Shown here: in pieces, positions 1 to 52,635 of the stretch
Position numbering within the stretch: position 1 is the stretch's first letter
Layout of the letters: every line of letters starts with the position of its first letter
Source of the DNA: Phycisphaerae bacterium
GTDB taxonomy: Bacteria > Planctomycetota > Phycisphaerae > Sedimentisphaerales > Anaerohalosphaeraceae
Direction of reading: 5' to 3'
DNA: 52,635 nt
Assembly: GCA_018052735.1 (NCBI GenBank)
Contig: JAGPMT010000018.1
Coordinates: 1 to 52,635, forward strand
Program-made: the position numbers and the translations under genes
The notes under the pieces: model-generated
Told to the model about the DNA's origin: nothing
The model's input: the letters and a program-made list of their open reading frames with translations, nothing else
The model's database searches: none

Positions 1-152
1 TCCGGCTGATCGAGATCAACCTGGCGCGCGGCAAACCGGTTACGGCGGCCGTCTATATCAATTGGCTTTTGGACCATACGGCCTCTGGTGACCCGCGGCG
101 GATGAATGTCATTCACAAGTTAATGGCTGGACTGGAGGTGTGCGGCCAATGA
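1..152 (+). CDS. 3' end of an unidentified protein (partial)
   Basis: An open frame enters from the left edge and ends at TGA 150-152, giving 49 residues of a C-terminus (start RLIEINLARG, end AGLEVCGQ). I do not recognise the family. The stop overlaps the ATG of the next gene in an ATGA arrangement, and the next gene's ribosome-binding site (GGAGG, 134-138) lies inside this frame. The two genes are therefore probably co-transcribed and translationally coupled. Upstream sequence is needed to name it. Confidence 0.55.
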   Translation, partial: RLIEINLARGKPVTAAVYINWLLDHTASGDPRRMNVIHKLMAGLEVCGQ

Positions 153-919
153 AAACGAAAAACACCTTATTTCGCCTTGTTTTACTTGGAATCTATATCC
201 TTTTGAGTGGGACGGCCCTCGCCTGGCCCCCGCCGCCCTGCTCGCCCTGTATTACAAACTGGCCGGCGTGCGATGTGTTTTGCGGTGGCCAGCCCGCAAG
301 TTGCTGCAATCAATCCTGTTGCTACCATACCAATTGCAAGAGTTGCGTCAATGGGGCCTGCGTCGTCTGCGGCGGCGACCCCAACCTGCTTTGCTGCGAC
401 GGCAAAACCTGTTATGACCCAAATGAAAAGCACTGTTGCGAGTATGGCGACGGTACAACCTGCAGTAATGACGAGGCCTGTTGCAACGGTATGTGTGTGC
501 CCAAGCGCAAAGTAGCCAGTGCAACAGAGGCGCTTTTTGCATATTTTTTGGTAGAGGGAGTAGGATTACGACCGTACAATCACACAGTTCATGAAATTTA
601 TTATTCCTGTATCAACATACAAACTATTAGTTCAATCGTAGTCATGCGTTTTGGACCCGACATAAATAACATCGCTACGTGGGTTGAAAAACACAAATAT
701 TCGTGGAATGGCGACGAAACGGATTGGGTAACCATGACCATTAGCGATGGTCTGGTAGGTGAAGGTGAAGGTGCAAGAGGTTGTTCAGTTCAGATTTCTG
801 TAACGCCAGATGGTTTGAAGGGCATCGGTAAATGCGATTCACTGCTGTGGGATTACGGTGGAGGACATGCTCCCGGAATTATAACTAACGCAGAAGTTGA
901 TTGCGCAATGCCAGAATAA
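149..919 (+). CDS. Cysteine-rich secreted protein of unknown function
   Basis: The 256-residue protein starts at ATG 149, chosen over the in-frame GTG at 140 because GGAGG lies 10 bases upstream and the signal peptide then begins cleanly (MKTKNTLFRL, hydrophobic core, cleavage near ALAW). Residues about 29-120 hold 21 cysteines, many as CC pairs or CxxC (PCSPC, ASCCNQSCC, DEACCNG), a knottin-like or metal-binding pattern that suggests a disulfide-stabilised exported domain. The C-terminal half (about 125-256) has four cysteines and no motif I recognise. It overlaps the preceding gene by four bases and is followed 35 bases later by a SurA-like chaperone gene, consistent with one operon for an exported disulfide-rich protein and a folding helper. 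The function is unknown. Confidence 0.75.
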   Translation: MKTKNTLFRLVLLGIYILLSGTALAWPPPPCSPCITNWPACDVFCGGQPASCCNQSCCYHTNCKSCVNGACVVCGGDPNLLCCDGKTCYDPNEKHCCEYGDGTTCSNDEACCNGMCVPKRKVASATEALFAYFLVEGVGLRPYNHTVHEIYYSCINIQTISSIVVMRFGPDINNIATWVEKHKYSWNGDETDWVTMTISDGLVGEGEGARGCSVQISVTPDGLKGIGKCDSLLWDYGGGHAPGIITNAEVDCAMPE

Positions 920-954
920 GAAAAAACCTGTTAATGTTGTTAAGGAGTTATATT

Positions 955-1761
955 ATGAGGCAAATTAAATTAAACTATTTTTGTATTGTTAATATCCTTT
1001 TATTCTGTATGTCTTCACTTGCAAGCCGGCTCGATCCGAATAGCGTGATTGCTTTTGTTAAAGAGAGAAAAATTACCTACAACGAAATAAAACTTGATAT
1101 TAAATATGCTTCCACGCTTACGCTCGAACAGATAAAAAAACAAGAACAGAGACGTCTTTGGCGAAAAATTGATGATATTATTTTTCAAGAGGCCGTACAC
1201 GATTACCACATACGTGCTACCGAATCGGAGATTGACATGCAGGTAGATGAAACTTTCGAGAAAGCTAATTTATCCGATGAACAGATACATAAAATCTGTC
1301 GCATCTCAAATGCAATTCACGATGCGCTTATTGCACTATATCAAAAACCGTCGGCCGCTCAAGAAATTTATCAAGAAAAATTAAGTTCCTTGATAAGTGA
1401 AGACGATTGGAAAACATGGCAGACATTAATCGATAGTCCGGAAAAGCTGAAACGTCTTGTTATTTGTAATGATATTAATGATTTGAAGCGAAATTCGCGT
1501 GAATCTGCTAAAAATGATGTTTTACGGGCCAAGCTGAATAAAATTATTACAAAAGATGTTAATGTTTCCGAGGAAGAAATCGTCCGTGCGTACAGGAAAA
1601 GGTACAAAGAAGCCAAAGTCCCGCCCGAATATACCGCCGTTCACAATGAGATTTACTTGGAGTTACTTGAAAATAAACGGCAGGATGTAATTTCCGATTG
1701 GAAGAAAAGTCAATACAAAAATAAAGTGAAAATAATTAACGATGAATTTAAAGAATCATAG
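955..1761 (+). CDS. SurA-like periplasmic chaperone without a visible PPIase domain
   Basis: This 268-residue protein has a signal peptide (MRQIKLNYFCIVNILLFCMS) and a start at ATG 955 preceded by AAGGAG at 943-947. A frame open further upstream is ignored because it lacks a ribosome-binding site. The mature part begins with the pattern 'IAFVKERKITYNEI', like the 'VNG..IT..E' opening of SurA/PrsA chaperone domains, and continues as charged amphipathic helices. Near the C-terminus 'ITKDVNVSEEEIVRAYRKRY' followed by a helix ending 'W...K....VKI' matches the closing part of SurA_N domains. The parvulin prolyl-isomerase domain normally in the middle is not recognisable. The role is probably holding or folding exported proteins. 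Family membership is fairly likely; the client is unknown. Codon use is more A+T-rich than the housekeeping genes nearby. Confidence 0.6.
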   Translation: MRQIKLNYFCIVNILLFCMSSLASRLDPNSVIAFVKERKITYNEIKLDIKYASTLTLEQIKKQEQRRLWRKIDDIIFQEAVHDYHIRATESEIDMQVDETFEKANLSDEQIHKICRISNAIHDALIALYQKPSAAQEIYQEKLSSLISEDDWKTWQTLIDSPEKLKRLVICNDINDLKRNSRESAKNDVLRAKLNKIITKDVNVSEEEIVRAYRKRYKEAKVPPEYTAVHNEIYLELLENKRQDVISDWKKSQYKNKVKIINDEFKES

Positions 1762-1800
1762 CCGGGCAGCGCGGGCAATCTTTTGTAGCGGTTTTTTCCG

Positions 1801-1866
1801 TGTCCATCTGTGTACGTCCGTGTTTGTCCATAACGTCCATTCCGTCCATCCCCTGCGTCCATGTAA
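1801..1866. repeat. Imperfect tandem GTCCAT/GTCCGT repeat
   Basis: GTCCAT occurs at 1802, 1826, 1835, 1844 and 1857, with GTCCGT at 1816, at irregular 9-14 base spacing. It lies in about 1 kb without a convincing gene (1762-2793). No protein-like frame crosses it. It looks like degenerate repetitive intergenic DNA. Confidence 0.6.
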
Positions 1867-1988
1867 GTTTTCTTGTGCCGGGGTGATAAATAAGTCGCGT
1901 AAATTCGCGTCGATTCGCGGTTGAAATCATACCCCTGCCTGCCCCATTCGTCAACCGCCATTCTCCCTCGACAATCCTTATTTCCCCC

Positions 1989-2025
1989 GGCATTTCACAT
2001 TTGGCATTTCACATTTGGCATTTCC
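1989..2025. repeat. 14-bp tandem repeat (GGCATTTCACATTT)
   Basis: Two exact copies of GGCATTTCACATTT (1989-2002 and 2003-2016) are followed by a partial third copy (GGCATTTCC). It is noncoding, in the same repeat-rich gap as the GTCCAT array. Confidence 0.85.
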
Positions 2026-2116
2026 GTATTCCTGGATTCTTATGTTCTTGAGTTCTTTCTCCGGTAAATCCTGTAATCCCGTCTAAAAAAAATCCCTAAT
2101 TCCCGTCAAAAATTGT

Positions 2117-2144
2117 TTGACATATAATTAACTTATGTTACAAT
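2117..2144 (+). promoter_or_regulatory. Strong sigma-70-type promoter with extended -10
   Basis: A perfect -35 TTGACA (2117-2122), a 16-base spacer, and -10 TACAAT (2139-2144) preceded by TG in the extended -10 position. Transcription would begin near 2151. Nothing downstream to 2793 is a convincing gene, so it may drive an RNA or be the relic of a decayed gene. Confidence 0.55.
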
Positions 2145-2150
2145 ACTCAA

Positions 2151-2420
2151 AAATAGAAAATATAGAATGGAAAACAACATCGCGGCGGCGCGAGCCGCCC
2201 GATTAAAAGCGCGGGGACGTAAGTCCCCCGATGAAAGAAGGAGACATATCAGTGAGCAGCAACCCGCCAACAGTCATCAGCAAACGGTCATCCCGAATGG
2301 ACATGAGGGTTCTATTATTTCAGCCATCCGCCTCCGGCGGATCCCGCATTTTCTTGTCCGCCGTAACCGTGGTCAAGGCGGATGCTATTTTATCTTTGAT
2401 TTTTGATATGATTTTACGAA
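2151..2420 (+). other. Palindrome-rich noncoding stretch downstream of the orphan promoter
   Basis: This stretch holds three GC-rich inverted repeats: CGGCGGCGCGAGCCGCC near 2185, GGGGAC-GTAA-GTCCCC near 2213-2228, and TCCGCCTCCGGCGGA near 2328-2342. An AAGGAG near 2238 precedes a GTG, but the translated frame is biased and continues unbroken into obvious repeat DNA, so I do not call a gene. A decayed gene or a structured RNA is possible. Confidence 0.35.
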
Positions 2421-2499
2421 ACGAAGCCAATTTTCAAAGGAGAAAAACATCCATAAGTCTTTTCAATCTCAAGACTAAGGTCTCAGGCCTCACGGCTGA

Positions 2500-2790
2500 G
2501 GTGGCAAAAACGAATCCAATCGAACCCAATCTGAACTTCTGCCTTCTGGCTTCTGCCTTAAAAAGAACAAACAAACCCAATTTTCCATTTTGCAAAATCG
2601 CCATAACTCCTTTATTTCTAATGCCTTCTGCCTATTGCCTAACGCCTGGCGCAGCCCAAAACAAACCCAATTCGAACCCAAAAGCAAAGCCGATTCGAAG
2701 CCAAAACGAACCCAATACAAACCCGATAGAAACCCAACCAAAGCCAATTTCAAACCAGCAAAATTTCTGCAACGACAGGGGGCTTAGCCG
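2500..2790. repeat. Low-complexity AACCCAAT / CTTCTGCCTT intergenic repeat
   Basis: AACCCAA or AACCCGA units recur at irregular short spacing (for example near 2523, 2575, 2664, 2674, 2710, 2720 and 2731). They are interspersed with CTTCTGCCTT-type units near 2536-2560 and 2628-2650. The forward translation is a run of K/P/N/T/Q words that does not resemble a folded protein. I read this as repetitive noncoding DNA abutting the end of the sigma-factor fragment, not as a gene. Confidence 0.6.
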
Positions 2791-2793
2791 ATT

Positions 2794-3324
2794 TCAGACA
2801 TTGATGACAAATTCCTTCTTCCGGCTGGTCATTTGGGCTTTGAGCCGGGCCACTATCGAGGAGTGCATCTGCGAAACCCGCGATTCGGATAAATCGAGGG
2901 TGGTTCCGATCTCCTTCATCGTCATCTCTTCATAGTAATACAGGATAATAATCAGCCGCTCAGCCCGCGTTAAGCCCTTTGAAATAAGGTTCTTAAGATC
3001 GCGTTTCTGGGCTTCGATTTCGGGATTTTTGCTTCTCTGGTCCTGGATAATGTCAATCTCGCGGATGTCCTTTTCTCCTTCATTTTCGTTGAATTTGTTG
3101 TTCAGCGAAATCAGCCCGATTGCGTTTGCGTCGCGGGCCTCTTTTGTCCTGCCGTCGGCCATCGCCCTGGGTAAAAGTTCAAGTGCTTCCTTTTTCCATT
3201 GACCAACCTGGTTGGGATGGACCTCGTAAGCCGAGGCGATCTCGTTGACGGTCTTCTGACCTTTGATGGCTTCGATAGCTACCTTGGCCTTGAATGCCGC
3301 TGAAAAATGTCTGCGTTGTGCCAT
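2794..3324 (-). CDS. Chimeric protein: IS3 OrfA helix-turn-helix fused to sigma-factor region 4
   Basis: The 176-residue reading frame starts at ATG 3324, the usual IS3 OrfA start MAQRRHFS. An in-frame ATG exists at 3351. Residues 1 to about 66 are the OrfA HTH (FKAKVAIEAIKGQKTVNEIA, HPNQVGQWKKEALELLP, ending ADGRTKEARDA). The leucine-zipper that should follow (GQLKVELDWLKKK type) is missing. From about residue 67 the protein becomes the C-terminal half of a FliA/WhiG-like sigma factor: linker (IREIDIIQDQR), region 4.1 (LTRAERLIIILYYYEEMTM) and the region 4.2 HTH (KEIGTTLDLSESRVSQMHSS). The junction is near 3120-3135. It probably arose when an IS3 element landed in a sigma gene and lost its remainder, leaving an in-frame fusion. 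Two DNA-binding HTH units in one frame could act as a regulator, or this may be a relic. Sigma regions 1-3 and IS3 OrfB are not found here. Confidence 0.8.
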   Translation of the reverse strand: MAQRRHFSAAFKAKVAIEAIKGQKTVNEIASAYEVHPNQVGQWKKEALELLPRAMADGRTKEARDANAIGLISLNNKFNENEGEKDIREIDIIQDQRSKNPEIEAQKRDLKNLISKGLTRAERLIIILYYYEEMTMKEIGTTLDLSESRVSQMHSSIVARLKAQMTSRKKEFVINV

Positions 3325-3400
3325 AATTCTCTGCTTTCCTTTCATATCCATACACGACAGAATTATACCACAACCACCACCTTATATCATGGTTCGAAAT
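3126..3400 (-). mobile_element. IS3-family left-end fragment
   Basis: This covers the OrfA N-terminal coding part and its upstream region, which contains a TATAAT on the minus strand (about 3362-3367). No OrfB, right end or paired inverted repeat is visible. The fragment is bounded by the sigma-factor fragment on one side and the truncated IS4 transposase on the other, indicating nested or successive insertions. Confidence 0.55.
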
Positions 3401-4470
3401 TCGGGGAGTATTATATTGCATGGCCTTCGCCCAGTTGACTGGCCGCGAGAGTTTACGCGATATCGAAGCCTGTCTTCGTGCCGCGGGTCCAAAACTGTAT
3501 CATGCCGGAATGAAGACCTATGTCTCTCGCCCCACGTTGGCCAAAGCCAACGGAGTTCGCGACTGGAGGATCTATCGCGATATCGCCCTGATTCTGATCG
3601 AACACGCCCGCAGACTTTATACGAATCAACCACTGGCGATGAATCTCAAACGAGCCATTTACGCACTGGATTCTACGGTCATCGATTTATCCCTGACGCT
3701 GTTTCCATGGGCTCAGCATCGGCAACACAAAAGTGCCGTCAAGATACATACTCAACTAGACCTACGAGGCAATATTCCGGCGTTTATCCGCATTACAGGC
3801 GGCCAAATACACGATGTACATTTTCTCGACCACGTGCTATTCGAGGCCGGAGCCTTCTATATTATGGACAAGGGGTACATCGATTTTCAGCGTTTGTACC
3901 ATATCCATCAGCAGCAATCGTTCTTTGTCACGCGTGCCAAAGACAACCTGGCTGTTGCACGCCATCAATCCTATCCGGTGGACAAAAATCGGGGACTGCG
4001 CAGCGATCAAGCCATCCGTTTGACGGGTCCGAAAAGCTCGGTATGTTATCCCGAACTGCTACGGCGAATCCATTACGTCGATATCGAACTGGACAAGCGT
4101 TTCGTGTTCTTGACCAACCACTTCAATCTGTCACCGTGGACGATTGCTCGGCTGTACAAATATCGCTGGCAGATCGAATTGTTCTTCAAATGGTTCAAGC
4201 AGCATCTCCACATCAAAGCGTTTTATGGCACGACACCCAACGCCGTGAAGACGCAGATGTGGATCGCCATCAGTGTTTATGTGTTGGTTGCGATCCTAAA
4301 AGAGGAACTCGACCTGGAAGCCAATATGTACGAAATTCTGCAAGTTTTGGGCATGATGCTTTTCGAGAAAACACCCATAAAAAGCCTGTTTCCTGCGGAT
4401 CTTCACAACTTTTCAAAGAGCGAGTTATGTAAGCAATTATATCTATTCGACTTATAACGGGACAGTAGTG
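3400..4470 (+). mobile_element. Partial IS4-family insertion sequence
   Basis: The element is defined by its transposase. The left end is missing, and no terminal inverted repeat or target duplication could be identified around 4458-4500. It sits about 290 bases before a cluster of DnaA-box-like sites and 500 bases before dnaA. Confidence 0.6.
3420..4457 (+). CDS. IS4-family transposase, 5'-truncated
   Basis: 345 residues of a DDE transposase. The first Asp is in ALDSTVID, the second in YIMDKGYIDF, and the IS4 signature Y-x2-R-x3-E-x6-K is intact in YKYRWQIELFFKWFK. Full-length relatives carry about 45-50 further N-terminal residues (DUF4372-type, ending near FLCMAFAQLTGRESLRD). Here the recognisable homology begins at CMAFAQLTGRE, so the reported ATG is an internal methionine of the ancestor. 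The upstream DNA belongs to the IS3 fragment on the other strand. The catalytic core is complete, but without the N-terminal DNA-binding part the protein is unlikely to transpose normally. The C-terminus runs to a natural stop. Confidence 0.85.
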   Translation: MAFAQLTGRESLRDIEACLRAAGPKLYHAGMKTYVSRPTLAKANGVRDWRIYRDIALILIEHARRLYTNQPLAMNLKRAIYALDSTVIDLSLTLFPWAQHRQHKSAVKIHTQLDLRGNIPAFIRITGGQIHDVHFLDHVLFEAGAFYIMDKGYIDFQRLYHIHQQQSFFVTRAKDNLAVARHQSYPVDKNRGLRSDQAIRLTGPKSSVCYPELLRRIHYVDIELDKRFVFLTNHFNLSPWTIARLYKYRWQIELFFKWFKQHLHIKAFYGTTPNAVKTQMWIAISVYVLVAILKEELDLEANMYEILQVLGMMLFEKTPIKSLFPADLHNFSKSELCKQLYLFDL

Positions 4471-4743
4471 ATTTGACATCATAAAATTGATGCCATTTAT
4501 CAAGTCTGATTTTCCAGCACTAGACATACTGTTAGAAAGTGCCCTACCGACGGGATATTGTTGATAAATATAAAAATTTAACAGCATTCCCCAAGCAGGT
4601 TCAGTACACTTTGATCTTTCGGTCCTTCCTATCCGCCAAACACAGCTGCTAATTCTGAAAATTCGTTATTTATACGACCCGATGCCTGTGAGTTTTTTCC
4701 CTTATGATAAGTAGGATCTTGACTGCTTGCCAAAATTAGAACC

Positions 4744-4870
4744 TTCATTCACAGCTTATTCACATAGCGGATTTAGGTTGTGAAAAAATTGTTCAAAAGA
4801 AAATTTTTTTGCATATAAGTTATGTCTGCACTGAAATCTTTTCTCTGTGGAAAAGTATTTTCAAAAAACA
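4744..4870. other. oriC: Candidate chromosomal replication origin (DnaA-box cluster)
   Basis: The dnaA upstream region is A+T-rich and contains an exact TTATNCACA box (TTATTCACA, 4756-4764). It also has three one-mismatch boxes: TCATTCACA (4745-4753), TGTGAAAAA (4779-4787, reverse) and TGTGGAAAA (4846-4854, reverse). Between them lies a run of A/T (about 4785-4825) suited to unwinding. Position next to dnaA is typical of bacterial oriC. The number of boxes is modest, so autoregulation of dnaA alone is an alternative. Confidence 0.5.
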
Positions 4871-4972
4871 CCATTGCAACCTTTTGTCTTGCTACCTATG
4901 ATTTGCCTAACCGGCGCTGGCCGGGTAGTCGATTTCAACATTGAAAATACTGCGGTGGATGGGAGTTAAACT

Positions 4973-6376
4973 ATGCAGGCTGTTATCACGGATGAGATGC
5001 AAGCGCTTCATGAAAGGATTGCTGCCAAAATCGGAACTACTCAGTTTCAGGTTTGGTTCAAACAGGCTGCGCGCCTGACGCTTCACAGCGATCATCTGGA
5101 AGTGGCTGCCGCCAATCCTTTTATCTGCAATTGGATACAGGGGCATTTTGCTGCCGCTGTTTCAGAAGCCCTGGCAGAGGTCATTGGTCAGTCGCGCCCC
5201 CTTCGCTTTCTGATAGACAATAAATTAGTCAAATCCTCGCCGCGTCCAATCCTTGAGCAGCAGAAGGCCGAACGAACACTCAATTCTCTTAAACGGGTGC
5301 CTGCTGTGCCAAAAACAGCAGCCGGACAGCTTCCTCTGAAGCTAACAATGGATACTTTTGTTGTTGGTGCCAAAAATCAGCTGGCTTATAATGCCGCCCA
5401 GTCCGTTATTCAGGAGGAAAAAAGTCCATTCAATCCGCTATTCCTCCACGGCGGCTACGGCGTGGGCAAGACACATTTGCTTCAGGGTGTCTGCAATGCC
5501 ATCCATGTCCAGCGCCCCGGCTGCCGATGGATGTATTTGTCAGCGGAAGATTTTGCGAATCAATATGTTGTTGCGCTGAAAACACGGAGATTGGACGAAT
5601 TTCGCAGCCGGTTTCGCAAGCTCGATTTGCTGGCGATTGATGATATCCATTTTTTATCGAATAAAAATGCCATGCAGGAAGAATTCCTGCATACCTTTAA
5701 CAGCATCGATTTGGCCGGAAAACAGATTATTCTGGCATCGGATGCACACCCAAGAGAAATCGGACAGCTTTGCCAAAAGCTTGTCAGCCGCTTTATTTCG
5801 GGAATGGTGGTGCGGATGGAGGCGCCGGATTTTGAAATGCGCTGCCGAATTTGCTCCCGGCGGGCACAGTGCATGAAGCTGACCCTGTCACAGGAGGTGA
5901 TCGAATATATCGCCGGCAGTATCACTACCAATGTACGGGAACTCGAAGGTGCCCTGCTGAAGATGGCGGCCTTCGAATCCCTCAGCGGACAGCCGATTAC
6001 CTTGTCGGCAGCCCGCCAGATACTGGCCGAACATGTCGTCCGGATGGATCCGGTCGTACAAAATTCCGAGATTCTCTCGGCAGCGGCCGATTTGTTCGGA
6101 GTCAGCGTTTCGGATATGTATTCGGCGAAAAAAGACCGCACCACCACCCTGGCTCGTTCTGCGGCGATGTATTTGACCCGTCGGTTTACCAAAATGAGCT
6201 TCCCGGAAATCGGACGGGCATTCGGCAACAAGAACCATGCTACCGTTATTTTGGCATGCCGCAAAATCGACCAAGCTCTTGCTGCAGGAAAAACCTTCAA
6301 ATGGCAGACAAAAGGCGGCTGGCAAAGTATGGCGGCTAAGGAAGTCCTTGATGCCCTTATCGAGAAAATCTCCTGA
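4973..6376 (+). CDS. dnaA: Chromosomal replication initiator protein DnaA
   Basis: 467 residues with all four DnaA domains. Domain I (about 8-80) contains FQVWFKQAARLTL, and a short linker follows. The AAA+ domain begins near 120 with Walker A GGYGVGKT (160-167), Walker B LLAIDDIHFL (219-228) and sensor/arginine-finger region (VSRFISGMVV). Domain IV DNA-binding carries the signature FGNKNHATVILACRKI (417-432). The protein binds DnaA boxes and melts oriC to load the helicase; candidate boxes lie 120-230 bases upstream. The start at ATG 4973 is preceded by GGGAG. The length is normal. It converges with the rhomboid gene, with a 63-base gap. No dnaN or gyrase genes follow, which differs from the classical dnaA neighbourhood. 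Confidence 0.97.
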   Translation: MQAVITDEMQALHERIAAKIGTTQFQVWFKQAARLTLHSDHLEVAAANPFICNWIQGHFAAAVSEALAEVIGQSRPLRFLIDNKLVKSSPRPILEQQKAERTLNSLKRVPAVPKTAAGQLPLKLTMDTFVVGAKNQLAYNAAQSVIQEEKSPFNPLFLHGGYGVGKTHLLQGVCNAIHVQRPGCRWMYLSAEDFANQYVVALKTRRLDEFRSRFRKLDLLAIDDIHFLSNKNAMQEEFLHTFNSIDLAGKQIILASDAHPREIGQLCQKLVSRFISGMVVRMEAPDFEMRCRICSRRAQCMKLTLSQEVIEYIAGSITTNVRELEGALLKMAAFESLSGQPITLSAARQILAEHVVRMDPVVQNSEILSAAADLFGVSVSDMYSAKKDRTTTLARSAAMYLTRRFTKMSFPEIGRAFGNKNHATVILACRKIDQALAAGKTFKWQTKGGWQSMAAKEVLDALIEKIS

Positions 6377-6439
6377 CGTGGAACGATGGCCGGAAGCAGG
6401 CAAGGGATTAAGCAGCATAAAGGCGAAAATCAGCCCATC

Positions 6440-7318
6440 TTAAGGCTCAGCGGTCGGGTGTGGTACAATCAGTTTTCGCCTGCAGACCGGACATAAACCT
6501 GTCTTGCCTGCTGCCTGAATCGGCGCCTTAATCTGTTTGCCGCAGGGACAAACAAATCGTATCATAGCCGGTACCGGAGGCGCTGTGTCCTGTTTTTGGG
6601 CCTTATTGACAGAAACCCGGGCTATTCGCTCCAATTTGTCATCTTGGAGTTTTTGACGCCATTGCTCCACCAGTTCCACCAGCGACTGCTCATCGCTGTA
6701 CATCGTAACAAGATTGCACTTCAGGAGCAAAACGGCCAGAACAATCCCCATAAAAAAGCCACCCAGATGTGCAAAATAGGCTGTATTGCTGCCGCCTACT
6801 ATAGCCCCAAGAATATCAAACACCAGCCACAGTCCAATCATCCAGAAGCTGGAAATACTGAACGTTTTGACAATCGGCCTGAAAAAGATAAACATAACAA
6901 ACAGGCAGTCCATTTCGTTTTGCCAAAACAAAACAAGAAACATTCCCACGACACCATTGATAGCCCCGCTGGCTCCTATTGCCGGACTGCCGTCAAAAAA
7001 CCGATGAGCCGTCGCTGCAGCCAGTCCAAACAGAAGATAAACAGGCAGATAAAGCAAATTGCCTAATTTGGCGCAAACTGCATTGCCAAACACCCAAAGA
7101 AAAATCATATTGCCAATCAGGTGTAAAATGTCAGCATGCAGCCAAAGATGACCGAACAAACCTTTCAGCGTCCAGCCGTTGAGTGCAAACTGCTCGACCG
7201 TTTGTCCTTTATCTGCGACCTGCCAGACAAATGCTGCTGCTATCGAAGCTGTCAGTAGCCAATTAACAAATGGACGGCGGTCAAAGGGAACATCAACCGC
7301 ATAGGGAATCAACAGCAT
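6440..7318 (-). CDS. Rhomboid-family intramembrane serine protease with C-terminal zinc ribbon
   Basis: 292 residues. Six or so hydrophobic segments between residues 18 and 210 carry the rhomboid features: HLIGN (66-70), the catalytic serine in GASGA (Ser117) and the catalytic histidine in AHLGGFFMG (His184). It should cleave single-pass membrane proteins in the inner membrane. After a charged linker the C-terminus has two CPxC-type knuckles (FVCPCGKQIKAP and GLCPVCRRKL, about 250-283), a zinc-ribbon cytosolic tail. The start at ATG 7318 has a strong AGGAGG just upstream. It is transcribed away from the small-RNA/peptide block. The substrate is unknown. Confidence 0.9.
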   Translation of the reverse strand: MLLIPYAVDVPFDRRPFVNWLLTASIAAAFVWQVADKGQTVEQFALNGWTLKGLFGHLWLHADILHLIGNMIFLWVFGNAVCAKLGNLLYLPVYLLFGLAAATAHRFFDGSPAIGASGAINGVVGMFLVLFWQNEMDCLFVMFIFFRPIVKTFSISSFWMIGLWLVFDILGAIVGGSNTAYFAHLGGFFMGIVLAVLLLKCNLVTMYSDEQSLVELVEQWRQKLQDDKLERIARVSVNKAQKQDTAPPVPAMIRFVCPCGKQIKAPIQAAGKTGLCPVCRRKLIVPHPTAEP

Positions 7319-7436
7319 CTTAGCCTCCTGATAAGTCTAATAAAATCATAACCTTAAAGATATGACGGGTGCAAGCACTTTTCAGTGAAAATAGGCGGAT
7401 ATATTCGGTCTAAAATGTGTCAATGTATAAAAGAAA

Positions 7437-7648
7437 AGCAGCGGGAAGGAGGAACCCGCTGCTCTGTTCCAGGTAGAATACCTGGCATTAGAAGGAGGAG
7501 GAGGGTAATGTCTTTTTTTATCTTTCTGTCTATACGAAAGAAATCTTACATTGTTTTAGTAAATTATACATCATATCGGGAAAAAATCAAGAAAAATTCA
7601 GTAAAAATACCTAAAAAAAGCGACCCGAAAGAAATCGGGTCGCTTTTT
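7437..7648 (+). ncRNA. Candidate structured RNA with Shine-Dalgarno-like loops
   Basis: Hairpin 1 is a perfect 9-bp stem AGCAGCGGG/CCCGCTGCT (7437-7445, 7455-7463) with loop AAGGAGGAA. Hairpin 2 is a perfect 7-bp stem CCAGGTA/TACCTGG (7469-7475, 7479-7485) with loop GAA. A purine run GGAGGAGGAGGG (7494-7505) and an ATG (7508) follow. A terminator-like hairpin closes the unit at 7615-7648. The frame from that ATG runs straight through the terminator, so a protein product is doubtful. The repeated A(N)GGA motifs, one in a hairpin loop, recall CsrA-sequestering RNAs. They could equally bind anti-Shine-Dalgarno sequence. The boundaries are inferred. Confidence 0.4.
7615..7648 (+). terminator. Intrinsic terminator (bidirectional form)
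   Basis: Nine-base-pair stem GCGACCCGA/TCGGGTCGC with loop AAGAAA, flanked by A5 on the left and T5 on the right. It ends the candidate RNA. It lies only 40 bases before the next small ORF, so partial read-through or attenuation is possible. Confidence 0.8.
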
Positions 7649-7688
7649 GGGCAGGTATTAAGGTGTCCATACCACTGGAGGAAGAAAG

Positions 7689-7775
7689 ATGAAAAAGAGT
7701 ACTTACTCATACTACGTAATAGGTAAGGCATGGTTTGCCATAAATGCTCTAATTATTTTGTACTTCTTGAAATAA
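7689..7775 (+). CDS. 28-residue hydrophobic peptide
   Basis: A short frame of 28 codons starts at ATG 7689 with a near-ideal GGAGGAAG (7677-7684) upstream and ends at TAA 7773-7775. The product begins MKKSTYSYYVIG and ends in one hydrophobic, aromatic-rich segment (AWFAINALIILYFLK), as in small single-pass membrane proteins. It is too short for most gene callers. It follows the hairpin terminator by 40 bases, so it may be the regulated gene of that leader. A second MKK-starting, aromatic-rich peptide is encoded 170 bases downstream. The function is unknown; similarity between the two is in composition, not clear sequence identity. Confidence 0.45.
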   Translation: MKKSTYSYYVIGKAWFAINALIILYFLK

Positions 7776-7852
7776 GGGATAAAATTAATGGCTTGTAACT
7801 TTTCTAAACCATTATATGAAATATAGATATGTATGTTTGGGCGAGTTTTTTC

Positions 7853-7881
7853 TTGAGAAATAAGAGATAATTGGATATAAT
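7853..7881 (+). promoter_or_regulatory. Sigma-70-type promoter for the 31-residue peptide gene
   Basis: TTGAGA (7853-7858), a 17-base spacer and a perfect TATAAT (7876-7881). Transcription would start near 7888, 59 bases before the peptide ATG, and stop at the terminator at 8082-8117. The result is a discrete transcript of about 230 bases. Confidence 0.6.
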
Positions 7882-7946
7882 AATAATTGATGAGTATGGC
7901 TTCGGTCATGGGGGGTTATAAAGAACCAAAACTTGGGGAGAAAACG

Positions 7947-8042
7947 ATGAAAAAATATTATTACAGGTTCTGGGTTCCGTTTGTCGCGAATAAAAAGCGA
8001 ATTCTTATTCTTGCAATCGCCAGCTATATAGCGATGTGCTGA
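7947..8042 (+). CDS. 31-residue basic/hydrophobic peptide
   Basis: The frame runs from ATG 7947 (GGGGAG eight bases upstream) to TGA 8040-8042. The product starts MKKYYYRFWVPFVANKKR and continues with a hydrophobic tail ILILAIASYIAMC: a positively charged aromatic head and a membrane-like segment. An in-frame ATG at 7890 would add 19 residues, but it has no ribosome-binding site and sits at the predicted transcription start. The gene has its own promoter (7853-7881) and terminator (8082-8117). The layout resembles type I toxin or small regulatory peptide genes, but no antisense RNA is identified, so the function is open. Confidence 0.5.
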   Translation: MKKYYYRFWVPFVANKKRILILAIASYIAMC

Positions 8043-8081
8043 TTTTTCCTGCAAAACCACCATCCTGATAAGGGATTGCAT

Positions 8082-8117
8082 AAAAAACGCCAGCTACGCC
8101 AACAGCCGGCGTTTTTT
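8082..8117 (+). terminator. Intrinsic terminator after the 31-residue peptide gene
   Basis: The sequence AAAAAACGCC pairs with GGCGTTTTTT around an imperfect inner stem (AGC/GCC region), with a T6 run. It is 40 bases after the peptide stop. The rest of the interval to 8229 shows nothing recognisable. Confidence 0.75.
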
Positions 8118-8229
8118 GTTAAGTTTCTGCTGGAAACCGTTAAAAATACACAGCTATACACACATTCATTGCTAAAAAATCAAGCGATGCTGCAATCGAA
8201 TCCTTTCTAACAGGGTCAAGAAAAGCTCT

Positions 8230-8496
8230 TTATGAGCATTTATTTAGGAACTTAAGGGCCAGCAGGTTATACAGCCAAGCGAAAACGGCTCCTCCAATGC
8301 CTGCGTCGATAAAGCCCCAGACCATTCCGACTACTGCACCGATAGGTGTTATTTCGTAGCCGGGATATACGCGATTAATAATGGTTGGCGGGGCATCGAT
8401 ACCCTCCAAAGCGATCAGCCACCAAGTCAGAAAGAAGACGCCTATTCCCCACAATAAACCACAGGCCAGCCCAAAGGCCTTCACGTTCAGCTTCAT
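8230..8496 (-). CDS. Small holin-like integral membrane protein
   Basis: 88 residues starting at ATG 8496 with AAGGAG upstream. Two hydrophobic stretches (FGLACGLLWGIGVFFLTWWL and PIGAVVGMVWGFIDAGIGGA) plus a third short one near the C-terminus. The central signature 'YPGYEITPIGAVVGMVWGFIDA' type is shared by a widespread small membrane family that databases often label 'bacteriophage holin'. No phage genes are nearby, so that label may be misleading. It is transcribed convergently toward the peptide block. The role in the cell membrane is unknown. Confidence 0.7.
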   Translation of the reverse strand: MKLNVKAFGLACGLLWGIGVFFLTWWLIALEGIDAPPTIINRVYPGYEITPIGAVVGMVWGFIDAGIGGAVFAWLYNLLALKFLNKCS

Positions 8497-8671
8497 AATC
8501 GCTACTCCTTCAAAAAACGATGTTTATAAAGTTTTTTACTTTATGTGTATATTGATAACAATAAAGGTAAGCGATTTACAAGAAAAAACGGCACAGGAAG
8601 CGGAAATAGTTGTATATTGAAATATGCGGGAGTAGTATAGTGGTGTAATATATTATTATTGGGAGTTTGTT

Positions 8672-9148
8672 ATGGCCAAGCAGATTTCGCAGGAGCGTAA
8701 ATCGCTTTATAATGCCGGCTTAGCTGTAATGATTGCAGGAGGGTGTTTTTTTGCACTGCCTTTTTTGGCCGTTTCGGCTCTTATGGCGATTATGGTGATC
8801 AGTTTTGGCAAGAGCCAAGCCGGTATTCCCATATGGATGCCGATTGCGGGGCCGATAGTGATGTTTGTGTCGTTTATCGGCATTGCGCTGATTGTGGCTG
8901 GCTGTGTGATGCGGTCTATAGCCGCGCGCGGGACGGCAGGGTCGGGACTTGTGCTGAACCCGGAGAAGGCACGTGAAGATCTTAAGCCTTGGACTGGAAT
9001 GGCCGGCGGAATGGTTAAGGATATATTAGAAGAGGCGGATATTAAATCTGCCGGCGCGCGACAGACAGTTATGATTCGCTGTCCGCACTGCCAAAAATTG
9101 AACGAAGAGGACTCGAAATTTTGTCAAGAATGTGGGAAATCCCTATAA
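8672..9148 (+). CDS. Two-TM membrane protein with C-terminal zinc ribbon
   Basis: 158 residues, start ATG 8672 with GGGAG upstream. Two transmembrane segments are predicted at about residues 15-45 and 53-80, followed by a cytosolic linker and a zinc-ribbon tail with CPHCQKLNEE and CQECGKSL (two CxxC pairs). This zinc_ribbon_2-type architecture is common in small membrane proteins of unknown function. The gene stands alone between the holin-like gene and the leucine operon. A membrane-tethered adaptor is a reasonable guess but unsupported by context. Confidence 0.75.
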   Translation: MAKQISQERKSLYNAGLAVMIAGGCFFALPFLAVSALMAIMVISFGKSQAGIPIWMPIAGPIVMFVSFIGIALIVAGCVMRSIAARGTAGSGLVLNPEKAREDLKPWTGMAGGMVKDILEEADIKSAGARQTVMIRCPHCQKLNEEDSKFCQECGKSL

Positions 9149-9161
9149 TTTAAGTTTTTTC

Positions 9162-9191
9162 TTGCTTTCGAGCCGCTAAAAAGAGTAAAAT
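9162..9191 (+). promoter_or_regulatory. Possible leu operon promoter
   Basis: TTGCTT (9162-9167), an 18-base spacer and TAAAAT (9186-9191). The predicted start near 9199 almost coincides with the ATG of the candidate leader peptide at 9201. A moderate match only. Confidence 0.35.
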
Positions 9192-9200
9192 TACAAACGT

Positions 9201-9281
9201 ATGGAGCATAAAAAAGATCAGAATGTTTTTGTTTCTGCCGTTATCGCCGGTCTGATCCTTCTGCGCCCCTCGGGCGCATAA
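9201..9281 (+). CDS. Candidate leucine-rich leader peptide upstream of leuA
   Basis: A 26-codon frame (begins MEHKKDQNVF, ends LRPSGA) between a possible promoter and leuA. Eight of its 26 residues are Val, Ile or Leu, including the run GLILL. The Leu codons lie in the right arm of an inverted repeat (GATCAG 9216-9221, CTGATC 9252-9257), and a second hairpin TGCGCCC-CTC-GGGCGCA (9262-9278) overlaps the end. This is how attenuator leaders couple ribosome stalling to RNA folding. Against it: there is no ribosome-binding site (leaderless translation would be needed) and no T-run after the hairpin. It is a plausible but unproven control element. Confidence 0.35.
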   Translation: MEHKKDQNVFVSAVIAGLILLRPSGA

Positions 9282-9388
9282 ACGACATTACACATCTTAA
9301 ACCCATCGTATTTTCAAATTCCAGTGGATTTTTACGCTTATTTTATGCATAATAGGCGGCTTATTCTGACTATCAGGAGACCTATACA

Positions 9389-10942
9389 ATGTCAGCGGAA
9401 AAGGTGATAATTTTTGATACGACTCTGCGTGATGGGGAGCAATCGCCGGGGGCGTCGCTTTCGGTCAGCGAAAAACTCGAAATAGCCCAGCAATTGGCAA
9501 AACTGGGCGTTGATGTTATTGAGGCGGGATTTCCGGTGTCTTCACCGGCCCAGTTTGAGGCCACTCGGTTGTGTGCAGAACAGGTGACCGGGCCGGTGAT
9601 CTGCGGACTGGCGCGTGCGAATGCCAAAGATATAGAAGCCGCCGGCAGGGCACTGACCCCGGCAGCCAAGCGGCGAATTCATACATTTATCGCCACCAGC
9701 CCAATTCATATGGAGTACAAGCTCCGCAAAAAGCCGGCAGAGGTGCTCAAGATGGCTGTGGAGGCAGTGCAGTATGCACGGCAGTTTACCAGCGATGTCG
9801 AGTTTTCGCCGGAGGATGCCTGCCGCAGCGAGTTGACGTTTTTATATGAGGTTTTGTCGGCGGTTATCGAGGCCGGCGCTACGACACTGAATATCCCGGA
9901 CACGGTGGGTTATATGATACCCTATGAGTACGGACAGCTGATAGCCAATTTGAAGGCAAATGTCAAGGGTATCGATAAGGCGGTCATCAGTACGCACTGC
10001 CATAATGATTTGGGCTTGGCGACAGCCAATTCCTTGGCAGGAGTGCGCAACGGTGCCCGTCAGGTGGAATGCACAATTAACGGACTGGGCGAGCGTGCGG
10101 GCAATGCGGCGATGGAAGAAATTGTGATGGCAATTCACACCCGGCAGGATTTCTTTGGCAGTCATCTGACGACGCATATCAATACCCGTGAAATATTCCG
10201 CACCAGCCAGCTGGTATCCCAGCTGACCGGTTTTGTTGTGCAGCCCAACAAGGCAATCGTCGGCGCCAATGCCTTTGCGCATGAATCAGGGATTCATGTG
10301 GACGGCATTTTAAAGAAGCGCGAGACGTATGAAATTATGACGCCGGAGATGATTGGCTTGAGCGGTTCGCGAATGGTGCTGGGGCGGCATTCAGGTCGGC
10401 ACGGCTTTATGGATCGCTGCCGGCAGCTGGGCTACAACCTCAGCGAAAAGGAGCTGGAAGCGGCGTATGAGAAATTTCTGGAAATTGCCGACAAGAAGAA
10501 AGAGGTATTTGACGAGGATATTGCCGCTATCATCAATGATGAGATTCGGATGGTTGAGCAGCTTTACCATCTGGAATACCTCAATGTTACCAGCGGCACA
10601 GGAACGCTGCCGACTGGTGCGGTCAAAATTCGGCTGCGGGATGGACAAGTGCGTCAGGCGGCCGCCTGCGGCGATGGACCGATTGATGCGGCCTACGAGG
10701 CAATTCGTCAGGCCACAGGCCAGACGCCGACACTGGATAATTACTCGATTCGGGCGATTACCGGCGGCAAGGAAGCATTGGGTGAGGCAATGGTTCGCAT
10801 CAAGGACGGCAAGGGTCGGTCGTTTGTGGGGCGGGGTGTTTCGACAGATATCATTGAAGCCAGCGCGAAAGCTTATATTGATGCGATAAACCGGATGGCG
10901 GCTTATTCAGGAAACAACGAGGCCGAAAAGGCGGGCTTATAG
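9389..10942 (+). CDS. leuA: 2-isopropylmalate synthase
   Basis: 517 residues; condenses acetyl-CoA with 2-oxoisovalerate, the first step of leucine synthesis. The catalytic TIM barrel opens with FDTTLRDGEQSPGASL (metal-binding Asp and the DGEQ motif). It contains the metal ligands STHCHNDLGLA and the signature CTINGLGERAGNAAMEE, and a subdomain with HESGIHVDG. The C-terminal LeuA regulatory domain (about 390-510, GTGTLPTGAVKIRL) is present, so leucine feedback inhibition is expected. The start ATG 9389 has AGGAG upstream. It is followed by leuC after 99 bases, which contain a GGCAA/TTGCC hairpin near 10956-10975, then leuD. Length and domain order are normal for the bacterial type. Confidence 0.97.
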   Translation: MSAEKVIIFDTTLRDGEQSPGASLSVSEKLEIAQQLAKLGVDVIEAGFPVSSPAQFEATRLCAEQVTGPVICGLARANAKDIEAAGRALTPAAKRRIHTFIATSPIHMEYKLRKKPAEVLKMAVEAVQYARQFTSDVEFSPEDACRSELTFLYEVLSAVIEAGATTLNIPDTVGYMIPYEYGQLIANLKANVKGIDKAVISTHCHNDLGLATANSLAGVRNGARQVECTINGLGERAGNAAMEEIVMAIHTRQDFFGSHLTTHINTREIFRTSQLVSQLTGFVVQPNKAIVGANAFAHESGIHVDGILKKRETYEIMTPEMIGLSGSRMVLGRHSGRHGFMDRCRQLGYNLSEKELEAAYEKFLEIADKKKEVFDEDIAAIINDEIRMVEQLYHLEYLNVTSGTGTLPTGAVKIRLRDGQVRQAAACGDGPIDAAYEAIRQATGQTPTLDNYSIRAITGGKEALGEAMVRIKDGKGRSFVGRGVSTDIIEASAKAYIDAINRMAAYSGNNEAEKAGL

Positions 10943-11041
10943 AGAAAGACTGCTGCGGCAATGAAATGGCATTTTGCCGGTGCAGTTGTTTACAGGATTA
11001 AATGCTGATTTGGGACAAGATTTGATTTCAGGAAGCAAGCG

Positions 11042-12301
11042 ATGATGACAATAACCGAAAAGATACTGGCGCGTGCGGCAGATCTGTCGAGCGTTAAGGC
11101 AGGTCAGCTGGTTAATGCGAAAATCGATATGATTATGTGCCATGATGTAACAACGCCGCCGGCAATATCAATGCTGAAACAACATGGGATTGACGTGGTA
11201 TTCGATGTGAACAAAATAGCGGTTACACCGGATCATTTTCAGCCGGCCAAGGATATCAAGAGTGCCGAACTTCACAAGCGGCTGGATGACTGGGCGCGGG
11301 AAAAGAAGCTTCCGTACTATTACAAACTCGGGCGGGCAGGCGTATGTCATGCGCTGCTGCCGGAGCAGGGACATATCCGGCCCGGCGAGGTGATTGTCGG
11401 GGGAGATTCGCATACCTGCACCTACGGCGCGTTTGGGGCGTTTTCAACGGGCATCGGCTCGACAGATTTGGCGGCGGCAATTGCCACCGGTGTTCTGTGG
11501 TTTAAGGTGCCGGCGTCGATGAAGTTTGTACTGAACGGTTCGCTGCCGGATGGGGTATTCAGCAAGGATGTGATTCTGGAGGTTATTCGGCGCATCGGGA
11601 CCGACGGAGCGCTGTACAGGGCGATGGAGTTTACGGGGCCGGCGCTGAAAACGATGTCAATGGAAGCGCGAATGACGATCACCAATATGGCTATCGAAGC
11701 CGGCGGCAAAAACGGCATCATCGGCTTTGATGAAACAACCCGGGCGTATCTGGACGGTCGGCTCAAAGGCCGGATGGATTATACGATTTTTGAATCGGAT
11801 GCAGATGCCCTGTACGTCAGTGTGGAGACAATAGACTGCTCAAAATTAGAGCCGATAGTTGCATTTCCCCATCTTCCAAGCAACGGCCGGATGATCAGTG
11901 ATTGCAAAGGGCTGGTGATGGACCAAGCTTATATTGGAAGCTGCACCAACGGGCGGATCGAAGATCTGCGGATTGCAGCGCAGATACTCAAAGGCCGACA
12001 GGTCAAAATCCGCACAATTGTTGTGCCCGCTACGCCGGTTATTTGGAAGCAGGCAATTGACGAAGGCCTGGCCCAGATTTTTTACGAGGCCGGCTGCGTT
12101 ATCAGTGCGCCGACCTGCGGGGCGTGTCTGGGGGGCTTTATGGGCATTCTGGCAGCCGGCGAACGGTGCATCAGCACCACCAACCGCAATTTTGTCGGCC
12201 GGATGGGACATCCCAAGAGCGAGGTATATCTGGCCAGTCCGGCAACGGCGGCTGCATCGGCGGTTGAGGGACGGTTAGCCGACTGCAGGAAATATCTGTA
12301 G
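11042..12301 (+). CDS. leuC: 3-isopropylmalate dehydratase large subunit (HacA/archaeal-type LeuC)
   Basis: 419 residues of an aconitase-family [4Fe-4S] hydro-lyase that isomerises 2- to 3-isopropylmalate together with LeuD. Motifs: [21 protein letters not shown], first cluster Cys in YIGSCTNGR, the other two in [10 protein letters not shown]. The substrate-binding tail has [11 protein letters not shown] and [15 protein letters not shown]. At 419 residues it is the short form typical of archaea and many anaerobes (the enterobacterial form is about 466). The start is ambiguous between adjacent ATGs at 11042 and 11045; CAGGAAG precedes. It lies between leuA and leuD in one transcriptional direction. 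Confidence 0.95.
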
Positions 12302-12422
12302 CCGGCAGCCGAAGTTGAACACGGTTTTGAGTGCATCAGAGAAAAAATGTGCGACTAGTAGTATTTGATTGTTTAATGCTTGCTGTCAGGTCAGCGGCAT
12401 TCAGGATTTTTGGGAGAATGGT

Positions 12423-12914
12423 ATGGCAAAAGCACATGTATATAAGCGTGACCACGTGAACACGGACGAAATAATTCCCGCCCGGTATTTGAACACCGAT
12501 AATCCGGCGGAATTGGCGGCTCACTGCATGGAGGACTTGGATACAAATTTTATTGCCAAGTGCCGGCCGGGTGATGTGATTGTCTGCGGGGATGATTTCG
12601 GCTGCGGCTCCAGCCGCGAACACGCTGTCTGGGCAATTCAGGGAGCAAAAGTCGGGGCCGTGATAGCCCATTCCTTTGCCCGCATTTTTTACCGCAACTG
12701 CATCAATTGCGGATTTTACCCGATAGAGCTGCCGGGCGCCCTGGAGCAAATCCATGACGGCGACGAACTGGATATTGACTATCAGGCCGGCGTTATTGAT
12801 AACAAAACGCAGGGCAGAAAAATCAGGTTTATGCCGCTGCCGGATTTTGCGATTGCGATTGTCAACGACGGCGGCCTGCTGAACCATATTAAAAAAAAGC
12901 AAACTCTCAAGTAG
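12423..12914 (+). CDS. leuD: 3-isopropylmalate dehydratase small subunit (short form)
   Basis: 163 residues, the swivel-domain partner of LeuC. Visible motifs are HVNTDEIIPARYLNT near the N-terminus, GDDFGCGSSREHA (the substrate-contacting loop) and the hydrophobic core VGAVIAHSFARIFYRNCINCG. The start ATG 12423 is preceded by GGGAG. A longer frame upstream lacks such a site. At 163 residues it is the short archaeal-type LeuD, matching the short LeuC. The gap after leuC is 121 bases. leuB (the dehydrogenase) does not follow, so the pathway is completed elsewhere. Confidence 0.95.
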   Translation: MAKAHVYKRDHVNTDEIIPARYLNTDNPAELAAHCMEDLDTNFIAKCRPGDVIVCGDDFGCGSSREHAVWAIQGAKVGAVIAHSFARIFYRNCINCGFYPIELPGALEQIHDGDELDIDYQAGVIDNKTQGRKIRFMPLPDFAIAIVNDGGLLNHIKKKQTLK

Positions 12915-13021
12915 GCAGCCCGCTGCCTGTAGTGCTGTCGGCAGGATCAGAAGAGATTGATTTAGTCAGCCAATCGGGATGTCCCAGCAGAACTGATTCA
13001 AGCGATTGAGGAGACTGCATA

Positions 13022-13434
13022 ATGAACAGATGCATTGCTGTTGAACTGCTGCTGGCTCCCTTTGCGGGCTTAGCGGCGGGCGGGTGGATTTGTTCGACGG
13101 CGAAATCTTCGCAGCATCCGATTAAGGAGCCGTTTGCAGGCAATCCCCTATCTGTTCAGCTGTTCGGTGGAATCCAGCCTCCAAGGCGGCAGCGTTGTCA
13201 AAGCGGCCGATGTTTCCAAAGCCCAGCCTCTGCTGCCAGACCAGATATTTGTATCGCTGGTTTCTGAAGCTGGAACGAAGAAAGAGGTCACTGTTCCTGC
13301 AAGCGGACGATGGATTGACTATTGGAATGAACAAACTGTGCTGACGGCTGGAAGTACGATGCAGACACCGCATATGTGATAGGCGACAAGGCAGGCATCG
13401 ATTTTAAAATTCAAATCGATGGTCTGACAGGTTA
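13022..13434 (+). pseudogene. Frameshifted remnant of an unidentified gene
   Basis: Protein-like text appears in three successive frames with no single intact frame. The first is an N-terminal segment from ATG 13022. A middle piece (about 13165-13370) follows, containing LLPDQIFVSLVSEAG and PASGRWIDYWNE. The third is a last piece (about 13335-13434) reading DGWKYDADTAYVIGDKAG and ending at TAG 13432-13434. The GRWIDYW stretch faintly recalls the post-catalytic region of family 31 glycosidases; this is weak. At least two frame changes are needed. It could instead be noncoding sequence that looks coding by chance. Confidence 0.35.
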
Positions 13435-13498
13435 GTCGGGACTGGCCCAGCTGTAATTTGTGCTGCGCCGGATCCATTGCTGTGGGGATTTTTATCAT

Positions 13499-14437
13499 AT
13501 GAAGCCAAAAGCTTCAAAAAACCGTACGATTGAGCTGACGCCGCAGGAATTTAATTCGTTTTCAGAGCGTTTACTGACGCTGCATAAGCCGGCGTCACGC
13601 GATGAGGTGCTGAATAAGACGATTTGGCAGAATATGGAGCAAGCGTGCCGCTTTCTGCCCCCGCAGATTGCAGACCTGCTGTTTCTGGACCCGCCTTACA
13701 ATCTCAACAAGAACTTTAACGGCAGACGATTTTCGAAAGTGCCGCAGGAACAGTATGCAAAGATGCTGGACGGATGGCTGCGGTTATTGACCCCTCTTCT
13801 GAAGCCCAACGCTTCTATCTATATCTGTTCAGACTGGAATGCCTGCGGGGTTGTGCAGATGACAGCGGGCAGCTATTTCAAAATCCGCAGCCGGATTACA
13901 TGGGAACGAGAGAAGGGACGCGGGGCCAGGACCAACTGGAAAAATTGTGCTGAAGATATCTGGTTTTGTACTATGTCTGACGATTATACGTTTCATCAAG
14001 AAGCGGTCAAATTGAAGCGGCGGGTTTTGGCTCCTTATACGGATTCTGCCGGTCAGCCGAAGGATTGGATACCTGTTGCAGGTGGAGGGTTTCGCCTGAC
14101 AGCCCCGTCTAATCTGTGGACGGATCTAACGGTACCGTTTTGGTCGATGCCCGAAAATACCAATCACCCCACACAGAAACCAGAGAAACTGCTGGCCAAG
14201 ATTATTCTGGCAAGCTCTAGTGCAGGGGATATAGTGCTGGATCCTTTCTGCGGCTCCGGCACAACCAGTGTTGTTGCCAAAAAACTGGGCCGCCGATATA
14301 TCGGCATTGAACAGGACAAGTTTTACTGCTGCCTGACCGAAAAACGGCTGCAGATGGCTGATTGTGACAAAACGATTCAAGGTTATTACGACGGTGTTTT
14401 TTGGGAGAGAAACACCAAGCCGTATCCTCAGCGGTGA
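13499..14437 (+). CDS. Site-specific DNA methyltransferase (amino-methylating), orphan
   Basis: 312 residues. Catalytic motif IV is LLFLDPPYNLNKN (about 62-74), and the AdoMet-binding motif I lies C-terminally in DPFCGSGTTSVVAKKLGRRYIGIE. This order, catalytic motif first, is the beta class of N6-adenine/N4-cytosine methylases. A central region around WEREKGRGARTNWKN is the likely target-recognition part, and NHPTQKPEKLLAKII is the usual motif X. The start ATG 13499 (GGGGA upstream) is preferred to a longer upstream frame. No endonuclease gene is adjacent, so it may be a solitary regulatory or protective methylase. The recognition sequence cannot be read from the protein. Confidence 0.9.
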   Translation: MKPKASKNRTIELTPQEFNSFSERLLTLHKPASRDEVLNKTIWQNMEQACRFLPPQIADLLFLDPPYNLNKNFNGRRFSKVPQEQYAKMLDGWLRLLTPLLKPNASIYICSDWNACGVVQMTAGSYFKIRSRITWEREKGRGARTNWKNCAEDIWFCTMSDDYTFHQEAVKLKRRVLAPYTDSAGQPKDWIPVAGGGFRLTAPSNLWTDLTVPFWSMPENTNHPTQKPEKLLAKIILASSSAGDIVLDPFCGSGTTSVVAKKLGRRYIGIEQDKFYCCLTEKRLQMADCDKTIQGYYDGVFWERNTKPYPQR

Positions 14438-14552
14438 AGAAGGAGTATCCCGATAATCCAACAGCGGCCGAAAAGGGGGGAGTTTATGATTGCAGGCAGA
14501 GGGTACATATGGTAAAAAGAGAGTGGTATGTTACACCTGCAAAGGAAGGAAT

Positions 14553-17500
14553 ATGATGGGAACCATCCAGTTTATTCTCGGCCGAAGCGGAACCGGAAAG
14601 ACGCACAAATGTCTGGAAGGCGTTTGTTCTGCGTTGGAAAAAGAAGGGGAGGAGCCGCTGGTATTTCTGGTGCCGGAACAGGCGACGTATCAGGCAGAAC
14701 GGGCTGTTTTGTCGCAGGCGCATCTCAGGGGCTTCAGCCGTTTACGGGTGCTGTCATTTAACCGGCTGGCTTTCTGGCTGGTCGGCCGCCGAGCGGGAAT
14801 AGAATTGTCGCAAACCGGCCGGCAAATGGCAGTGCATAAGCTGCTGCTGGATTTATCCGACCGGCTGCGGGTGTATAAGGGCCATGTATATCGGACGGGA
14901 TTGGCCGGCAAGCTTTCCGAATTGCTCTGTCAGCTTCAGGCAGGCAGCTGCACCGCCGCCCAGATTGAACTGCTGGCTCAAACACTGGCTCAGAAAGCCG
15001 GTCAGGAACTGGCTGCTGCCAAGTGGGCGGATATTGCGGCACTGTTTTCCGAATATGAACGTTTTTTTCAATCTTCTGATAGACGGTTTATCAATCCGGA
15101 TGCGGATTTGGCGGAAGCCAAAAAGAATGCGGCCGGCTCTTTTCTGCGAAACTGCCGTCTGTGGGTGGATGGTTTTTCTGGTTTTACAGGCCAGGAGATG
15201 GAATTGCTGGCAGAGTTGCTGAAGATCTGCAGCGAGGCGATGATAGCCTTATGTGCAGATCCGGAGCGGCTGAATTTGGAAAGTGACGACGAAAGCATCC
15301 TTGATCCGTGCAGCGTGTTTGCCCAGACTGAGCAGACGTATTGCCAATTGCGGCGAATGATACGGGCCTGCAGGCTGGCAATCCGAGAACCAATACTTCT
15401 TAAAAAGACGTACCGTTTCAGCCAATCCCCGGCATTGGAAGCACTGGAAGCGGCTCTTGCGGCTCCGGATACAGCACCGAAGCCGATCGGCAGAGAGGAT
15501 GCAGTTCATATTGCCGCATGCAGCACGGTGCGCAGCGAGACACTCTGGATAGGCCGGACGATTCGGCGGCTGGTCAAAAACGGTCTTCGCTATCGGGATA
15601 TAGCCGTGGTAATACCGAATATGACTGCGTATCAGCATTATATCGAGTCGGCATTCGGCCGGTATAATATTCCGTACTTTTTGGACAGGCCGCGGCTGAT
15701 GAAAAGTCACCCGTTGGTCGAACTGCTGGGTTCGGCTCTGCAGGCAGCCGTGGGGGGCTTTGGCACGTCAGATGTGATGAGTTTTCTTAAATCTGGAATG
15801 GCCGGCGTGCCGTTTGATGCGGTCGATGATTTGGAAAACTACTGTCGGGCTTTCGGCATTGAGGGCGAGGATTGGATTCGGCAGACACCGTGGGATTTTG
15901 ATACGGAAAGCCGATTTGACCAAATTGGTCTCGATGTGCTTCGGCAAAAGGCAGTGGGGCCGCTGAAAGCTTTGCGTGCAGCGCTGCAGCGGTGTGCGAA
16001 ACTAACTGCGGCACAGTTTACCCAGATACTTTGGGATTTCATGGAAACGCTGGATGTGCGGACATCGCTGTCAAAGTGGGCAGAAAGTGATATTTCCGAC
16101 CAGCAGTTCGGACATCGCCAGTTATTTTCCAATCTGGTCAGTTTGTTGGATGAGATGAACGGTGTGTTTGGCCAGACACAGCTGTCGGCGGAAGATTGGA
16201 GCTCTATTTTTATGGATGCGCTCTCGGGGATAACTATTAAGCTAATTCCGCCGACTCTTGATCAAGTCTTGGTCGGATCGATTGAACGCAGCCGTCATCC
16301 TGAAGTGCAGGCGGTTTTTCTGGCAGGGGCAACGCAGAAGCAGTTTCCTGTGCCGGTTATGGGACAGACACTGCTGACCGAGCAGGATTATTGGCTGACC
16401 GAGCAGGCCCAGCTGGAACTGACCAATCCGTATGAACAGCAGCTCAAATATAGGCCTTATTTGTCGTATATTGCTCTGACGCGGTCACGCCGGCAGGTGT
16501 ATATTTCCTATCCGCTTCTGGACGAGAAGGGTTCGGCTGTTGTGCCGTGGTCTGGATTGGAGCGGCTGCGGGCATTGTTTCCGGACTTGCAGATAGAATA
16601 TCCGCAAGCTCAGGCCGTCAAACCGGAGGATATTGAGACTCCTGAACAGCTGGGTCTCTGGCTGGCAATACATCTGGGTCGCGACCGCAGAGAGCAGCGG
16701 GGCAGCAATCAAGCAGTAGCTGCGGGGGTGCTGGACAGAGTTAGAAACGATGAGCAGGCGATCTTGCAGGCAGCAGGCCGGCAGGTTTCAGCAGCACTGG
16801 ACTATAACAACGGTGCCTGTCTTCCGCCGGATATGGCGGACCGGCTTTTTGCGTTTCCGATGAAGACTTCTGTAACGCGGTTGAGCAATTTTGCGGCCTG
16901 TCCGTACCAGCATTTTGCCAAGTATGTGCTTGGGCTGGAGCCCAGAAAGCAGCTTGCACTGGAACCGGCTGATGTGGGAAAATTTTATCATCGAGTGCTG
17001 GAAAGATTGTTTTGTGCATTAAAACGGGTCGGCAGGGATTGGGCAAATGTGCCGAATGAACAGCTGCAAGACCTGTGCAATCAGCAGATAGAAGAAGTTC
17101 TTGCTTCCGATCCGCAGCTGAATAATTTTACACATCGCCGGATCCATCACAAATATATTATTGCGTCAGCCAAAGAGACTATCGGCAGTTTTGTTTTTGT
17201 CTTAAAACAATTTGCTCAGGCCAGTGTTTTCAAGCAGACAGAGGCGGAGCTTGAATTCGGGCCGGGCTGTCCGCTGCAGGTGGATTTGGAAATTCAGCAA
17301 GGCAAACGACTACTGCTGTCCGGACGAATCGACCGTCTGGATATCGCTGAAATTGACGGCAAACCAGCCGGTGTTGTGTATGACTATAAAAAGAGCGGCA
17401 GCAAACGGGCGGATTATGCTCAAATTCTTTATGGATTGGATTTACAGCTTCCGTTTTATTTGCTGGCTATCCGTAATTACCGGCCGTCAAAGTCGGCGTC

Positions 17501-18002
17501 GGCTGAAGCAGGAACAGGCCGAACAGCTGCTCCAGCGGGGGCATTTTATATGCCGATTGACGCAGGAATAGATACAAAAGAACTTTCCCGGCTACAGCGG
17601 GATGCAGTGAACCCCAAGAAGGCTGCTGGGCTCTTCAACGGATGCTATTTTAATGCTATCGACACGGGTGCGGTTGACAAATGGAGCCTATATTACAGTT
17701 TTTTTGTGGACAAGGGTGGGGCACCTTACGGCTACTATGATAACAGCAATGCATTGAAGCCGGAGGATTTTACCCTGCTGCTGGATTACACGGAACAATG
17801 CATCAAAAGATTGGGGACCGAGCTTTGTGCAGGCAGAATCGAGATTAGACCCTATCGTCTGGGCACACACTCACCGTGCGGTTATTGTGAATATCGGCCG
17901 GTCTGCCGATTTGATTGGCAAATCAATGACTACAACAGTCTCGATGTCTGCGGCAAAAAAGAGGCATTGGAGAAAATGCGAAAGTCCCTAGAAGCAGTAT
18001 AG
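14553..18002 (+). CDS. addB: ATP-dependent helicase/nuclease subunit AddB-like
   Basis: 1149 residues. The N-terminus carries Walker A GRSGTGKT (about 10-17) and LVFLVPEQATYQAERAVL, typical of AddB. The middle holds the inactive UvrD-like helicase fold with YIALTRSRRQVYISYP near 640. The C-terminus is a RecB-type PD-(D/E)XK nuclease (LSGRIDRLDIAEI and GVVYDYKKSG). Four cysteines set for an iron-sulfur staple are present: one in NFAACPYQHFAKY and three in CGYCEYRPVC. With AddA it resects double-strand breaks for recombination. The start is ATG 14553 (AAGGAAGGA upstream); the frame is open earlier, but without a site. addA is not in this window. It ends 12 bases before a terminator shared with the convergent gene. 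Confidence 0.92.
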   Translation: MMGTIQFILGRSGTGKTHKCLEGVCSALEKEGEEPLVFLVPEQATYQAERAVLSQAHLRGFSRLRVLSFNRLAFWLVGRRAGIELSQTGRQMAVHKLLLDLSDRLRVYKGHVYRTGLAGKLSELLCQLQAGSCTAAQIELLAQTLAQKAGQELAAAKWADIAALFSEYERFFQSSDRRFINPDADLAEAKKNAAGSFLRNCRLWVDGFSGFTGQEMELLAELLKICSEAMIALCADPERLNLESDDESILDPCSVFAQTEQTYCQLRRMIRACRLAIREPILLKKTYRFSQSPALEALEAALAAPDTAPKPIGREDAVHIAACSTVRSETLWIGRTIRRLVKNGLRYRDIAVVIPNMTAYQHYIESAFGRYNIPYFLDRPRLMKSHPLVELLGSALQAAVGGFGTSDVMSFLKSGMAGVPFDAVDDLENYCRAFGIEGEDWIRQTPWDFDTESRFDQIGLDVLRQKAVGPLKALRAALQRCAKLTAAQFTQILWDFMETLDVRTSLSKWAESDISDQQFGHRQLFSNLVSLLDEMNGVFGQTQLSAEDWSSIFMDALSGITIKLIPPTLDQVLVGSIERSRHPEVQAVFLAGATQKQFPVPVMGQTLLTEQDYWLTEQAQLELTNPYEQQLKYRPYLSYIALTRSRRQVYISYPLLDEKGSAVVPWSGLERLRALFPDLQIEYPQAQAVKPEDIETPEQLGLWLAIHLGRDRREQRGSNQAVAAGVLDRVRNDEQAILQAAGRQVSAALDYNNGACLPPDMADRLFAFPMKTSVTRLSNFAACPYQHFAKYVLGLEPRKQLALEPADVGKFYHRVLERLFCALKRVGRDWANVPNEQLQDLCNQQIEEVLASDPQLNNFTHRRIHHKYIIASAKETIGSFVFVLKQFAQASVFKQTEAELEFGPGCPLQVDLEIQQGKRLLLSGRIDRLDIAEIDGKPAGVVYDYKKSGSKRADYAQILYGLDLQLPFYLLAIRNYRPSKSASAEAGTGRTAAPAGAFYMPIDAGIDTKELSRLQRDAVNPKKAAGLFNGCYFNAIDTGAVDKWSLYYSFFVDKGGAPYGYYDNSNALKPEDFTLLLDYTEQCIKRLGTELCAGRIEIRPYRLGTHSPCGYCEYRPVCRFDWQINDYNSLDVCGKKEALEKMRKSLEAV

Positions 18003-18013
18003 CGGGATAAAAA

Positions 18014-18044
18014 CGAAGGCCTCGCATTGACAGCGAGGCCTTCG
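18014..18044 (-). terminator. Intrinsic terminator for the DUF1080 gene
   Basis: A perfect 12-bp stem CGAAGGCCTCGC/GCGAGGCCTTCG with a 7-base loop. The T-run follows on the minus strand (complement of AAAAA at 18009-18013), so it mainly serves the minus-strand gene. It also separates it from convergent addB. Confidence 0.85.
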
Positions 18045-18069
18045 AAAAAGGCGGGCTTGCTGGTGTTCA

Positions 18070-18714
18070 TCAGGGCAGAGGCTTGACCATAATGTTTTTG
18101 AAGTACACGGTGCTGCCGGGGTCGTGTCCCTGAAGGGCAAAGGTGCCGCTGGACAGTTTGCGTCCGGGCATATTGGGATAGCCGGTCTGGGCGATGCTGT
18201 CGGGCTCGGTATAGTCTACCGTTGTTATACCATTAACTTTGACAACGATGTGCTTGCCGCGGACAATAATATGCTGGGTGAACCATTGGTTGTCTTTGGC
18301 CGGCGACTGGCGCACATCGCTAACGGCATACAGTCCTCCGGTTCGCCGCCAGTCGCTGTGGCTGTTATTGACCTGCACTTCATAGCCCTTATCCGGCCAC
18401 CCGGTTTCCTGATACTGAGTGTGAAAATACATTCCGGAATTGGAATTGGGCAGGGTCATTATATCAGCTTTCCATTCGAAATTGGTAAAGTCGGCGTTTT
18501 GCACGGGGCCGGTGTAGAACAAATGGCTGCGAGGACCGCTGGCAACAATCATACCATCCTGCACTTTGAAGGTGTCTTTGTTTTCGCTGGCTGTCCAGCC
18601 GTTCAGGGTTTTACCATCGAACAGACTGATCCAACCCCCCTTTTCAGCTGTTTGTGTGGACTGACAGCCGCTCAGCACGATACTGACAAGCATTACATTC
18701 AGAATCCATTTCAT
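18070..18714 (-). CDS. DUF1080 (3-keto-disaccharide hydrolase-like) lipoprotein
   Basis: 214 residues with a lipoprotein signal peptide (MKWILNVMLVSIVLSGC, lipobox Cys17). The mature part is one concanavalin-like DUF1080 domain: WISLFDGKTLNGWTASEN, FTNFEWKADIMTLPNSNSGMYF, GYEVQVNNSH and the closing GTFALQGHDPGSTVYFKNI. Members of this family are abundant in Planctomycetes and some hydrolyse 3-keto-glycosides. The exact substrate is not predictable. It is a stand-alone gene on the minus strand, 90 bases downstream of rsmB's end and followed by its own terminator. The lipobox indicates anchoring in the cell envelope. Confidence 0.9.
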   Translation of the reverse strand: MKWILNVMLVSIVLSGCQSTQTAEKGGWISLFDGKTLNGWTASENKDTFKVQDGMIVASGPRSHLFYTGPVQNADFTNFEWKADIMTLPNSNSGMYFHTQYQETGWPDKGYEVQVNNSHSDWRRTGGLYAVSDVRQSPAKDNQWFTQHIIVRGKHIVVKVNGITTVDYTEPDSIAQTGYPNMPGRKLSSGTFALQGHDPGSTVYFKNIMVKPLP

Positions 18715-18804
18715 TTTTTGTCTCCCTTACTTGTTTTTACTTTTTACATAACTGCAGGATTGTCATAATTATTAAACAGGTAGACTATGATTTTCGGAAT
18801 AGGT

Positions 18805-20184
18805 TTATTTAGGCCTCAGCAAAGCCGAATAAGCCCCATCATGATCAAAGGCCTGCTCGCTTTCGACCGCCGGCAGGGTTAGTTTTTCTGCCTCGAGTGC
18901 AAAGCGGCGGTGTTCGGCCAGAAAAGCGGCTATTTGGTGTTGATTTTCTTCCGGCTGGATGCTGCAGGTGGAATAAAGGATTTTTGTTTCGGGACCAGCC
19001 AGCTGAACGGCTTGCTCCAGAAGCCGGCGCTGCATCTGCTGCAAAGACTCTATCTGACGGGGCTTCCATCGCCAGCGGACTTCGATACGGCGTGCCAGTA
19101 CACCGGTATTAGAGCAGGGAACATCCAGTATAATAAGATTCAGCGTTTTCTGTCTGCGTACCTCTGCATGGATGTGTCCGCCGGGTATCACTTTGACCGA
19201 CTGCAGCCGAAGCCGCTGGATATTCTGACGCACCATCTGGAGACGCTGAGTACTGCTGTCGCTGGCCAGAATGGTGCCGGCATCTCTGGTCAGCATAGCC
19301 AGCGTAATGCATTTGCCGCCGGGGGCAGCGCACAAATCCAGCGCTGCCCACTGGGACTGCGGATGAGCCAAAGCGATAGCATCGAAAGCAGCTGTATCCT
19401 GAATATAAAAAAGCCCTTCAAGATAGCTGGGATAGGTATTGATTCTGCCGGTGCTGCGGATGCGCAGGACCCCGGCTTTCATCTCTGTCTGGACAGAATC
19501 AGCAGCCAGCCGCTGCGCCAGTTCGGCGGCTGTAACAAGCAGGATGTTGGGCTGAACAATAATCGAAGGATGACGGTTGGAGGCAAAGCACAGCATACGG
19601 GTTTGTTCTGGACCGTAGGTTTTAAGCCACCTGTTGACCAGATCCTGCGGCAGAGAAAAGGCGGTGCTGAGATATTGGGTGGTTTCTTTGACGGGATCGG
19701 GCAGCAGGTTGTCGGCAAAGAGGCATCCGTTTAGGGTTGTCTGGGGAATCATCCGGCGAAGCGACTCGGTCTGGAGAGGCGCGAGGCGCGATTCCACAGC
19801 CCGCTGGACATTGCGCAGCACAGCATTGATAAAACCGGCCAGTTTGGCTGATTCGGCATCTCGGGCAAGCTGGACGGCTTCATTGACAATTGCATAGTCG
19901 GCGGTTTTGGGGGCATAAATCAATTCATAGACTGCTATCCGCAAAAGATTCCATGCGGCTGTTTTTACCCGGGAGGAATCGGTTTTTGAGTATTTTTTAA
20001 GGATGTAATCAAGCGTACCGCGGCTGCGAATAACGCCGAACACAATATCGGCTGCCTGTGCCGGACGGTCGGTTCGGGATAGCAGACGATTGAGGATGGC
20101 GGCTGTATCATGACGGAGGATATCGCACTGGTTAAGTGCTTGCCAGGCGGCGGCACGGGCTGTCAGGTTGTTTCTATCTGTCAT
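18805..20184 (-). CDS. rsmB: 16S rRNA (cytosine-967-C5)-methyltransferase
   Basis: 459 residues. The N-terminal NusB-like RNA-binding domain (about 5-140) is followed by a Rossmann methylase with AdoMet motif DLCAAPGGK and motif IV DVPCSNTGVLARR. The catalytic motif VI is ILYSTCSIQPEEN. The motif IV sequence is DVPCSNTG instead of the common DAPCSGTG; both catalytic cysteines are present. It methylates C967 in the small-subunit rRNA. Its ATG overlaps the stop of fmt by four bases, so translation is coupled. The fmt-rsmB pair is a classical arrangement, here extended upstream by def and lptB. The length is normal. Confidence 0.95.
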   Translation of the reverse strand: MTDRNNLTARAAAWQALNQCDILRHDTAAILNRLLSRTDRPAQAADIVFGVIRSRGTLDYILKKYSKTDSSRVKTAAWNLLRIAVYELIYAPKTADYAIVNEAVQLARDAESAKLAGFINAVLRNVQRAVESRLAPLQTESLRRMIPQTTLNGCLFADNLLPDPVKETTQYLSTAFSLPQDLVNRWLKTYGPEQTRMLCFASNRHPSIIVQPNILLVTAAELAQRLAADSVQTEMKAGVLRIRSTGRINTYPSYLEGLFYIQDTAAFDAIALAHPQSQWAALDLCAAPGGKCITLAMLTRDAGTILASDSSTQRLQMVRQNIQRLRLQSVKVIPGGHIHAEVRRQKTLNLIILDVPCSNTGVLARRIEVRWRWKPRQIESLQQMQRRLLEQAVQLAGPETKILYSTCSIQPEENQHQIAAFLAEHRRFALEAEKLTLPAVESEQAFDHDGAYSALLRPK

Positions 20185-21158
20185 CGGAATAATCCGCTTA
20201 GAGCCTTCTCTGAAGAGACAAACAGGTCTCCTTTCCCGCAGGGGCGTCCGTTAACAAACGCTTCAAATGACATCAAATCAGAACCGGCGGGCTTGAGTTC
20301 GAGTATCTTCAGCGCTTCGCTGCCGCAGACGACATTGAGATTGTCATCCAGCAGTCCTGTTACGGATGCGGATGTGCCGGCGGCGGGCACGGCCTGCGCC
20401 CGGCTGATCGTAACGCGCCAATGCCGGCCGGTCTTGACCGATACATACACGCTTTGAGCGCCCGGCCAAGGCCAGAGAGCACGAATTTGGTTGACGATAG
20501 CAGCAGCCGGCTTGTTCCAGTCGATATATCCGTGCTCTTTTCGCAGACGCGGGGCTTTGGTGACCTGGGATTCATCCTGCTCAACCGGATGAATTGAGTG
20601 GTCTTCTATTTTTGCGATGGTCCTCAGCAGCACGGGAGCGGCAATTTGAGCCAGACGGTCATGGAGGGTTTGGCTGGTATCGTCCGGCTCTATAAGGATG
20701 CGGTCCTGGTCCAGAATCAATCCGGCATCCATACGATCGGCCAAAGTGATTATGCTGACGCCCGTTTCAGTTTCACCGTTCATTATGGCCCAGTGAATCG
20801 GTGCAGCCCCGCGGTACTTGGGCAGCAGTGAGGCATGCACGTTGATTGCACCGCACCGGTGAAGTCCGATGATTTGCTGACAGACTTTCTGTCCGAAGGC
20901 AATGACAACCAGAAGGTCAGCCCCAAAGCCGGCGACTTGGCTGATGCATTCGGCAGCATTGATATTATCCGCTTCAATGCAGGGCAGGCCGTGGGCGGCA
21001 CACCATACGGCAACATCGGTCGGTGTCGGCTGGCTGCGATGGCGCCCGGCAGGACGCGCCGGCTGAGTAAAGATGCCTGCCAGCTTGTGACGGCTTTTTA
21101 AAAGAGCCTCGAGGCAAGGGATGCCGAATTGGGCAGAACCAAAGTAGAGAATCTTCAT
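20181..21158 (-). CDS. fmt: Methionyl-tRNA formyltransferase
   Basis: 325 residues; formylates Met-tRNAi using 10-formyl-THF. Motifs: MKILYFGSAQFGIPCLEALL at the N-terminus, INVHASLLPKYRGAAPIHWA (formyl-transferase signature, catalytic Asn/His) and NGETETGVSIITLADRMDAG. The C-terminal OB-like domain (about 205-310) begins near YIDWNKPAAAIVNQIRA. It lies 26 bases after def and overlaps rsmB by four bases in a minus-strand operon. The pairing of fmt with def (removal of the same formyl group) is standard. Confidence 0.96.
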   Translation of the reverse strand: MKILYFGSAQFGIPCLEALLKSRHKLAGIFTQPARPAGRHRSQPTPTDVAVWCAAHGLPCIEADNINAAECISQVAGFGADLLVVIAFGQKVCQQIIGLHRCGAINVHASLLPKYRGAAPIHWAIMNGETETGVSIITLADRMDAGLILDQDRILIEPDDTSQTLHDRLAQIAAPVLLRTIAKIEDHSIHPVEQDESQVTKAPRLRKEHGYIDWNKPAAAIVNQIRALWPWPGAQSVYVSVKTGRHWRVTISRAQAVPAAGTSASVTGLLDDNLNVVCGSEALKILELKPAGSDLMSFEAFVNGRPCGKGDLFVSSEKALSGLFR

Positions 21159-21184
21159 AAGGATTTATGTATCCAATCGTTTTG

Positions 21185-21709
21185 TTATTTTGCCTGATTT
21201 TTATACTCTTCTTCAAGCTGCTTAAGACGGTGTCGGGCTCGGAGTTTGGCTGGCTGGCTTAATCGATCTTTAATCATCCGCCCTTCAAGATGGTCATATT
21301 CATGCTGCAAAGCCCTTGCCAGCAGACCTTCGCCGGTTTCGGTGAATGTCTGCCCATTCAGGTCTGTGGCGGTAACTGTGCAGCGGCTGTACCGTTTTAT
21401 TTTACCCCAGAGGCCGGGCAGAGACAGACAGCCCTCTTCATTCACAACAACTGGTCCCTCTGGCTTGATAGTCGGATTGATGTAAACCTTGGCGTTTTCC
21501 TTTGAGCCGTCCAGAGAGATGACAAAGATGCGCAAGTTTACACCGGCCTGCGGGCCGGCCAGACCGATGCCCTTGTTTTCAACCATGATGTCAATCATCC
21601 GCTCGGCCAGCTTGCGGATACTGTCATCGATATCCGTAATCGGCTGCGCCTTTTCCAGCAGTACCGGCGTCGGATAGCGTGTTATTGTGCATTTGGAATA
21701 ATCAGACAT
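21185..21709 (-). CDS. def: Peptide deformylase
   Basis: 174 residues; removes the formyl group from nascent proteins. All three signature motifs are present: GIGLAGPQAG (48-56), EGCLSLPG with metal ligand Cys94, and QHEYDHLEG with His136, catalytic Glu137 and His140. It is a type I-like enzyme of normal length with a short basic tail. The gene lies 24 bases after lptB and 26 before fmt, so it is part of the same operon. Confidence 0.97.
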   Translation of the reverse strand: MSDYSKCTITRYPTPVLLEKAQPITDIDDSIRKLAERMIDIMVENKGIGLAGPQAGVNLRIFVISLDGSKENAKVYINPTIKPEGPVVVNEEGCLSLPGLWGKIKRYSRCTVTATDLNGQTFTETGEGLLARALQHEYDHLEGRMIKDRLSQPAKLRARHRLKQLEEEYKNQAK

Positions 21710-21733
21710 GGTTCAGTCCTATTGACAGGTTTG

Positions 21734-22495
21734 TCAGCTTGTTGCCGGCGGTTCGTCGAACTCGTCCCCTTTGAAGGTGCTGCCCAAGTAGCTCTTCTTG
21801 ACCAACTCGTTCTGGATGATGGCCTTCGGTGTGCCTTCGGCGATGACTTTGCCGTGGTCGATAATATAGGCTTTATCGGACACTTCCAATGTTCTTTCGA
21901 CATTGTGGTCGGTTATCAGGATGCTGACGCCGCACGCTACCAGCCGGCGGATTTCGGCCTGCAGTTCTTCGACAGCAATCGGGTCCACGCCGGAAAACGG
22001 CTCATCCAGCAGTATCAGAGAAGGATTGGTAACCATTGCCCGTGCAATCTCAAGCTTCCGCCGCTCCCCGCCGGACAAAAACCGTGCCTGACTGCTGACG
22101 ACTTCACCCAGCCCGAACCGCTCGATGAGATCGTCAGCGCGGCGCTTGCGTTCGGAGGAGCTGACAGCCATCGTTTCCAAAATAGCCAGCAGGTTTTCGC
22201 GCACAGTCAGCCTCTGAAAGACGCTGGGTTCCTGCGACAGATAGCCCATACCCAGCCGGGCGCGTTTGTACATCGGCAGGGTGGTGACATCGTGGCCTTC
22301 AAAAAAAACTCTGCCGCCGTCGGGCACGATCATACCAATGCACATCCGGAAGGTGGTGGTTTTTCCGGCACCGTTGCGTCCCAGCAAGCCTACAATCGAG
22401 CGCTGGCCAATAGTAATGCTGACCTCATTGACTACCGTCCGGCCGGAATATTTTTTTACCAGACCCTGCGTTTCCAGAAGCGTCATATCAACCAA
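21734..22495 (-). CDS. lptB: LPS export ABC transporter ATP-binding protein LptB
   Basis: About 253 residues of an ABC ATPase: Walker A GLLGRNGAGKTTTF, Q-loop region YLSQEPSVFQRLTVREN, signature FLSGGERRKLEIARAM, Walker B LILLDEPFSGVDP and the H-loop ITDHNVERTLE. It ends with the LptB-like YLGSTF followed by a short acidic tail. It powers lipopolysaccharide transport across the envelope with LptF/G/C (not in this window). AGGAG lies 7 bases before a TTG at 22495 and 16 before the ATG at 22486, so I prefer the TTG start; the two differ by three residues. First gene of lptB-def-fmt-rsmB. Confidence 0.92.
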   Translation of the reverse strand: MVDMTLLETQGLVKKYSGRTVVNEVSITIGQRSIVGLLGRNGAGKTTTFRMCIGMIVPDGGRVFFEGHDVTTLPMYKRARLGMGYLSQEPSVFQRLTVRENLLAILETMAVSSSERKRRADDLIERFGLGEVVSSQARFLSGGERRKLEIARAMVTNPSLILLDEPFSGVDPIAVEELQAEIRRLVACGVSILITDHNVERTLEVSDKAYIIDHGKVIAEGTPKAIIQNELVKKSYLGSTFKGDEFDEPPATS

Positions 22496-22580
22496 TCTGT
22501 ATCTCCTAAAACAGGAATTTTCTGAAACAACGGTATTATACCAGCATTTTGTACTGTGTAAAATCCCTTTTTGGAGCTGG

Positions 22581-24736
22581 TTATGCACTGGCAGGGGCAC
22601 TGTTTTTAAGCCGGCTGACGGCTTGAGCAGTGCCGATAATAATCAATCGGTCGCCAGCAGACAGTTTTTCATTGGGGCCGGGAGAAGTGATTTTCTGTTC
22701 GCCGCGGCAGATGCCGATTACGGTTACATTGTATTTTACCCGAAACTGTAAATCTGCAAGAGTTTGGCCGGCTTGGGGGGAGTTTTCGGTGATAGGCAGC
22801 TGGTCCATGACAAAGCGTATCTCTTCTTCCGCCGGCGGCTGGGGAAAATGGTTTAAAAGTTCTTGAGCGCGTGCGAGTTGCTCGGGGGTTCCTACAATAA
22901 CCAGCCGGTCGCCGGGGAAGACCTGAAAATCGGCTCCGGGATCATAATGTACAGTACCGGCTCTGCTGACGGCCAGAATAGAAGCCCCGGTTTGTGCCCG
23001 CAGCGGAATAGAGCGAATTGTCTGGCCGGCATAAGCCGAACCCGGACGCAAGCGGATTTCACTAAATGCAGCCGGCCAGTTGACATTGCTGGTAAGCAGT
23101 TCCATTGCCTGAGTAAGGGCATCTACAGCCTGCTCGGCGGCATCATGGAAGGGGCGGAATACAACCTGTGCCCCCTGCTTTTCGTAAAGCTTTGCTTCTT
23201 TTTCGTTGACAGCTGTCAGAGCGATTTTGCCTGTATAACCGCATAACCGCGATGCTTGAGCAGTCCCAGCAGGGTGAGATTTAGCTCGCGCGAGCGGATG
23301 GCACTGACTACCCAGCGTGCTCTGTCCAGCGGCAGCTGCTCGTGCAAATCCGGATCGCCTAAGTCGCCATAAAGGACTGGGATACCCTGACGACGCCATT
23401 TATCCAGAACAGTAGGGTCGAAATCGACACCGATAAAGGTTTTGCGGCGTTCAAGGAGATGCTCAGCCAGTCCGCTGCCGTAATTGCCCAGCCCAAAGAG
23501 AATAACATCTACCGTATCGGATTTAGCAGCGCCGCCCTCTACGGTTTCGCGGTAGGGATTTTTCCGCTCAAACAGCTTCAGAGGACCGGCAAGCAGACGG
23601 TAGAGAGGACCGGAATACAGAATCATATATGTTGAAACAAATATCGTAGTAACTCCGACCAGCGTAATCAGTCCCATTGTTTCTTCCGGGATGTGGCCGA
23701 GGGAAACGCCCATTGCGGCTACAATAAGCGAAAATTCGCTGATTTGGGCGACGGTCAGGCCGGCTAAAAAGCTGGTGCGGCGGCGGTAGCCCATTAGTCC
23801 CATAATAATCAGGACAATCAGTGGATTGCCAATCAGCACAAACAGGGAAAAGATAACGGCGTTTGTCAGACCGGCACCTACGGTAGACCACTCCAGCCGG
23901 GCACCGAGGTCGATGAAAAAGAACAGCAGCAGAAAATCCCGCAAACTGCTCAGCCGGGAGCTGATAGAATCCCGGTATTCGGTAGAAGCCATCGAAACCC
24001 CGGCCATAAAGGCACCAACCTCTTTGCTGAAGCCCAGCCATTCGCTTACGGCAGCCAGAAAGACTGCCCACGCCACCGCAAACAGCAGCAGTGTTTCGGG
24101 CGACTGGGCCAGCCGGCGCAGACGCGGGAGGATGAAGCGCATCAGCAGACCGATACAGCCGAAAAACAGCAGGCCCTTGACGGCTATCAGGAAAGTGGAA
24201 ATCAGAGGGGAATGCTCTGCTGCGGCCTGCGGACGGAAGGTCGTCAGGATAATCAGTGCAACAATGGCGGCGATGTCCTGTACAATCAGAAAGCCCACGG
24301 CAATCTGGCCGTGCAGCGAGTCAATTTCCTTTTTATCCGACAGCAATTTGACGATGATAATCGTGCTGGAAAAGGTCAGGGCAACAGCGACATAAACGGC
24401 ACTGATAACCGGCATACCCATCAGCAGGGCAATAACAAAGCCGATAGCGCTGGTAAAGATAATCTGCCCCAGACCAGTTGCCAAGGCGACAGGTCCTATG
24501 GTCCGGATAAGATTGATATCCAGCCGAAGCCCGACAATAAACAGCAGCAGTGCAATGCCAATATGGGCCAATAGCTCGATTTGGGAATAGCTTTCGATGA
24601 TGCCTAAGCCGGAAGGCCCGGCCAGAATGCCGACGGCCAGAAACATAATAATCAGCGGCTGACGGAGCTTGAGCCCCACTGCTCCCAGTGCCGCGGCCAG
24701 TACCAAAAGAAGCGCTATTTCGGCAAAATTATCCAT
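22581..24736 (-). pseudogene. Frameshifted CPA2-type K+(Na+)/H+ antiporter with TrkA domains
   Basis: An N-terminal frame (24736-23216) encodes a KefB/sodium-proton exchanger-like membrane domain of about 12 segments (motifs AVGILAGPSGLGI, ALLLFIVGLRLDINL, MAGVSMASTEYRD) and the start of a TrkA-N Rossmann domain (DVILFGLGNYGSGLAEHLLE). It stops at AVIQAKSL. A second frame continues the TrkA-N domain (GKIALTAVNEKEAKLYEKQG) and adds two TrkA-C domains (FPGDRLVIVGTPEQL and LSAGDRLIIIGTAQAV). The break is an exact 8-bp tandem duplication at 23235-23250; removing one copy joins both into about 720 residues. A truncated but membrane-competent protein may still be made. I chose ATG 24736, with GGGGAT upstream. 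It lies 86 bases before lptB in the same direction. Confidence 0.88.
23235..23250. repeat. 8-bp tandem duplication (ATAACCGC x2) causing a frameshift
   Basis: ATAACCGC occurs twice head to tail inside the antiporter gene. On the minus strand it reads GCGGTTATGCGGTTAT. With a single copy the reading HRGYTGKIALTAV is restored. Only two copies exist. Confidence 0.9.
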
Positions 24737-24984
24737 TTGCAGCATCCCCAAGACAAGTTTTTGACTGCACTTTTATGCCACGGCCCCTAATACGAGGAAG
24801 AAAAGAGCACAAACGGACACATTAAGACCAGTCTAAACCACTCTTCTTATGGAGAAAGTGTATCTGTTTTTGATTCGAATTACAAAATTTTTTTGGTAGA
24901 TGGATAGATTTTTGATAAAACTGGGATATCTTTTTGTTGTTCGATTTTAACACATATGACAACATTATTACAGGAGGGTATTTT

Positions 24985-27900
24985 ATGTTTTCAAAGACTG
25001 CTGCTTTATGTTTCATAATCGGATTGTCTGTGTCCATCCTGCCGTCTCAAGCGGCCACTTCCGTCAAGATTGTAAGTTTGGATGCCTATGATGTTGTTTA
25101 TGACAGTTTCAGTCAGCGAATATATGCTTCTGTGCCTTCTGCCGCAGCCGCTTATGGCAACAATCTGGCTGTTATAGATCCTGTTTCAGGAGTGATTGAA
25201 GATTCGGTTTTTGTCGGCAGCGACCCTCAAAAACTTGCTGTGTCAGGCGATGGGGAATATATATACATTGGCCTGAATGGCGCAGGCAGTGTAAGCCGAT
25301 TTCATATTCCTTCTAAAACGGTTGAAACATTTTCTCTGGGAACCGGCTCTGATGCGACAACATATGCTGAAGATATTGCTGTACAGCCGGGCAACTCGAA
25401 AGTCATCGCTGTGTCCCGGTATCGCAAGGGTGTCAGCCCGCGAAACTATGGCGTCGCTGTCTATGATAACGGCATCAAACGGCCTCAGCAGATTTCAGGA
25501 GCTAATGTGATAGAGTTTTCGGATTCCCCCGGTGTGCTTTACGGATACAACAATGAAACAACGGAATTTGCTGTTCGTACTCTGATTGTTAATGATTACG
25601 GTGTTTCGACAGCCGCCGCTAAGAGCGGGCTTATCAGCGGCTTCGGCGTTGATATGGAATATGCAGACGGCTTCCTGTATTCGACCAACGGAGGTGTTGT
25701 CAATACGCAGCTTATGCAGCTGGCAGGCCAATTCGGGGTCAGCGGAAAACTCGAACCGGATCCTATGGTGCGCCGGGTGTTTTTTGCGGACGGAGCAACG
25801 CTGAAAGCGTTTAATACGACGACATTTCTGCTGGAGGGGCAAGAAACTGTTTCGGGCGTTTCCGGCTCACCCCGAAATCTGATTCGCTGGGGCAGCAAAG
25901 GATTGGCGTTCAGTACAAGCGGAAAACAGGTTGTCATTGTGGAGACCGATCTTGTGCCGCTTCCGCCGGCTGTTATCCGCTTGACCATAGATGGACCGGA
26001 TTATCTGACAAGTTATAAAGGCCAATATAAACTGATTGCCGAATTCGATGACGGCACGGTTGCGGATGTTACGCGGAAATCCCGCTGGACGACTGTGCCG
26101 GATACTTATACCCATATAGACAATACAGGAAGATTGTATGTCTTGGGCACGGATCAAGCAGGAACGGCGAACATTTCAGCAGAATATGTGTTCGCCGGCA
26201 CACAATATACCGCTGTCAAGACCATTTCCTATGAGGGGATTATTCCCGCTGCGGGCAATCTGGTCCGGCTGCAGATAGACGGACCGTCTCAGGTACTTCA
26301 GCAAAGCACGGTACAGATGACAGGAACAGCCTTTTTTGATGATGGTGCGAGTTACGATGTGACCGGCAAAGCCGTTTGGAGTCTGGGCAGCACCGACTTT
26401 GCAAGGATTGATCAGACCGGTCTGCTGACGTTGGGTGCTATCAGCCGCCCGCGCGATCTCATCATCTATGCATCGTTTGGCTACAAAGATGCAGAAGCCC
26501 AAGCGGCTAAAACGGTAATTGTTTTGGAAGATGCTTCGCAGGTCAGCAGCTGCGACTGGCCAACCTATCAAGGCGATCAGCAGCATACGGGTTTTGCTGC
26601 CGTTTCGCTGAATCCGCAAGATTTCTCCCTGCGCTGGGCGAAAACCATCAGTGCCGGCAGTGCTATGAAGCCTGTATCCGCCGCCGGCGGGCGAGTTTTT
26701 ATTGCAGTCAATTCGGCCTTGCTGTGTCTGGATGCTCGAGACGGCGAAATACTCTGGTCGCAGTCCTTGAATTCACCGCACCATCAGCCGACCTATGCTT
26801 ATGGATATGTTTATGTCCAGACCGATCAGCACAGTCCGGGGTATATTCGTGCCTTCGAAGCAGACACCGGCGCGCAGATATTTGCAAGCACATTCAGTCA
26901 GCAGTGGGATACCTGGTGGGCGCCGGTTGTGTACGATGGGGAAATCTATATTGCCGGCGGCTACTATGGGGGTGCGGGGGCCTACAACGCATTTACCGGT
27001 GAGAAAAAGTGGAATGTGAGTTTGCCGCAATATGATGCGTGGACGCCAGCAGTAAAGGGCAAGCTTATGTTTGCCTATGTAGGGGGAACGCTTTACGCAT
27101 TGGAACGTAAATACGGAACGACGTCTTATACGATAAATGACCCATCCTTCAGCTGGCAGGGGTGGAGCATGAATCTGGCACCGGTACTCAGCGATACTGA
27201 GAATGTTCTGGTGATTTACAATGGGCGGTTGAAATGCTTTGATCTGAATGCTAAGAATATCCGATGGGAAATTGCCGGCGGTTTCAGCGGGCAGCCGTCT
27301 GTGGCAGAGGGCATGGTTTACGCCGTAAACAGCGGTATGCTTGAAGCCAGAGATGAAATGGACGGCAGCTTAATCTGGAGCTGGTCGGCGCCGGAGGGCA
27401 GCCTGAAAAGCCCGCTGATTGCCACCCGCACACATGTTATAGCCTGCACGAATGCCAATACCTATGCTGTTGAACTGCTCGGCCGGCAATCGGAATGGTC
27501 TTATCCGGCCAGCGGCTATCTGGCATTGGGCAACGATACTCTGTATATTGCCGGAAGCAATGGTGTTTTAACGGCGATTGCAGTGCCGGAATACATTCCG
27601 GCTGAACCTATTAAGCTGGAAATTGAAGGACCGATTGATATTTTTGAAAGCTCTGCAAATGCCTATCAGGCCATTGTTACCTACAGTGACGGCCGTGTGA
27701 GAGATCGAACAGCTTTGTGCAGCTGGTCTGTAACTGAAAAGCCGTGGTGTTCGTTGGATCAGGGACTGCTGCATGTTGGTGAACTGCTATATCCGCAGGA
27801 GACAGTTGCGCTGAGCGCAGTTTACAGGCAGGACAATGGATCGGTTGCCGATACCCGCCTGATTACCATTCATGCCAACGCTGCAGAAGAAGGCATTATC

Positions 27901-28368
27901 GCACGCAATCTTGAAAAAGCGATGCAGTCGAAGCAGAAGATTCTCTATGAATTGCAGCAGGCGATGATGTACGAGGCAGCATCAGGCAGCATTGCTGAGG
28001 ACCTCAAGCAGAAATCGTCTAAATCGAACTCCGGCATCAGCCGGCCTCTATTAAACAAGGCAGTAAATCAGATAGAGCATGCCCTGAATTTTGAAACGGT
28101 ATCCCGTAAGCATCTGGAGGCCAGTATCGTCAATCTGGCGGCAGCTTTGGAGATATTTGCTTCAGACAGTCCGTCTCTTGGCATTGCATCAGGTATGGTA
28201 GTTCCTCAAATGTCTGCGGCTGCCGAAGCTGTTGGCTGTCCGTATGCTCTAACCGGGGACCTGGATTCGAATTGCAGTGTCAACATGACCGATTTAATGA
28301 TTCTGGCCGAAAACTGGCTGGTTGACTGCAGTTTGCAGCCGGCCAATCCGGCGTGTCAGCAGAAATAA
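24985..28368 (+). CDS. Large secreted propeller / Ig-like / PQQ-repeat protein with dockerin-like tail
   Basis: 1127 residues, start ATG 24985 with AGGAGGG upstream. Signal peptide 1 to about 25 (cleavage near SQAATS). Residues about 30-320 are a YVTN/NHL-like beta-propeller (YDSFSQRIYASV, LAVSGDGEYIYIGL). Two bacterial Ig-like domains follow (LTIDGPDYLTSYKGQY..., LQIDGPSQVLQQSTVQM..., each with a FDDG core). A PQQ-like second propeller covers about 530-870 (GRVFIAVNSALLCLDARDG). A third Ig-like domain opens with LEIEGPIDIFESS, then a helical region, and the C-terminus carries one dockerin-like unit (GDLDSNCSVNMTD, then LAENWLVDC). It is probably exported and envelope-attached. The ligand is unknown. 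A terminator follows. Confidence 0.85.
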   Translation: MFSKTAALCFIIGLSVSILPSQAATSVKIVSLDAYDVVYDSFSQRIYASVPSAAAAYGNNLAVIDPVSGVIEDSVFVGSDPQKLAVSGDGEYIYIGLNGAGSVSRFHIPSKTVETFSLGTGSDATTYAEDIAVQPGNSKVIAVSRYRKGVSPRNYGVAVYDNGIKRPQQISGANVIEFSDSPGVLYGYNNETTEFAVRTLIVNDYGVSTAAAKSGLISGFGVDMEYADGFLYSTNGGVVNTQLMQLAGQFGVSGKLEPDPMVRRVFFADGATLKAFNTTTFLLEGQETVSGVSGSPRNLIRWGSKGLAFSTSGKQVVIVETDLVPLPPAVIRLTIDGPDYLTSYKGQYKLIAEFDDGTVADVTRKSRWTTVPDTYTHIDNTGRLYVLGTDQAGTANISAEYVFAGTQYTAVKTISYEGIIPAAGNLVRLQIDGPSQVLQQSTVQMTGTAFFDDGASYDVTGKAVWSLGSTDFARIDQTGLLTLGAISRPRDLIIYASFGYKDAEAQAAKTVIVLEDASQVSSCDWPTYQGDQQHTGFAAVSLNPQDFSLRWAKTISAGSAMKPVSAAGGRVFIAVNSALLCLDARDGEILWSQSLNSPHHQPTYAYGYVYVQTDQHSPGYIRAFEADTGAQIFASTFSQQWDTWWAPVVYDGEIYIAGGYYGGAGAYNAFTGEKKWNVSLPQYDAWTPAVKGKLMFAYVGGTLYALERKYGTTSYTINDPSFSWQGWSMNLAPVLSDTENVLVIYNGRLKCFDLNAKNIRWEIAGGFSGQPSVAEGMVYAVNSGMLEARDEMDGSLIWSWSAPEGSLKSPLIATRTHVIACTNANTYAVELLGRQSEWSYPASGYLALGNDTLYIAGSNGVLTAIAVPEYIPAEPIKLEIEGPIDIFESSANAYQAIVTYSDGRVRDRTALCSWSVTEKPWCSLDQGLLHVGELLYPQETVALSAVYRQDNGSVADTRLITIHANAAEEGIIARNLEKAMQSKQKILYELQQAMMYEAASGSIAEDLKQKSSKSNSGISRPLLNKAVNQIEHALNFETVSRKHLEASIVNLAAALEIFASDSPSLGIASGMVVPQMSAAAEAVGCPYALTGDLDSNCSVNMTDLMILAENWLVDCSLQPANPACQQK

Positions 28369-28382
28369 AAATGGAGCAAAAC

Positions 28383-28423
28383 AAAAAGCCGCTGCCTGTT
28401 GTCCCCAAGCAGCGGCTTTTTTT
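28383..28423 (+). terminator. Intrinsic terminator after the propeller protein gene
   Basis: Ten-base stem AGCCGCTGCC-type (GCCGCTGC/GCAGCGGC core) flanked by A5 and T7, 15 bases after the stop codon. Confidence 0.88.
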
Positions 28424-28552
28424 GTTTTGTTTGAGTTCTTGGCCGGTTCGGATACAATAGATGCAGAAATAGAGAATTTCCCAAACGGCTTTCGGCACGA
28501 TTTGGGCTTAGAACATAACTCATTTTGGGAATAAAGAGTGAAAGGATAGGCG

Positions 28553-30070
28553 ATGCTTCAATACGATAAGTGTGTTAGGGCTGTATTTGCTTTTTGTTGT
28601 ATTGGACTGTCGGGATTTGCGGTTTCTGGAGAAAGCCAAACCGATTATCTGGCGATTATGCTGTCCGGCCAGAAGATTGGTTATGCTGTGCATACCCGGA
28701 CCGAGGCCGATGACAAAGTAACCACTGCCGAACGCCTGCAAATGACTCTTGGACGGGGTGGTCAAGGCATGAAAGTAACAATGGAGGAGACCCATATTGA
28801 AACCGCTGACGGCAAGCCGTTGGGATTTGAGATGGTGATGAACACCAGCGGCATGGAGCAGAAAACTACCGCCGCAGTCAAAGACGGCAAGGCCGTCGTT
28901 ACCCGTTATGTGATGGGTCAGCCGCAGGAAATGACGATAGACTGGCCGGCCGATGCGCTGCTGAATGAGGGCCTGCGTCTGTATCAGCTCAAGCGAGGGC
29001 TGAAAGCCGGAGATGCATATGAGATAAAAATATTCCGCCCCGATATGCTGATGGCCCTGACAGCACAGATTTCCATTGGCGAAAAGACAATGATTGATTT
29101 GTTCGGCCGCATGCTGGAACTGACACAGGTGGAATCAACACTGCAGGTGGGGGGGCAGCAGATTACTGTCACCAGCTATGTGGATGAGTCGACCCGTGCG
29201 CTGAAGAGCCGGGTGCCGATGATGGGAATGGTGCTGGAATTGATTGCCTGCGACAAAAGCGTGGCTCTGCGGGAAGATGATATCGTTGATTTTCTCGACA
29301 AAATGACCATTGCCAGTCCGATTAAGCTGATGAATCTTAACAAGATTGGTTCGATTACCTATATTTTAAAACCGACAGAGGATACTAAGAAACTGGATAT
29401 CCCCACTTCATTGTCCCAGCTCGTAGAAACAATGCCCGATGGCATCGCAGTAACTGTAAGACCTAAGGTGCCCGCCGGTCCGATTGCTTTTCCGTACAAA
29501 GGCGATAATCCTGAAGCCCTTGAAGCGCTCAAGCCGACCGATTACCTGCAGTCCGATAATGAAGTGATTATCAATCTGGCGAAAAATGCCGTCAGCGGTA
29601 CAGACGATGCAGCGGTTGCAGCCCGCCGGATTGAAGCCTTTGTGGATGGATTTATTACCAAAAAAGATTTGTCGGTCGGCTATGCCTCTGCGGCTGAAGT
29701 AGCCAAGAGCCGGCAAGGCGACTGCACCGAACATGCTGTATTGGCGGCAGCGATGTGCCGGGCCGCGGGCATTCCGGCACGGGTTGTCTGCGGGGTCGTA
29801 TATGCGGACTCTTTTTTATCAAAGCAGAACATTTTCGGCGGTCATATGTGGACGGAAGTCTGGCTTGGCGACGGCTGGTACGGACTGGATGCAACTCGTT
29901 CCGGCGAAGGCGGCTTTGGGGCGGGGCATATTGCGCTGGCCTACGGCAGCGGCGACCCGATAGACTTCTTTGGGCTGGTAAATACGCTGGGTTGCTTTAA
30001 AATTACACATATTTCGGTAACCGCCAAATCAGATGCTGCCCAGCCGGAGCCTTTGTCCGTTCGAAACTAA
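28553..30070 (+). CDS. Secreted transglutaminase-like (papain-fold) protein
   Basis: 505 residues with an N-terminal signal peptide (hydrophobic core AVFAFCCIGLSGFAV). The first 250 residues form an uncharacterised beta-rich region (LAIMLSGQKIGYAV, followed by repeated KVT/ETH strands). The C-terminal part is a transglutaminase-core domain with the catalytic triad: Cys391 in QGDCTEHAVLAAAMCRAAGIPAR, His431 in GGHMWTEVWLGDGWYGLD and Asp446. Such enzymes may crosslink, amidate or hydrolyse proteins in the envelope; the substrate is unknown. The gene follows a terminator, so it has its own promoter. It is 22 bases before a small zinc-ribbon-like gene, likely co-transcribed. Confidence 0.88.
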   Translation: MLQYDKCVRAVFAFCCIGLSGFAVSGESQTDYLAIMLSGQKIGYAVHTRTEADDKVTTAERLQMTLGRGGQGMKVTMEETHIETADGKPLGFEMVMNTSGMEQKTTAAVKDGKAVVTRYVMGQPQEMTIDWPADALLNEGLRLYQLKRGLKAGDAYEIKIFRPDMLMALTAQISIGEKTMIDLFGRMLELTQVESTLQVGGQQITVTSYVDESTRALKSRVPMMGMVLELIACDKSVALREDDIVDFLDKMTIASPIKLMNLNKIGSITYILKPTEDTKKLDIPTSLSQLVETMPDGIAVTVRPKVPAGPIAFPYKGDNPEALEALKPTDYLQSDNEVIINLAKNAVSGTDDAAVAARRIEAFVDGFITKKDLSVGYASAAEVAKSRQGDCTEHAVLAAAMCRAAGIPARVVCGVVYADSFLSKQNIFGGHMWTEVWLGDGWYGLDATRSGEGGFGAGHIALAYGSGDPIDFFGLVNTLGCFKITHISVTAKSDAAQPEPLSVRN

Positions 30071-30092
30071 TACTAAATAAGGTCTTGATGCA

Positions 30093-30287
30093 ATGAATCA
30101 AAACGCCTGTTCCAATCATGAAAATCACTTATGCTGGCTGTATGAAGCCGGCCTGCCGCAGAATGAACCGGACCGCTATGCACTTTTAGTGCGCAATCCA
30201 AAATATGTCTGCAAAAACTGCGGACGGGTAGCGGCCAGCAAAGAAAACCTCTGCGCAGCCGTTTTACTGGGCACGTGGGAAGAATAA
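30093..30287 (+). CDS. Small cysteine/histidine protein, putative zinc-binding
   Basis: 64 residues. An N-terminal CSNHENHLCW cluster and a YVCKNCGRVAASKENLC segment give a CxxC plus spaced Cys/His ligands, a probable small zinc site. It starts 22 bases after the transglutaminase stop, indicating an operon. I do not recognise a named family. It is not obviously exported. It ends convergently with the next gene, 42 bases away. Confidence 0.65.
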   Translation: MNQNACSNHENHLCWLYEAGLPQNEPDRYALLVRNPKYVCKNCGRVAASKENLCAAVLLGTWEE

Positions 30288-30329
30288 TCTGCCGCACGCT
30301 GGATGTGCCGCTGCGGCGGATTAAAGCAG

Positions 30330-33300
30330 TTAATGCCACGCAGTCTGCAAGAGCCATTCCTTGGTCATATAAAGCAGGTCTGACAGGCTGACAACGGAGT
30401 CCCGCGTGAAATCAGACGGCAGGTCATAGGTGTCATTGCGCAGCCATTGGCTGGAAAAGCAGACAAAATCTGCAAGATTGACGGTGCCGTTGTTGTTAAT
30501 ATCCGTCAGCAGACTCCAGCCCAGAGGAGTTTTGCTGGCCTGTGCGGTGTTGCCATAGGCCCCCAAATTGACGCGCAGATTGGGCCGATGAACAGGTTCA
30601 TTAGACAGACTCATTCCCGGATTGCCCGCATCAATAGCCCTGCTGGTAAAGGTATCGGCAGTCCAGCTGGACGTTAATGGATTCCATCGGCCGGCCTGAG
30701 ATTGCAGGTGATAATCGCCGCTGCCGGCAAAAAGCGGATTGACAGCGATGATTCCCCAGCCCCAGTTGAGTGTGCAGCCGGAACCGATGCTGACGTCGCT
30801 GGTGCCGCCTTCGATATCACAGTAGGAGACATCCAGCTGGGAAGGACCAGATGCGGTATTCATCATAATCTGCCAGCCTGTGTTGTTCCACAAGATGCTG
30901 TTGGCCAGCAAGGCGGAGCTGCCGTTACCGCAGAAAACCGCGCCGATAGAGGGGCTGTCGGCGATGGTGTTGTAAATCAGTTTGCAGGCGGTACTGCTGG
31001 AGGTAACAACGGCTCCATACTGATTGACGCCGGTAATGCAGTTGTTGAGCATCTTCCCGTAGTTGACACCCCAGAAGCGGATGCCCGCAGCAGCATTGTC
31101 AAGGCGGTTGTTGAGCACCTGAATATTCTCTCCGTCGCGGCCGTCTATCAGAATAAAGTAATTTTTAACCGTTAGATTCTTGATGGTTACATTGTCGTAT
31201 CCGTTGCTGATGATGCCGTATCCGGTGTCGGCCGATGGGCCGATTAAAACGGCGCCGTTTCCGTCCAGTGTGATTCCGCCGGCCCCGAAGCGCACAATCC
31301 CCAGCGTGCCCGCATCGGTGATATTGTAAGTTTCCGGGCAAACAGTCGTATTGGCTGTAATGACCAGCTCATCTTCCAGCCGCCGGCAGCCGCTGCACAT
31401 TGTATCGCAGCCGTAAACCTGGCCAATGTCGGCATAGTTGTATACGGAATCGCAGATATTGTTGTTGCCAGTTGTGGTGCCGATGGCCTCAGAGGCGATA
31501 TAAAAATCCTGATAAACGGATGAACAGACTGTATTGCCCGTAAATTCATTGCCTATGCTGCCGGAAATGAATATGCCGCGGTTGTTCATACTAAAGAAAT
31601 TGCCGGTAAAATCGTTGGAATTGGATCCGCCGATAGCATAGACACCGTAGCTTCCTGAACGGGTTACCGTGTTGCCGATATATGTGTTCAGGGTCGAGCC
31701 GTTCAGATAAAAGCCGTAGTAGGTCGAATTGTTGATGGTGTTGTTCTGAATGCTGTTATTGTGGGAGGAATGCAGCTGAATGCCGGAGCCGGTGTTATTG
31801 TCCATTGCATTGCCGGTAATGCTGCAGGTATCCGAATTAAGCAGCAGGATATCCACAGTTTCAGTATTGCCGAACACATTATTCTGAATGGCGGTTCCGT
31901 CGGAGTTGTTGACATAGACACCCCGCTCATTAAAGCCTAATGTATTGCTGCGGATAACAGTTCCCGATGAGTTGGAAATAGAAATAGCAGTATCCGTTTC
32001 GCTGTCTTCTGTTTCCGCTGTATTATACAGATGGCTTTTTTCAACGACTGTATTGGTAGAATTTGCAATATAGACGCCGTAATCAATATTGTACCAGATA
32101 TCCGTGTTGTTAGGGATGGTGGAGGTAATGGTGGTATTGGCCGCGTTAGCAATGTAAAAACCGTCGACGTTGGACATAGCATCGCAATCGGTAAAGGTGT
32201 TGCCGGTGCTGTCGGTGATATGGAATCCGTAGGCCTTGTTGGAGTTTGCTCTGTCGCCGGTGAAGGTGTTGCTGCTGGTATTGATGCCCGCACCGCTCCA
32301 GCTGTTGCCGTATAGGTAATTGATTTCAAAGGTATTATTGCCGCCCGAACCGCTGATGCCCTCTTGGGGCATAATCTGCAAGCCATGCCAGCCGTTGGAT
32401 GTAAAATCGTTGTCAATGACCTCGGCATATTTTGAGTTGTAGAGATATAAGCCGTTGTAGCTGTTGGAATGGACATTGTTTTGATTGATATCGGTCCACC
32501 AGGAATTATTTAAGGAAATACCGTGGCCGGTATTGGAATAAACAGTGTTGTATTCAAGCTTGTTGTAGTCGGCTGCTCCGTAAAGATAGATGCCTGTACC
32601 GAACTCGCGTATGGTGCAGTTTTTGATGGTGACATTGTCATAACCGTTGTTCACTATCCCGATACCGGTTCCGTTGCCGTCGATAAGATGTCCCTGACAG
32701 TCAATAGTCAGATCGTTGTCACCGACAATCAATCCATTGCCGGCACAGTAGAGATTGCGGCTTAGCAAGACGTCGCCGGTTACAGTATCACCGCAGTCCG
32801 GTTCGCGTTTCAGCAGGGGCTTGGCTTTCAGTGCAGTATCGCCATAGAAGCGGGTGCAGTCGCCGCTGGCATTGCCTACGCAGGCCGGATAGGCAGCATT
32901 GGCAGCATTGAAAGCCTGACGAATGGTATCACCGGCGTTCATCCTTTCAAACAGCTTGTTTTGCCAAGCAATGGAATTGCTCCAGCAGGTCTCGCAGTAA
33001 GTGGCATCCATATGGCAGTATCCGACAGCCACAGTATCATTGGTGCTGCCTTTGGAAAACTCATAGGCAAAGGTGTTGTCGCCGGTATTGCACAGACCTT
33101 CGCAGCTTCCCACAAAGGTGAACCGCATTTTGCTGTAGGCGGTAATCCAGGTTTCGATGTCGCTGGCATAAGTGTTTTCATAAAAATTGCCGTTGCTCTG
33201 ACAGCCGCTGGAAAAATAAGTGCTGCCGCCGTGGGCCAGTTCGTAAAACAGTGCAATGGAGGAGCTTTGGATATGGCTTTGAATGTTTGCCCGTGAGGGC

Positions 33301-34616
33301 CACGTGATGCGGTCGGTTGAATAGCCCATGGTGTTGAACCAGTCGCGGGCGCTGTCAGCCCATTCATTCCAGTTTCCGCTGCAGGGATTGTAATCGGTGG
33401 GTCCGGTCATCGAATAGGCAGTAGCCGGCGGGGCAATTCCAAAGCCCAGTTCCTGGCCGGTAACGGCATCAATCACAATCAGTTCAAGACCTCCTTCCCC
33501 AAGGTTTCGAACAACCCAACAGGGATTGGATGGTATGGGATCCAGCGGAAAGATATCCGAATCCGGCGAAATATATACTAAACGGGCGCCGTCGGGATGT
33601 TGGACTTTGGCCATTGCTTCGTGAATAGAGATAATCGGCGGCAGGGTATCGGGAAGATCGCTGCGCCAGTGCCGGATGGTATTTTTATGCTCGCTGGTCT
33701 GGCGGTCAAAATGATATACAATCTGGTCTTTTTCAACCTCGGCTTGACCGATATAACGCTGGGAATGAAAAACCAGCAGGTCGCCGATTTCCAAGCCCCG
33801 GAAGCGGTGGGGCTGGGGTTCTTTGATCTTCAGCAGGAGCTCATTTTTAACTGTTTCGGATACATCTCGATAGAGTTCGGCAGCAGGCGGCTGCTCGGAC
33901 TGGTGCAGGCGCGTTTGCTGAGCCGTTCGCTGGTGCATCTCCTGCCGTTCCTGTTCGGTTTTGGGATTGGGATCATATACGCCGTCCGGCGAGCAGCGGA
34001 CGCCTAAGAATTCAAACTGCAGATCCTTAAACACCCCAATATCTGTCAGATTTTTGATGCGTTCTCCATTCCATACATAAGCAGGGCTGCCGTCATAGAT
34101 TTTGTATGTTTGGGTGGTAACAGCATACTCACGTTCAATCAGTTCATCCCGAAGCAGTTCGATAGCTGTCTGAATATGCTCAATTTCCGCTTGAGTCAGA
34201 CCGACTCCGGCAGCCAATTCCTGCCACGGAGCACGGCTGCCGATTCGTGCCAGCAGATACAGGTGAAAATATTCCGGTGCAAGGTCGCGAATCATCATCT
34301 GGACGAGATTTTCCTGGACCTCTTTCTCGCCATGCAGACAGGTATAGACAATAGTGCCATCTTGGATAGTTTTATAGAAAATATAATGTATCTCGATTTC
34401 AAATGACTGGCCGGCCGGCATGGCATTGAGATAATTCAGAAGCCCCGCCTCTGCTGCCTGCGCAAACGGACAGTAGCTCATTACGAAGACATCCAGATGA
34501 TTATGCTGGGGTAAAACGGCCGTTGTCTGTTCCGGCTCGAGGTCCAAACCGAACGAAAGGCTGATTAAAAGAACGGTGAAAATAAAACCGCTGCGAATAG
34601 CTTTGGACGCTGCCAT
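30330..34616 (-). CDS. Giant exported protein: thioredoxin-like, caspase-like, beta-helix, dockerin
   Basis: 1428 residues; ATG 34616 (AAGGAG upstream) gives a signal peptide (SGFIFTVLLISLSFG). A thioredoxin/GILT-like domain (about 35-215) has DVFVMSYCPFAQA, TCLHGEKEVQENL and SPAYVWNGERI, but the second active-site cysteine is replaced (CPFA). A clan CD (caspase/gingipain-like) unit follows: His462 in FYELAHGGS and Cys505 in FVGSCEGLC. Residues about 590-1280 are a right-handed parallel beta-helix of NosD/CASH repeats (N-rich, NxTIxNxT, GIYLYGAADYNKL...). The tail has two dockerin-like units (LTDINNNGTVNLADFVCFSSQWL and a second with LYMTKEWL). It is probably a surface protein binding or processing polysaccharide or protein. 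It converges with the preceding gene. Confidence 0.8.
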   Translation of the reverse strand: MAASKAIRSGFIFTVLLISLSFGLDLEPEQTTAVLPQHNHLDVFVMSYCPFAQAAEAGLLNYLNAMPAGQSFEIEIHYIFYKTIQDGTIVYTCLHGEKEVQENLVQMMIRDLAPEYFHLYLLARIGSRAPWQELAAGVGLTQAEIEHIQTAIELLRDELIEREYAVTTQTYKIYDGSPAYVWNGERIKNLTDIGVFKDLQFEFLGVRCSPDGVYDPNPKTEQERQEMHQRTAQQTRLHQSEQPPAAELYRDVSETVKNELLLKIKEPQPHRFRGLEIGDLLVFHSQRYIGQAEVEKDQIVYHFDRQTSEHKNTIRHWRSDLPDTLPPIISIHEAMAKVQHPDGARLVYISPDSDIFPLDPIPSNPCWVVRNLGEGGLELIVIDAVTGQELGFGIAPPATAYSMTGPTDYNPCSGNWNEWADSARDWFNTMGYSTDRITWPSRANIQSHIQSSSIALFYELAHGGSTYFSSGCQSNGNFYENTYASDIETWITAYSKMRFTFVGSCEGLCNTGDNTFAYEFSKGSTNDTVAVGYCHMDATYCETCWSNSIAWQNKLFERMNAGDTIRQAFNAANAAYPACVGNASGDCTRFYGDTALKAKPLLKREPDCGDTVTGDVLLSRNLYCAGNGLIVGDNDLTIDCQGHLIDGNGTGIGIVNNGYDNVTIKNCTIREFGTGIYLYGAADYNKLEYNTVYSNTGHGISLNNSWWTDINQNNVHSNSYNGLYLYNSKYAEVIDNDFTSNGWHGLQIMPQEGISGSGGNNTFEINYLYGNSWSGAGINTSSNTFTGDRANSNKAYGFHITDSTGNTFTDCDAMSNVDGFYIANAANTTITSTIPNNTDIWYNIDYGVYIANSTNTVVEKSHLYNTAETEDSETDTAISISNSSGTVIRSNTLGFNERGVYVNNSDGTAIQNNVFGNTETVDILLLNSDTCSITGNAMDNNTGSGIQLHSSHNNSIQNNTINNSTYYGFYLNGSTLNTYIGNTVTRSGSYGVYAIGGSNSNDFTGNFFSMNNRGIFISGSIGNEFTGNTVCSSVYQDFYIASEAIGTTTGNNNICDSVYNYADIGQVYGCDTMCSGCRRLEDELVITANTTVCPETYNITDAGTLGIVRFGAGGITLDGNGAVLIGPSADTGYGIISNGYDNVTIKNLTVKNYFILIDGRDGENIQVLNNRLDNAAAGIRFWGVNYGKMLNNCITGVNQYGAVVTSSSTACKLIYNTIADSPSIGAVFCGNGSSALLANSILWNNTGWQIMMNTASGPSQLDVSYCDIEGGTSDVSIGSGCTLNWGWGIIAVNPLFAGSGDYHLQSQAGRWNPLTSSWTADTFTSRAIDAGNPGMSLSNEPVHRPNLRVNLGAYGNTAQASKTPLGWSLLTDINNNGTVNLADFVCFSSQWLRNDTYDLPSDFTRDSVVSLSDLLYMTKEWLLQTAWH

Positions 34617-34657
34617 AATCGGACTCCTTGCAAAGAAACAACCCTCTCTCTTCTTTT

Positions 34658-34673
34658 GTACCCAAATAGGTAC
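34658..34673. promoter_or_regulatory. Palindrome upstream of the giant exported protein gene
   Basis: GTACCCAAATAGGTAC, a near-perfect 16-base inverted repeat, lies 42 bases upstream of the start of the minus-strand giant gene. It could be an operator or a hairpin in the leader. No protein is assigned. Confidence 0.35.
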
Positions 34674-34846
34674 ACAGTATTGCATTATGTGAAGCTTTTA
34701 CTATTTTACCACTTAAGCAGGATTAAAATGAAATTTTTAAAAATATTTGTATGAAGATTGTATAGCGTCACAAGGAAAATATATTGTTTAGCATCCCTTC
34801 ATTCGTTTTAAGCGTATTAAAAAAAGGAGCGGAAGATTATTTTTTA

Positions 34847-34869
34847 GTTCAAAATCTATTATTTTGAAC
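34847..34869. promoter_or_regulatory. Perfect 9-bp inverted repeat in the divergent intergenic region
   Basis: GTTCAAAAT-CTATT-ATTTTGAAC lies in the A+T-rich 454-base gap between the two divergent giant genes. It has the size and symmetry of a repressor site. Nothing else in the gap is recognised except the promoter at 34987. Confidence 0.4.
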
Positions 34870-34986
34870 ATTTTAATGCGAGGAAACACAAGGAATTGGA
34901 TGTTTATTTGCTGGAATTATCCCCAAGTTAATTGTTACAAGTTATTCATAAAGAAGAATCCTAAAAATTGTCAATCAAATGCTCTC

Positions 34987-35015
34987 TTGAAATATACAAG
35001 CTGACTTGGTATAAT
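34987..35015 (+). promoter_or_regulatory. Sigma-70-type promoter of the CotH/LamG protein gene
   Basis: TTGAAA (34987-34992), a 17-base spacer and a perfect TATAAT (35010-35015). The predicted start is near 35022, about 49 bases before ATG 35071. Confidence 0.65.
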
Positions 35016-35070
35016 ACTTCCGTTGTCAATAATTAATAAATCAGAATGCATAAAATGGGGTTGGGGCATC

Positions 35071-38000
35071 ATGCGGAAAAGTTTTCTCGATATAGCTTAT
35101 CTTGTATTAATTTTAGCTATTATTATCGGCTCAGCGCTTGGAGATTGTCCTAGCGGCGATATTACAGGCGACTGTATTGTCGACATAGATGACCTTTTTG
35201 TAGCTGCCGAAAATTGGCTGTCCAGCCAAATGCCCCTGCATTCTGGACTTATAGCACATTGGGGATTTGATGAACAGGCAGGAGAAACGGCGGCGGATTC
35301 AGCAGGGGGGCATACGGGACAGCTGTATGGCGAACCACAATGGGTACGCGATGAGGAGTTTCAGCGAGAGGCGCTGATTTTTGACGGCGTGGATGATTAT
35401 ATTGAAGTGCCGGACTACAAAGGCATTGCTGGTACAGCCAGCCGCACGTGTACCGCCTGGATTAAGACCAGCAAGACAAATTCTCACATTATCAATTGGG
35501 GTTTACAGTCACAGGAAGGGGGAATGTGGGCTGTTTTAGTCGGCGATACCGGCGCGCTTCGGGTACAAGTGAGCAACGGATATATTTACGGAGTTACCAA
35601 TATAGCTGACGGTGAGTGGCATCATATAGCGGTTGTGCTTCAAGGTGATGGTTCGCCCGATATCAGCGAAGCAATGCTGTTTGTTGATGGACTCAGTGAA
35701 ACCTCCATCGGCGGGGTTTTGGCCAAGCCGGTTAACACAGTCACTTCGGAAAACGTCAAGATAGGGGTGAATATCCTGAAAACTGCGTATCTGCAAGGCA
35801 GGCTTGATGAGGTGCAGATTTACAATCAGGCATTGAGGGAAGATGAGATTCTGCGCCTTTATCAAACGGGAAATGCCTTGACCCACAACCCGGATTTTAC
35901 AGGAGACGGCCGCGTGGATACAGAGGATTTCATCCCGCTGTCTGACCAGTGGCTTCGGGCTGAACCGGCTGTTATTATCAGCGAGTTTCTGGCTTCCAAT
36001 GATGCCGCTAATCCGCCGGACATTTCACAGGGACAAATACGCGACGGCAACGGGGAATCATCGGACTGGATTGAACTGTATAATCAAACCGATTTTCCGA
36101 TTGCTCTGGGCGGGTGGGGACTGACCGACAATGCCGGCAATCCTCTTATATGGCAGTTTCCATCTGGAACGGTATTAAGCGGACACAGTTATTTAATTGT
36201 ATTTGCTTCTGGAAAAGAGCAGAGCGATTATCCAAGCAATTATCCCTATGTGGACCCGCAGGGCTTCCTGCATACCAATTTTAAATTATCCGCTGACGGC
36301 GAATATCTGGCTCTAACCCGGCCGGACGGGACCGTTGAACATGCTTATGATTCGGTGCTCAACACAGTTTCGGGCCATTATGGATTTCCCCCTCAGGAGA
36401 AAAATATTTCTTACGGGATGCTTCATAATGAAGAATACTTTTTTGCTTTGCCATCGCCGGGACAATCCAACAGGAAGTCATTTTTGGGTTTTGTGGAGGC
36501 ACCAGAGTTCAGCCACGAGCGGGGTTTTTACGAAACTTCTTTTTGGCTGACGCTCAATACAAGCACGCCCGATGCGGTGATTCGCTATACCACCAACGGC
36601 ACAGATCCGACGCTTTCCAACGGGACAACCTATACCGGGCCTATTGCCGTCAGCGTTTCGACCAGTCCCGTCGGCCGCTGCATACGGGCGGCGGCATTCA
36701 AGCCTGGTTATCAAGCCAGTCCCATCAAAACCCGTACTTATCTAATGAAGGCCACCGAGTATATGAAAGGCCTGCCGGCAGTATGTTTGTCGGGCAGCCC
36801 GACACAGGTTTTTTATAACCCCAACGGCATTATGGCAATTGTCGGAGGAACATGGGTTAATGGTGTTTGGCAGCAGGTTAACTCTACGGATTACAATAAT
36901 GTACTCGGACACGGGATGGACTATGAGAGGCCTGTATCGATGGAATATATTCGAAGAACTGACGGGACGGAGTTTCAGGAGGATTGCGGCATTCGTGTCC
37001 ACGGCAGCGCCTGGATGCGTCCCCGTTATACGATTCCATCGGTTTCGGATGCCTGGTATGGAACCAGCAAATACAGTCTTCGCCTTTATTTCCGCAGCCG
37101 CTATGGAGACAATACATTCGCACATCCGATTCTGGAACAATTTCCTGAAGTGGATGAAATGGATACCTTTGTGCTCCGCGCCGGCCACAACGACCAGACC
37201 AATCCATTTGTTCGCGATGAAATGATTCGCCGGCTCCAGTATCAGATGGGCAATCAGACGGCGCGAGGGACATTTGTCAACCTTTACATCAACGGTGTGT
37301 ACAAAGGGTACTATAACCTCTGCGAGCGGATCAACGAAGATTATTGCCAAAAATGGTTCAACAGCGATAAGCCGTGGGATGTCGTCGGCTGGGTGGCGAC
37401 AGGCTATAGTTTTTATCTGGAAGCCCGCGACGGCGATACGAAGGCATTTGAAGATTTTATTAATTATGCAAAAAATAACAACTTGGCAAATCCCCTGTAT
37501 TATGCACAAGTTGAGCAGCAGATGGATATGCCGGCGTTTGTGGATTATATTATCGTGCAGACGTGGGGCGGCAACTGGGACTGGCCGCAGAATAACTGGA
37601 CGGCGGCAGCCGAACGTTCAGCTGCCCGCAAATGGCGATTCTTTGTCTGGGATGCAGAGGGATGCATGGACGGCGATACCAGCCGGAACCGCTTCAGTAA
37701 TTTGAATACGGATAACTCCCCTCTTTCGGTCTTGTATCGAGCTCTGAGCGTCAATCAGGATTTTAAGATTTTGTTTGCCGACCGTCTGCAGAAGCATTTT
37801 CTGGATGCCGGCGGGGCGATGACTCAAGCGAATCTCAAAGCCCTGTTCTGGCAGCTGGCCGGCGAGGTCAAAGGCGTTATACCCGATATTTCAACCTACA
37901 TTCCCAATACCTATATTCCTGTACGGGAAAGCATCTATTTTACACAATGCAGAAACCAAGATTTGTTTAAGTTTGCCGCGCCGCGTGTCTTTTTGTATGG

Positions 38001-40962
38001 CCGTGAGATACAGAAGGATTATGCCTTGCCCGGTGCGCAAATAACAATGCAAAATGCCGATGGCGTTTCCGGCGATATCTATTATACTCTGGACGGGAAA
38101 GACCCGCGGTTGACGCTGGTAGAACGTGCTAACACCGCCACAACGACGCTGGTGGCTGAAAATGCCTCCAAGCGGGTTTTGGTTCCCACAAAGGATATCG
38201 GAACGACATGGACACAGGTCAATTACGATGATTCATTGTGGAATGATGGCCTTCCGGCAGACAATTCTAAAACCGGCGGCGTCGGCTATGAAAGAAATCC
38301 CGGCGAGGCGACCAGCACTTTGCCATATGTCAGCTACAATGTTGAAAGCAAGATGTACAACAATTACACCTCGGCATATGTTCGCATACCCTTTATAGTC
38401 GATGCAGGCCAAATGCAGAGCTGGAATTATCTGAGTCTGAAAATGCGCTATGATGACGGTTTCGTTGCTTATATCAACGGTACGGAGGTCTGCCGGGTCG
38501 GCATCAGCGGCACGCCGGCGTGGAATTCGACAGCACCTTCACACGAAAACAGCTCGCTGGAGACATTTATCATCAGCAATTATCTGTATCTTCTTCAGCC
38601 GGGATTGAATATTCTGGCTATTCACGGAGCGAATTACTCCAAAAACAGCAGTGATTTTCTTGTATCTGCCATTCTTGAGGCAGGTTATGATTCAGCCAAC
38701 GGCATTGCTCCTTCGGCGCAGAAATATACTGGGCCTATCAGCCTGTCCAAAAGTGTGCATATCAAAGCCCGAACGCTCAGCGGGACACAATGGGGCGCAC
38801 TGCGGGAAGCTTTTGTGTCTGTGGGAACCATCAGCGACAATTTGCGCATCTCGGAATTTTTGTATAATCCAGATGGTGATCCAAACGAGGAATTTATCGA
38901 ACTGACCAATATCGGCACAACTCCTTTGAACCTCAATCAGGTCAGCTTTACCAAAGGAATTCAATATACCTTTGGCGATACTGTTATTAATCCCGGTCAA
39001 TATCTGCTGCTGGCTGCCGACAAGACGGTTTTTGAAAACCGCTATGGAACCGGTCTTCCTGTTGTCGGCGAGTATGCCGGTAAGCTGGACAATGCAGGGG
39101 AGACCATTCAAATCAGTGATATACTGGGCAATCCTATCCAGACGGTTAATTATAAAGACAGCTGGTATGAAATTGCCGACAGCGACGGTTTTTCGCTGAC
39201 GGCAGTTGATCCAGCGTATGAAATACCCATTTCAAGTGACGATCTGGCTGCCCATTGGAAATTTGATGAAACTACGGGCACTACCGTCTATGATATGGCA
39301 GGGCTTCATCATGGGACGATTTACAATATGCAGGATACCGCACGGGTTTATGGCGCCAAAGAAAATGCCCTGCTTTTTGATGGGACCAATGATTACATTG
39401 CTGTCGGCGGCTATAAAGGTATCAGCGGCTCCGCCAGCCGGACATGTACAGCATGGATCAGAACCGGTACGGTTATGTCTCAAATAATCAGCTGGGGTGA
39501 GCTCCAAACAGGCCGCAAATGGGCTGTACGCGTCAACGATGACGGTACGCTGCGGGCCGAAGTGCAGGAGGGATATATTTACGGAACGACCCCGGTAGCA
39601 GATAACCAATGGCACCATGTGGCAGTCGTACTGATCGATGACGGTTCGCCGGACATCAGCGAGGCAATTCTTTACGTCGATGGAAAAGCTGAGACGACTT
39701 TCGGCGGTATTCAGGCCCGTGCAGTTAATACCGCCACTGTCAGTGATGTTCTTATCGGAGTCAATCTGAACGGGACGGCGTTCTTCCAAGGTCTTATGGA
39801 TGACCTGCGGATATACAGCCGGGCGTTGACAGCTGACGAGATAGCTGCAATGATAGCCCAGGTAAACTGGGACAGCAAGGACCTCTGGCGCCCGAGTGCA
39901 GTTCGGGGCGGAACGCCCGGACGCGATGAAACACCAACCGAACGAGTGCCGCTACCGGGGGCGATTGTCATCAATGAGCTGCTGGCTCACTCCCATGCCG
40001 GCCTGCCCGACTGGATAGAATTATACAATACGACAAATCAGGCTATTGACATCAGCGGCTGGTTTTTGTCTGACAGCTTCAGCAGCCAAACGAATCGCAA
40101 GAAATACCGGATACCCGATGGGACTATCCTGACTCCGGCTAATCCGTACTATGTGCTGGAAGAGACTGCGTTTAACAATATCTCCGATGCCGGCTGCCGC
40201 ATTCCCTTTGCCCTGAGCGAAGGCGGCGACACGCTGTATCTCCAATCGGCCAATGGAGAAGAACTAACCGGCTACTTCACAAAAGAAGAATTCGGGGCGA
40301 CCGCATCCGGTGTTACGCTGGGGCGTTTTCAGAAGAGCACCGGGACGTGGAACTTCGTCCCCATGAGTGTTCCCACCAAAGGTGCAGATAATGCTTACCC
40401 GCTGGTTGGTCCGGTTATCATAACGGAGATTATGTATAACCCGGGGCCAAATCCCATTGATCAAGACTATGAATTTCTGGAACTGATGAATATCAGCAGT
40501 CAGCCCGTCCGTACGGCCAGTTATGTGAGTACGTATACCAGTCCAGACATACATATAGAAGAGTGGATTCCATGGCGATTTACAAACGGCATCGAATTTG
40601 AATTTCCTTTGGACCTTCAGCTGGAGCCGGGCCAGCGGATTCTTCTTGTTAAAAAGCTTAGCAGTTTTAACAGCCGCTATACCGGTGTTCCGGCAGGAAC
40701 CGTCATTTTTCAATGGACCAGCGGCAGCTTGGCTAATGAAGGCGAAACCCTCCAGCTGGCAATGGCCGGCGATCAGGAATACCAGAAGGAACGGTATTAT
40801 ATACGTGAAGATCGAGTCAATTATGATGACCAATCACCATGGCCGACTCAGGCAAATGGAACAGGTCTGTCTCTGACTCATCTGCGGCCAATGGAAACTG
40901 GAAATAATTACACAAATGATCCCGTCCATTGGAAAGCTCTAAACCCCACTCCAGGCTGGTAG
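35071..40962 (+). CDS. Giant CotH / LamG / lamin-tail secreted protein with dockerin-like units
   Basis: 1963 residues; start ATG 35071 with GGGG before it and a promoter at 34987-35015. A signal peptide (SFLDIAYLVLILAIIIGSAL) is followed at once by a dockerin-like unit (GDITGDCIVDIDD, AENWL). Then come LamG 1 (about 57-267), a second dockerin-like unit (FTGDGRVDTEDF, DQWL), lamin-tail domain 1 (ISEFLASND, DWIELYN) and a chitobiase-type Ig domain (YTTNGTDPTLSNGT). A CotH-kinase-like domain (about 620-943) has GIRVHGSAWMRPRY, NLYINGVYKGYYNLCERI and FVWDAEGCMDGD. Lamin-tail 2, LamG 2 (about 1390-1597), and lamin-tails 3 and 4 follow. CotH phosphorylates proteins in spores; here a surface role is inferred. 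The two LamG copies are close relatives, suggesting internal duplication. Confidence 0.85.
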   Translation: MRKSFLDIAYLVLILAIIIGSALGDCPSGDITGDCIVDIDDLFVAAENWLSSQMPLHSGLIAHWGFDEQAGETAADSAGGHTGQLYGEPQWVRDEEFQREALIFDGVDDYIEVPDYKGIAGTASRTCTAWIKTSKTNSHIINWGLQSQEGGMWAVLVGDTGALRVQVSNGYIYGVTNIADGEWHHIAVVLQGDGSPDISEAMLFVDGLSETSIGGVLAKPVNTVTSENVKIGVNILKTAYLQGRLDEVQIYNQALREDEILRLYQTGNALTHNPDFTGDGRVDTEDFIPLSDQWLRAEPAVIISEFLASNDAANPPDISQGQIRDGNGESSDWIELYNQTDFPIALGGWGLTDNAGNPLIWQFPSGTVLSGHSYLIVFASGKEQSDYPSNYPYVDPQGFLHTNFKLSADGEYLALTRPDGTVEHAYDSVLNTVSGHYGFPPQEKNISYGMLHNEEYFFALPSPGQSNRKSFLGFVEAPEFSHERGFYETSFWLTLNTSTPDAVIRYTTNGTDPTLSNGTTYTGPIAVSVSTSPVGRCIRAAAFKPGYQASPIKTRTYLMKATEYMKGLPAVCLSGSPTQVFYNPNGIMAIVGGTWVNGVWQQVNSTDYNNVLGHGMDYERPVSMEYIRRTDGTEFQEDCGIRVHGSAWMRPRYTIPSVSDAWYGTSKYSLRLYFRSRYGDNTFAHPILEQFPEVDEMDTFVLRAGHNDQTNPFVRDEMIRRLQYQMGNQTARGTFVNLYINGVYKGYYNLCERINEDYCQKWFNSDKPWDVVGWVATGYSFYLEARDGDTKAFEDFINYAKNNNLANPLYYAQVEQQMDMPAFVDYIIVQTWGGNWDWPQNNWTAAAERSAARKWRFFVWDAEGCMDGDTSRNRFSNLNTDNSPLSVLYRALSVNQDFKILFADRLQKHFLDAGGAMTQANLKALFWQLAGEVKGVIPDISTYIPNTYIPVRESIYFTQCRNQDLFKFAAPRVFLYGREIQKDYALPGAQITMQNADGVSGDIYYTLDGKDPRLTLVERANTATTTLVAENASKRVLVPTKDIGTTWTQVNYDDSLWNDGLPADNSKTGGVGYERNPGEATSTLPYVSYNVESKMYNNYTSAYVRIPFIVDAGQMQSWNYLSLKMRYDDGFVAYINGTEVCRVGISGTPAWNSTAPSHENSSLETFIISNYLYLLQPGLNILAIHGANYSKNSSDFLVSAILEAGYDSANGIAPSAQKYTGPISLSKSVHIKARTLSGTQWGALREAFVSVGTISDNLRISEFLYNPDGDPNEEFIELTNIGTTPLNLNQVSFTKGIQYTFGDTVINPGQYLLLAADKTVFENRYGTGLPVVGEYAGKLDNAGETIQISDILGNPIQTVNYKDSWYEIADSDGFSLTAVDPAYEIPISSDDLAAHWKFDETTGTTVYDMAGLHHGTIYNMQDTARVYGAKENALLFDGTNDYIAVGGYKGISGSASRTCTAWIRTGTVMSQIISWGELQTGRKWAVRVNDDGTLRAEVQEGYIYGTTPVADNQWHHVAVVLIDDGSPDISEAILYVDGKAETTFGGIQARAVNTATVSDVLIGVNLNGTAFFQGLMDDLRIYSRALTADEIAAMIAQVNWDSKDLWRPSAVRGGTPGRDETPTERVPLPGAIVINELLAHSHAGLPDWIELYNTTNQAIDISGWFLSDSFSSQTNRKKYRIPDGTILTPANPYYVLEETAFNNISDAGCRIPFALSEGGDTLYLQSANGEELTGYFTKEEFGATASGVTLGRFQKSTGTWNFVPMSVPTKGADNAYPLVGPVIITEIMYNPGPNPIDQDYEFLELMNISSQPVRTASYVSTYTSPDIHIEEWIPWRFTNGIEFEFPLDLQLEPGQRILLVKKLSSFNSRYTGVPAGTVIFQWTSGSLANEGETLQLAMAGDQEYQKERYYIREDRVNYDDQSPWPTQANGTGLSLTHLRPMETGNNYTNDPVHWKALNPTPGW

Positions 40963-41019
40963 CAGTTGCCGATGGACGGCTCAACTGTAAAAACTTCTGG
41001 GATCTCGGCGTTTGGGATT

Positions 41020-44000
41020 TTATTTTTTTGCAGCCAGAATCTGCACAGGGCCTAATAGGCCGGATTCCAAAAGGGTCCATTGAGGCGTAACGCGGATATT
41101 TGTTTTGGTACGCCGCTGGTCAGCAGGCAAATCACGATCGCCTATCAGCCGGTTGCGCCACGAGTTAATAACATCGACTTCCAGACGGTTTTTGCCGGCT
41201 TTGATAATAGTTGAGATTTCTGCTCGAAACGGCGGCGTCCAGACAATGCCTAAATCCTGCCCATTGAGACGAATCCTGGCGATGCCGATATCCTCTACAC
41301 GTCCTAAATCAAGCCAGTATGTTGTGGCCTGATTGTCCGGCTGATGTTCGAATACAAAATCGGTTTCGTAAATGGCCTTGCCAGAATAGAATCGAATATT
41401 TTCATCCGGATGCTCTGTCCAGCTTATCAGACGTTCAAAGACTGTCTCTGACGGACCGCCCCAGATCGGATCAAAATGTACACGCCACGGACCGGCTATC
41501 GTCAAAACAGGTTGGCAGTCGAAATAATTTGCTGTCTGCACCCCAGCTTCCGGCATAGTTTTGTCTTGGAAGAGGACGAATAGCGATCCATAGGGCTCAA
41601 ATCGCAGGGGGATTTCTGTCTGACTGCCGGTCTGCCTTTGGAGTATATTCCGGCGGATTTGCCCTGTCAGCGGATTCCAAAGCTCAGCCTGCCGGTCAGT
41701 TATACGGAATCTGCAGACGGCAGTCTGCATCTGTTCAGTCTGGTTGCAGACGAAGTAGATATCCATTCCATCTATTGTATAATGGATATAATCAAGCGCC
41801 GCATCTGCAGCGGCTTGGTACTCGAAATCAGGCAGGATGCCGTCATCGATAAGGACTTGGCGGGCCGTTTTACCCCAGATGACCCGTCCGCTGCCGACTT
41901 GCTGCTGCCCCTTTTCCGAAGGATGAACAGGCCAAAGCTGTTCGGCCAGTAATTTGAATTTTTCCTGCGCCGCCTGTCCGCCGGTCAGGGAAACCAGCCG
42001 CTGGGGTTTCGGGCCAAGTACGGTGGCGCCTTGACGGACAAGCTGGTCGATTTTTTCCAGGGCCGCCAGGGACAGCACCTTGTGGTCCGGCAGCACCAAT
42101 AGCCGATAGCGCAGGCCGCCGGGAACTGTAATACGTCCGTCTTCGACATTCAGCTGCAGCAGGATCTCCTCATTGGTCAGGTCATAGTCAAATCCCGGCA
42201 GCACTTTAGCAGGATCGTCTTCCTTGAGGCGGGCTACATTGGGTATATGGTCACCGTAGTAATACAATACATCCGCTTCAAATAGTCCCTTCTGCAGAAG
42301 ATACTGGCAGCGCGCGATATACTCAAAAAAAGCATCCGAATAGTCCCACCAAGTTACTTGGGGATTGATATGCGTACCAGCGAAATATTCCTGTCCGGGA
42401 AGCCCCATCGAGGGCGGCGAGCAGGTAAAAGTGTGCAGAAAAATCAGGTTCAGTCCGGAGCAGAATTCATGATCCATACTGGGCTTCTGGGATTTCCACA
42501 ACACATCATTCCAATGCGGTCCGATGGATGTAAACGACTCCGCACCGACAAGCGGCCGGCCGTAAATATGGGCTGCCGAAGCCGCCTGCTTAACATAAAA
42601 GCGGTCCACCGGCCGAGGCCGATGCGGTGAGGGTACCCAGAACTCGCTCATCATCATATCGCTGCGTCCGAGGCATTTAATAGCATCAAACGGTCCGGCG
42701 TGGGGGCCGCCTGATTCGGGCTGAATACCCAGACTGTGCTGATGCGCCAGATCGGCAAAGACCTGATAATGATTGTCCGCAACACAGTCGCCGATGGTCT
42801 TGCGGAAGTCAGCCAGAAAGGCATTGCTGGCAATCCGGCTGTCAACAATTTTTCCGGCAATCACCGGAAGATAGACAATCGGATCATACCCGCGGCGCTT
42901 CTGAAACTCAGCAGCAAAGCTGTCTGTCCAGTTCATTCCTCCGCACTCCCAGCTGTCTGTCTGAAGATATTTAAGCGTGCGTCCAACCGAAGGGCCGATA
43001 TCTGCCAGCAGCGGCTCCACTACTTCATTCCAGTACACCCGAAAGGTATCGGCATTCATATAATCCAGCACGCGTCCTTCCCAGCCTTGGCTGGAAGTAC
43101 TGACACGAGCCTCTGTAGGCGTAAAGCCGCATCGCAGAATTGTCCAGCGGCCTTGGGGAATCTGCCAATGCAGCCGGCCTTCGGCATCCAGCTTATCTGT
43201 CAGATTAAGAATCTCTTCCGTGTGGACATCTTCTTCGCCTTCCTGCGGCGGCTCATCATCCAGCAAAAATCGGCAATCCGGAGCTGACATGCCCAATTCT
43301 TCATACATTGCTTTGAGTTCTAAATTCTGAATCGGCTTGCGAGCCGACGGCCGCAGCAGATTGCGTCCCTGTTCATCCAGCAAAGCGATTTCTGCAATCT
43401 GGACATTGCGGGGAGTCTCGGGGTAACGCGGGTCAAAGGCACCGGTAATGACCAGACGAATATGGCGGACTGCTGCGGATTCAAACGTTTCCTGATAGAT
43501 ATCATCTTTCATCTCAAATGAACAAATAGATTCAAAACTTTGACCGTCTCTGGAGACCTGCAATTGGCATTTACGAGGACCATATCCCTTGCGGGGTGTA
43601 ATCTGAAGGCCTCTAATCCGAGCGGATTTTTCCAGAGATATTAGCAGATGCTGCGGCCGATTGACGGCAGGCCCCAGCTGGGGCTGGTCAGTGCCGCTGA
43701 CCCAATATGTCGCCGGATTGCCGTCAGCGGCGTTAGCGGCAGGGTAATCGGTCTGCTGAAAACTGGCGGTTAATTGAGCCGCTGATGCCGGCTTGACAGG
43801 CCATGCCAGTACGGCGATATCCCGATAGAAATTGTCGATTGTGGGGGGCTGGGGCAATTTATCAGCAAATACTGCTGGGCCCGAAACTTCTATTTCTGAA
43901 AATGTCAGCCGCTTTGCCGCCAGCTGAGGTGTGATTGACGGCCCGCCCAGATTCCAGCCGCTCTGGATACTCAAACCCAGCTCCAAACCCAGCCGCTCTG

Positions 44001-44352
44001 CTTCTCGGACGGCATGGGTGAGCAGTTGCCGCCAGGCCTCAGACGCGTAACGGGGACCAGCCGGAACCTGCCGATTGCCGCGCTGCTCTGCCCCGCCGGC
44101 ATCAAAAATCAGCGCTCCGCTGAATCCCTTGGCTTTCATTGCCTCAAGGTCGCGGGTGATGGCTTCTTTGGTAACATTGCTGTTGAGCCACCACCACCAG
44201 CATCGCACGCCATATTCCTGCGGGGGATTTGAAAACTCTTGCGGCATTACAGCTTTATTGTGTGCCGTAGAGGATGCATCTGCTGATTGGCAGAATAAAA
44301 ATCCAAGGATTGCCAAAGCAAATCCAGACAAAGTTGCAGCCGATTTGTGCAT
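41020..44352 (-). CDS. Secreted GH106-like alpha-L-rhamnosidase
   Basis: 1110 residues with a signal peptide (LSGFALAILGFLFCQSADA). The opening 'WWWLNSNVTKEAITRDLEAMKAKGFSGA' type, with GLELGLSIQSGWNLGGPSIT, is characteristic of the GH106 rhamnosidase family. A discoidin-like carbohydrate-binding domain is inserted at about 190-310 (YPAANAADGNPATYWVSG, and RGLQITPRKGYGPRKCQLQVS). The catalytic region follows (TDSWECGGMNWTDSFAAEFQKR). The C-terminus is a beta-sandwich with GIARIRLNGQDLGIVWTPPF. It should remove rhamnose from plant or algal polysaccharides in the periplasm or outside. It lies next to the CotH/LamG gene, converging with it. GH2-like or other glycosidase activity cannot be excluded. 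Confidence 0.82.
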   Translation of the reverse strand: MHKSAATLSGFALAILGFLFCQSADASSTAHNKAVMPQEFSNPPQEYGVRCWWWWLNSNVTKEAITRDLEAMKAKGFSGALIFDAGGAEQRGNRQVPAGPRYASEAWRQLLTHAVREAERLGLELGLSIQSGWNLGGPSITPQLAAKRLTFSEIEVSGPAVFADKLPQPPTIDNFYRDIAVLAWPVKPASAAQLTASFQQTDYPAANAADGNPATYWVSGTDQPQLGPAVNRPQHLLISLEKSARIRGLQITPRKGYGPRKCQLQVSRDGQSFESICSFEMKDDIYQETFESAAVRHIRLVITGAFDPRYPETPRNVQIAEIALLDEQGRNLLRPSARKPIQNLELKAMYEELGMSAPDCRFLLDDEPPQEGEEDVHTEEILNLTDKLDAEGRLHWQIPQGRWTILRCGFTPTEARVSTSSQGWEGRVLDYMNADTFRVYWNEVVEPLLADIGPSVGRTLKYLQTDSWECGGMNWTDSFAAEFQKRRGYDPIVYLPVIAGKIVDSRIASNAFLADFRKTIGDCVADNHYQVFADLAHQHSLGIQPESGGPHAGPFDAIKCLGRSDMMMSEFWVPSPHRPRPVDRFYVKQAASAAHIYGRPLVGAESFTSIGPHWNDVLWKSQKPSMDHEFCSGLNLIFLHTFTCSPPSMGLPGQEYFAGTHINPQVTWWDYSDAFFEYIARCQYLLQKGLFEADVLYYYGDHIPNVARLKEDDPAKVLPGFDYDLTNEEILLQLNVEDGRITVPGGLRYRLLVLPDHKVLSLAALEKIDQLVRQGATVLGPKPQRLVSLTGGQAAQEKFKLLAEQLWPVHPSEKGQQQVGSGRVIWGKTARQVLIDDGILPDFEYQAAADAALDYIHYTIDGMDIYFVCNQTEQMQTAVCRFRITDRQAELWNPLTGQIRRNILQRQTGSQTEIPLRFEPYGSLFVLFQDKTMPEAGVQTANYFDCQPVLTIAGPWRVHFDPIWGGPSETVFERLISWTEHPDENIRFYSGKAIYETDFVFEHQPDNQATTYWLDLGRVEDIGIARIRLNGQDLGIVWTPPFRAEISTIIKAGKNRLEVDVINSWRNRLIGDRDLPADQRRTKTNIRVTPQWTLLESGLLGPVQILAAKK

Positions 44353-44728
44353 GGTGTACCTTTCGTTTGTAAAAACTCAGCTAAACGTTTTATAGCAGCC
44401 CGCAGAATTACCCATCAGATGCCGGTTAAGTATCGCATTGAAACTTTATGCCAATAGGTCATATCATCCCATAGCAAAGTATTATAGGGCAAACAAATGC
44501 CGATAGCAATAAACCGGTTTGTTGCCGAAAAGACCTCTCAGGCAGAAACGGTATATTTCATGCTGCTCATTTTCCGCAGAAAATCTTCGGGGCCGCATCA
44601 TTTTGGAAGATGAATTGCAATTTAGATGCTTTTGTAAAAAGGTTCCGCGTTAGCTCATCTGAAATCCGAGTCTGTCTTATCCATGGATGGTTAATCAGCA
44701 TAAATATGGGGGCCCAAAGCAGCCAAGA
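44353..44728. other. Intergenic gap, no gene seen
   Basis: 376 bases between the GH106-like gene and the end of secA, both on the minus strand. No frame with a ribosome-binding site, no clear terminator and no RNA structure were found. It presumably contains the promoter of the GH106-like gene, but no strong boxes stand out. Confidence 0.5.
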
Positions 44729-47700
44729 CTATGGCGTATTTTTGCCGCAGCATTTTTTGTATTTTTTGCCGCTGCCGCAGGGACACGGGTCATTGCGGCC
44801 GACTTTAGGACCTTCGAGCTTGATTTGCTTGACTTTCTGCTCGCCCTGCGGTGCCTGAGCGGCAGCCCGCTGGCGCTGAGCCATTTCAAACTGGCTAACC
44901 TGATTGTGCTGTGCCCGGCTGACGTTATAGACGCTGCGCGCTCGCTGACCGGCCTCTAACCGAACCCGGAAGATGATGTCTGTCACTCGGTCTTCGATGG
45001 TTTCGAGCATCTCATTGAACATACGGTGGCCTTCCTGCTTGTACTCGATCTTCGGATCTTTTTCTGCATAAGCCCGCAGCATAATGCTTTCTTTAAGGTG
45101 ATCCATCGCATAGAGATGGTCTTTCCATGCGACATCGTAAATCTGCAGCAGCACATACCGCTCCAGATCGGTCAGCTCTTTGCGGAGGAATTCGCGCCCT
45201 GCGGCCAGCAAAGCGTCTTTGGCCTGCCCGGACTGCCGGAGCTGCTGGACATCGAGTTTTGCTCCGAATCGTTCTTTAGCCCACGCGGCTAAACTTTCAG
45301 GGCTTTCTGTGCTAAGCTTGTTCTCCACGGCTGACAGCAATTTGCCGTCGTTCCAGGAACGGCTCAGTTCCAGCAGATGCTGATAGATCTCCTGAGGGGG
45401 CATCTTCTGAAGCTGTTCGGCTGTGAGCGTCGATTCATATTTGGCCTGCGCCCATTTAGCCAGCGACTCAAAGGCATAGACATTGGGTCCCTGCGGGCCG
45501 AAAACCATGCTTATCGCAAATTCTACCGGATATTCGATCTCGCGGCGAGTGTACTTTTCCCGGACGCTGTCGGTCAGTTTCTGCCGAACAGCATCAGGCC
45601 CCAGCGTCTTGAGTTCGTGCAGGTCCAGATGGATATCAAACTTGGAAGCCGCCCATTGAGAAAAGGTGCGAATCGAGTAATCCTCATTAAGAAATTCAGC
45701 CAGTCCGGCCGTGCTTTTGCGGTTCACCTGTTCACAGGCGGCTTCAATCAAAGCCTGCTCAATAGCATCGGCAGTCATCTGGCGAAGTTTCGCTGCTGAC
45801 AGCGATACATGAAAGCTGCTCATTGCCCATTTGCACAGCGCATCAATTTTCCATGTCTGGGGATCTTCGTAATCTTCCAGATATTCACCCAGTGCCATCG
45901 AGATGTCATTGGCGACATTCTTCCTGGCCAGTTCTTTAATCATCTCCTCTATCTGTTCGACCTCAAGGTTGAACAGACGTTTGGAATCCAATTCTACGCC
46001 GAATTCCCTGTGTGCCCATTCTGCTATGCATCGGCTTGGATAATCGCTGGCCAGAATATTCCGGCAAGCACCGTCAATCATATCTTCAACCATCTGCCAG
46101 ATAGTCTGTTTCAGGTCGCGGCCTTCAATGATTTTGCGGCGGCTTCCATAAAAATAGCGCCGCTGAATATCCATAACTTCATCGTATTCCAGCAGACTCT
46201 TGCGGGCCTCAAAATTGCGTTCCTCCACTTTTTTCTGCGCCTTTTCAATCCCTTTGCTGATCCGCTTATGTTGAATAGGCATACCTTCTTCCCAGCCGAT
46301 CAGCGACAGCAGCTTGACCGTTGCCTCGGGAGCAAAAATGCGCATCAAATCATCATCAAATGACAGGAAAAAAACGCTGCTGCCCGGATCTCCCTGACGC
46401 CCGGCGCGGCCGCGAAGCTGGTTGTCAATCCGGCGGGCTTCATGACGCTCGGTTCCTACAATATGCAGGCCGCCAATTTTGGCCACGCCGGGCCCGAGCT
46501 TGATGTCCGTGCCGCGGCCGGCCATATTGGTGGCGATGGTTACATTGCCGCGGATTTCGCCGGTGCGCGTCGTGTGCTGCTGGCCTGCTTTTTCAACGAT
46601 AACTGCTTCGCGTGCGTGCTGTTTGGCATTGAGCACCTCGTGTTCGATCCCATAGCGACGGGTCAGTGCCTCAGACAGCGCCTCGCTTTTTTCGATGCTG
46701 ACCGTGCCGACCAGTACCGGCCGGCCGGCAGCGCTGGTTTCATGGATTTCATCGACGATTGCATTGAATTTTTCGCGCAGCGTTTTGTAAATCAGGTCGT
46801 CACGGTCATCCCGAATGCACGGCCGGTTTGTTGGAATCGTTACCACCTCCAGATGGTATATTTTCATAAATTCTTCGGCTTCTGTGGCGGCGGTTCCTGT
46901 CATCCCGGCAATCTGCTGGTACAGCTTGAAGAAATTCTGCAGGGTAATCGTGGCCAGTGTCTGAGTTTCCTCCTTGATTTGAACATTTTCCTTGGCCTCA
47001 ACAGCTTGATGCAAACCATCCGACCACTGGCGTCCATGCATCAGGCGGCCCGTAAACTCATCCACGATAATCACTTTGCCGTCCATCACGACATAGTCTT
47101 TTTCCTTCTCAAACGCTACATGAGCTCGCAAGGCCTGCTCGAGCATATGCGGCCATTCCATATTAGAGCCGGTAAAAAAGGATCCAACGCCGGCGATTTC
47201 CTGAGCAGCCCCGATGCCCTCGTGCGTCAGATGAACGGCCTTGCGATCCTCTTCAACCTCGTAATACTGGGTCATAGTTTCAAGCCGGGCCTTGTCTGCT
47301 TCCATCTGGGCCTGTGTCTGTTCGATAACTTTCTGGGCACGGCTGATGCGTTCAGGGTCTTTGGCTTTTTTGGCTTCCGACAGTTCGCCTTGAGCGTTGG
47401 CCAGTGTGCGTTCGGCGGTGTCGATGGCTTTTTTGATATTGTTATAAGTGGCCTGCAAGCTGATCAATTGCCGGGCGACGCTGTCGGCTTTTTTGTAGCG
47501 GCTGACATCGTCCACTGCTGGACCGGAAATAATCAGCGGCGTGCGGGCTTCATCAATCAGGATGGAGTCCACTTCGTCAATAATCGCGTACTCCAGCGGT
47601 CCCTGTGCCATCTGGGACAGAGAAATTTTCATATTGTCGCGCAGATAGTCAAACCCAAACTCATTGTTTGTGCCGTAGGTAATATCGCAGGCATACTGCT

Positions 47701-48220
47701 GCTTCCGCTCGTCGCCGGAGGTGTCCATCTCTGCCTGAATAGCCCCGACGGACAGCCCCAGCGCCCGATAGGCCGGCCCCATCCATTCAGCATCGCGTTT
47801 GGCTAAGTAATCATTGACCGTAACGATATGCACCTTGCGCCCTGTCAGATGCACCAAGTAGGCCGCCAGTGTAGCCACCAGCGTTTTGCCTTCACCGGTG
47901 GCCATTTCAGCGATTTTGCCGTCATACAGAACATTGCCGCCGACCAGCTGCACATCGAAATGACGCATGGCAATGTGCCGCCGGGCGGCCTCTCGAACCA
48001 CGGCAAAAGCTTCCGGCAGTATATCCTGCGGCCGTCGGCCATCCCGGAGTGCCTGCTTGAATTCATCTGTCTTGGCTTTGAGCTGCTCATCAGTTAAGGT
48101 TTGAATGTGGGATTCCAGCGTTCCGGCTGCCTGTGCCATCTGCATATAGGACTTGACTATGCGTTCATTACGTGATCCGAAAATGCCGACCAGAAATTTG
48201 TTGAACGCCGCTAATGCCAT
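44729..48220 (-). CDS. secA: Preprotein translocase ATPase SecA, unusually long
   Basis: 1163 residues against about 900 for E. coli. It has Walker A MATGEGKTLVATLAAYL, DEAD-type YAIIDEVDSILIDEARTPLI, AGRGTDIKLG and QLRGRAGRQGDPGSS. The C-terminal SEC-C zinc tail is CPCGSGKKYKKCCGK. SecA drives protein export through SecYEG, fitting the many exported giants nearby. Two insertions are visible. A coiled-coil (about 245-310, TLANAQGELSEAKKAKD, QTQAQMEADKARLE) lies just after LIISGP. A set of five roughly 60-residue units between about 725 and 1000 expands the helical wing region (CIAEWAHREFGVEL, ALCKWAMSSFHVSL, TFSQWAASKFDIHL, SLAKWAQAKYESTL, SLAAWAKERFGAKL). The start at ATG 48220 (AAGGGG upstream) is preferred to the earlier in-frame ATG. 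Confidence 0.95.
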   Translation of the reverse strand: MALAAFNKFLVGIFGSRNERIVKSYMQMAQAAGTLESHIQTLTDEQLKAKTDEFKQALRDGRRPQDILPEAFAVVREAARRHIAMRHFDVQLVGGNVLYDGKIAEMATGEGKTLVATLAAYLVHLTGRKVHIVTVNDYLAKRDAEWMGPAYRALGLSVGAIQAEMDTSGDERKQQYACDITYGTNNEFGFDYLRDNMKISLSQMAQGPLEYAIIDEVDSILIDEARTPLIISGPAVDDVSRYKKADSVARQLISLQATYNNIKKAIDTAERTLANAQGELSEAKKAKDPERISRAQKVIEQTQAQMEADKARLETMTQYYEVEEDRKAVHLTHEGIGAAQEIAGVGSFFTGSNMEWPHMLEQALRAHVAFEKEKDYVVMDGKVIIVDEFTGRLMHGRQWSDGLHQAVEAKENVQIKEETQTLATITLQNFFKLYQQIAGMTGTAATEAEEFMKIYHLEVVTIPTNRPCIRDDRDDLIYKTLREKFNAIVDEIHETSAAGRPVLVGTVSIEKSEALSEALTRRYGIEHEVLNAKQHAREAVIVEKAGQQHTTRTGEIRGNVTIATNMAGRGTDIKLGPGVAKIGGLHIVGTERHEARRIDNQLRGRAGRQGDPGSSVFFLSFDDDLMRIFAPEATVKLLSLIGWEEGMPIQHKRISKGIEKAQKKVEERNFEARKSLLEYDEVMDIQRRYFYGSRRKIIEGRDLKQTIWQMVEDMIDGACRNILASDYPSRCIAEWAHREFGVELDSKRLFNLEVEQIEEMIKELARKNVANDISMALGEYLEDYEDPQTWKIDALCKWAMSSFHVSLSAAKLRQMTADAIEQALIEAACEQVNRKSTAGLAEFLNEDYSIRTFSQWAASKFDIHLDLHELKTLGPDAVRQKLTDSVREKYTRREIEYPVEFAISMVFGPQGPNVYAFESLAKWAQAKYESTLTAEQLQKMPPQEIYQHLLELSRSWNDGKLLSAVENKLSTESPESLAAWAKERFGAKLDVQQLRQSGQAKDALLAAGREFLRKELTDLERYVLLQIYDVAWKDHLYAMDHLKESIMLRAYAEKDPKIEYKQEGHRMFNEMLETIEDRVTDIIFRVRLEAGQRARSVYNVSRAQHNQVSQFEMAQRQRAAAQAPQGEQKVKQIKLEGPKVGRNDPCPCGSGKKYKKCCGKNTP

Positions 48221-48432
48221 CGGATGCCCCTTAAAATGTATATAGTGCCGAAGTTCGAAATCCCAATTTCTAAACAAATCTATAATTCAAATGGTGATAT
48301 GCAGAAAAAAGCAAAGATATTATAGTTCAAGATCATTTTGTCTTGAACAGATAATCGCTTTAATTTTGCTTTGGATCTCGATTTCTGTATTGAACCCGTC
48401 GTATTTACCTCGGAATGCAGTATAAAGCTCTG

Positions 48433-48993
48433 CTAATCTTTTACGCGGGTGACATATTCGCCGGTGCGGGTATCCACGCGGATTTTTTCACCCACCTTGA
48501 TAAACGGAGGTACTTGCACGACGACACCGGTTTCCAATGTGGCCGGCTTATATTGGTTGGTGGCAGTGGCCCCTTTGATTTCCGGGGCGGTATCGGTAAC
48601 CGTCAAATCAACGGTGTTGGGCAGCGTGATTACAACCGGCTTGCCTTTGTACATGCTGATTTGCACTTTTTCATTGCCTTTTAAATACATTGCTCCATCA
48701 CCGAATGCGTCATCATCCAGTGTAATCTGATCGAAACTTTCAAGGTCCATAAAAACATGTTCGTTAGGCGACGAATACAGATATTCAAAATTCCGCTTTT
48801 CCAGATACGCCTCTTCTACGGTCTCTTCCGAACGAAGACGAACATCGCGGATGCCCCCATCGGTCAGGTTTTTAAGTTTTGTTTGATAAACTGCTCCTCC
48901 CTTGCCGAGTTTGACATGCTGGTAATCTACGATTACATATAAAATGCCGTCCATCATAATGGTCTGGCCTTTTTTCATCTCCGAGACTTTCAT
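48433..48993 (-). CDS. efp: Translation elongation factor P
   Basis: 186 residues with the three beta-barrel domains of EF-P: KOW-like domain 1 (1-65), OB domain 2 (about 68-127, MYLKGNEKVQISMYKGKPVV) and domain 3 ending TGVVVQVPPFIKVGEKIRVD, the EF-P signature. The loop bearing the modifiable residue reads KLGKGGA, with Lys31 aligned to E. coli Lys34, so lysine modification is possible. It rescues ribosomes stalled at polyproline. The start ATG 48993 is preceded by AGGGAG. The gene is 212 bases upstream of secA, in the same direction, with an independent promoter likely in the divergent gap to ispH. Confidence 0.97.
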   Translation of the reverse strand: MKVSEMKKGQTIMMDGILYVIVDYQHVKLGKGGAVYQTKLKNLTDGGIRDVRLRSEETVEEAYLEKRNFEYLYSSPNEHVFMDLESFDQITLDDDAFGDGAMYLKGNEKVQISMYKGKPVVITLPNTVDLTVTDTAPEIKGATATNQYKPATLETGVVVQVPPFIKVGEKIRVDTRTGEYVTRVKD

Positions 48994-49212
48994 TTAGTAC
49001 TCCCTTTTTGATAAGGTTTTGAACTTTCTGCGGATTTCTCCCGTGGCAGGAACGCCCCTGCCGCTTGCGGTAAAACAAGGCAAATAGTATCGCAGAATGG
49101 GGCTTTATTGTCAAGAAAATGAATTCCAGCAGGGCGGCACAAAACCTTCCTACCTTTTCAGGGAATTATTGAATCAGGATGCAAAAAGGAGTAAACTGGC
49201 AAACGGTTTGCG

Positions 49213-50067
49213 ATGAAAGTATTAGTAGCTGAAAAATGCGGTTTTTGTCCGGGCGTGCGGAATGCCATCAATCTGGCCAGAAAGACACTGGCAGAAGAAG
49301 GCAAGGCCTACAGCTTAGGGCATATTATCCACAATGAAGATGTAGTAAGGCAGCTTTCAGAAGCAGGCCTTAAACCAGTAGACAGCATTGATGAGGTTCA
49401 AAACGGAACAGTACTAATCCGCTCTCATGGAGCTACGCAGGAAGAGTTTGAGAAAATAAACAAAAAAGGTCTTAAAATTGTAGATGCAACCTGCGTTTTA
49501 GTTCGTCGTGTTCAAAAAATAGCTAAATTATTAAACGATGAAGGATATAAGGTTGTTATAATAGGAGACACTAATCACCCAGAAATACGGGCAGTGGTTG
49601 GCTATGCTAAGGATATAGCCGTTGTAGGTAATGAAGAGGATTTAGATAAGTTAAATTTAACAAAGAAGATAGGAGTTATCTGCCAGACTACGCAAAGTCC
49701 AGATCATTTTGCTGATATGATTGCTGCGATTGCACGACGCGGCTTTACTGAAATGAAGATTATAAATACACTTTGTCGGGAAACTATGGAGCGTCAGCAG
49801 GCAGCGGTTAAGCTATGCCGGCAGGTTGATATTATGTTTGTTTTGGGGGGGCTCCACAGCGCCAATACACGAAAACTGGCCGAATTATGTAAAAAACATA
49901 ATCCGCAAACATATCATTTGCAAAACTGGGCGGAATTTGATAAAAAATACCTTTTCGGCAAGACCACCGCAGGAGTTACCGCAGGAGCGTCAACACCAGA
50001 TGAGGTGATTGAAGAGTTTGTGCGAAACCTTGAGCAGTGGTCGCCTCCGGCGGAAACGGATTGCTGA
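49213..50067 (+). CDS. ispH: 4-hydroxy-3-methylbut-2-enyl diphosphate reductase
   Basis: 284 residues; the last step of the MEP isoprenoid pathway, giving IPP and DMAPP. The three [4Fe-4S]-ligand cysteines are in CGFCPGVRNAI (Cys12; Cys9 is extra), VDATCVLVRRV (Cys94) and INTLCRETMERQ (Cys188). HPE (122-124) holds the catalytic Glu. GGLHSANTRKL replaces the common GGxNSSNT. ATG 49213 is the only start. AAGGAG (49186-49191) is 21 bases away, but a GCAAA-CGG-TTTGC hairpin (49199-49211) lies between, which would bring the site to an effective 8 bases. The middle of the gene is richer in A+T than its ends. It is followed by rpsA after 142 bases. Confidence 0.96.
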   Translation: MKVLVAEKCGFCPGVRNAINLARKTLAEEGKAYSLGHIIHNEDVVRQLSEAGLKPVDSIDEVQNGTVLIRSHGATQEEFEKINKKGLKIVDATCVLVRRVQKIAKLLNDEGYKVVIIGDTNHPEIRAVVGYAKDIAVVGNEEDLDKLNLTKKIGVICQTTQSPDHFADMIAAIARRGFTEMKIINTLCRETMERQQAAVKLCRQVDIMFVLGGLHSANTRKLAELCKKHNPQTYHLQNWAEFDKKYLFGKTTAGVTAGASTPDEVIEEFVRNLEQWSPPAETDC

Positions 50068-50209
50068 ATCTAATCAGAGGCGTAAATGGCATTGACGGCG
50101 TAGTCAATGTGTTTTTATAAACCTTAACATTTTTGTTTGAGGTCAGGGTCGGCGGCGTAAATGCGGGGCGCCGCAGCGGCCGACAAACAGACTCCGCAGG
50201 AGAATTTCA

Positions 50210-52009
50210 ATGGTTGATAGAAATCTCATTTACAAGCTCGGTCTTACCAATGAACAGATTGAGCAGGAAGTAGGCGAACTTTTCACCCCTGAGCACACAC
50301 AGCTTTTGGCCGAGGAACTGGAAAAGAAAGTCGAAGCCCTTGTTCCGGGCACCATTGTCAAAGGCAAGATTGTTACCCAGCTGGGCAATGATGTTATCGT
50401 GGAACTGGGTCTGAAAAGCGAAGGCATTGTGGATGCCGGCGAATTTGATGACCCCAGCGAGATTGTTCCAGGCAAGGAAATTGAAGTGCTTTTGGAAGAA
50501 ATGGATGCCGAAAGCGGTATTCTGTTGAGCAAACGCAAAGCCGATCGCATTCGCGGCTGGGAGCGGGTCATTGCCAGCAACAAGGAAGGCGATGTTGTCA
50601 AAGGCATGGTTACACGCCGCATCAAGGGCGGTCTTCTGGTGGATATCGGTGTGCCGGTCTTTCTGCCGGCTTCGCAGGTTGATATCCGCAAGCCCGGCGA
50701 TATCAGCCGGTTTATCGGTCAGGAAATTGAATGCAAAATACTCAAAATCGATACGGAAAATCACAATATTGTGGTCTCCCGCCGAAAACTTATCGAAGAA
50801 GACCGGCAGGCCAGCAAGGAACGCATCCTGCGGGAAATCGAAGTCGGTCAGATTCGAAAAGGGATTGTCAAAAATATCGCCGATTTCGGAGTCTTTGTCG
50901 ATTTGGGCGGGCTGGACGGCCTGCTGCATATTTCCGATTTAAGCTGGGGCCGGATTTCTCATCCGTCGGAACTGGTGCAGCTGGATCAGGAAATCGAGTG
51001 CATGGTCATCGGCGTCGATAGAGAAAACGAAAAAATCTCACTGGGACTCAAGCAGAAGCAGCCCAGTCCTTGGGAATCTGCCGAACAGCGATACCCCGTC
51101 GGCAAGCGGGTCAAGGGCACGATTGTCAATATTATGAACTACGGGGCCTTTGTCCGGCTGGAAGAAGGCATCGAAGGTCTTATTCATATCAGCGAGATGA
51201 GCTGGACCAAGCGCATTGCCCACCCCGGAGACATTCTGACACTCGGGCAAGAAGTTGAAGTGATGGTGCTGGATGTCAACAAGGAAAAGCAGGAAATTTC
51301 CTTAGGACTCAAGCAGCTTGAGACCAATCCGTGGACAATAGCCGGACAGAAGTATCCTGTGGGCACGATGGTTACCACTAAAGTTACCAGTTTGACCAAT
51401 TACGGTGCTTTTGTGGAAATCGAGCCGGGCATTGACGGCTTGATTCATATCTCTGACCTAAGCTGGACCAAGAAGTACAATCATCCCGGTGAAGCCCTGC
51501 AGAAAGGGCAGGAAGTCAAATGTGTGGTGCTGGAAGTCGATGAAGAAAAACATCGGGTTTCACTGGGCGTCAAACAATTGACAGAGGATCCGTGGATTCG
51601 TGCAATACCGGAAAAATACATTCCCGGCCAGATTGTCAAAGGTGTTGTTACCAAGCTGACCAATTTCGGCGTGTTTGTAGAGCTGGAACCGGATCTGGAA
51701 GGTCTGCTGCATATTTCGGAATTGTCAGATTCCAAAGTGGATTCGCCGCAGGATGTGGTCAAAATCGGCGATGTGCTGGAAGTTAAGATTCTGCGTGTGG
51801 ATACGGATTCCCGCAAAATCGGCCTGAGCTTGCGCCGTGTACAGTGGGCTGCCGAGGATAAAGCAGCGGAAGCGGCGGCTTCTGGTCAGACGACTGCTTC
51901 GGCTCCCATAGAGGAAAACGAATCAAGCCCGCGCCGGGGCGGTCTGGATGGCACGTTGATGCCCGACTCTTTAAATATCCCGATGCCGGGCAAAAAGCAG
52001 AATCCTTAA
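50210..52009 (+). CDS. rpsA: 30S ribosomal protein S1
   Basis: 599 residues with six S1 RNA-binding domains. The four C-terminal ones are clearest: GIVKNIADFGVFVDLGGLDG, GTIVNIMNYGAFVRLEEGIE, TKVTSLTNYGAFVEIEPGID and GVVTKLTNFGVFVELEPDLE. Each is followed by the 'GLIHIS(E/D)' turn. Two more divergent copies occupy about 45-200. The C-terminus is a low-complexity acidic/Ala-rich tail. It unfolds mRNA on the small subunit. The start ATG 50210 is preceded by AGGAGAA. It is directly downstream of ispH; in some bacteria these two are fused into one protein. Two hairpins follow the stop, the second a terminator. Confidence 0.96.
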   Translation: MVDRNLIYKLGLTNEQIEQEVGELFTPEHTQLLAEELEKKVEALVPGTIVKGKIVTQLGNDVIVELGLKSEGIVDAGEFDDPSEIVPGKEIEVLLEEMDAESGILLSKRKADRIRGWERVIASNKEGDVVKGMVTRRIKGGLLVDIGVPVFLPASQVDIRKPGDISRFIGQEIECKILKIDTENHNIVVSRRKLIEEDRQASKERILREIEVGQIRKGIVKNIADFGVFVDLGGLDGLLHISDLSWGRISHPSELVQLDQEIECMVIGVDRENEKISLGLKQKQPSPWESAEQRYPVGKRVKGTIVNIMNYGAFVRLEEGIEGLIHISEMSWTKRIAHPGDILTLGQEVEVMVLDVNKEKQEISLGLKQLETNPWTIAGQKYPVGTMVTTKVTSLTNYGAFVEIEPGIDGLIHISDLSWTKKYNHPGEALQKGQEVKCVVLEVDEEKHRVSLGVKQLTEDPWIRAIPEKYIPGQIVKGVVTKLTNFGVFVELEPDLEGLLHISELSDSKVDSPQDVVKIGDVLEVKILRVDTDSRKIGLSLRRVQWAAEDKAAEAAASGQTTASAPIEENESSPRRGGLDGTLMPDSLNIPMPGKKQNP

Positions 52010-52087
52010 AAATGCAGCCGCCTCTGAAAATTGACGGTATCAATCCCTATTTTTGAGGGATTGCTGCCGTAAAACAGATACTTCAGC

Positions 52088-52128
52088 AAAACCGGCCTTT
52101 GCTCTATCAAGCAAAGGCCGGTTTTTTT
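52088..52128 (+). terminator. Intrinsic terminator after rpsA
   Basis: A perfect stem ACCGGCCTTTGC/GCAAAGGCCGGT with an 8-base loop, flanked by A4 and followed by T7. An earlier imperfect hairpin (AATCCC/GGGATT, about 52040-52065) lies between it and the stop codon. Confidence 0.92.
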
Positions 52129-52331
52129 ATGCCTTTTAAGCATTATTCTTTGTCAATAAGTGCGGCAATTACGACACAAAATACCAGAAAAGTCTTATTG
52201 TTGAGCTGTGCAATTTTAAAAAAGATAGAATTGATGTTTCTTTTGCGGCGATTATTGATGATAGATCAAAAACTATGTTGAAAAACCGGTGTGTATTTGA
52301 AAAAATCCGAACCGATTTCATTAACGGGCTC

Positions 52332-52406
52332 GGCGGGCGGAATTCCCCCCGAACCCCATTTCCGTCCGCCTCGCCTTGAAGCGGAAGCGAAAAGGACGAT
52401 TTCAAG
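52332..52406. repeat. Palindromic intergenic element
   Basis: GGCGGGCGGAA (52332-52342) pairs with TTCCGTCCGCC (52360-52370) with a single G-T mismatch. A second inverted pair CTTGAA/TTCAAG follows (about 52374-52406). It is GC-rich in an otherwise A+T-rich stretch and resembles REP/MITE-type elements. It has no coding potential that I trust. Confidence 0.5.
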
Positions 52407-52470
52407 TTTTTCGCGAGTGATAACTCCCAAGGAAAATCATAACTGATTTTCCTCTTTGACGGCAAATTCT

Positions 52471-52635
52471 TTATATAACTTGAAGCTCTAATTGATGATT
52501 TTCTCTTCTCTTTTCTTTAATCGTAAACAAGCCAGATTTTATTTCATTATCGAGTTCTTTTAATCGTCTTTCGGCAATTTTTACATATTTTTCATTGGAA
52601 TCTATGCCAATATAATTTTTACCTAATCTTTTTGC
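52471..52635 (-). CDS. C-terminal end of a DNA methyltransferase (partial)
   Basis: 54 residues run in from the right edge and stop at TAA (complement of 52471-52473). The segment AKRLGKNYIGIDSNEKYVKI followed by AERRLKEL is the end of AdoMet motif I and the 'GxxxxGID...Y...A..RL' tail of amino-methylating DNA methylases. It is clearly more A+T-rich and Lys/Asn-rich than the rest of the window, consistent with a horizontally acquired restriction-modification gene. The catalytic DPPY part lies outside. Confidence 0.75.
   Translation of the reverse strand, partial: AKRLGKNYIGIDSNEKYVKIAERRLKELDNEIKSGLFTIKEKRRENHQLELQVI

Follow-up and report, generated by a model that had tools for sequence, protein, structure and literature searches.

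Thioredoxin-like, caspase-like, and beta-helix modules ending in a dockerin were recognized in one predicted protein of a Phycisphaerae bacterium, which raises the question of whether they belong to a single intact gene product and what such a protein does outside the cell. The DNA stretch analyzed (the window) comprises 52,635 nucleotides of contig JAGPMT010000018.1. The longest open frame at the locus (30330–34685, minus strand) encodes 1451 residues without interruption. The start proposed in the initial annotation, the ATG at 34616, was preferred to that of the longest frame because AAGGAG lies 7 nt upstream of it and a signal peptide follows right after it. Residues are numbered here in the 1451-residue frame (P0001), which adds 23 to the numbers used in the initial annotation. 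The coordinates of the gene and its features are collected in Table 1.

Table 1. Features of the gene on the minus strand of the window, with the basis of each assignment.
Feature	Position	Strand	Basis
Whole gene, 1428 aa from ATG at 34616	30330..34616	(-)	Open frame and Shine-Dalgarno sequence AAGGAG at 34624-34629
Signal peptide MAASKAIRSGFIFTVLLISLSFG	34548..34616	(-)	Sequence; leader also in homologues with complete N-terminus
GILT/DsbA-like thioredoxin-fold domain, residues ~60-223	34017..34508	(-)	Sequence relatives; AlphaFold model and fold match
Active-site motif Cys-Pro-Phe-Ala, C72-A75, with only the first of two Cys retained	34461..34472	(-)	Alignment of relatives
PepSY/YpeB-like domain, residues ~296-416, candidate pro-domain	33438..33800	(-)	Foldseek 5boi E 3e-5; weak Pfam PepSY
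Caspase-haemoglobinase (clan CD) fold domain, residues ~420-624	32814..33428	(-)	AlphaFold, Foldseek, VIA
Predicted catalytic His485 (initially His462), FYELAHGGS, after strand 3	33231..33233	(-)	Invariance in alignment
Predicted catalytic Cys528 (initially Cys505), FVGSCEGLC, after strand 4	33102..33104	(-)	Invariance in alignment
Right-handed parallel beta-helix region, residues ~640-1380	30546..32768	(-)	Beta_helix E 5.6e-57, NosD E 1.4e-42, TIGR03804 repeats
C-terminal type I dockerin, residues 1394-1442, two calcium-loop repeats	30360..30506	(-)	Dockerin_1 Pfam

The gene occurs in a single copy in the host genome (G000; 2.88 Mb, 96% complete) and stands alone, with a divergent neighbor encoding a CotH/lamin-tail protein (35023–40962) and a convergent neighbor encoding a transglutaminase-like protein (28553–30070). 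A Pfam search and a neighbor check for C25, M14, C1, and C10 detected no peptidase gene next to it. A hydrophobic leader was present at the start of every homologue with a complete N-terminus, and the protein would be exported by Sec via its signal peptide and would fold with disulfides outside the cytoplasm.

The AlphaFold (AF2) model of residues 273–627, computed from a 38-sequence alignment, had a mean pLDDT of 93.9, and the order of strands and helices in its protease part was that of caspases. Foldseek matched this core model to SAVED-CHAT (8tl0), the closest solved fold for the catalytic domain, with an E value of 2e-8 and to caspases with E values of about 1e-4. VIA comparison, which took in only Foldseek's top chains, gave Z scores of 16.9, 14.7, and 13.9 for SAVED-CHAT, gingipain RgpB, and caspase-6, respectively, with caspases at about 13–14. 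The best fold match spanned the protease part only, at 13% identity. The structure prediction against gingipain and caspase folds that the initial annotation had called for thus yielded the caspase-like sheet that it had anticipated.

In clan CD, by definition, strands 3 and 4 end in the His and the Cys of a dyad, and a conserved Gly adjoins the His (PMC4357240). The model contained an alpha/beta/alpha core with His485 after strand 3, Cys528 after strand 4, and Gly486 beside the His; in model numbering, strand 205–211 is followed by His213 and strand 250–253 by Cys256. Picked out initially from its clan CD-like contexts, this His/Cys pair showed no exception among the aligned sequences (37 of 37) or among the 38 rows of the alignment, which includes bacteria and archaea; the lack of conservation of the Cys in homologues that would have refuted the initial reading was therefore not seen. 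Gly486 and Ser527 were likewise invariant in all aligned sequences, and the conserved contexts in the family were FYELAHGG and FxGSCxGxC. Three members lacked both C532 and C557, whose joint loss suggests that they form a disulfide, and C564 and C610 were never missing. With the other conserved Cys residues accounted for, C528 is the one invariant unpaired Cys, as expected of a nucleophile. Very probably, the core of the protein is a protein-cleaving enzyme of the caspase-like kind.

To examine whether this predicted enzyme belongs to a described family, it and its relatives were compared with available profiles. None of the clan CD models in Pfam and NCBIfam (C11, C13, C14, C50, C80, and CHAT) matched any of the 38 members at E values up to 1, nothing in Pfam or NCBIfam matched the protease region of the window protein, and a PDB sequence search with the 38-row profile returned nothing. 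The family is thus clan CD-like in every feature examined, yet provisionally placed outside all Pfam and NCBIfam families compared. CHAT proteins are intracellular defense proteases; despite the fold match to SAVED-CHAT, the window family differs from CHAT peptidases in having a signal peptide and many Cys residues and in lacking a CHAT Pfam match. Membership in peptidase family C25 (gingipain) was rejected, because Pfam C25 was detected in none of the 38 members and an hhalign comparison with six C25 domains from genes neighboring the relatives gave a probability of 1% over 30 columns. The window protein nevertheless resembles RgpB as a predicted secreted clan CD peptidase with an N-terminal candidate pro-domain, and several C25 members carry C-terminal adhesion or sorting modules comparable to the tails of the window family. 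Gingipain propeptides inhibit their own protease (PMC3677877). Propeptide_C25 was also rejected as the pro-domain of the window protein, since it was not detected by Pfam and the corresponding region matched YpeB/PepSY instead, which further distinguishes the family from gingipains.

This PepSY/YpeB-like domain, which lies directly ahead of the protease, had been missed in the initial annotation. It resembled the C-terminal (PepSY) domain of YpeB by fold, and PepSY was the commonest weak Pfam match in the family, found in 4 of 38 core members with a best E value of 0.0092. In all homologues with a complete N-terminus, the leader was followed directly by the PepSY-like domain and then by the protease, and minimal members, such as L029 with about 450 residues, contained little beyond this pair. 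The conserved unit of the family is a signal peptide, a PepSY-like domain, and a protease. PepSY domains occur in metallopeptidase precursors and in YpeB. In the literature searched, no description was found of PepSY joined to a caspase-fold peptidase, and to our knowledge zymogen control by a PepSY/YpeB-like domain is not known for caspase-fold enzymes. The best reading of these models and searches is a putative family of secreted clan CD cysteine peptidases with a PepSY pro-domain, absent from Pfam and NCBIfam.

The aligned members came from Planctomycetota, Eiseniibacteriota, Zixiibacteriota, Krumholzibacteriota, Auribacterota, and Thermodesulfobacteriota, together with three archaea, and the family extends to at least six phyla of bacteria and two of archaea. 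Within the order, the core was present in 7 of 161 genomes. Tree building from core sequences placed the window protein on a branch of its own with no supported sister group. Searches of viral contigs, plasmids, and phages did not find the core. Structure comparison revealed no viral structural relative of note. A survey of the neighborhoods of the relatives, covering the four peptidase types C25, M14, C1, and C10, showed that genes for C25, an M14 carboxypeptidase, and the core were consecutive on one strand in seven genomes, mostly of Eisenbacteria, and that an M14 gene accompanied the core on two cut contigs. C1 papain-type genes were located near four other relatives, and C10 genes adjoined two planctomycete ones (all raw counts).

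The C-terminal modules differed by phylum and consisted of beta-helix and dockerin, FG-GAP/UnbV/FlgD_ig, CarboxypepD_reg/IPTL-CTERM, HYR/PKD, others, or almost nothing. As the tail is swapped for other modules in other phyla, it seems to be an exchangeable part for attachment. In the window protein, 740 residues separate the protease from the dockerin; the Beta_helix match consisted of eight stretches, and Beta_helix and NosD repeats together extended over much of this distance (about 700 residues), in agreement with the length of NosD-type beta-helix initially reported. In these parallel repeats, the protein is similar to NosD/CASH proteins. Its identification as the nitrous oxide reductase maturation protein NosD itself was rejected, as it scored 65 bits against a TIGR04247 cut-off of 300. 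The isolated tail matched Dockerin_1 with an E value of 6.8e-6 and 26.6 bits, above the cut-off of 22.9, and is of type I. The dockerin of the initial annotation was thus retained, but its two units proved to be calcium-loop repeats within one and the same dockerin. Fifteen Dockerin_1 matches were obtained in the host genome, and cohesin (PF00963) was not found in this 96%-complete genome by a search that diverged partners could escape. The beta-helix may mediate adhesion, and anchoring through the dockerin is our guess. Glycan binding, the role initially proposed for the beta-helix, is a possible one; other family members have FG-GAP, HYR/PKD, or no such module at this place.

The front of the protein was modeled with a pLDDT of 82.8 from an alignment of eight rows. 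Its top solved match was mouse GILT (6nwx), with a Foldseek E value of 5e-6 and a VIA Z score of 17.4 over 165 residues at 3.5 A, ahead of the best DsbA (Z 14.4). The model therefore agrees with the GILT/DsbA-like fold assigned initially and supports, more specifically, a GILT fold, which is DsbA-like with a helical insertion. The Pfam GILT score was below threshold (E 0.0015; 19.3 bits against a cut-off of 22.4). The canonical GILT active site and signature (CXXC and CQHGx2ECx2Nx4C) were not found; the window protein has CPFA and CLHGEKEVQENLVQM instead, retaining C-x-HG-x2-E-x3-N of the signature but neither the second Cys of the active site nor two Cys residues of the signature. It further differs from GILT in being bacterial and fused to a predicted protease.

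Searching with the front sequence itself identified relatives in other Planctomycetota, with E values down to 5e-22. Most of them were parts of unrelated proteins of about 830–1340 residues (longest open frames) with the sites CPFC, CPGC, CPSC, and CPYC, and one from a genome of the same class (L079) belonged to a protein no longer than 428 residues with the site CPYG. The degenerate CPFA noted initially is real, and its loss of the second Cys is matched in at least one relative, since CPYG likewise keeps only the first. Although this search found true relatives, a GILT Pfam search across the phylum gave nothing above the cut-off. Viral contigs and plasmids yielded no front domain, and neither did the order (one chance-level match only) or 26 genomes that carry the PepSY-protease core. 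Because the domain was limited to this species among all core homologues found, the protease family can function without it, and it is an add-on outside the family's basic mechanism, probably a late, lineage-specific one. With its single Cys, the front could at most form mixed disulfides, in an isomerase-like or thiol-binding manner. Most likely, it would aid the folding of the Cys-rich protease domain or bind a thiol- or disulfide-bearing substrate, and the binding or chaperoning role initially proposed for it is conceivable. The full combination of GILT-like, PepSY-like, protease, beta-helix, and dockerin modules was present in no other homologue found, and neither it nor the family was described in the literature searched, consistent with the initial view of the combination as undescribed. 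As far as searched, novelty lies in the GILT fusion and in a family that pairs PepSY-like and caspase-fold domains, and the single pieces are of known kinds.

Taken together, the preferred reading, to which we assign a probability of roughly 0.7, is that the gene encodes an exported cysteine endopeptidase of clan CD fold, with a PepSY/YpeB-like domain serving as a folding aid and inhibitor in the precursor and a beta-helix/dockerin tail holding the enzyme outside the cell. After export, the PepSY-like domain would act as an inner chaperone and as a lid on the protease; once this lid is removed or displaced, the His/Cys dyad would cleave proteins close to the surface on which the tail would hold the enzyme. 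The surface or exported protease proposed in the initial annotation is strongly supported, as a predicted activity, by the fold, the dyad, the secretion signal, and the peptidase-rich neighborhoods of the relatives, and the annotation holds as a whole, in that one intact, exported, multi-module frame carries both predicted folds. A redox-controlled protease, in which a mixed disulfide between the single Cys of the front and a Cys in the protease domain gates activity or guides disulfide formation there, is compatible with the preferred reading, and both can hold together. It is suggested by the ten Cys residues in the aligned core of the catalytic region and by the GILT-like domain, with its one active-site Cys, fused ahead of the protease, but every other homologue found manages without such a domain, and we consider this control doubtful. 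Similarly tentative is the wider proposal that, within an unclassified secreted clan CD family with a PepSY/YpeB-like zymogen pro-domain, one planctomycete gained a GILT-like module that catalyzes or gates its own disulfide-dependent maturation.

Clan CD folds also include asparaginyl ligases and GPI transamidase-type enzymes, and the relatives adjoin other secreted-type peptidase genes whose products are possible maturation substrates; the protein could accordingly be a transpeptidase or maturation enzyme acting on exported proteins rather than a degradative one. This is unlikely, since the strongly variable C-terminal modules and the sporadic distribution in the order are more in keeping with an accessory exoenzyme than with a housekeeping maturase. 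Some clan CD-fold proteins are pseudo-enzymes, and the thioredoxin site has lost one Cys, as would suit a catalytically dead scaffold whose caspase-like and thioredoxin folds serve for binding only. However, the invariance of His485, Gly486, Ser527, and Cys528 across bacteria and archaea is unexpected for pseudo-enzymes and makes a dead scaffold improbable. The restriction of the front module to one homologue might also reflect an assembly or annotation artifact that fused two genes, but the open frame is continuous, with a Shine-Dalgarno sequence and a signal peptide at its front, the gene shows neither a stop nor a frame change and has a GC content of about 0.5 over most of its length, and no second leader precedes the PepSY-like part in the protein sequence, so that an artifact is very improbable.

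Extracellular caspase-fold proteases are known chiefly from gingipains and clostripain. If the preferred reading is correct, a broad family in uncultured bacteria and archaea would extend the set of enzymes thought to degrade protein in their habitats, and the PepSY-like neighbor would be a new means of keeping a caspase-type enzyme silent until export. The fusion with the GILT-like domain represents a natural test of building a thiol module into a protease.

Between the gene studied and its divergent neighbour lie roughly 400 AT-rich bases that contain no long open reading frame; inside them a promoter-like sequence was matched at 11 of 12 positions. The neighbour encodes a protein that combines a CotH kinase domain with chitobiase-type repeats, two laminin-G domains and several lamin-tail domains. 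At L080-L085, relatives of the GILT-like domain of the gene studied were carried by Planctomycetota proteins about 830–1340 aa in length (longest open frames), and some of these had a second, weaker match later in the protein. Pfam yielded only weak DSBA or thioredoxin matches for these proteins.

Coordinates of the features described
Feature	Location	Strand
CotH kinase-domain protein, 1979 aa; divergent from gene studied (30330-34616)	window 35023-40962	+
AT-rich intergenic stretch	window 34640-35040	
Promoter-like match	window 34987-35015	+
GILT-like domain relatives (genomes G327, G216, G431, G487, G269, G374)	L080-L085	
Stand-alone PepSY-like protein, Desulforhabdus	L053:4924-5439	
Adjacent family genes, Ca. 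Ethanoperedens	L032:4668-7092	
C25, M14 and PepSY/caspase-fold gene row	L045:172-8646; also L022, L028, L031, L036, L040, L048	

The PepSY/caspase-fold gene occurred in two adjacent copies in the archaeon Ca. Ethanoperedens, the first of which was broken off close to its end. In Desulforhabdus, a stand-alone PepSY-like protein, close to the PepSY-like domain of the family itself, was encoded immediately before the family gene, and is possibly a pro-domain or inhibitor acting in trans, or a broken copy. In several Eisenbacteria, genes for a C25 gingipain-type peptidase, an M14 carboxypeptidase and the PepSY/caspase-fold protein lay in a row, almost touching, in what looks like an operon of secreted proteases.
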